A stretch of 33,397 nt of DNA, from contig VFZH01000027.1 of NCBI GenBank assembly GCA_016871255.1, positions 1 through 33,397 on the forward strand. The letters are read 5' to 3'. A program made the position numbers and the translations under genes. The notes beneath the pieces were generated by a model, which worked only from the letters and a program-made list of their open reading frames with translations, was not told where the DNA came from and searched no databases. The stretch's first letter is position 1, and every line of letters begins with the position of its first letter. This document shows positions 1 to 33,397 of the stretch, in pieces. The DNA comes from Acidimicrobiia bacterium. GTDB lineage: Bacteria; Acidobacteriota; Vicinamibacteria; Vicinamibacterales; UBA2999.

Positions 1-876
1 CACGCCGATCAGCACGTTCTGCGATACCTTCACGACAACGGCGGCGTTCCTCGCCGCTTCGCTGACCATCTCGCCCGCCGCGACCACCGAGGCGCTGGTG
101 TCGAGCGTCCCGCCCAGCCACGCCCCGCCCACCACGTCCGGGATGTCGAAGATTCGCACGAGGTGCGGCATCACCACCATCATCGGGGCCGCCACGATCA
201 GCACGAGCGAGGTCACATACGACAGCTTCCGGCGATCGCCCCGGATGGCCCCGCAGGCGGCGATGGCGGCGGACACACCGCAGATCGACACGGCTGTGGC
301 CAGCATGGCGCCGAACTCGTCGTCCACCCGCAGCCGCCGCGCCAGCCAGAAGCAGATCCCCCAGACGACCGTCACCACGGCCAGCGCCTGCAGCAGCCCC
401 AGGGCGCCCGCCTGCACCAGGTCGCGGAAGACGATCGTGGTGCCGGAGATGACCAGGCCGATCTTGATGTAGAACTCGCTGCGCGCAGCCTCGCGCAGCC
501 ACGCAGGCACCTGGATCGTGTTGCCCACGAGCAGGCCCAGGGCGAAGGCGAAGATCACGTACTCGACGCCCCAGGCGGACACGGTCGTGTTCCCGGCGAG
601 CGTCAGCGCCGCGACGGCCAGCAGGAAGGTCACCGTGAATCCGGGCGCAAAGCGCCGCAGCGATCCCCGCAGCAGGTAGATCGCGCCGGCCGCCAGGATC
701 CCCAGCGCTGCGCCCGCCCGGAGCACAGCCGCCAGATTCGCCGGCGTGAGCACCGACCCGGCCAGCTCGGCGGCCGACGACCAGTCGAACACGGGGCGAG
801 CGGGCTCGAACCCGGCGAGCACCAGGGCGATCGACAGCCCTCCCAGCCACACCGCCAGCCAGTCTTCGCTCGCCAT
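1..876 (-). CDS. YeiH-family putative sulfate exporter, N-terminal part (runs off left edge)
   Basis: Integral inner-membrane protein; 292 residues are visible and the C-terminus lies outside the window. I translated the minus strand directly: it starts MASEDWLAVWLGGLSIALVL and continues through about eight hydrophobic segments. The stretch around residues 105-150 (ALGLLVGNTIQVPAWL, then FYIKIGLVISGTTIVF) and the later AVSICGVSAAIAACGAI and GGTLDTSASVVAAGEMV are typical of the UPF0324/YeiH family, annotated as putative sulfate exporters. The EDWLAVWLG start matches the longer variants of that family. The ATG at 876 has no obvious Shine-Dalgarno sequence. The substrate is a family-level guess; no sulfur gene lies nearby in the window. 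Confidence 0.8.
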   Translation of the reverse strand, partial: MASEDWLAVWLGGLSIALVLAGFEPARPVFDWSSAAELAGSVLTPANLAAVLRAGAALGILAAGAIYLLRGSLRRFAPGFTVTFLLAVAALTLAGNTTVSAWGVEYVIFAFALGLLVGNTIQVPAWLREAARSEFYIKIGLVISGTTIVFRDLVQAGALGLLQALAVVTVVWGICFWLARRLRVDDEFGAMLATAVSICGVSAAIAACGAIRGDRRKLSYVTSLVLIVAAPMMVVMPHLVRIFDIPDVVGGAWLGGTLDTSASVVAAGEMVSEAARNAAVVVKVSQNVLIGV

Positions 877-904
877 CGGTGCTACTCGCCGGTCACTTCC
901 GCCA

Positions 905-964
905 CTCTTCAGTCCTCAATCAGCACTCGCCAATCAATCCGCAGTCACCAGTCCTCAATCACCA
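905..964. repeat. Degenerate CAATC-rich intergenic tract with 13-bp direct repeat
   Basis: The gap between the sulfate exporter start and the upstream gene's stop is a low-complexity run of TCAATC/CCAATC words. It contains an exact 13-bp direct repeat, CAGTCCTCAATCA, at 910-922 and 949-961. The same word family recurs just before rarA at 22970-23042. Its function is unknown. Confidence 0.6.
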
Positions 965-973
965 ATGCAGCGA

Positions 974-1621
974 TTACCGCAGCGACAGCCCCGCCGCCGC
1001 GGCCAGGTGCATCCCAGCCGGCGTGCCCTCACCTTTCCCGAGCCGGTGCAGCCGCACGTCGAAGCCGATGGCCAGGTGCCGCGAGAAGAACCAGCGCGCG
1101 CCACCGCCCACGTGGAGCGTACCCACCCGCCCGGACTCCCGCACGTCGTCCGGATCTGCCGACGCATGAATCGCCCGCGAGACGATGGTTGCGCTGCCGA
1201 TCCCCCCGCTCACGTAGCTCCATCCGTTGGTGGAGCCGAAGTTCAGCGACACGTGCGGCGAGAGGATCCTGACGGTCTGGTGAATGCGGGGCAGGCCGCT
1301 TGCAGCCGTGGCGGCCGAACCGCTCGAGGCTGGCGGCTCGGCAGTCCCCCTGGCCCACAGCGACGTGAACCCGACGCCCAGCCGGCCGGCGCCAATCGCC
1401 ATCAGGTAGACGTGCCCGCCGGCATCGAGGCCGAACGCCCGGCTCGGCACGAACGTGTTCGCCGGCACCCTAGGCAGGAATGCAGGGTCGTCAGGAATGG
1501 CCATCGTGACGCCGCGGAGGTCGACGGCGTACGGCCCGGGTGGGCCGGCCTGGGCGGCCGCCGCCAATGGACAGGACGCCGCCAGCAAGCCGAGCAGCCA
1601 CGCGCGCGCCCACCCGCTCAC
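974..1621 (-). CDS. Exported outer-membrane beta-barrel protein, function unknown
   Basis: A 215-residue protein with a cleavable signal peptide ([22 protein letters not shown], residues 4-25, read as two parts). After it come alternating hydrophobic/polar strands rich in Gly and aromatics, for example [34 protein letters not shown] and [20 protein letters not shown]. It ends in SLR rather than a terminal aromatic. The pattern fits a small eight-stranded OmpA/OmpW-like barrel, but I recognise no named family. It begins with GTG inside the deoC stop codon (GTGA overlap), so it is probably translationally coupled to deoC. A link to deoxyribonucleoside metabolism cannot be shown. Confidence 0.65.
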
Positions 1622-2475
1622 GCGGGCGCCCCCTTCCGCGACTCCTGCACGATCCGCACGCCGGCACTCGCGCCGATTCGCGTCGCGCCAGCCGCCACCA
1701 TGGCCTGCGCGCTGGTCAGGTCCCGGACGCCGCCCGCCGCCTTGACTCCCATCTCCTCACCCACCACGCGCCGCATCAGCGCCACGTCGGCGACCGTGGC
1801 GCCCCCAGGACCGAACCCGGTCGAGGTCTTCACGTAGTCGGCGCGCGCGGCCTTCGCCAGCGTACACGCCGTCACCTTCTCCTCGTCCGTCAGGAGGGCC
1901 GCTTCGATGATCACCTTGCTCAGCGCCCCGCACTCGCGGCACACCGACGTCACCGCCTCGATGTCCCGTTCCACCAGGTGCAGATCGCCCGACTTCAGCG
2001 CGCCCACGTTGATCACCATGTCGATCTCGTGCGCCCCATCGAACAGGGCACGCCGTGTCTCGTACTGCTTGACGTCCGGCGTCGTGGCCCCGAGCGGAAA
2101 CCCGGCGACGGACGCCACCTGGACACGGGACCCGCGGACCAGCGCGGCGCACACAGCCACCCACGCCGGGTTCACGCACACCGTCGCAAAGCCGAACTCG
2201 ACGGCCTCGCGGCAGAGCGTCTCGATCTCCCGCCTGGTCGCGTCCGGCCTGAGCAGCGTGTGGTCGATGAGCGACGCCACGTCACCCGCGTGGCCGCCCG
2301 TGGCGTAGAGCCCCAGCCGGCTGGCGCCGGCGTCCAGCACCGGGGCGACGCGCGTCGGGCAGCACGCGGCGTGCAGCGCGTGGCAGGAACACCGCTGGGA
2401 CGCGCCCTGCCGCGTGAGCGCAGATACCTCTTCGAGAACGATGCTGATCACACGATCGATGTCGGGGGTGGCCAC
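1618..2475 (-). CDS. deoC: Deoxyribose-phosphate aldolase with Cys/His-rich N-terminal extension
   Basis: Cytosolic class I aldolase that converts 2-deoxyribose 5-phosphate to acetaldehyde and glyceraldehyde 3-phosphate in deoxynucleoside breakdown. The TIM-barrel core begins near residue 69 ([12 protein letters not shown]). The Schiff-base lysine is K216 in [14 protein letters not shown], the second active-site lysine is K245 in VKAAGG, and D152 lies in EIDMVIN. At 285 residues it is longer than the usual 220-260 because of a 65-residue N-terminal extension containing C29, C31, H32, H35, C38 and C39. The start is GTG with only a weak upstream purine stretch. It overlaps the beta-barrel gene downstream and is divergent from hpt, 62 bp away. 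Function is secure; the role of the extension is not known. Confidence 0.93.
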
Positions 2476-2537
2476 GGCTGAAGACGCCTGTCGTCTGGGC
2501 GCGCGGAGGCTGGCGGGCGCGGGCGCGACCGGGCGCT

Positions 2538-3092
2538 ATGTTACTCTCGCCGCCTGTGACGCCTCAAGGGTTGCAGACGCTGATTGCGTCCGAAGACATC
2601 CACGCGCGCATCGGGAGCCTGGCCACAGCCATCAGCCGGGACCATCCCGACGGCGTACACCTGGTCTGCGTGCTCAAGGGCGCGTTCATGTTCGCCGCCG
2701 ACCTGGCCCGCTGCCTGACCGGGCGGGTCACGATGGACTTCATTGCCGTCTCGAGCTACGGCACTGGCTCGTCATCGTCCGGTGAAGTCCAGCTCCTCAA
2801 GGATCTGGACGTGGCGATCGCCGGCCGCGACGTGGTCATCGTGGAAGACATCGTGGACACCGGCCTGACGCTGACCTACCTGCTGGGTGTCCTGCGGGCG
2901 CGCGCGCCGCGCACGCTCCGGGCGGCGTGCCTCCTGAGCAAGCCGACCCGGCGGGTTGTGGCCGTGCCGGTGGAATACGTCGGCTTCGAGATCGAAGACC
3001 GGTTCGTGGTGGGGTACGGCCTCGATCACGCGGAAGCGTACCGCAACCTGCCCGCCATCGCCGTGCTCGAGGGCGTGGTGTCCCCTACTTGA
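2538..3092 (+). CDS. hpt: Hypoxanthine phosphoribosyltransferase
   Basis: Purine salvage enzyme that transfers the phosphoribosyl group of PRPP to hypoxanthine or guanine. Its 184 residues are normal for bacterial Hpt. The PRPP-binding loop is VVIVEDIVDTGLTL (residues 99-112) with the acidic pair E103/D104. VCVLKGAFMFAADLAR (43-58) is the PPi loop, SSYGTGSSSSGEV (72-84) the flexible catalytic loop, and FEIEDRFVVGYGLDHAEAYRNLP the C-terminal base-binding part. No strong ribosome binding site is visible upstream of the ATG. Its stop codon overlaps the end of the convergent cytochrome gene by 8 bp. Confidence 0.95.
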   Translation: MLLSPPVTPQGLQTLIASEDIHARIGSLATAISRDHPDGVHLVCVLKGAFMFAADLARCLTGRVTMDFIAVSSYGTGSSSSGEVQLLKDLDVAIAGRDVVIVEDIVDTGLTLTYLLGVLRARAPRTLRAACLLSKPTRRVVAVPVEYVGFEIEDRFVVGYGLDHAEAYRNLPAIAVLEGVVSPT

Positions 3093-3498
3093 TGACGTAC
3101 TTGCCGTCCGGCGTGCGCTCGCGGTGCGCCGCGTGGCAGTTGTTGCACACCGTGTTGAGCGTCTTCTGCGCCGCCATCGCACCGGCCCGATCCTTCGTCT
3201 TCGCCGCCGCGCCCAGCTCCCCCACCGCCTTCAGCGCCGCGTCGTTGTGGGTGATGGCCGTTGCCGTCTTGCGCTTCTCCCAGAAGGTTCCGTTCTCTTT
3301 CAACAGCCCTTCGATGGTTGCGGCCGCCTTGGCGACACTTCCGAAGTCGCCGGCCTGAACGCCGCTGCGGATGGTCAGCATCGCGGTGTTCATGTCCTTC
3401 ATCGCCTTGACGAACGACTCCGGCGCCGGCTCGGCGGCCATGAGACCCAGTCCCCAGGCGGCCACCGCCGCAGCCACGGCAATCTGTCGTGCGCGCAT
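3085..3498 (-). CDS. Exported cytochrome c'-like monohaem protein
   Basis: A 137-residue periplasmic protein. Signal peptide at residues 1-22 (IAVAAAVAAWGLGLMAA), a helical body, and a single C-terminal haem c site CNNCH (118-122) followed by AAHRERTPDGKYVIK. This layout, four-helix length with the haem site at the end, resembles cytochrome c' and c556. The ATG at 3498 is chosen because a perfect GGAGGT lies six bases upstream; an open frame extends further upstream to 3774 but overlaps actF. It sits 37 bp after actF on the same strand, so it is probably the last cistron of the Alternative Complex III operon and could be its electron acceptor (inference). Cytochrome c' proteins can also bind NO, so that remains an alternative. 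Confidence 0.82.
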   Translation of the reverse strand: MRARQIAVAAAVAAWGLGLMAAEPAPESFVKAMKDMNTAMLTIRSGVQAGDFGSVAKAAATIEGLLKENGTFWEKRKTATAITHNDAALKAVGELGAAAKTKDRAGAMAAQKTLNTVCNNCHAAHRERTPDGKYVIK

Positions 3499-3535
3499 CA
3501 CACCTCCTGCCTGAAACGAACGTCTCCGCTCCTCA

Positions 3536-4690
3536 TTATCGCGTCGATGGTGCAAGGCCGGCACCGCCGGATTCGGCCATGCTCCCCTCGTCGTCCCGCG
3601 TCCGGCCGAGCGCGCCGATGGCCACGAGCCCGAACAGCGCGACGGCCCCCGCCAGCGCCAGCACTTCGAACGGCCGGCCCGGATGGGCGCCGGGCAACGC
3701 CGGCACCATCGCCACGTACAGGTCCAGCACCCGGCCCAGCAGGGCCGAGCCCGCGGCCACGGCCAGCACCCCACGATGCTGCTTGGCCCAGGCCGGCAAC
3801 AGGAGCACGAAGGGCACCAGCCAGCAGCACAGGGGCGTCAGCACGAAGAGCGGCGTCCACCCCTCCGACAGGCGATGCGTGAAGTACGCCGTCTCTTCCG
3901 GGATGTTCGTGTACCAGATCAGCATGTACTGGCTGAACCACAGGTACGCCCAGAAGGTCGCGAAGCCGAACAGCAGCTTCCCGAAGTCGTGCAATTGCGC
4001 CGCTGTCGGGCGAACGGCCGAGGTCAGGCGCGGGAGCGCCAGCGCGAGCAGCACCATCATCGCCAGCCCGCCCAGGAACATGCTCGCGAACTCGTAGAAC
4101 CCGTAAATGGTGCTGTACCAGTGCGGATCGAGCGACATGACCCAGTCGAAGCTGGCTGCCGGCAGCGTGAGCCCCAGCCCGACCAGGAAGGCGATCGCCC
4201 ACCGCGCGCCGGGCCCCCGGCCTCCCCGTGCCGCGGCGGTCCGGACGACCGCCCGTGTAAGAACGACCCACACCGCCAGGTACACGACACTTCGAAGCAG
4301 GAAAAACGGGCGCGTCAGCCACGCCTGCTTGAACGCCAGCGCCGCCGTGGGCTCGCCAGGGTCCGTGTACCAGGGATAGAGGCCCGGCCTGACGACGAGC
4401 ACGAGGAGCAGCACCACGGCCGCGAACGGCAGCGCCGCGACCAGGGCCGCTGGAATCCGCCGCAGGGTGGCGTGCCACGTGGCACCCGCCACTTCGTGCG
4501 TGGCCAGGAAGAAGGCGCCGGCGATGCCGAACTCCACCAGCAGGTACGCGCACAGCAACAGCACCAGCCAGGCGCGATCCGATTCTGCGTAGAGCCCGTA
4601 GCCCAGAGCCACCACGCCGACCACGGCAAGCCCTTGAAGCCCCCGCTGCACGGGTCCCGGCGCCACCGCCGCTGCTCGGGACGCCGCCAT
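3536..4690 (-). CDS. actF: Alternative Complex III subunit ActF (NrfD-like membrane subunit)
   Basis: Multi-helix membrane subunit of the quinol:cytochrome c oxidoreductase ACIII; 384 residues with about ten hydrophobic segments. Features seen in ActF homologues include the SFDWVMSLDPHWYSTIYGFY motif around residue 207, YLWFSQYMLIWYTNIPEET in the second half, and WTPLFVLTPLCCWLVPFVLL near the C-terminal helices. It is related to ActC but shorter, and like ActC is thought to take part in quinol binding and possibly proton movement. The ATG at 4690 overlaps the actE stop as TGATG, the same junction as actD/actE. A GTG one codon earlier (4693) is an alternative. Confidence 0.92.
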   Translation of the reverse strand: MAASRAAAVAPGPVQRGLQGLAVVGVVALGYGLYAESDRAWLVLLLCAYLLVEFGIAGAFFLATHEVAGATWHATLRRIPAALVAALPFAAVVLLLVLVVRPGLYPWYTDPGEPTAALAFKQAWLTRPFFLLRSVVYLAVWVVLTRAVVRTAAARGGRGPGARWAIAFLVGLGLTLPAASFDWVMSLDPHWYSTIYGFYEFASMFLGGLAMMVLLALALPRLTSAVRPTAAQLHDFGKLLFGFATFWAYLWFSQYMLIWYTNIPEETAYFTHRLSEGWTPLFVLTPLCCWLVPFVLLLPAWAKQHRGVLAVAAGSALLGRVLDLYVAMVPALPGAHPGRPFEVLALAGAVALFGLVAIGALGRTRDDEGSMAESGGAGLAPSTR

Positions 4691-5286
4691 CACGGTTGCC
4701 CCCCCGCTCCAGCAGCCTCACGCCGCTGCAGCTCCCGCAGGTAGAGAATCGACCGCCAGCGATCCGAAGGAACGATCTGGGCTGCGTAGGCCGGCATCTC
4801 GAAGCCGCCCAGCGTGATGATCTGGAACAGCAGCGTGTCGCTCATGTCCACCGCCCCTCCCAGAGTCAGGCTGGGCGGCTCGGGATAGCCGCGCGTCGTC
4901 ACGGGCCCGTCCCCCGCCCCGGTGGCCCCGTGGCAGGGCAGGCACCAGGCCTCGTACACGACCTGTCCCCGCTCCATGGCCGCCGCATCACCGGCCTGGA
5001 ACGGGTTGTCCCGCTCTTCGCCGATCGCGGGAACGTAGTCCGACTCCCCCCGGCCGCTACGCCATTCGAAGGTGTCGATCCGTAGCGTGCCGGGAACCGG
5101 CGGCTGCAGCGTGGCGCCGTTCTCGAACACCGGGTTGGCGGAGAAGCTGTTGAACCGCAGCCCCCGCGCCATGTCCGGGAAGAACTCGATGTTCCGCTGC
5201 TGGGTGGTCGACGGCCCGACCATCCGCAGCGCCAGGAACAGGACAATCCCGGCCAGCAGCGCGAGGTTCAGCACGACCCGTCGCAT
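4690..5286 (-). CDS. actE: Alternative Complex III subunit ActE (membrane-anchored monohaem cytochrome c)
   Basis: A 198-residue c-type cytochrome facing the periplasm. An N-terminal anchor (residues 5-22, VLNLALLAGIVLFLALRM) has no lipobox cysteine. The class I haem c domain has CLPCH at 115-119 and a likely axial methionine, M164, in GGFEMPAYA. In ACIII this subunit carries electrons out of the iron-sulfur/multihaem module. The chosen ATG overlaps the actCD stop by one base (TGATG), so translation is probably coupled; an open frame continues upstream but lies inside actCD. The sequence SDRWRSILYLRELQRRE near the end is typical of this subunit. Confidence 0.93.
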   Translation of the reverse strand: MRRVVLNLALLAGIVLFLALRMVGPSTTQQRNIEFFPDMARGLRFNSFSANPVFENGATLQPPVPGTLRIDTFEWRSGRGESDYVPAIGEERDNPFQAGDAAAMERGQVVYEAWCLPCHGATGAGDGPVTTRGYPEPPSLTLGGAVDMSDTLLFQIITLGGFEMPAYAAQIVPSDRWRSILYLRELQRREAAGAGGQP

Positions 5287-7112
5287 CAGGCGTTCTCCTG
5301 CACGACCAGGACGAACCGGTCGTCGGTCACGCCCAACCCCCCGGTCTTCGACCCTTTGAACGGCCGGAGACCCGCCACGATCAGGAACCCGACGAACGCG
5401 GCAAACACGGCCCACAGCACCGTGGCCTCGAAGATCGGCGGCACGAAGGCGGGCAGCGAGTTCATGGGCTTCCCGCCGATGTTGAGCGGCCAGTCGATCG
5501 CCGAGACCCAGAAGATGAAGCCGGTCATGAACGCCGCGCCGAAAACGCCGCCGGCGAGGCAGAACCGGGGCAGCCGGCTGCGGCCGAGCCCCATCTCCTC
5601 GCTGAGTCCATGGACGGGACAGGGCGTATACGCATCGAGGATCGGCACCCCGCGCTGCCGGGCCTCACGCGCGCCCGCCAACAAGGCCGCCTCGCTCCGG
5701 TACACGAGGTACCGCTGCCCGGCTGGCGCGGGCGCCTCCACGGGCGCGGCATCGGCTCCCGCGTCGTGCGGCAGGAGCAGCTTGACTTCGGCAATCGAGA
5801 TCACCGGCAGCAGCCGCACGAACAGCAGGAACCCGGTGAAGAAGAGCCCGAAGCTTCCGATGAAGATCGCGAACTCGATGAGCGTCGGCGTGTAACTCGC
5901 CCACGACGACTCCAGGAAGCTCCGTTCGAGCGACGTCACGATGATGACGAAGCGCTCGAACCACATGCCCACGTTGATGAACAGCGAGAGCACGAACAGT
6001 ACGACGAGGTTCCGCCGGATCGCCCGGAACCACAGCAGCTGCGGCACCACGACGTTGCCGGTGATCATCGTCCAGAAGCCCCAGCCGAGCGGGCCGAAGG
6101 CCCGGTTGGCCAGGGACAACTGCTCGTACGGGTTCGCCGAGTACAGCGCGATGAAGGTTTCAATCCCGTACGCCACGCTGATGATCCCGCCCGTCACGAT
6201 GATCAGGTAGCAGATCGCGTCGAGGTGCCGCGTGGTGATGTAGTGCTCGAAGCGCATCGTCTTGCGGGCGACGATGAGCAGCGTGAGCACCATCGCCAGC
6301 CCGGACAGGATGGCGCCGTCCACGAAGTAGGGCGGGAAGATCGTGGAGTGCCATCCAGGCAGGATGCTGACGCCGAAGTCCCAGCTGACGACGGTGTGGA
6401 CCGACAGCACGAGCGGCGTGGCCAGGCCGGCCAGCAGCAGGTACAGCGACTCGTAGTTGTGCCAGACGCGGTGCGACCCGTCCCACCCGAGGGCGAAGAG
6501 CCGGTACACCGCCCGCGCCCGGGGGTTCTCCGTCCGATCCCGCAGGGTTGCGAGGTCCGGAATCAGGCCCACGTACCAGAAGATCAGCGACACGGTGAAG
6601 TACGTGGAGATGGCGAAGAAGTCCCACACCAGCGGCGAGGCGAAGTTGATCCAGAGCGACCCCCGCGTGTTGGGGTACGGCAGCATCCAGAGCGCCAGCC
6701 ACGGGCGGCCGAGGTGGATCAGGGGGAAGATGCCCGCGCACGCCACAGCGAAGAGCGTCATCGCCTCCGCCGACCGGTTCACGGCGTTCCGCCAGCGCTG
6801 GCGGAACAGGAGCAGGATCGCGGAGATCAGGGTGCCGGCGTGGCCGATTCCGACCCAGAACACGAAGTTCGTGATGTCGAAGCCCCAGCCAACGGTCGTG
6901 TTCAGTCCCCAGGTGCCGATGCCGGTCGCGAAGAGGTAGGCCACCGCGGCCACCCCGGTGCCGAGCGCCGTCACGGCCAGCAGGAGCCCGATGGTCCACA
7001 GGCGTGTGGGCGTGCCCGCCGTCGCGTCCGCGACCTCGCGTGTGACCTGCCCGGCGGTGACGTGCCCGTCCACCAGGGGCGGAGCCATCGTGCCGGTCGC
7101 GGTAGCGTCCAC
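5286..7112 (-). CDS. actC: Alternative Complex III ActC-ActD fusion (NrfD domain plus DUF3341 domain)
   Basis: One 608-residue polypeptide holding two ACIII subunits. Residues 1-450 are ActC, an NrfD/PsrC-like quinol-side membrane protein with about ten helices; recognisable parts are WVGIGHAGTLISAILLLFRQ, HLGRPWLALWMLPYPNTRG and the MWFERFVIIVTSLERSFL segment. A short Ala/Pro-rich linker (about 451-465) leads into ActD, residues 466-608: YRSEAALLAGAREARQRGVP, DAYTPCPVHGL, two membrane helices, and IGGKPMNSLPAFVPPIFE. No stop or frameshift separates them. The GTG start follows the actB stop codon directly and has GGAGGAG upstream, in the last codons of actB; an ATG eight codons later is possible. 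In the better-known ACIII operons actC and actD are separate genes. Confidence 0.93.
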   Translation of the reverse strand: MDATATGTMAPPLVDGHVTAGQVTREVADATAGTPTRLWTIGLLLAVTALGTGVAAVAYLFATGIGTWGLNTTVGWGFDITNFVFWVGIGHAGTLISAILLLFRQRWRNAVNRSAEAMTLFAVACAGIFPLIHLGRPWLALWMLPYPNTRGSLWINFASPLVWDFFAISTYFTVSLIFWYVGLIPDLATLRDRTENPRARAVYRLFALGWDGSHRVWHNYESLYLLLAGLATPLVLSVHTVVSWDFGVSILPGWHSTIFPPYFVDGAILSGLAMVLTLLIVARKTMRFEHYITTRHLDAICYLIIVTGGIISVAYGIETFIALYSANPYEQLSLANRAFGPLGWGFWTMITGNVVVPQLLWFRAIRRNLVVLFVLSLFINVGMWFERFVIIVTSLERSFLESSWASYTPTLIEFAIFIGSFGLFFTGFLLFVRLLPVISIAEVKLLLPHDAGADAAPVEAPAPAGQRYLVYRSEAALLAGAREARQRGVPILDAYTPCPVHGLSEEMGLGRSRLPRFCLAGGVFGAAFMTGFIFWVSAIDWPLNIGGKPMNSLPAFVPPIFEATVLWAVFAAFVGFLIVAGLRPFKGSKTGGLGVTDDRFVLVVQENA

Positions 7113-10100
7113 TTACAGCTCCTCCCGGTTCCGCACGGACGTCAGGTAACCCACCGCCGGCCTCACGTTGAGCGTTTCGAGCACGTGATACCGGCGCGGG
7201 TCTGCCATGGCCACAGAGACCGCGCTGTCCGGATCGTTGAGGTCGCCGAACCGGATGGCGCGCGACGGACACGACTGCTGGCAGGCCGTCTGCACCAGCC
7301 CGTCGGCCAGCGGCACGCCCTGCCGCTTCGCTTCGAGTTCGGTCTCCTGAATCCGGTGCATGCAGAACGAGCACTTCTCCATCACGCCGCGCGAGCGCAC
7401 CGTGACGTCGGGGTTCAGCGCCAGGTTCTCGATCGGCTGCTCCCGCGCGTACTCGAACCAGTTGAACCGCCGCACCTTGTACGGACAGTTGTTCTCGCAG
7501 AACCGGGTGCCGACGCACCGGTTGTAGACCTGCACGTTGAGCCCGTCACTGCTGTGGACCGTGGCCACCACCGGACACACGGTCTCACACGGGGCGTTCC
7601 CGCAGTGCTGGCACAACATCGGCTGCACCGCCATCTCCACGGCGTCGTCGGAGCCCGTGTAGTAGCGGTCGAGCCGCAGCCAGTGCATCTCGCGGCTCCG
7701 AGAGACCTCGTCACGCCCCACGACAGGCGTGTTGTTCTCCACCTGGCACGCGATCACGCAGGCCGAGCAGCCGGTACACGAGGCCAGGTCGATCACCATC
7801 CCCCACCGGTGGCCCGTGTGGGCGTGGTCGTCCGGCCAGAGCCCCGGCTCCGCGTGCCCGGTCCCGTGCCCACCGTGGTCCGCGTCCCCGCGGTCGCCCC
7901 CGGCGTCGAGGGCGGCCAGTGTCGTCTCGTGAATGAGCGGCGGCAGATCCTCCATGGCCTGGCGCACCGAGCCCGTCTCTTCGAGCCGGAAGTGATCCTG
8001 CGTGGAGGCCAGTTTCTGCCGCGTGCCCGTTGGCGCCACCCGCACGACGCGGGAGGTGCTGCCCGACCCGGCGGGCCGGAACGGCGCCGCGTTCACGCCG
8101 ACGAGGTCGCTCGCCCGGCGCTCGACGCGGGATCCGATCCAGCGCGGTCCGAGATCCGCGAACCTGGCGCTCAGCACGCTGCCGTAGCCGAGCGCGACCG
8201 CCACGATGCTGTCGTCCTGGCCGGGCTGCACGAACACGGGCAACTCGATCGCCTCGACTCCATCCGCCTCGATGCGGACCATGTCACCCGTGGCGACGTT
8301 CAGGCTGCGTGCGGCCGCCAGGGACAGGGACGCGTAGTTGTCCCACACGACCTTGCTCACCGGGTCTGGCAGCTCGTGGAGCCAGGCGTTGTAGGCGTGC
8401 GAGCCGTCCAGCATCGCGACCTTCGGATACAACACGAGCGAGAAGTGCCCGGCCGGTGGCGCCTCCACGGCCGGCGCACGAACGGCCGCGCTGTCGAAGG
8501 GGGACGGCGGGACGATCTCGTGCGAGACGGCCACCACGCCGTCCCGGAGCGCCGCGGTCCACAAGCCCAGGAATTCGTCGTGGTCCGACTGTCGGGGGAA
8601 GACGGCGGTTTCCCAGTACGCACGCACCAGATCCTGGGCCGCGGCACCCTCACCCGCCCAGACGCTGAACGTCTCGATGGCCGGCCGCGTGTCGCCGAGC
8701 GGATGAATCGCCGGTTGCTGGATGCTCAGGATCCCCGCGACCGGCTCGGCATCCCCCCAGGCCTCGAGCGGATGGGCATCGGGGCACACGAAGCGCGTGG
8801 CGGCTGCGGTCTCGTTCAGTCTGGGAGCGAGGCTGATCGTCAGCGGGACGCGAGACAGTGCCCGGGCCAGCTCCGCTCCGCGATGGTGCTGGTGCACAGG
8901 GTTCACCCCGGCCACGATCAGGGCGGCGACGTGGCCCTGTGCCACCTCCTCCAGCAGCCGATCGACCGCACCGTCGTCCCCCTGCACCTGCCGCGACGGC
9001 GCTGCGAGATCCAGGACGCCGTCGTAGGCGCCCAGCAGGTGGTTCGCGTAGTTGACCACCGTCTGCGCGTGTTCGTCGTTCGTGCCACAGAGCACGACGC
9101 TCCGCCCACGCGCCCCCCAGAGCCGGTCCGCCAGATCGGCGGCCGCCGCCTCGATGCCGGCATCCATGTCGGGTGGCGGCAGCACGGTTTCCCCGCCGGC
9201 CAGCTCGCCCAGGCGCGACGCCACGGCGTGCAGCAGCGTGGTCACCGCGTGGGGCGCCAGCCGGATGCGCCGGTCGGCGCGAGCTCCGGTGAGGGACAAC
9301 CGCGACTCGACCTGCACGTGATGGGAGAACCGCCGCGGCGCGGCATCGAGCGTCCGGCCGTCCCGGTAGCCGGCGGCGAACTGCACGGGCGACTGCCACG
9401 TCCCCAGGAAGTCCGCGTCGAAGGCGGCAATCACGTCCGCCCGTTCGAGGCGCAGGCGCGGCTGCGCCCGCACGCCATGCGTCCGCAGGTGAGCCTCCAA
9501 CGTCGCGGAGCCCGGAAGCGGGTCCCACTGCAGGTGGACGGCATCGGAGAACGTGGCCACGAACCGCCTGACCACGTCCAGCAGGCTCGGGCTGACGAGC
9601 GTCCCGGTCAGCACCCGCACCGCGCCGCCGTCGGCGCGAATGGCAGCCATCTCCGCGAGAATGGCCTGGTCCACGGCTGCCCACGTGGACGTGTCCCCGT
9701 CCATGCGGGGCGCCGTCAGGCGCTGGGCGTCGTAGAGCCCGAGCGTCGCCGCCTGTCCCACGGCGCACAACCCGCCGCGCGAAAGCGGATGCCCGGGGTT
9801 GCCTTCGAGCTTGAGGGGGCGCCCGTCACGCGTCTGGACGAGCACGCCGCATCCGGCGCTGCACCCCCCGCAGACCGACGTCTGGTAATACGAGCGCCCG
9901 GGTACGAGATCGTCGGGCTGCTCGACAAACGGCATCGCCCGCTGCTCGGGGGCCCGCGAGCAGCTGCTCACGGCCGCACCGGCAATCGTGAAGCCGGCCG
10001 CTTTCAGGAAGTCCCGCCGGTTTGCGAACCGTTCGGGCGTGTGCAGCGGGTGCGCAGGCTCCGCCGCCGGACCGTCGAGGGCTTCCGGGCTCCGCCAGTA

Positions 10101-10121
10101 CGTTCGCCGATCGTGCTCCAC
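7113..10121 (-). CDS. actB: Alternative Complex III subunit ActB (molybdopterin-oxidoreductase-like plus 4Fe-4S domains)
   Basis: A 1002-residue catalytic-arm subunit with both halves in one chain. A Tat-type signal lies near the N-terminus (NRRDFLKAAGFTIAGAAVSS, residues 34-53, followed by C54). Residues about 80-700 form the B1 domain, which resembles molybdopterin oxidoreductases. Residues about 770-990 form the ferredoxin-like B2 domain, with cysteines C782/785/788/792, C837/840/845/849, C869/875/879, C917/920 and C947/951, enough for the usual three 4Fe-4S clusters and one 3Fe-4S cluster. Unusually, B1 keeps C84-x2-C87-x3-C91-x27-C119. A His/Asp-rich linker (742-771) separates the halves. 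It starts with GTG behind a GAGGA-like site, 12 bp after actA. Confidence 0.94.
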   Translation of the reverse strand: MEHDRRTYWRSPEALDGPAAEPAHPLHTPERFANRRDFLKAAGFTIAGAAVSSCSRAPEQRAMPFVEQPDDLVPGRSYYQTSVCGGCSAGCGVLVQTRDGRPLKLEGNPGHPLSRGGLCAVGQAATLGLYDAQRLTAPRMDGDTSTWAAVDQAILAEMAAIRADGGAVRVLTGTLVSPSLLDVVRRFVATFSDAVHLQWDPLPGSATLEAHLRTHGVRAQPRLRLERADVIAAFDADFLGTWQSPVQFAAGYRDGRTLDAAPRRFSHHVQVESRLSLTGARADRRIRLAPHAVTTLLHAVASRLGELAGGETVLPPPDMDAGIEAAAADLADRLWGARGRSVVLCGTNDEHAQTVVNYANHLLGAYDGVLDLAAPSRQVQGDDGAVDRLLEEVAQGHVAALIVAGVNPVHQHHRGAELARALSRVPLTISLAPRLNETAAATRFVCPDAHPLEAWGDAEPVAGILSIQQPAIHPLGDTRPAIETFSVWAGEGAAAQDLVRAYWETAVFPRQSDHDEFLGLWTAALRDGVVAVSHEIVPPSPFDSAAVRAPAVEAPPAGHFSLVLYPKVAMLDGSHAYNAWLHELPDPVSKVVWDNYASLSLAAARSLNVATGDMVRIEADGVEAIELPVFVQPGQDDSIVAVALGYGSVLSARFADLGPRWIGSRVERRASDLVGVNAAPFRPAGSGSTSRVVRVAPTGTRQKLASTQDHFRLEETGSVRQAMEDLPPLIHETTLAALDAGGDRGDADHGGHGTGHAEPGLWPDDHAHTGHRWGMVIDLASCTGCSACVIACQVENNTPVVGRDEVSRSREMHWLRLDRYYTGSDDAVEMAVQPMLCQHCGNAPCETVCPVVATVHSSDGLNVQVYNRCVGTRFCENNCPYKVRRFNWFEYAREQPIENLALNPDVTVRSRGVMEKCSFCMHRIQETELEAKRQGVPLADGLVQTACQQSCPSRAIRFGDLNDPDSAVSVAMADPRRYHVLETLNVRPAVGYLTSVRNREEL

Positions 10122-10133
10122 GTCGTCCTCGTC

Positions 10134-10787
10134 CTACCGGTGACAGGTCGAGCAGTCCAGGGAGGCGTGAACCTGCCGCCCGTCGATGCCCTGCTCCGTC
10201 GCGTCCCGGTGGCAGTTCACACACCAGCCCATGCTGAGCGTTCCCACCTGCCGGACCCGCTCCATCGTCTCCACGGGCCCGTGACAGGTCTGGCACCGGA
10301 CGCCGACGCCCACGTGAGCCCGGTGGTCGAAGTAGACGTAGTCGCCGAGGGCGTGCACCTGGATCCACGGCACCGGGGCGGGTGTCAGCGCGGGATCCGG
10401 TTCCAGGCCCTCGCCCAGGCCGAGGCTCGCGTACAGCTTCTGCAGTTCCGGTGAGGATACCGGCTGCGTATCCCGTCCCTCCCTTTCCGCGGCCTCCACT
10501 TCGGCGCGGAGCCCCGCCATGGTGACCTGCACCGTGCGGTGACAGTTCATGCAGATGCTGGCTGCGGGAATCCCGGCGTGGCGGCTGCGCTCCGCCGCCC
10601 AGTGGCAGTAGGTGCACCGGATGGAGAGCTCGCCGGCGTGCAGGCGGTGGGAAAAGGCGATCGGCTGGACCGGCTCGTAGCCGGTATGTTGTCCCGGCAG
10701 GCGAACGGCCACGGCCTGCGGCAGCCAGGCACCGAGACTGGCGAGAAACCCCACCGACAACAGAAGCGTGAGTGCTCGACCGATCAT
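10134..10787 (-). CDS. actA: Alternative Complex III subunit ActA (pentahaem cytochrome c)
   Basis: First gene of the ACIII operon: a 217-residue periplasmic cytochrome anchored by an N-terminal helix (residues 5-26). Five CxxCH sites are visible: CTYCH (58-62), CMNCH (79-83), CQTCH (165-169), CVNCH (189-193) and CSTCH (212-216), the last at the extreme C-terminus. Five haems is the number known for ActA. Conserved pieces include PIAFSHRLHAGELSIRCTYCH and YVYFDHRAHVGVGVRCQTCH. The ATG at 10787 places the anchor helix at the start; its Shine-Dalgarno is weak, and a GAGGAG lies about 15 bases upstream inside the palindrome GGAGCGCTCC (10797-10806). Upstream is a 260-bp gap shared with divergent upp. 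Confidence 0.94.
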   Translation of the reverse strand: MIGRALTLLLSVGFLASLGAWLPQAVAVRLPGQHTGYEPVQPIAFSHRLHAGELSIRCTYCHWAAERSRHAGIPAASICMNCHRTVQVTMAGLRAEVEAAEREGRDTQPVSSPELQKLYASLGLGEGLEPDPALTPAPVPWIQVHALGDYVYFDHRAHVGVGVRCQTCHGPVETMERVRQVGTLSMGWCVNCHRDATEQGIDGRQVHASLDCSTCHR

Positions 10788-10836
10788 GGTGCCCGCGGAG
10801 CGCTCCTCGAGGTACGCGCGTCGGGCGGTCTTCGGT

Positions 10837-10863
10837 CGTGCGTCGCATGCGCGACGTCGCACG
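10837..10863. promoter_or_regulatory. Inverted repeat in the actA/upp divergent intergenic region
   Basis: In the roughly 260-bp gap between divergent actA and upp there is a bulged inverted repeat. Outer arms are CGTGCG and CGCACG; inner arms are GTCGC and GCGAC around a four-base loop. It is either an operator or a leader hairpin for actA mRNA. I could not identify convincing -35/-10 pairs elsewhere in this gap. Confidence 0.35.
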
Positions 10864-11047
10864 CCTAACTGCCGGCGACGGCACTGCTGAACCGCTGCGG
10901 TGGTCCCTGCAACCGTACACCCGGCAAGGGCCGACCAGTGTCGGGACGGATTCTACTCGGCACGGCCTTCGAGCGCTACCCCCCCGCGGCAGGGGTATGC
11001 CTCCGCACGGCCTCGATCGTTGCCACGGCCCGGCGGGTCCCGGTACG

Positions 11048-11680
11048 ATGCCGCCCGTGGCCCTGCACCTCGTCACCCATCCGCTCGTCCACGATGCGCT
11101 CGCGGAGCTCCGCTACCGGCTCACGGATCCGGGCGCGTTCCGGCGTGCCGCGAGGCGCATCAGCGTCCTGCTGGCTGCCGAGGCGCTCCGCGACGTGCCG
11201 ACGTCCGACGGGAGCGTTGACACCCCGCTGGGTCCGGCACCGAGCCGCCGGGTCGGCGCCGACGTCGTCGTCGTTCCGGTCCTGCGGGCAGGCCTCGGGA
11301 TGCTCGACGCGGTGGTCGATCTGGTGCCGTCCGCCCGCGTGGGCCACATCGGCCTGCAGCGCGACGAGCAGACCGCCATCGCCTCCACCTACTACGCCCG
11401 TCTGCCGCCCGGGCTCGAGGACAGCTGGGTCCTGATGGTGGATCCCATGCTGGCCACCGGCGGCAGTGCGGCTGCGGCGATCGATCTGATCAAGGCGGCG
11501 GGCGCCCGGCGCCTCCGCATGGTCTGCATCGTGGCGGCCGCGCCGGGGGTGGCGGCACTCGAGCGGCTGCACCCGGACGTCGACATCTACACGCCGGTCG
11601 TGGACGCGGAACTGAACGCCCGGAAGTTCATCGTGCCGGGGCTGGGGGACTTCGGGGATCGGCTGTACGGCACCGAGTAG
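11048..11680 (+). CDS. upp: Uracil phosphoribosyltransferase
   Basis: Pyrimidine salvage enzyme that makes UMP from uracil and PRPP. Its 210 residues match the usual length of about 208. Visible family features are RAGLGMLDAVVDLVPSARVG (PPi/uracil side), YYARLPP, the PRPP loop VLMVDPMLATGGSAAAAIDL, and the C-terminal uracil-binding YTPVVDAELNARKFIVPGLGDFGDRLYGTE (read in two parts around the conserved GDFGDR). The ATG was chosen because it gives the family length; the frame stays open upstream without similarity. It is divergent from actA and followed by tRNA-Val. Confidence 0.95.
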   Translation: MPPVALHLVTHPLVHDALAELRYRLTDPGAFRRAARRISVLLAAEALRDVPTSDGSVDTPLGPAPSRRVGADVVVVPVLRAGLGMLDAVVDLVPSARVGHIGLQRDEQTAIASTYYARLPPGLEDSWVLMVDPMLATGGSAAAAIDLIKAAGARRLRMVCIVAAAPGVAALERLHPDVDIYTPVVDAELNARKFIVPGLGDFGDRLYGTE

Positions 11681-11686
11681 GCGCGA

Positions 11687-11704
11687 CGGCGGAAGATCCC
11701 GCCG
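11687..11704 (+). terminator. Short GC hairpin after upp
   Basis: CGGCGG and CCGCCG form a 6-bp stem with a six-base loop starting seven bases after the upp stop codon. There is no T tract, so it is only terminator-like. It separates upp from the tRNA gene 30 bases on. Confidence 0.35.
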
Positions 11705-11733
11705 GCCGGCATGGTAGACTCAGACGCTCGCTC

Positions 11734-11808
11734 GGGCGCTTGGCTCAGCGGTAGAGCATCGCCTTCACACGGCGGGGGTCAGTGGTTCGAATCCACTAGC
11801 GCCCACCA
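11734..11808 (+). tRNA. tRNA-Val, anticodon CAC
   Basis: A 75-base complete cloverleaf. Acceptor GGGCGCT pairs perfectly with AGCGCCC. The D stem is GCTC/GAGC, the anticodon stem TCGCC/GGCGG (first pair T-G), and the loop TTCACAC puts CAC at positions 34-36, which reads the valine codon GUG. The T arm is AGTGG-TTCGAAT-CCACT. Discriminator A and an encoded CCA end follow. No intron is present. A TAGACT at 11714-11719 could be its -10 box. Confidence 0.97.
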
Positions 11809-11879
11809 TTCGACTCGGCTTGCGCTCACGCGCAAGCCTCGCTCATGGCAAGCCTCCCTCTGGCAAGCCGGGTCGAATG
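11807..11879. repeat. Nested inverted repeat and three-copy tandem repeat behind tRNA-Val; probable bidirectional terminator
   Basis: Starting in the tRNA CCA end, CATTCGACTCGGCTTGC (11807-11823) is complementary at 16 of 17 positions to GCAAGCCGGGTCGAATG (11863-11879), with a G-U pair possible at the mismatch in RNA. Inside it a perfect 9-bp stem GGCTTGCGC/GCGCAAGCC with loop TCAC lies at 11817-11838. The GCAAGCC arm occurs three times (11832, 11848, 11863) in an imperfect tandem repeat of about 16 bp, so the single GGCTTGC can pair with any of three partners. It sits between convergent tRNA-Val and the exported-protein gene, where a bidirectional terminator is expected. Confidence 0.7.
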
Positions 11880-11881
11880 CC

Positions 11882-12430
11882 CTAAGCGGCCTTCTTCAAC
11901 TGCGCGATCAGCGCCTGCAGCATCTGGGTGTATTCCTTCTCGGCTGCCGCGAACGTGGTCATGTATTCGGCTTCCGACAAGCTGGCCTTCTTCCAGTCGC
12001 CGTCGAACGCGACGCTCTTCCCCGCGATCTCGACCGTGTCGAACGGCTCGTTCGCGCGGCGGCGGGCCTTCAGGCCGTCCACGCCAAGATCCGAGACGAA
12101 CACCTTCGTCCCCGGCACGGAGGCGCTGTTCAGGTCGATGTACACCTCCTGATAGGACTTCGCCGCGATCTTCTCGTCCAGCAGCTGCGGCACCGAATAT
12201 CGGGCACTCACCACGAGGAGCTGGCTGCCGGCGAAGTAGAGGGCGCCGACGTAGGAGCCCTCGCGGCCGGGCAGCGGCGCGGCGATGCTCTGCGCCTCGG
12301 CCGCGGCCATGAGGCCGACCAGCTCCGTGACCAGCCCGGCGGTGGCGGAGTCCTGCGCCCGGGCCTGGCTGCTGGCGAGTGCCAGGGCCAGCACCGCCAG
12401 GACCGCACGCCGTTCCAGTGAACCGCGCAT
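11882..12430 (-). CDS. Exported protein of unknown function
   Basis: A 182-residue protein that I do not recognise. A clear signal peptide (residues about 5-25, LERRAVLAVLALALASSQARA) leads into a mature protein with mixed alpha/beta character: LYFAGSQLLVVSARYSVPQLLDEKI, a YQEVYIDLNSASVPGTKVFVSD strand region and a charged amphipathic C-terminal helix ending in QALIAQLKKAA. No cysteines or haem sites occur in the mature part. Its start is well supported by AAGGAGG five bases upstream of the ATG, and a good sigma-70-type promoter precedes it, so it is probably transcribed alone and well expressed. It is likely periplasmic. Confidence 0.75.
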   Translation of the reverse strand: MRGSLERRAVLAVLALALASSQARAQDSATAGLVTELVGLMAAAEAQSIAAPLPGREGSYVGALYFAGSQLLVVSARYSVPQLLDEKIAAKSYQEVYIDLNSASVPGTKVFVSDLGVDGLKARRRANEPFDTVEIAGKSVAFDGDWKKASLSEAEYMTTFAAAEKEYTQMLQALIAQLKKAA

Positions 12431-12463
12431 CGACGCCTCCTTGGAAGGGTTGACTGGGCGCGA

Positions 12464-12492
12464 CTTGTATCACCCCGGCCAGTGGCCGTCAA
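12464..12492 (-). promoter_or_regulatory. Sigma-70-like promoter for the exported-protein gene
   Basis: On the minus strand TTGACG, a 17-base spacer and TACAAG stand in the right order. Transcription would begin about 25-30 bases before the strong Shine-Dalgarno AAGGAGG (12437-12443). This is the best -35/-10 pair I found in the window. Confidence 0.6.
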
Positions 12493-12530
12493 TGAGGATT
12501 CTCGGGACGGCCCCCGCGCCCGTTCGGCAC

Positions 12531-12950
12531 TCAGCCGATGAACAGCGAGTCTTCGTCGTCCGCCTGGGAGGGTCGCGACCGGCGCCGGGTGGATCCGCTC
12601 CGCAGGGCCGCGAGGGCCGCTCGCAGCCCGGCCAGCAGGGCGCCACCCTCGCGAAGGGGGGCGAGCACACGCGACTGCACGTACTCCGCGGCTTCTTCGA
12701 CGCGCGCGCTCAGGCTGGTGATCAAGTGGTCGAGCCGATCGACCTGCGCCGACGCCAGCGTCGCCGCGCGCGCGGCTTCGGACACCACTCCCTGGAGACC
12801 ATCGATCAACGGCTGGAGCTTCTGCTCGACATCGCCGGTCAGCTTCTCGATCCGCCGGACGAGGCGTGCCGTGTAGACGAGCACGGCCACCTGCATCACC
12901 GCCATCACGGCCACCGACACGGCGATCACACCAAGGAACACGGTGTCCAT
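12531..12950 (-). CDS. DUF948-like membrane-anchored coiled-coil protein
   Basis: A 139-residue protein. An N-terminal transmembrane helix (residues about 4-27, VFLGVIAVSVAVMAVMQVAV) is followed by a long amphipathic helix with heptad-like spacing (RLVRRIEKLTGDVEQKLQPL through VDRLDHLITSLSARVEEAAE) and a basic/acidic tail ending in DDEDSLFIG. This organisation matches DUF948-type general stress and envelope proteins. The ATG overlaps the mlaD stop (TGATG), so it is the last gene of the Mla-type operon and may act with it at the inner membrane. Assignment to DUF948 is by architecture, not by a specific motif. Confidence 0.65.
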   Translation of the reverse strand: MDTVFLGVIAVSVAVMAVMQVAVLVYTARLVRRIEKLTGDVEQKLQPLIDGLQGVVSEAARAATLASAQVDRLDHLITSLSARVEEAAEYVQSRVLAPLREGGALLAGLRAALAALRSGSTRRRSRPSQADDEDSLFIG

Positions 12951-13990
12951 CAGAACAGGCTGACCCTCACGTTGAGATACTTCCTCGGATCCTTCCGGAT
13001 GTCGCCGACCAGATCCCGCAATTCGGTCACGGCCCCGTTCATGTTCTCATACAGCTGCCGGTCCCGCAGCAGTTGCCCGGCCGTGCCCTCGCCCTGCTGC
13101 AGGGTCTCCAGCAGCGAGTCCAGGCGGCCCGACATCGAGTTGAGCCGCTCGAAGAGCGTGTCGTCGGTCAGCAGCCGTCCCGCCGTGCCTTCCCCCCGGG
13201 CCAGGCGTCCCGTGAGCGTGTCGAGGTTCCCGGTCGTGGAGCTGAGCGAGCGCCCGAGGGTGTCGCTGTTGAGGAGCTGGCCGAGCCCCCCTTCGCCGGC
13301 CCTGAGCTTGGCCGTCACCGCCTCGAGGTTCTTCAGCGACGATTCCAGTGCCGTGGCGGCGTCCGGGTTCCGGATGAGCCGGCCCAGCGTGCCCTGACCA
13401 TCGGTGATCTGCCGCGCCACCTGCTCCGCCGCAGTTACGAACTGGTTGAGCTCGACGTAGAGCTGCTCGTCGGTGAAGAGGCGGCCGATCGTGCCCTGCC
13501 CGCCGCTGATGCTGTCCACGAGATCAGTCATCGACTCCAGGCTTTCGCTGGCCTGCGCGGCAACCCCCGAGAACGAGCCGCTGCCGGGGGTCGTCCGCAC
13601 GTAGCCCCACTCGGGGACCGGCTGCCCTGCCCCCCGTGGGGTGATGTCCACGGCCGCCTCGCCGAGCAGCGACACCGACCCGAGCGTCGCCACGGACTGG
13701 TCCGTGATCCGGGACTGCATCTCCTCGGACACCTCCATGACGACTTCCACGCGATCCCCGCTGAAGCGCACCTCGGTGACGGCGCCCATCTCCACGCCGG
13801 CGATCCGGACCGGGGCTCCGGGCTTCAGACCCGAGATGTCGCTGAACACCGCCTTCAGCGAGTAGCGCTGCCAGAAGAACCCGCCCGTGTTGCCGAGGAT
13901 GAAGATCAGCAGCGCCGACATGACGATCGCGAAGACCGCCGCGATGCCGATCTTCAGCTCGGTCCAGGCCAGTGAACGCGTACGTGGCAT
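12950..13990 (-). CDS. mlaD: MlaD-type MCE-domain lipid transport protein with five 34-residue repeats
   Basis: Inner-membrane-anchored substrate-binding component of an Mla-type phospholipid transporter; 346 residues. A transmembrane helix (12-33) precedes one MCE domain (about 43-118) with FSDISGLKPGAPVRIAGVEM and SLLGEAAVDITP. The C-terminal half contains GxGTxGRLL-type motifs at residues 164, 198, 232, 266 and 300, an exact 34-residue period, the fourth and fifth being GEGTAGRLL and GEGTAGQLL. Such repeats occur in many non-proteobacterial MCE proteins and probably form a long helical tube or tail. Its Shine-Dalgarno GAGGT overlaps the mlaF stop 11 bp upstream. Confidence 0.92.
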   Translation of the reverse strand: MPRTRSLAWTELKIGIAAVFAIVMSALLIFILGNTGGFFWQRYSLKAVFSDISGLKPGAPVRIAGVEMGAVTEVRFSGDRVEVVMEVSEEMQSRITDQSVATLGSVSLLGEAAVDITPRGAGQPVPEWGYVRTTPGSGSFSGVAAQASESLESMTDLVDSISGGQGTIGRLFTDEQLYVELNQFVTAAEQVARQITDGQGTLGRLIRNPDAATALESSLKNLEAVTAKLRAGEGGLGQLLNSDTLGRSLSSTTGNLDTLTGRLARGEGTAGRLLTDDTLFERLNSMSGRLDSLLETLQQGEGTAGQLLRDRQLYENMNGAVTELRDLVGDIRKDPRKYLNVRVSLF

Positions 13991-14001
13991 CGTGCGGGAC
14001 C

Positions 14002-14844
14002 TCAGGAGAGAAACGTCCGGACGTAGGTATCCGTGCTCTCGCGCAACGCGTGCGCGTTGCCCTCGAAGTGCACCCGTCCGTCCTTCAACATGATGAACTC
14101 GGCTTCGTCCGCCTTCGCCGTCGAGGCGGGCTCGAAGACCACGGATCCGTTCCGCCGCACCGCCTCCTGCGTGGCCACGTAGAACGCGTCCCTGAGCTGG
14201 TGCGTCACGAGGATCGACGTCACGTTCTCCAGATCGCGAAGCTTGATGATCTCGTCGTCGACCGTGGTCGCCGTCATGGGATCCAGGCCGGTCGTCGGCT
14301 CGTCGTACAGGAGCACCCGCGGCTTGGCCGCCATCGCCCGAGCAATCGCCACGCGCCGCCGCTGCCCGCCCGAGAGCTCCGACGGCATCCGATCGATGAA
14401 GGCGCCGAGCCCGACGAAGCCGAGCACCTCTTCGATCCTCGGACGGGCTTCCTCGATCGGCAGCCGGGCCTCCTCGATCAGCTTGTACCCCACATTCTCA
14501 CCCACCGTCAGGGAATCGAACAGCGCCCCCTCCTGGAACACCATGCCGAGGTCGCCGCGCACCCGCATCAGCTCGCCCTCCGCCAGATGGTGGACGGGTG
14601 CGCCCAGCACCCGGACCTCTCCGCCGTCCGGCTTCAGCAGTCCGAGGATGATCTTCAGGATCGTGGACTTGCCGGCTCCGCTCGCCCCGAGGAACACCTT
14701 CGTGTGCCCCTCTTCCAGCGTGAAGCTGACGCCGTCCAGGACCACCTTCTCGTCGAAGGCGAGCGACACCTCCTCGAAGGCGACCACCACGGTCGCTCCG
14801 GCCGGCGTCTGGCGGGGCGGCGGCGCGGCGGCGGCACCCGGCAT
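14002..14844 (-). CDS. mlaF: Mla-type ABC transporter ATPase
   Basis: Cytosolic ATPase that powers the MlaE permease; 280 residues. Walker A is GASGAGKST (53-61), the signature motif LSGGQ (157-161) and Walker B VLLYDEP (177-183), followed by TTGLDPMTATTVDDEI and the H-loop ILVTHQL. The LSGGQRRRVAIARAMA and DEPTTGLDP pattern with a QEGALFDSLTVGENV segment is characteristic of MlaF/Mkl proteins. A Pro/Ala-rich N-terminus of about 18 residues is non-conserved. The ATG overlaps the mlaE stop as TGATG; the frame stays open far upstream but only as a shadow of mlaE. Confidence 0.94.
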   Translation of the reverse strand: MPGAAAAPPPRQTPAGATVVVAFEEVSLAFDEKVVLDGVSFTLEEGHTKVFLGASGAGKSTILKIILGLLKPDGGEVRVLGAPVHHLAEGELMRVRGDLGMVFQEGALFDSLTVGENVGYKLIEEARLPIEEARPRIEEVLGFVGLGAFIDRMPSELSGGQRRRVAIARAMAAKPRVLLYDEPTTGLDPMTATTVDDEIIKLRDLENVTSILVTHQLRDAFYVATQEAVRRNGSVVFEPASTAKADEAEFIMLKDGRVHFEGNAHALRESTDTYVRTFLS

Positions 14845-15608
14845 CAGTAGATCAGCGTGAACAGCAGCCGCGTGATGAAGAAGTCCACGGCGATCACCAT
14901 GACCGACGCAATCACGACGGCGTTGGTCGTCGCCCGGCCGACCCCCTGTGTGCCGCCGGTCGTTCGCAGGCCGACGTGGCAGCCCGTGGTCACGATGACG
15001 AAGCCGAGCACGAACGGTTTGATGAGCCCCATCCAGGCATCCTGCACGTAGAGCCCCTCGGTAATCGACGTCCAGTACAGGCTCGAGGCGACGCGCAACT
15101 GGACCGTGGCGATCAGCCAGCCGCCGATGATCCCGACCGTGTCGGCGATGACCGTCAGGACCGGCGCCATCAGCGTCCCGGCCAGCACGCGCGGGACCAC
15201 GAGCTTGCGGATCGGATCGGTGCCCAGGGCGCGGAGCGCGTTCACCTGGTCGGTCACGACCATCGAGCCGATTTCGGCCGCGATGCCGGACCCGACGCGG
15301 CCGGCCAGCATCAGCCCGGTCAGCACGGGTCCGAGCTCCTTGACCATCGAGGCGCTGACGAGCCGCCCCACGAACGGCCGCGCGCCGAACTGATCGAGCG
15401 TCATCCCGGTCTGCAGCGCGAGGACGGCACCGGTGAAAAAGCCAGTCAGCACCACGACGGTCATCGATCCCAGGCCGATGGCGTCGAACTGCTGGACGAT
15501 GTCGCGGAAGTACCAGGGCCCGGATCCGATGCCACGCACGGCGGCCACGCACAGCCGCACGTACTCCTGGACCTCCTGCAGAATCTCCTTGGCCCGGCGC
15601 GTGATCAT
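14844..15608 (-). CDS. mlaE: Mla-type ABC transporter permease
   Basis: A 254-residue inner-membrane permease of the MlaE/YrbE family, which moves phospholipids between inner membrane and the MCE protein. Family marks are GFFTGAVLALQTGMTLDQFGA, SASMVKELGPVLTGLMLAGRVGS with the EIGSMVVTDQVNALRALGTDP coupling-helix segment, and GVGRATTNAVVIASVMVIAVDFF at the C-terminal helices (each read in part). It starts with ATG nine bases after the uvrB stop on the same strand. It lies at the head of mlaE-mlaF-mlaD-DUF948; mlaB and mlaC homologues are not in the window, which is common outside Proteobacteria. Confidence 0.94.
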   Translation of the reverse strand: MITRRAKEILQEVQEYVRLCVAAVRGIGSGPWYFRDIVQQFDAIGLGSMTVVVLTGFFTGAVLALQTGMTLDQFGARPFVGRLVSASMVKELGPVLTGLMLAGRVGSGIAAEIGSMVVTDQVNALRALGTDPIRKLVVPRVLAGTLMAPVLTVIADTVGIIGGWLIATVQLRVASSLYWTSITEGLYVQDAWMGLIKPFVLGFVIVTTGCHVGLRTTGGTQGVGRATTNAVVIASVMVIAVDFFITRLLFTLIY

Positions 15609-15617
15609 GGACGATGG

Positions 15618-17612
<1,995 letters not shown>

Positions 17613-17687
17613 GTGAGGGAGACGAGCGGGCGCGGGGCGCACGACCTGGCATCGTACCACACGGTCGAGGCAGCTTCGGCCGGCCCC

Positions 17688-18614
17688 TCAGGGTACAGGC
17701 GGTGCCAGATCGGGACGGTACGGCGCGAAGTACCCGCGACGGCTCCGCACGTTCACACCGCCCTGCCGGACGCGCACCTCCACGTCCCGCCAGCGCCCGT
17801 CGGCCGTGGTGTCGGTGGAGATGTACCCGAGCGTGTAGTGCCCGCGGATCTCCGCGGCGATGCGATCGTAGGCCGCTTCGACATCGCGCATCGAGAGCGG
17901 GAAGACCGCGATGCCGCCCGTGTCGCCGGCCAGCCGCTGGAGCCGGACCTGCTGCTCGAATCGCTCGCGTGACGGGAGCCGCTCCAGGAAGCCGACCACG
18001 TAGATCGTCACGTCGGAGGCACGCACGAGATCGAGGACCTCGCGGTAGCTCATCGCGCTCCGGGTGTCGCCTCCGTCCGTGTACAGCACCAGCACCGTCC
18101 GGCCATCGCCGGCGCTCGCGCCGTCCAGGTAGACGCCCAGCGCGTCGTGGAGCGCCGTCATCCCCTCGGGTTCGCCCAGCCGGATCCGCTCGACCAGCCG
18201 CGGGAAGTCCGCCGGGCGGTACTTCGTCACCCGCACCTCGGTGCTGAAGGCCACCAGCGTGACGTCTTCCGCTTCGCCGAGCCGGTTGAAGAACCGGATC
18301 GCCGCCGTTCGCGCCAGATCGATGTCGCGATCCATGCTGCCGCTCGTGTCGAGCATCAGGCCGAGGTGGAGGGGGATGACATCGGTCTGCTCCGCCCGCG
18401 CGAAGAGGCCGATGGCCTGCGGCGCTCCGTCCTCCCGCACCTCGAAATCGGAGGCGGTCAGCCCGCGCACGGCCCGGCCGTCCCGATCCACGACCGTCAC
18501 GGTCAGGCTGACCACGTCGGTCGTGCCGCGGAACACGGGCTGGGCGCTGCGGCCGGCGGAGGGTGCGAGCAGCAGGCAGGCGCCGAGCGCGAGAAGGCCT
18601 GGGATGCCGCGCAC
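17688..18614 (-). CDS. Exported VWA-domain protein of the Acidobacteria VWFA-related family
   Basis: A 308-residue secreted or periplasmic protein. Signal peptide at residues 1-24 (GIPGLLALGACLLLAPSAG), then a short Ig-like beta domain (VSLTVTVVDRDGRAVRGLTASDFEVREDG, read in parts) and a von Willebrand A domain from about 80. The metal-ion site is intact: D89-T-S91-G-S93, T153 in GMTAL and D180 in YTDGGD. The C-terminus ends in HYTLGYISTDTTADGRWRD and RRGYFAPY, a pattern I associate with the VWFA-related Acidobacterial domain (TIGR03436). The start is the GTG at 18614, which puts the signal peptide first; it lies only five bases after a TATACT box, so the mRNA may be leaderless. Probable role: binding to proteins or matrix. 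It ends 75 bp before uvrB. Confidence 0.85.
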   Translation of the reverse strand: MRGIPGLLALGACLLLAPSAGRSAQPVFRGTTDVVSLTVTVVDRDGRAVRGLTASDFEVREDGAPQAIGLFARAEQTDVIPLHLGLMLDTSGSMDRDIDLARTAAIRFFNRLGEAEDVTLVAFSTEVRVTKYRPADFPRLVERIRLGEPEGMTALHDALGVYLDGASAGDGRTVLVLYTDGGDTRSAMSYREVLDLVRASDVTIYVVGFLERLPSRERFEQQVRLQRLAGDTGGIAVFPLSMRDVEAAYDRIAAEIRGHYTLGYISTDTTADGRWRDVEVRVRQGGVNVRSRRGYFAPYRPDLAPPVP

Positions 18615-18619
18615 GGGAC

Positions 18620-18627
18620 AGTATAAT
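18620..18627. promoter_or_regulatory. Symmetric -10 element shared by two divergent genes
   Basis: The sequence AGTATAAT contains a consensus TATAAT on the plus strand (18622-18627), 50 bases before the DHH gene's ATG, and TATACT on the minus strand (18620-18625), five bases before the VWA gene's GTG. Neither direction has a good -35 element. Confidence 0.5.
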
Positions 18628-18677
18628 CGGGCGAGAATGTACGACGCGCCGGCTGTACCGTGCACCTCGATCGCCAC

Positions 18678-20108
18678 ATGAGGTGCCTCGCCGTCTGTCA
18701 GAGTGAACTGGTCATCCGGATGCTCGACGAGATCCTGATGCCCGGTTTCGACGTCGAGTTCGTCGTCGAGAGCCGCGCTCTCGCCCGCAGGCTTCACGAC
18801 TCGGGTACCACCGTCCGGTGCGCCGATCCGAAGCGCACCGACGCCTACCTCAAGGCCGACCTCACGCCCGGCACGGCCGTCATCATCGAAGACAGCTCCC
18901 GCCGGAGCATCCGCCGGATCGTGTCCGCCGTGCGGGACGCCGGCGGCACGCTGATCTACGTCCTGGGGATGGGGGTGACCGCCGCGCGCGAACGCGAAGA
19001 CGCCCTCAAGGGAGAGTTTCCCGAGCTCAACTACCTGACGATGACGGAGCTGTTCGGCACTACGCTCCAGACCGAACTGGCCCGCTCGCTGACCCGCCTC
19101 AAGGTGCAGCAGTACCAGCGCTACTTCGCCGACGCCGACCGGGTGCTGATCCTGCTCCACAACGACCCCGATCCGGATGCCCTGGCCAGCGGCCTGGCGC
19201 TCCGCACGGTCCTGCGGCGCACGCGCCAGACGGCGATCATCGGGGCCGTGAAAGGCGTGACCCGTCCGGAGAACCTGCGCATGCAGGCGCTGCTCGACAT
19301 CCATGTCGAGCCGATCGATGCCGCCGCACTCGCCTCCTTCGAGCGCGTGGCGATGGTGGATGTGCAGCCCCACTACTTCGAAGGGCTGACCGATCGCGCC
19401 GATCTCGTGATCGACCACCATCCGGAACAGACCGGGTATCTCGCGGTCTTCCACGACATCCGTGCGAACTACGGGTCCACATCGACGATCCTGACCGAAC
19501 ACCTGCGTGCCGTGGACGCGAACATCTCCGAACGCACGGCCACCGCGCTCCTCTACGCCATCAAGTCCGACACCGCGTTCTTCAACCGCGGCGCGAACCG
19601 CGCCGATGTGGACGCCTTCTCGTATCTCTATCCGCTGGCGCACCCGACCCTGATCCGCAAGATGGAGGGCGCCGACATCACGATGGAGCGCCTCGACTAC
19701 GTCGTGAAGGCGAAGCAGAACGGCCACCTGTCCGAGGAGGTGTACTGCGCCTATCTCGGGCGGGCGCCGCGCGAGGACTTCGTGCCCTACGTCGCCGACT
19801 TCTACCTGCAGATGGAGAGCGTCCGGTGGACGGTCGTGGCCGCCGTCGTCGCGGACGCCATGGTGATCTGCGTCCGCAACCTCGGGTTCTCACGTCACGC
19901 CGGCGACTTCGTGCGGAAGTACTTCGGCGAGATCGGCAACGCGGGCGGGCACCGCTCGATGGCCAAGGCCGTCGTGCCGCTGGCCGCGTTCCGGCAGAAG
20001 TTCGGCAGCCTCCAGGCCGACGAGATCACCGATCGCCTGCACGACCTGATGCACCACTACTTGCACCAGCAGCAGCCCGACCGCGACCGGCGCCTGACCC
20101 GAGCCTGA
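18678..20108 (+). CDS. DHH-family phosphoesterase with extra N-terminal Rossmann-like domain
   Basis: A 476-residue cytosolic metallo-phosphoesterase of the DHH/DHHA1 superfamily (NrnA/RecJ relatives, which degrade short oligonucleotides, pAp or cyclic dinucleotides). Manganese-binding motifs are intact: HNDPDPDALASG (161-172), D228 in AMVDVQP, IDHHPE (245-250) and the SDT motif at D299. The C-terminal DHHA1 substrate motif is GNAGGHRSMAKAVVP (420-434). Residues 1-145 are an extra domain, with CLAVCQSELVIRMLDEIL and AVIIEDSSRRSIRRIVSAVR, reminiscent of TrkA-N/RCK nucleotide-binding folds. The start could also be the GTG at 18660; neither has a strong Shine-Dalgarno. The exact substrate cannot be told from sequence. 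Confidence 0.87.
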   Translation: MRCLAVCQSELVIRMLDEILMPGFDVEFVVESRALARRLHDSGTTVRCADPKRTDAYLKADLTPGTAVIIEDSSRRSIRRIVSAVRDAGGTLIYVLGMGVTAAREREDALKGEFPELNYLTMTELFGTTLQTELARSLTRLKVQQYQRYFADADRVLILLHNDPDPDALASGLALRTVLRRTRQTAIIGAVKGVTRPENLRMQALLDIHVEPIDAAALASFERVAMVDVQPHYFEGLTDRADLVIDHHPEQTGYLAVFHDIRANYGSTSTILTEHLRAVDANISERTATALLYAIKSDTAFFNRGANRADVDAFSYLYPLAHPTLIRKMEGADITMERLDYVVKAKQNGHLSEEVYCAYLGRAPREDFVPYVADFYLQMESVRWTVVAAVVADAMVICVRNLGFSRHAGDFVRKYFGEIGNAGGHRSMAKAVVPLAAFRQKFGSLQADEITDRLHDLMHHYLHQQQPDRDRRLTRA

Positions 20109-20125
20109 CCCTCCGCCGCATCCGT

Positions 20126-21601
20126 TCAGCCGAGCGGGCCGGTGCGATCGAGGATGTCTTCCTCTTCTTCCCCGTCCCCCTGTCCGGGAAACGCGTCCGC
20201 CTGCGCCCCCAGGTGCTCCCCGCTCCCCCCGATCACCGGGGTGATGAACTGCCGATAGGCGTCCTCGTAGCCCAGGTCCAGGAGCTCGGCCAGCGGGTAG
20301 TGGCGATCGGAGGCGCGGTCGTACGCGCCACCCAGGTCGAAAGGCCCGACGGGGTTGTGCACCGGCGCCACCTGATAGATCCCTCTGAACAGGGCGCCAT
20401 GGGCGGTGATGGCGTCGCGCAGCGCCGCCGTTTCGTCGGCGGTCACCATGTCGCCCAGACGGGCCCACGGGCTCAGGCCCACGGCGGCAAGTCCGTGCGG
20501 GGCCGGGCGGCCCACGGCCGCACCCACGACAACCACCTGCTGGACACCGGCGGCGTGCAGCTCCTCGAACACACGGAGCACGGCCGCCGGCCTGTCGCAG
20601 TACCGGCGTGTTTCGCCGCGCCAGTACGAGGCGGGAGCGAAGCGGATCCGGTGGGACTCGCTGCCGAACGGTGGGGCCAGCGCCCCGAACAGCATCTCCA
20701 GCGCGAGCGCGCTCTGCCCGGACGCCGCCAGGTCGATCGCCTCCGATCGCCGTTCGCCCTCCGCCCGCGCGTCGAAGAAGCGCGTGCGATAGGGCTCCTT
20801 CAGCACGGCCCCCGTCACGTCCTGGCGCGCATCGAGGTCGGTTGCGACGAGCAGCAGTTCGCGCACCCCCGGCTGCCCCAGGTTCTCCACCAGCGTGTCC
20901 ACGAACCGCCGCCCGACAGAGGCCACGTCGGGACGCCTGACGGGCTGGGCCCCGCGCACCAGCTGCCAGAGCGCGTCGGCGAAGAGGCGCGGCAGAACGG
21001 TTGCGTCGATCGGCGCGCCGAACACGGACCACCACCACCCGCCCGCGGCCCGGCGCTTCGGCGTCGTCCGCCAGGCCGTGGCCGCCGTCCCCGCCAGCAG
21101 GATCCCCACCAGGCCGACCAGCACGGCCAGCCCGACCCGGGGCAGCACGGTCGGCAGGTTCGGTGAGGACAGCGCGCTCTGGACCCAGGCGGAGTACCCG
21201 TTCACGAGCACGGGACCGGCCGGGAGCGCCATCACCTCGAGCAGGAACCCGATCGGGTATACGACCAGCCCGAGCGTCAGGAGCAGGAGCGGCACGACGA
21301 GCACGGCCACGAGCGCGAGGGCGGCCCACGCCGCGTAGCGGAGCGTCGGCTGCCACGTGTAGGCCGACCGCACGTCCGGCCTCCGCCAGACGCCGTGTGT
21401 GTCCCAGAGGGACGCGGCCCCATCGATGGCCGTCAGCATGGCGGCGCCGGCCCCCACGCCGCGGCCGGCGACGACGTCCAGGCGAACGCCTGCTTCTTCC
21501 AGTGCGCGCAGCACGCCGGCATGGTAGGCCCCGTGCGCGCCGGTTCCGAGGAGCACCAGCGCGGTCCGGCGATCGGGAGAGTAGTCCGGGGCGGGGGTCA
21601 C
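20126..21601 (-). CDS. Patatin-like membrane protein lacking the catalytic serine
   Basis: A 491-residue protein whose patatin core is split by a membrane insertion. ALVLLGTGAHGAYHAGVLRA (14-33) matches the patatin oxyanion region. LDVVAGRGVGAGAA (41-54) is the nucleophile elbow, but the family GxSxG reads G46-R-G48-V-G50, so serine is replaced by glycine. Residues about 88-125 and 155-175 are hydrophobic, probably membrane-spanning. The core resumes with ELLLVATDLDARQ, ASGQSALALEMLFGALAPPF, and YCDRPAA where DGG is expected (D336 present, both glycines absent). A lipase role is therefore doubtful; a structural or regulatory pseudoenzyme is more likely. The tail is acidic (DGEEEEDILD). GTG start, 25 bp after greA; ends 17 bp from the convergent DHH gene. 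Confidence 0.78.
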   Translation of the reverse strand: MTPAPDYSPDRRTALVLLGTGAHGAYHAGVLRALEEAGVRLDVVAGRGVGAGAAMLTAIDGAASLWDTHGVWRRPDVRSAYTWQPTLRYAAWAALALVAVLVVPLLLLTLGLVVYPIGFLLEVMALPAGPVLVNGYSAWVQSALSSPNLPTVLPRVGLAVLVGLVGILLAGTAATAWRTTPKRRAAGGWWWSVFGAPIDATVLPRLFADALWQLVRGAQPVRRPDVASVGRRFVDTLVENLGQPGVRELLLVATDLDARQDVTGAVLKEPYRTRFFDARAEGERRSEAIDLAASGQSALALEMLFGALAPPFGSESHRIRFAPASYWRGETRRYCDRPAAVLRVFEELHAAGVQQVVVVGAAVGRPAPHGLAAVGLSPWARLGDMVTADETAALRDAITAHGALFRGIYQVAPVHNPVGPFDLGGAYDRASDRHYPLAELLDLGYEDAYRQFITPVIGGSGEHLGAQADAFPGQGDGEEEEDILDRTGPLG

Positions 21602-21626
21602 GCTCGCAGGCCGGGCAGCAGGCCCG

Positions 21627-22097
21627 TCACGCCCCGTCGTCGTGGATGGTGACCAGCTTCACCAGCTCGAACTGGCGGAGTCCGCTCGGCGTGGACACGC
21701 GGATGTCGTCGCCCTCCTCCTTGTTGAGCAGGGCCCTGCCGATCGGCGACGAACTCGAGATCAGCCCCTTCTCCACGTCGGCATCTTCGGGCATCACGAG
21801 CTGGTACACGACCAGCGCGCCCTCCTCGTCACGGAGGTGGACCGTGGATCCGAACCCGGCGCGATCCTTCGGGATGCGATCGACGTTCATCAGGGAGATC
21901 TCGCTGACCCGCCGCTTCAGCATCGCGATCCGCGCGTTGACGATCTCCTGGCGTTCCTTCGCGGCCTTGTACTCGGCGTTCTCGCGCAGGTCACCCAGCT
22001 CCCTCGCCCGCTGGATCTCCCTGGGCAGCTCGATCTTCAGCTCGCGCTCGAGCGTCGCAATCTCCTGCGCGAACCGTTTCAGGATCCGTTCCTTCAT
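21627..22097 (-). CDS. greA: Transcription elongation factor GreA
   Basis: Secondary-channel factor that stimulates RNA polymerase to cleave backtracked transcripts. Its 156 residues match the usual 155-160. The N-terminal coiled coil carries the tip motif GDLRENAEYKAAKERQ (35-50) with the catalytic acidic residues D36 and E39. The C-terminal globular domain shows DEEGALVVYQLVMPEDADVE, ISSSSPIGRALLNKEEGD and RQFELVKLVTI. No Shine-Dalgarno is seen; a TAAGAT box at 22124-22119 would give a leader of about 15 bases. It is divergent from the RNA methyltransferase gene, with a 12-bp palindrome between them. Confidence 0.95.
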   Translation of the reverse strand: MKERILKRFAQEIATLERELKIELPREIQRARELGDLRENAEYKAAKERQEIVNARIAMLKRRVSEISLMNVDRIPKDRAGFGSTVHLRDEEGALVVYQLVMPEDADVEKGLISSSSPIGRALLNKEEGDDIRVSTPSGLRQFELVKLVTIHDDGA

Positions 22098-22122
22098 GGC
22101 GGTGAGACAACCGCGCCAATCT

Positions 22123-22134
22123 TAGCACGTGCTA
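22123..22134. promoter_or_regulatory. Perfect 12-bp palindrome in the greA/methyltransferase promoter region
   Basis: TAGCACGTGCTA is a perfect palindrome containing CACGTG. Its left end overlaps a minus-strand TAAGAT (22119-22124, toward greA) and its right end overlaps a plus-strand TATTCT (22133-22138, toward the methyltransferase). A dimeric regulator bound here could block both promoters. Confidence 0.45.
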
Positions 22135-22150
22135 TTCTCGGCCCTTCGCG

Positions 22151-22951
22151 ATGCGGACGGTGACGAGTCGCCAGCATCCGCTGGTCCAGGCGTTTCGATC
22201 CGCGGGCAGGCGTGCCGGGCCGGGGACCGATGTGTTGCTCATCGAGGGCGCGACACTCCTCGAAGAAGCGCTCGCCGCAGGCGCCACGATCCGAACGGTC
22301 GCCGTCACGCGCGCGCGCCTGGCCGCGCCGGACATCGCCCACCTGATCGATAGGCTCGAGGGTCACGGCGCGGAGGTCGTCCAGGTCAGCGATGCCGTGA
22401 TGGGGGCCATGAGCCCGGTCAGGGCTCCGTCGGGCATCGCGGCGCTCGGCGCGCACCGCACGGTTGATCGGGCCGCTGTGTGCGCCGGTCCTGACGCGCT
22501 GGTGGTCGCTCTCGTGCACGTGCAGGATCCCGGCAACGTGGGCGCCGTCCTCCGCGCAGCGGAGGCCGGCGGGGCCACAGCCGTGATCACCTGTGGCGAG
22601 ACCGCCAGCCCTTGGTCGTGGAAGGCGCTTCGCGGGAGCATGGGCAGCGCGTTTCGTCTTCCGCTGTCGCATGCGGCCGTGCCAGCCGAGGCGGTCGACG
22701 CCGCGCGCTCGGCCGGTCTCAGCACACTCGCCTGCGTCCAGTCGGGCGGAGACGCACCCGCCGCAATCGACTTCCGGCGGCCGACGATGGTGTTCCTCGG
22801 CGCCGAGGGGGCCGGACTTCCGCCCGGCGTCCTGTCCGCCTGCGACCGGCGGGTGTCCATCCCGATGCGCGCGCCGGTCGAATCCCTGAACGTGGCCGTC
22901 GCAGCCGCGTTGCTCGTCTACGAGGCCGCCCGGCAGCGATCACATCACTGA
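22151..22951 (+). CDS. SpoU/TrmH-family RNA 2'-O-methyltransferase
   Basis: SAM-dependent methyltransferase that adds a 2'-O-methyl group to a ribose in rRNA or tRNA; 266 residues. An N-terminal substrate-binding domain (1-105, with LLIEGATLLEEALAAG and SDAVMGAMSPVRAPSGIAA) precedes the knotted SPOUT domain. Motif 1 is DPGNVGAVLRAAEA (126-139; N129 and R135), motif 2 FLGAEGAGLPP (215-225; E219), and motif 3 IPMRAPVESLNVAVAAALLV (237-256; S245, N247). The presence of the N-terminal domain favours an RlmB/TsnR-like rRNA enzyme over tRNA-specific TrmH, but the target base cannot be fixed from sequence. rarA follows 91 bp downstream, after a repeat tract. Confidence 0.9.
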   Translation: MRTVTSRQHPLVQAFRSAGRRAGPGTDVLLIEGATLLEEALAAGATIRTVAVTRARLAAPDIAHLIDRLEGHGAEVVQVSDAVMGAMSPVRAPSGIAALGAHRTVDRAAVCAGPDALVVALVHVQDPGNVGAVLRAAEAGGATAVITCGETASPWSWKALRGSMGSAFRLPLSHAAVPAEAVDAARSAGLSTLACVQSGGDAPAAIDFRRPTMVFLGAEGAGLPPGVLSACDRRVSIPMRAPVESLNVAVAAALLVYEAARQRSHH

Positions 22952-22969
22952 TCTCCGCGGTCCCCAAAT

Positions 22970-23042
22970 CGTCAATCGTCAATCCCTCAATTGCGATCCC
23001 CCAATCCAATCCCCAATCCCCAATCCCCAATCTTCAATTCCC
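22970..23042. repeat. CCCCAAT/CAATC low-complexity tract, G4-forming on minus strand
   Basis: The tract abuts the rarA start codon. The core 22998-23028 has C runs of five, four, four and four bases separated by AATCCAAT, AAT and AAT. The minus strand therefore reads as four G runs with loops of 3, 3 and 8 bases, a textbook G-quadruplex motif. Upstream bases are looser CAATC words like those at 905-964. No Shine-Dalgarno for rarA is present in it. Confidence 0.75.
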
Positions 23043-24401
23043 ATGTCTTCCCTCTTCGATGACGACGCATCGGGCCAGCGGCCCGCATCCGGCACCGGCA
23101 CGCCCCTCGCCGAGCGCATGCGCCCGAGGATGCTCGACGAGATCGTGGGACAGGATGTCCTGCTCGCGCCCGGGAAGCCGCTCCGGGCCGCCATCGATCG
23201 GGACGTCCTCCAGTCGATCATCCTGTGGGGACCACCCGGGTCCGGCAAGACGACGCTCGCGCGCGTCATCGCCGACACCACCCGTGGACGGTTCGTGCCG
23301 TTCAGCGCGGTGCTCTCCGGCATCAAGGAGATTCGCGAGGTCATGGCCGTTGCGGAGGAGCGCCGCCGCCGGACGGGCCAGCGCACGATCGTCTTCATCG
23401 ACGAGATCCACCGCTTCAACAGGGCGCAGCAGGACGCGTTCCTCCCGCGGGTCGAAACCGGCGACATCGTGCTGATAGGGGCAACCACCGAGAACCCGTC
23501 GTTCGAAGTGAACGCCGCCCTGCTGTCCCGCTCGAAGGTCTTCGTCCTGCGGGCCCTGGCACAGGAGGACGTCGTCGCCATCCTGGGGCGGGCCGTGGCC
23601 GACGGGGAGCGCGGCCTCGGGCCTGAGGCGCCGGCCATCGACGACGAGGCGATTGCGGCCATCGCGCGCTTCGCGAACGGCGATGCGCGCGCCGCGCTCA
23701 ACCTGCTGGAACTGGCGGCCGCCTCGGCCCCGATCGCGCCGTCTTCCGGCAGACGGCATGTAAATCTCCTCCACCTCGAAGGCCTGATCGAGCGGCGCGC
23801 GCTCCTGTACGACAAGACCGGCGAGGAGCACTACAACCTGATCTCGGCGCTCCACAAATCGATGCGCAGCGGCGATCCCGACGCCTCGGTCTACTGGCTG
23901 GCGCGCATGATTGAGGCGGGCGAGGATCCCCTCTACATCGCAAGGAGGCTCGTCCGCTTCGCCTCCGAGGACGTGGGCAACGCGGACCCGCAGGCCCTGA
24001 CCGTGGCCGTCGCGGCGAAGGACGCCGTCCACTTCATCGGGATGCCGGAGGGCAACACCGCACTGGCGCAGGCCGCCATCTACCTCGCCACGGCCCCGAA
24101 GAGCGACGCGGTGTACGCCGCGTACACCGAAGCCGCCGTCGATGCGCACGCGCAGGTGGCGGAACCGGTACCCCTCCACCTGCGCAACGCACCAACGAAG
24201 CTGATGAAAGCGCTGGACTACGGGAAGGGTTACCAGCACGCCCATGACGAGCCGGACGCCGTCACCGACATGCCGTGCCTTCCTCCATCGCTGTCCGGCC
24301 GGACCTACTACAGACCGACCGATCGCGGGTTCGAACAGGAGGTCCGTGAGCGCCTCTCCCGGCGCGACCATCAGCGTCGGCCACGCACCCAGGAGCCCTG
24401 A
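23043..24401 (+). CDS. rarA: Replication-associated recombination protein A (AAA+ ATPase)
   Basis: A 452-residue clamp-loader-like AAA+ ATPase (RarA/MgsA, relative of eukaryotic WRNIP1) that acts at stalled replication forks. A short N-terminal region with PLAERMRPRMLDEIVGQD is followed by Walker A GPPGSGKTT (63-71), Walker B IVFIDE (116-121) with HRFNRAQQDAFLP, and sensor 1 GATTENPSFEVN (146-157). The C-terminal oligomerisation domain has IRRALLYDK-like ERRALLYDKTGEEHYNLISA, KSMRSGDPDASVYWLARM and FASEDVGNADPQAL. The start is directly preceded by the C-rich tract, with no recognisable ribosome binding site, so initiation may be weak or leaderless. Confidence 0.95.
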   Translation: MSSLFDDDASGQRPASGTGTPLAERMRPRMLDEIVGQDVLLAPGKPLRAAIDRDVLQSIILWGPPGSGKTTLARVIADTTRGRFVPFSAVLSGIKEIREVMAVAEERRRRTGQRTIVFIDEIHRFNRAQQDAFLPRVETGDIVLIGATTENPSFEVNAALLSRSKVFVLRALAQEDVVAILGRAVADGERGLGPEAPAIDDEAIAAIARFANGDARAALNLLELAAASAPIAPSSGRRHVNLLHLEGLIERRALLYDKTGEEHYNLISALHKSMRSGDPDASVYWLARMIEAGEDPLYIARRLVRFASEDVGNADPQALTVAVAAKDAVHFIGMPEGNTALAQAAIYLATAPKSDAVYAAYTEAAVDAHAQVAEPVPLHLRNAPTKLMKALDYGKGYQHAHDEPDAVTDMPCLPPSLSGRTYYRPTDRGFEQEVRERLSRRDHQRRPRTQEP

Positions 24402-24456
24402 CGCCCGGGGAAGTCTCTTGACCTCCGCCCCAGGTTCCAAGGCTGGTCGTGCGACA

Positions 24457-24488
24457 TCAGACGCTCGGTGTTCACAACGAGCGTCTGA
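24457..24488. terminator. Perfect 11-bp inverted repeat between convergent genes
   Basis: TCAGACGCTCG, a ten-base spacer and CGAGCGTCTGA form a perfect 11-bp stem in the 167-bp gap between rarA (plus) and the small membrane protein (minus). There is no T tract. By position it is probably a bidirectional terminator; nothing else is evident in this gap. Confidence 0.55.
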
Positions 24489-24568
24489 CAGCTGGATTCA
24501 GCCCCCGGACTCTCCGCAATCTCGACCACGGGCGACACTTGCGCACACGAACCCGCAGAGCGGATGGG

Positions 24569-24745
24569 TCAGCTTCCTGCGCTCGGGCGCTTCCAGCGCA
24601 CGAGCAGCCACCCGGCCACGAACACCAGGATCCCGTACACGAACCATGAGGGGTCGGGCCCCAGCGGTCCGGCCATGAAGATGTCGGCCAGCAGGATCCA
24701 CATCCCGGCCAGTTGAAGCGCACGGCCGCAGTAGTAGAGAAACAT
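24569..24745 (-). CDS. Small two-helix membrane protein, function unknown
   Basis: A 58-residue protein that I do not recognise. Two hydrophobic helices (residues about 6-26, CGRALQLAGMWILLADIFMA, and 33-50, WFVYGILVFVAGWLLV) flank a short Gly/Pro turn (GPLGPDP), ending in a basic tail WKRPSAGS. It starts 14 bp after mutL, with GGGGA nine bases upstream of the ATG, and closes the recO-to-mutL run. Coding evidence is the clean helix pattern, operon position and ribosome binding site; its size makes it easy to miss. No function is proposed. Confidence 0.6.
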   Translation of the reverse strand: MFLYYCGRALQLAGMWILLADIFMAGPLGPDPSWFVYGILVFVAGWLLVRWKRPSAGS

Positions 24746-24759
24746 CGTTCGTCCCCGGC

Positions 24760-26538
24760 TCAGATGCGCTGGAAGTTCTTCTCGATCTCGCGCCGGCTCA
24801 GCCTGAGCATGACGGGCCGGCCGTGCGGACAGACGGTTGAATACGCCGTCTGACGAAGCTCCGAGAGGATGTGCGCCATCTTCTCGGGCGTCAGCCGGTC
24901 GTGCGCCTTCACGGCCGCATGGCACGCCATGGTGGCGGCGATCCGGCGCAGTGCCTCGTCCACGGTAGACCCCCGGTCGAGGCCCTCCAGGTCCTCGGCC
25001 AGCGCACGCACGGCGGTTTCGGCATCGCCAGCCGTGAGCAGCGCCGGCACCGCGGACACGCGGACCACCCCGGGACCGAACTCCTCCACCTCGAACCCCA
25101 GGCGTTCCAGCTCACCTCGGTGCGACACGAGCGCCTGCTGCCCCGCCGGCGACAGCTCGAGCACGAGCGGGTGCAGCCGCCGCTGGCTCTCCAGCCGCTG
25201 GCCTGACAGCCGCTCGAGAATCCGCTCGAACAGCACGCGTTCGTGGGCAACGTGCTGGTCGATGATCGCGATGCCCTCCTCGTCCACGGCGACGATGTAG
25301 GTGTCGCGGAACTGGCCGAGCAGCATGAGCGCCCGGTAGAGCGAGGCCCCCGGCTCCTGCGGGGCGGCCCGCGCTCCATCCGGCTGCGGCGCGTCCACGG
25401 CGATTCCACCGGACGGCCGAGGCATGGACGCCGATCCGGGCACGGCCCCGGCGTCGCGTCCGGCCCACCGGCTCGGCAGGACGCCGCTGTAGCCGACCGG
25501 CAGCGGCACGGCGATCGGTTCGTGCGGGGCGACCGGCGCCGACAGGCGCAGGTCGGGCACCGGACCCTGTCCCAGCGCCGCCATCAGCGTCCGGCGTACG
25601 ACCTCGTGTACGTGCGACTGTTCCCGGAAGCGGACCTCCGCCTTCGTGGGATGCACGTTGACGTCGAGGGCATCGGGCGGCATCTCGATGAACAGGTGCA
25701 CTTCGGGGCTGCGCTCCCTGATCGACGCCGCGCTGTACGCCTCGTTGATGGCGTGGGCGATCGTGCGATCCCGGACGATGCGCCGGTTCACGAACACGTG
25801 CTGGGGCCCTCGCACAGGGCCCTGATCCGCCAGCGCCGCCACGTAGCCCCTCAGGGAGATGTCTCCGCCGCGCGTCACTTCCACCAGATCGGGACGCTCG
25901 CCGTACAGCTGGTGCAGCCGCGCCCGCAGGTCCGCCACCGGGGGACACTGCAGCAGCCGCCGGCTCCCGCTCGTCAGCGTGAAGCCCACCTCCGGGTAAC
26001 ACAGAGCGAGCTGCGCCACGACGCGCGACACCTGCGTCGTTTCGGCGGTGTCGGACTTGAGGAACTTCCGCCTCGCGGGAAGGTTGTAGAAGAGGTCGGC
26101 GACCTCGACCGACGTCCCCTCCGGCATGCCGACATCCCGCACCGCGGGCTGGCCGCCGCCCTCGATGCGAACTTCGGTGCCGAGCGGGGCGCCGCGCGCG
26201 CGGGTGCGGAGCGTGAAGTGAGAGACGGACGCGATGCTGGGGAGCGCCTCTCCCCTGAACCCGAGCGTCGTGATGCGGCCGAGGTCGTCGGCGCTGGCGA
26301 TCTTGCTCGTCGCGTGCCGTTCGACAGCCAGGAGCGCGTCCTCCGGCGCCATCCCCTCGCCGTCGTCGTCCACCCTGATCAGGCGCTTGCCACCGAGGTC
26401 GACGGCAACGCTGATCCGGCGGGCGGACGCGTCGATCGCGTTCTCGACCAGCTCCTTCACCGCGGAAGCCGGACGCTCGACCACTTCACCAGCCGCGATC
26501 TGGTTCGCCAGATCCGCCGGGAGACGGACGATACGCAC
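24760..26538 (-). CDS. mutL: DNA mismatch repair protein MutL, endonuclease type
   Basis: ATP-regulated mismatch repair nickase; 592 residues. The GHKL ATPase domain has QIAAGEVVERPASAVKELVE with ENAIDA (32-37), DDGEGM (58-63) and TLGFRGEAL (91-99). The transducer domain ends with DVNVHPTKAEVRF. A Pro/Ala-rich linker (about 330-400) leads to the dimerisation/nuclease domain with the metal-binding motif DQHVAHERVLFE (427-438), ACHAAVKA (538-545) and CPHGRP (570-575), which are absent from E. coli-type MutL. It is thus probably a nicking MutL of a MutH-less system. It starts with GTG, 28 bp after ppdK; an upstream GGAGAGGG is about 11 bases away. mutS is not in the window. Confidence 0.95.
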   Translation of the reverse strand: MRIVRLPADLANQIAAGEVVERPASAVKELVENAIDASARRISVAVDLGGKRLIRVDDDGEGMAPEDALLAVERHATSKIASADDLGRITTLGFRGEALPSIASVSHFTLRTRARGAPLGTEVRIEGGGQPAVRDVGMPEGTSVEVADLFYNLPARRKFLKSDTAETTQVSRVVAQLALCYPEVGFTLTSGSRRLLQCPPVADLRARLHQLYGERPDLVEVTRGGDISLRGYVAALADQGPVRGPQHVFVNRRIVRDRTIAHAINEAYSAASIRERSPEVHLFIEMPPDALDVNVHPTKAEVRFREQSHVHEVVRRTLMAALGQGPVPDLRLSAPVAPHEPIAVPLPVGYSGVLPSRWAGRDAGAVPGSASMPRPSGGIAVDAPQPDGARAAPQEPGASLYRALMLLGQFRDTYIVAVDEEGIAIIDQHVAHERVLFERILERLSGQRLESQRRLHPLVLELSPAGQQALVSHRGELERLGFEVEEFGPGVVRVSAVPALLTAGDAETAVRALAEDLEGLDRGSTVDEALRRIAATMACHAAVKAHDRLTPEKMAHILSELRQTAYSTVCPHGRPVMLRLSRREIEKNFQRI

Positions 26539-26566
26539 TGCGAGGCCATCCCTCTCCGGTGGAACG

Positions 26567-29320
26567 CTAGTCGCCGACCTTCACCTGCTGTGCGGCCTGC
26601 GCCGCCGCCAGGCGGGCCACCGGCACGCGGTACGGGGAGCAGCTCACGTAGTCCAGCCCCACGCTTTCGAAGAAGTGGATCGAGGCCGGATCGCCCCCGT
26701 GCTCGCCGCACACGCCCAGCTTCAGCGCCGCCCGGCCGCCGCGGCCCAGCTCCACGGCCGACTTCACCAGCCGGCCAACGCCCGCGGCGTCGAACGTCGC
26801 GAAGGGATCCTTGTCGAGGATCTTCTTCTCCTGGTACTTCCGCAGGAACTTGCCCACGTCGTCACGCGAGAAGCCGAAGGCGAACTGCGTGAGGTCATTC
26901 GTGCCGAACGAGAAGAACTCCGCTTCGGTGGCGATCTCGTCCGCTGTCATCGCTCCTCTCGGCACCTCGATCATCGTGCCGACGAGGTACTTCACCTTCA
27001 CGCCCTGTTCCTGCATCACCGCCTCGGCCACGCGGGTCACGACCTCCTTCTGGTCGCGCAGCTCTTTCACGTGCCCGACGAGCGGAATCATGATCTCGGG
27101 GGTTACCTTCAGGCCCTCCTTCCGGAGTCGGCAGGCAGCCTCGATGATCGCGCGCGTCTGCATCTCGGTGATTTCCGGATAGCTGACGCCCAGCCTGACG
27201 CCCCGGTGACCGAGCATCGGGTTGAACTCGTGCAGCTCTTCGACCCGCCGAAGCACCCGTCGCTTCTCCTCGAGCGCCGGCGACGACTCTCCCTTCGCCT
27301 CCATCGTGGCGATGTCGACCATCAGCTCCTCCCGCTTCGGCAGGAACTCGTGGAGCGGAGGGTCGATGGTGCGGATGGTGACCGGTTCGCCGCGCATGGC
27401 CTTGAACACGCCGTAGAAGTCGGCGCGCTGCAGCGGCAGCAGCTCGTCGAGCGCGGCTCGGCGATCGGCTTCGCTCGCGGCCATGATCATCCGCTGCACG
27501 ATCGGAATGCGCCCTTCCCCGAAGAACATGTGCTCGGTCCGGCAGAGCCCGATCCCGCGCGCGCCGAAGTTGTAGGCGATCTCCGCCTGGTCGGGCTGGT
27601 CGGCGTTCGCGCGAATGCCCATCCGGCGCAACTTGTCGGCCCACGTGAGCAGCCGGTCCAGGCGGGAGTAGATGTCGGAGTCGGCGGCCTTCATCCGGCC
27701 CGCGAGGACCTGGAGGATCTCGCTGGGGTGCGGCGCGATCTGCGCGAGCTTGACCTCGCCGGTCAACCCGTCGAACGACACGAACTCCCCTTCTTTCACG
27801 GTCCGGCCGTCCACGCTGAACCGCTTCGCGGCCTCGTCGATCCGCAGCTCCCCTGCGCCGACGACCGACGGCTTGCCCATCTGCCGTCCGACCACCGCGG
27901 CGTGCGACGTCATCCCGCCGGTGGCCGTCAGGACCCCCTGCGACACGAACATGCCGTGGATGTCGTCCGGCACCGTTTCCCGGCGGACGAGCACGACCGG
28001 TTTCCCGCGCTCCGCCCACGCCACGGCGTCGTCGGCCGCAAAAACGGCGTGTCCGCTGGCCGCGCCAGGGGAGGCGGGCAGGCCTTTGGTCGCCACGGGC
28101 ACGGCCGCCCACTCCTTCGGATCGAACCCGGGCGCGAGCAGTTGCGAGACCGATTCGGGATCGACCTGGAGCACGGCCTCCTTCTGCGTGATCACCCTCT
28201 CCCGGACCATGTCGGTGGCGATCACCACCGCCGCGTGCCCGGTCCGCTTGCCGTTGCGCGTCTGCAGCATGAACAGCCGCTCGTCCTGGATCGTGAACTC
28301 GAAGTCCTGCACGTCCTTGTAGTGCCGCTCCAGCCGCCCGGTGATCTGCCGCAACTGCCGGTAGGCGTCCGGCATCAGCCGCTCCAGCTCGGCGATCGGC
28401 TGCGGCGTCCGGATACCGGCCACGACGTCCTCACCCTGTGCGTTCACCAGGAACTCGCCGTAGAACTCCCGCGCGCCGGTCGCCGGATTCCGCGTGAAAC
28501 CGACGCCCGTGGCGGACCGCTCACCGGTGTTGCCGAACACCATCATCTGGACGTTGACCGCCGTCCCGATGTGATCCGGGATGTCGTAGATGCGCCGGTA
28601 TTCCCGCGCGCGGGGGTTCATCCAAGAACGGAACACCGCGTCGCGCGCCATGGCGAGCTGGACGTGCGGATCATCGGGAAACGCCTTGCCCGACCGCTTC
28701 CTGACCACGTCCTTGTAGCGCGCCACGACGTCGCGCAGGGCCGATTCATCCAGGTCCGTATCCACCGTGGCACCGCGGGCCTGCTTCACGGCGTCCAGGG
28801 CGTGCTCGAACGCGTCCTTCGGAATCTCCAGAACGACGTTGCCGAACATCTGGATGAACCGGCGGTAGCTGTCGTACGCGAAGCGGCCGTTGCCGGTGCG
28901 CGCCTTGAGACCTTCGACCGCCGAATCGTTCAGCCCGAGATTGAGGATCGTGTCCATCATCCCGGGCATGGAGAACTTCGCGCCCGACCGCACCGACACC
29001 AGGAGCGGGTTGGTGTTCGAGCCGAGCGTCGCCTTCGCGACGGTCTCGAGCCGCTGCAGCGTGCCGGCGATTTCGGCATTGACCGACGCGGGGATCCGGC
29101 CCCTCTGCGTGTAGAACAGCGCGCAGACCGCCGTGGAGATCGTGAAGCCGGGAGGCACGGGCAGCCCCGCGTTGGTCATCTCCGCCAGGCCGGCACCCTT
29201 GCCGCCGAGCAGGTCGCGCATGCCGCGGTGCCCCTCGGCCTTGCCCGCACCGAAGAAGTAGACGTGCCGGCCGGCCGCGCGTGCCGCCGGTGTCTTCCGT
29301 GCGGATGTCTTCTTCGCCAT
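26567..29320 (-). CDS. ppdK: Pyruvate, phosphate dikinase
   Basis: Interconverts pyruvate, ATP and Pi with PEP, AMP and PPi; 917 residues, slightly longer than the usual 870-900 because of a basic Ala/Lys N-terminus. The nucleotide-binding domain contains LLGGKGAGLAEMTNAGLPVP and FSMPGMMDTILNLGL. The swivelling domain has the phospho-histidine motif GGMTSHAAVVG (468-478) with H473 and regulatory T471. The TIM-barrel domain shows GLCRTEHMFF and ends with the catalytic cysteine in GVCGEHGGD (about C871). The ATG at 29320 is fixed by AGAGGAG six bases upstream; a GTG inside the glyS end (29377) is not favoured. It probably drives PEP supply or PPi-linked glycolysis. Confidence 0.96.
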   Translation of the reverse strand: MAKKTSARKTPAARAAGRHVYFFGAGKAEGHRGMRDLLGGKGAGLAEMTNAGLPVPPGFTISTAVCALFYTQRGRIPASVNAEIAGTLQRLETVAKATLGSNTNPLLVSVRSGAKFSMPGMMDTILNLGLNDSAVEGLKARTGNGRFAYDSYRRFIQMFGNVVLEIPKDAFEHALDAVKQARGATVDTDLDESALRDVVARYKDVVRKRSGKAFPDDPHVQLAMARDAVFRSWMNPRAREYRRIYDIPDHIGTAVNVQMMVFGNTGERSATGVGFTRNPATGAREFYGEFLVNAQGEDVVAGIRTPQPIAELERLMPDAYRQLRQITGRLERHYKDVQDFEFTIQDERLFMLQTRNGKRTGHAAVVIATDMVRERVITQKEAVLQVDPESVSQLLAPGFDPKEWAAVPVATKGLPASPGAASGHAVFAADDAVAWAERGKPVVLVRRETVPDDIHGMFVSQGVLTATGGMTSHAAVVGRQMGKPSVVGAGELRIDEAAKRFSVDGRTVKEGEFVSFDGLTGEVKLAQIAPHPSEILQVLAGRMKAADSDIYSRLDRLLTWADKLRRMGIRANADQPDQAEIAYNFGARGIGLCRTEHMFFGEGRIPIVQRMIMAASEADRRAALDELLPLQRADFYGVFKAMRGEPVTIRTIDPPLHEFLPKREELMVDIATMEAKGESSPALEEKRRVLRRVEELHEFNPMLGHRGVRLGVSYPEITEMQTRAIIEAACRLRKEGLKVTPEIMIPLVGHVKELRDQKEVVTRVAEAVMQEQGVKVKYLVGTMIEVPRGAMTADEIATEAEFFSFGTNDLTQFAFGFSRDDVGKFLRKYQEKKILDKDPFATFDAAGVGRLVKSAVELGRGGRAALKLGVCGEHGGDPASIHFFESVGLDYVSCSPYRVPVARLAAAQAAQQVKVGD

Positions 29321-29341
29321 CAACTGCTCCTCTGAAGTCGG

Positions 29342-29366
29342 CGAGGGGCCCCAGCGCAGCCCCTCG
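29342..29366 (-). promoter_or_regulatory. Hairpin in the glyS-ppdK gap
   Basis: CGAGGGG and CCCCTCG form a 7-bp stem with an 11-base loop in the 53-bp spacer. It ends about 10 bases before the ppdK Shine-Dalgarno. There is no U tract, so a processing or stability element is likelier than a terminator. Confidence 0.4.
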
Positions 29367-29373
29367 GGATCAC

Positions 29374-31608
29374 TCACTCGGCCTTCGGCGCGAGAATCGA
29401 GATATCGGCCACCTGCAGGACGCGATCGCGGAGCTCGGCCAGCAGCGACAGCCTGGCCGTCTTCAGCGCCGCATCGTCCACCACGACTCTGACGTCGGCG
29501 AAGAAGCGCTCGACGGCCGGCCGCAGCGTCGCAAACGCCGTGAGCGCCCGCAGCGGCTGCCCGGCCACCATCGCCGTCTCCGCGTCACGTCCCACCCTGT
29601 CGAGCGTCGCCCGCAGGAGGTGCTCAGCCGGCTCGGCCAGTCGCTCCACATTGGCGCGCCAGGCCGGTTGCAGCGGGCCGCCGGCCTCTCGTTCGACGAT
29701 GTTCTTCGCCCGCCTGAAGACCTCGGCCAGACCCTGGAACTCCGGCCGCGTCTTCACCTCGCGCACGGCTTCGGCCCGCGCCACGAGATCGGCGACGTTG
29801 ACCGACAGGCACCAGCCCTCGTCGCTCGTCGCCGCCTGCACTTCCTCGTACTCGAGCCCACGGCTCGACATCAGGAACCGGACACGCTCGATCAGAAACC
29901 CCTCGAGCACACGACGGGCCCCGGGATCCGCGTCCAGCGAAGACAGCTGCAGCAGCCGCCGGGCCTCGGCCACCATCGAGGCGAGCGGAGGCCGGGCATC
30001 CAGGCCCGTCAGCGTGTCGAGGTCCGCGAGCAGCCGCACGATCCCCTGCGCCTGCCGCCTGATGCCGAGCGGGTCGCGCGACCCGGTGGGCCGCTCGCCG
30101 GCCGACAACATCCCCACGACCGAGTCGATCTTGTCCGCCAGCGACACCGCCGCCCAGGTGACGGCCCCCGCACCCAGCTGCTGACAGGTCGGCGGGGCAT
30201 CCGCCTCGACACCCACCGGCAGGTAGTGATGATAGACCGCGCGCCACACCGCCTCGGGCAGCCCTTCCTCGCGGGCGTAGACGCCACCCATCGTGCCCTG
30301 CAGCTCGGTCAGCTCGCGCACCATGCCGGTGGCGAGATCCGCCTTGACCAGCCGGCCCGCCTCTTCCGCCGCGGCCGCCATGCCGGGCTGCCCCAGCGCC
30401 TCTGCGGCAATCCATCGCGACAGGGCCGCCACCCGCTCGGCCTTCGCCCGATAGTCGCCGAGCCCCTTGTGAAAGAGGATGGTAGACAGCTCTTCCACGC
30501 GCGATGCCAGCGGCACGCGCCGGTCCGCTTCCCAGAAGAACTGCGCATCGCGAAGCCGGGCGGCCAGCACGCGCTCTGCGTTCCGCGCGATGACCTCGGG
30601 CTTCTCGACCTCCATGTTGACCACCGCCAGGAAGGCCGGCTTCAGGCGGCCGGCATCATCCACCACCGGAAAGAAGTGCTGATGGTGCACCATCGTCGTC
30701 GTCAGCACCTCCTCCGGCAGCTTCAGGAACTCCGCCGCGAAGTGGCCGGCCACGACCGACGGGTACTCGACCAGATCCGGAACCTCCCGCAGCAGCGACG
30801 ACTCGCCCCCCACCTGGTGGCCGACGCGCCCACCGAGCCGCCGCGCGTGGCCTTCGAGCTGGCGCCGGATCCGGTCGTCGCGTTCCTCCCGTTCCAGGAT
30901 GACGAAGTTCTCGATCAGCTTCGTCCGGTACTCGTCGAACGTCTTGAACCTGATGACGCGTCCGGCCCGGCCGCTGGTCGTCAGGAACCGGTGCCCGTAC
31001 GTGCTCGACCCCGAGCGGACGTCCTGAACCCGTGGCCCCTGGGCCCCCTCGCTCCGGCGGATCACGAACGGCACGACCCGCCCGCCATACATCAGGACGA
31101 GCCACCGGATCGGGCGGCCGAACGGCAGCGCTCCCCGCCCGTCGTCCAGATAGGCATCCCAGCGCATCTGTTTGGGGAACGACAACTGCCGGAGGAGCGC
31201 TGTCATCACGTCGCCCAGCACGTCCACGGTGGCCCGGCCCCGGTGCTGGAGCCGGCACGCCAGGTATTCGCCCTTCGGCGTGCGCGTCCGCTCGAGCGCG
31301 CCCACGTCCAGTCCGTGCTTCCGGGCGAATCCGGACGCCGCGGGTGTCGGCTGTCCATCCGGCTTGAAGGCGGCCGACACCGGCGGACCCAGCACGAACT
31401 CTTCGTGATCCTCCTGCCGTTCCGCGAGGCTGGCCACCCGCGCCGTGAGGCGCCGGGGCGTGCTGAACGTCTCGATGGGCGCTCCTGTCTCCAGGCGCAC
31501 GCCAGCCAGCACCGCTCCCAGGCGTTCCGCCAGTTGCGCCGTCAGGCCCGGAAGCCACGAGGCCGGCATCTCCTCGCACCCGATCTCGACGAGCAGCTCG
31601 CGATCCAT
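29374..31608 (-). CDS. glyS: Glycine-tRNA ligase beta subunit
   Basis: Large subunit of the heterotetrameric bacterial glycyl-tRNA synthetase, which supplies tRNA recognition. At 744 residues it is a little above the usual 690-720. Family sequence begins LLVEIGCEEMPASWLPGL, with FSTPRRLTARV, FPKQMRWD, GRPIRWLVLMYGG and MVHHQHFFPV in the first half; DAQFFWEADR, RAVYHHYLPVGVEADAP and DPLGIRRQAQGIVRLL follow, then the C-terminal anticodon-binding part ending FFADVRVVVDDAALKTARLS. The ATG follows the glyQ stop after one base. Confidence 0.96.
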   Translation of the reverse strand: MDRELLVEIGCEEMPASWLPGLTAQLAERLGAVLAGVRLETGAPIETFSTPRRLTARVASLAERQEDHEEFVLGPPVSAAFKPDGQPTPAASGFARKHGLDVGALERTRTPKGEYLACRLQHRGRATVDVLGDVMTALLRQLSFPKQMRWDAYLDDGRGALPFGRPIRWLVLMYGGRVVPFVIRRSEGAQGPRVQDVRSGSSTYGHRFLTTSGRAGRVIRFKTFDEYRTKLIENFVILEREERDDRIRRQLEGHARRLGGRVGHQVGGESSLLREVPDLVEYPSVVAGHFAAEFLKLPEEVLTTTMVHHQHFFPVVDDAGRLKPAFLAVVNMEVEKPEVIARNAERVLAARLRDAQFFWEADRRVPLASRVEELSTILFHKGLGDYRAKAERVAALSRWIAAEALGQPGMAAAAEEAGRLVKADLATGMVRELTELQGTMGGVYAREEGLPEAVWRAVYHHYLPVGVEADAPPTCQQLGAGAVTWAAVSLADKIDSVVGMLSAGERPTGSRDPLGIRRQAQGIVRLLADLDTLTGLDARPPLASMVAEARRLLQLSSLDADPGARRVLEGFLIERVRFLMSSRGLEYEEVQAATSDEGWCLSVNVADLVARAEAVREVKTRPEFQGLAEVFRRAKNIVEREAGGPLQPAWRANVERLAEPAEHLLRATLDRVGRDAETAMVAGQPLRALTAFATLRPAVERFFADVRVVVDDAALKTARLSLLAELRDRVLQVADISILAPKAE

Positions 31609-31609
31609 T

Positions 31610-32488
31610 TCAGGCAGACTCCGCCGCGGCCGGCCGGGTCTCCGTGCGGGCCCTGGCGATCCGGACGGCCAGTTGCCGCACCCGGAGGATGTACGCCGTG
31701 CGCTCGCTCACGCCGATGCTGCCGCTGGAGTCGAGGATGTTGAACAGGTGCGAGCACTTCAAACACTGCTCGAGCGCGGGCCAGATCAGGCCGGAGTCGA
31801 GCAGCGTGCCGGTGAAGCCGTAGTGCGTCTCGAAGAGATCCCGGTGCAGCGCCGCGAACTCCGCGGGTGGCATCCGCACCTGGCCGAAGGCGTACTTCGA
31901 CTGCTCGATCTCTTCCTCCAGCCGGACCTCGCCGTACTTCACGCCCCCGCCCCACTCCAGGTCGTAGACGTTGTCCACCTTCTGGAGGAACATCGCGATC
32001 CGCTCCAGGCCGTAGGTGATCTCGCACGAGATCGGCGACAGGTCGATGCCGCCGACCTGCTGGAAGTACGTGAACTGCGTGATCTCGAGACCGTCGAGCA
32101 TGACCTGCCAGCCGATGCCCCAGGCGCCGAGCGTCGGCGACTCCCAGTTGTCCTCCTCGAAGCGGATGTCGTGCTGGCGGGGATTGATGCCGCACGACTC
32201 GAGGGACTCGAGGTAGCGCGTCTGGACCTCGTCCGGCGAGGGCTTCAGGATGACCTGGAACTGGTGATGCTTGAACAGCCGGTTCGGGTTCTGGCCGAAC
32301 CGCCCGTCATCGGGACGGCGCGACGGCTGGACGTAGGCCACGCTCCAGGGCTGCGGGCCGAGCACCCGGAACAGCGTCTCGGGGTGGGACGTGCCCGCGC
32401 CCACCTCCAGGTCGAGGGGCTGCTGCACGAGACAGCCGTGGGACGCCCAGAAGGCCGACAGCTTGAGGATGAGATCCTGGAAGGTCAA
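31610..32488 (-). CDS. glyQ: Glycine-tRNA ligase alpha subunit (TTG start)
   Basis: Catalytic subunit of the heterotetrameric glycyl-tRNA synthetase; 292 residues, the normal length. It matches the family from its first residues ([19 protein letters not shown]) through [54 protein letters not shown] and [14 protein letters not shown]. The start is inferred to be TTG at 32488 because it is the only start codon at the conserved N-terminus; the TTG shares bases with the recO stop (TTGA), so coupling to recO translation is likely. An in-frame ATG upstream would add 39 residues that only overlap recO. Confidence 0.93.
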
Positions 32489-33147
32489 GCGGGCTGCCCG
32501 TCCTGCCGCCTGAGGTCGCGGATGACCCTGTCCGACTTCAATGGCTTCTCCAGGTGCATGGCGATCAACCCCCGGTGGACCTCTTCCAGCTCCCGAAGCA
32601 CGCACGGTGCGGCGGGCAGCGCCCCGACCTGCTGCGGTCCGACGGTTCGCGACGCCGCCAGGAACGCCCTGGCGTCAGCGGACAGCGTCGTCCTGGCTTC
32701 CGGATAGACTCCCTGCAGCCTGAGCAGCCAGCACTCGAAGTAGCGGGCCAGCGGCTCGACCGGAGCGTTCGCCGCCAGGGCGTCCAGCACGGCGGTCCCG
32801 AGCCGGTAGACCCGCTCGTCGGGGTCGGCATCCTGCGCCCACTCGTCGAGCAGCTCCACGAAGTAGCCGACGTAGGACAGCGCGTCTCCCGCCCCGATGC
32901 CCAGCGGCGACCGCAACGGCTCGGCGTAGTTGAGGCCCACGAGCTCGCGCTGGGGCTTCTCGAAGTACGCCACGCGCGCCTCGGTCAGCGGTTCCAGCGC
33001 CCCGGTGAACCTCGAACGCGGTCGCCGGGCGCCTTTGGCCACCCCCCGCTTCTTCCCGCGGTCGCGCGTCAGGAACACGACGATGCGGTCGGCTTCCGAC
33101 AGCCGGTACGTGCGCAGAACCAGCGCCTCGGCGGTGTACAGGGGCAC
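32485..33147 (-). CDS. recO: DNA repair protein RecO, lacking the zinc-finger cysteines
   Basis: Recombination mediator that works with RecF/RecR to load RecA; 220 residues. The OB-fold start [20 protein letters not shown] and [17 protein letters not shown] are typical, as is the helical domain [20 protein letters not shown] and [15 protein letters not shown]. After residue 150 most homologues carry a CxxC zinc module; here the chain goes straight to [14 protein letters not shown], which accounts for its short length. The GTG at 33147 matches the family N-terminus (normally MPLY). The C-terminus [13 protein letters not shown] is normal, so I read it as functional. Confidence 0.9.
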
Positions 33148-33187
33148 CGGGCCGTATTCTACCGGAGCAGCTCGACCATCGGGCCCA

Positions 33188-33397
33188 TCAACCCGCCATG
33201 CGCAGGTAGAGCGCCGCCAGCCCAAGGAACGAGGCGAACCCCGCGACGTCGGTGAACGTCGTGATGAACACCGTGGAGGCCAGCGCCGGATCCACGCGAA
33301 CCGCCTTCAGTCCGAGGGGAATCAGCGTCCCGGCCGTGGCCGCCACGAAGAGGTTGATCACCATCGCGACCCCCAGGACCAGCCCGATCACCGGGTC
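33188..33397 (-). CDS. mgtE: MgtE-type magnesium transporter, C-terminal end (runs off right edge)
   Basis: Only the last 69 codons are in the window. The visible part holds two hydrophobic helices: [20 protein letters not shown] then [20 protein letters not shown] and [21 protein letters not shown]. Conserved MgtE residues here are the DPA and TTxTDxxGF motifs, which line the channel-forming domain. The frame remains open to the window edge, so the true start lies outside. It ends 40 bp before recO on the same strand. Confidence 0.82.

Follow-up and report, generated by a model that had tools for sequence, protein, structure and literature searches.

The window, that is, the whole stretch of 33,397 nucleotides analysed here, encodes on its reverse strand (20126 to 21601) a protein of 491 amino acids that has a complete patatin fold, but neither the Ser/Asp dyad nor an intact oxyanion loop. 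Its identification as a patatin-fold protein devoid of the nucleophile serine relies on the open reading frame, the Pfam match, a structural model and fold comparison. At what we consider even probability, this protein and its relatives are a class-wide, non-catalytic lipid- or acyl-binding pseudoenzyme, usually found at the cytoplasmic side of the inner membrane and made together with GreA.

The reading frame begins with GTG and runs without interruption. The Pfam Patatin profile (PF01734) matches only residues 15-86 of the product, with 37.5 bits against a cut-off of 27.7, and it is matched by all 47 members of alignment A1 (E values up to 0.01). Three motifs of the active site, read on the reverse strand, depart from those of active patatins. 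The nucleophile elbow G46-R-G48-V-G50 (21452 to 21466), which reads DVVAGRGVGAGAA in the window protein, carries a glycine encoded by GGC (21458 to 21460) at position 48, where active patatins have serine, as the original prediction had claimed. The oxyanion loop is G19-T-G-A-H-G24 (21530 to 21547), in place of the GGGxRG of active patatins; it had been described as well kept, which holds for Gly 19, 21 and 24, but not for the second Gly and the Arg/Lys of the motif, both of which are replaced. Finally, the stretch G329-E-T-R-R-Y-C-D336-R-P338 (20588 to 20617) corresponds to a family motif, GExHR plus DRP, that is located by sequence, model and alignment at the canonical site of the DGG hairpin. 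DRP occupies residues 336-338 instead of DGG, so that the predicted reduction of this motif to D336-R-P was correct.

The assignment of D336 as the likely dyad Asp is a judgement. It is preferred because in the model this residue lies between strand 331-335 and helix 340-350, and because its distance to the next strand, counted by hand, fits that of a paralogue. Another placement was rejected: the profile comparison by hhalign with six unique active paralogues, the oxyanion loop of which is GGGARG, aligned DGG with the RGE stretch, a few residues before D336.

The same changes are found throughout the family. Within the order, Gly48 is present in all 109 rows that bear a letter at that column (111 rows aligned), and in a narrower alignment in 53 of 53 rows from the 55 matched genomes. 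The sister families add 20 of 20 rows with a letter (21 rows), namely 14/14 in f16, 2/2 in f17 and 4/4 in f19. Hence glycine stands in 129 of 129 sequences at the place of the GXSXG nucleophile serine of active patatin-like phospholipases, and the flanking glycines of the elbow are present together with it. In the oxyanion loop, Thr or Ser takes the place of the second glycine of GGGxRG in 100 of 109 order members, and none of the 129 sequences of the order and its sisters has the Arg/Lys; the order has A (68), D (23), H (17) or S (1 of the 109) at this position. Gly 19, 21 and 24 are mostly retained, and the full GGGxRG signature of active patatins is missing. As regards the third motif, 110/110 order members have R337 where the dyad Gly would stand, while D336 is Asp in 102 of 110, as well as in 11/12 f16 members; f17 has Glu instead (2/2), and f19 has Ser or Gly (4/4). 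The DG[GA] context of the catalytic Asp is therefore not found, as the Asp, mostly retained, is followed by R337. Since the same residues recur in an order and in its sister families, the motif changes are, judging from the alignments, no chance effect; and since none of the members examined has the serine, it was probably lost before the compared families diverged.

A displaced nucleophile was also considered. Serine at position 47 was rejected, being found in 0/109 order members (R 77, H 14, Q 10, T 3, D 2, A 1, V 1) and in 0/4 of f19. It does occur in 12 of 14 f16 rows and in 2/2 f17 rows; the elbows of these two families (for instance L150 and L156) are mostly GSGxG, with the Ser one place ahead of the nucleophile position, a form seen neither in the order nor in f19. 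In the family alignment, just two Ser/Thr/Cys columns, T13 and S431, reach a conservation of 90% or more. The latter is Ser in 110/110 order members and T, S, N or G in the sisters, which leaves T13, located where strand 1 begins, as the sole hydroxyl column retained family-wide. The homologues thus answer whether the Ser-to-Gly change is fixed: it is, in 109/109 order and 20/20 sister rows, and no conserved shifted serine accompanies it. The polar residues kept throughout the family are Y26, D42, D255, D290, E330, H332, R333, Q355 and D447. Conservation is highest in the motif regions (12-66, 240-262, 321-347 and 405-460), with mean identities of 0.72-0.79, compared with 0.41-0.48 for the inserted hairpin described below.

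Missing catalytic residues might be taken as the mark of a decaying pseudogene or of a sequencing artefact. The probability of this explanation is negligible, and it is refuted by the open frame, the presence of the protein in 55 of 59 close relatives and in 168 of 193 genomes of the class, and a dN/dS of 0.17. In detail, the median dN/dS is 0.166 (range 0.066-0.297; 104 pairs with a value, of 108), obtained by simple counting on whole open frames and hence including some upstream codons. Because dN/dS is low, the gene is seen to be maintained under purifying selection, in a fixed state and not as a decaying copy. Relatives were also collected by an alignment-based, motif-led contig scan, in which 80 of 142 were retained. 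In a phylum draw of 297 genomes, the 32 with the protein all come from one class of Acidobacteriota, the only one in which the family was seen in that draw, and which we infer to be Vicinamibacteria, with Vicinamibacterales as the order. Inside the class, it is missing from 10/10 genomes of family f18. Copies on plasmids were looked for and none was found, and the top-ranked named matches in a viral library carry an ordinary patatin-like annotation. Two loci (L205 and L206, genomes G089 and G020) show weak partial Patatin matches, under the curated cut-off.

The AlphaFold2 model of the window protein (pLDDT 88.6, pTM 0.86) shows the patatin fold between residues 8 and 460, and gives Z scores of 21.9-23.4 against CapE, PlpD and patatin. 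A separate model of one of the four orthologues that lack the membrane helices (see below) retains the complete fold (pTM 0.89), and its comparison with these structures yields Z scores of 21.8-23.6. The patatin fold is therefore predicted with and without the hairpin, at Z scores of about 22-23.6. Among solved structures, the best sequence match is PlpD (5fqu, 5fya; E 3.8e-6, residues 12-58), which aligns structurally over 247 residues (5fya_B, Z 22.9, rmsd 3.2). Its elbow reads AGTSMGA, against AGRGVGA in the window protein, with Ser in the place of Gly, and it appears to have no such membrane hairpin, as 247 of its 255 residues are aligned. The top structural matches are CapE (9ioq, Z 23.4, rmsd 3.5, 276 aligned) and AbCapV (9jeh, Z 22.6, rmsd 3.9, 277 aligned). 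CapV and CapE are patatin effectors of CBASS and, unlike them, the present family has no elbow Ser. Membership of CBASS is not supported, given that 0 PADLOC families match the window protein. No CBASS cyclase model matched among five neighbours in the window and the PLP enzyme of one relative, the proteins scanned; models of TRIP13 and other AAA proteins gave weak matches to the RarA-like neighbour.

According to the model, the insert is placed after the elbow helix and forms one two-helix hairpin. By model and hydropathy, it consists of a long helix at 85-123 (21233 to 21349, reverse strand, as for the following), the first membrane helix, and a second one at 148-178 (21068 to 21160). Between them the model and the charge counts place a helix with few charges at 128-143 (21173 to 21220), presumably on the outer side. 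The hydrophobic stretches originally noted at 88-125 and 155-175 are thus real and their limits close. In 43 members, the mean number of K+R is 4.8 ahead of the hairpin, 1.0 in its loop and 5.1 behind it; with the hairpin bordered by basic residues at either end, the two halves of the fold are predicted to be cytoplasmic. A reading with three membrane helices, which would place the halves on opposite sides, was suggested by 19-residue hydropathy windows, three of which are found in 31 of 47 members. It was rejected because in the model the first two windows make up one 39-residue helix, and because the flanking charges fit two crossings.

Hydrophobic insert windows also occur in rows of f16, f17 and f19, for which reason the hairpin is taken as ancestral. 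Four members of the order (L047, L049, L051 and L052) have only 28-39 residues at the insert, without a hydrophobic window, and well-supported branches of the tree require no fewer than three changes to account for these helix-free members. As the sisters have the hairpin, these changes are read as losses, at least three times. What selection keeps is the soluble, serine-less core, the anchor being optional. The original prediction of a maintained membrane pseudoenzyme agrees with the sequence as regards maintenance and loss of the catalytic residues (fixed Gly48, low dN/dS, no conserved shifted serine). The word membrane applies to the window protein and most of its relatives, but to a part that is not essential, its helices having been lost at least three times.

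The nearest precedent is the plant pPLAIII group, compared here by description only. In PMC4623698, this group is defined by a GXGXG esterase box, in place of GXSXG, as in the GRGVG of the window protein, and is reported at second hand to hydrolyse acyl groups although it has no S-D dyad (S to G, D to G). Hydrolysis of PC by pPLAIII beta and delta is stated in PMC4204433, and PMC4623698 and PMC4253999 describe the Asp of DGG as changed in several plant members. Because plant pPLAIII is reported to keep acyl-hydrolase activity, sequence alone is no proof of inactivity. The bacterial family could then be an acyl hydrolase or transferase that manages without the elbow serine, as claimed for pPLAIII, either by activating water or with the help of some other conserved residue; PMC4623698 and PMC4204433 report acyl-hydrolysing activity in pPLAIII in spite of the changes S to G and D to G/S/T. 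The conserved polar set D42, D290, E330, H332, R333, Q355 and D447 would be consistent with this, and so would the retention of D336 in 102/110 order members, which speaks against a purely binding role, as such a role does not obviously need an Asp. We nevertheless hold this possibility to be unlikely, given that the oxyanion loop is altered too, R337 replaces the dyad Gly, D336 has given way to Glu in f17 (2/2) and to Ser or Gly in f19 (4/4), and the family alignment offers no conserved alternative nucleophile. A more specific form, in which the family would be the bacterial counterpart of pPLAIII, performing acyl chemistry on inner-membrane lipids via D42, D290, E330, H332, R333 and Q355 by an unknown route, appears more doubtful still. 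PMC4623698 states that pPLAIII retain the anion element DGGGx(xx)G; the bacterial family has GTGxxG, being GTGAHG in the window and mostly GTG or GSG elsewhere. Furthermore, unlike pPLAIII, the bacterial family mostly keeps the Asp, loses both Gly and carries a membrane hairpin insert. As its oxyanion loop is altered as well, ordinary hydrolysis seems less likely here than in pPLAIII.

In the preferred interpretation as a binding pseudoenzyme, the retained core (Gly48 together with D42, D290, E330, H332, R333 and Q355, a polar set that presumably lies at the pocket) would take up an acyl chain or a lipid head group from the inner leaflet. The serine-less core would not cut the bound lipid; the protein would work through binding, whether as a carrier, as a partner subunit or as a regulator that responds to lipids. 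The hairpin in the membrane would do no more than tether the core to its ligand and would be dispensable. The loss of the catalytic residues is also compatible with a structural scaffold or partner-binding protein, for which the patatin fold would be just a surface and the pocket irrelevant. The conserved C-terminal region 405-460, with YDxxSDR, lends some weight to such a role, as its conservation within the order is close to that of the pocket motifs; but the old active-site loop and elbow are among the most conserved segments (12-66, 0.79), beyond what a surface would need, and we find this explanation rather improbable.

The gene lies next to greA, as first noted: greA (21627 to 22097, reverse strand; open reading frame list and profile match) is directly upstream on the same strand, with a gap of 25 bases. 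This arrangement was found in 80/80 named loci and in 52/52 whole-genome loci with room, two sets that share genomes. The nearest start, chosen mechanically, falls between -30 and +60 from the greA stop in 96 of 105 loci, with an overlap of 4 or 1 bases (-4 or -1) in 31. From these data it could be proposed that greA and the patatin gene form a translation-coupled unit, tying the state of the membrane to transcription elongation. We regard such a GreA-linked regulator as very unlikely, since the whole surrounding block is syntenic, a UvrC-like gene intervenes in f16, and greA was not found within 14-16 kb around three f19 loci (L207, L208 and L213). Because rarA, spoU, DHH and uvrB are also retained in the same block around the patatin gene, the link to greA is weak evidence of a shared function and may reflect conserved gene order only.

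The downstream neighbour in the window is a convergent DHH-family phosphoesterase-like gene (18660 to 20108, forward strand), recognized by Pfam and from the loci of relatives; the first 150 residues of its product show no clear Pfam match (a weak one to DUF4350), and this neighbour is conserved across the order. Among the 73 loci with room, the next gene downstream is a PLP enzyme in 44, the convergent DHH gene in 23 and neither in 6. The PLP enzyme is of the methionine gamma-lyase / cystathionine gamma-synthase kind (e.g. L060:6623-7798 and L057:6322-7575). The window is of the DHH type, and the PLP enzyme is missing at 20108-20126. In f16 greA is followed by the UvrC-like gene, the patatin gene and then, in several loci, the PLP enzyme; the UvrC-like gene is a fragment with a partial NCBIfam match (L150:610-1488 and other f16 loci). 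Farther along the reverse strand of the window (12950 to 17660) are found uvrB and then a lipid-asymmetry transport set, at a distance of about 4.5 kb from the patatin gene, made up of MlaE, the ATPase of an ABC transporter and a gene with an MlaD domain; in relatives too uvrB follows the patatin gene, as does mlaE where the locus is long enough. The region 5286 to 10121 (reverse strand) holds genes of a respiratory complex, presumably of the NrfD / alternative complex III kind. Of the proteins encoded there, one of 1002 aa matches models of the molybdopterin-like (QrcB) and Fe-S (QrcC) kinds, and another of 608 aa gives a weak DsrP match.

In searches of the open-licence literature, no printed account of a bacterial serine-less patatin family was found, nor any paper dealing with Vicinamibacter together with patatin. 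The matches for bacterial GXGXG patatins all concerned plants, judged by title, and pPLAIII with GSGVG gave nothing. For patatin-like pseudoenzymes, the matches (PMC9464883, PMC11314389) did not seem relevant. A GXGXG patatin-fold protein is known from plants, and the class-wide bacterial family with a dispensable hairpin represents a new form of it.

The cutting residue is Gly in every relative examined and the gene is kept beside greA, throughout a group of bacteria from soil and water, which suggests a role other than ordinary fat cutting. Genome annotations that label such genes patatin-like phospholipase may be mistaken across an entire bacterial class. In plants, the activity reported for serine-less patatins fits poorly with their sequence, and the bacterial family offers many natural replicates of this state, among which the hairpin-free members may be easier to purify. 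Should acyl chemistry without the serine be true, the family would provide a compact bacterial system in which to ask how a patatin works without Ser and Asp.
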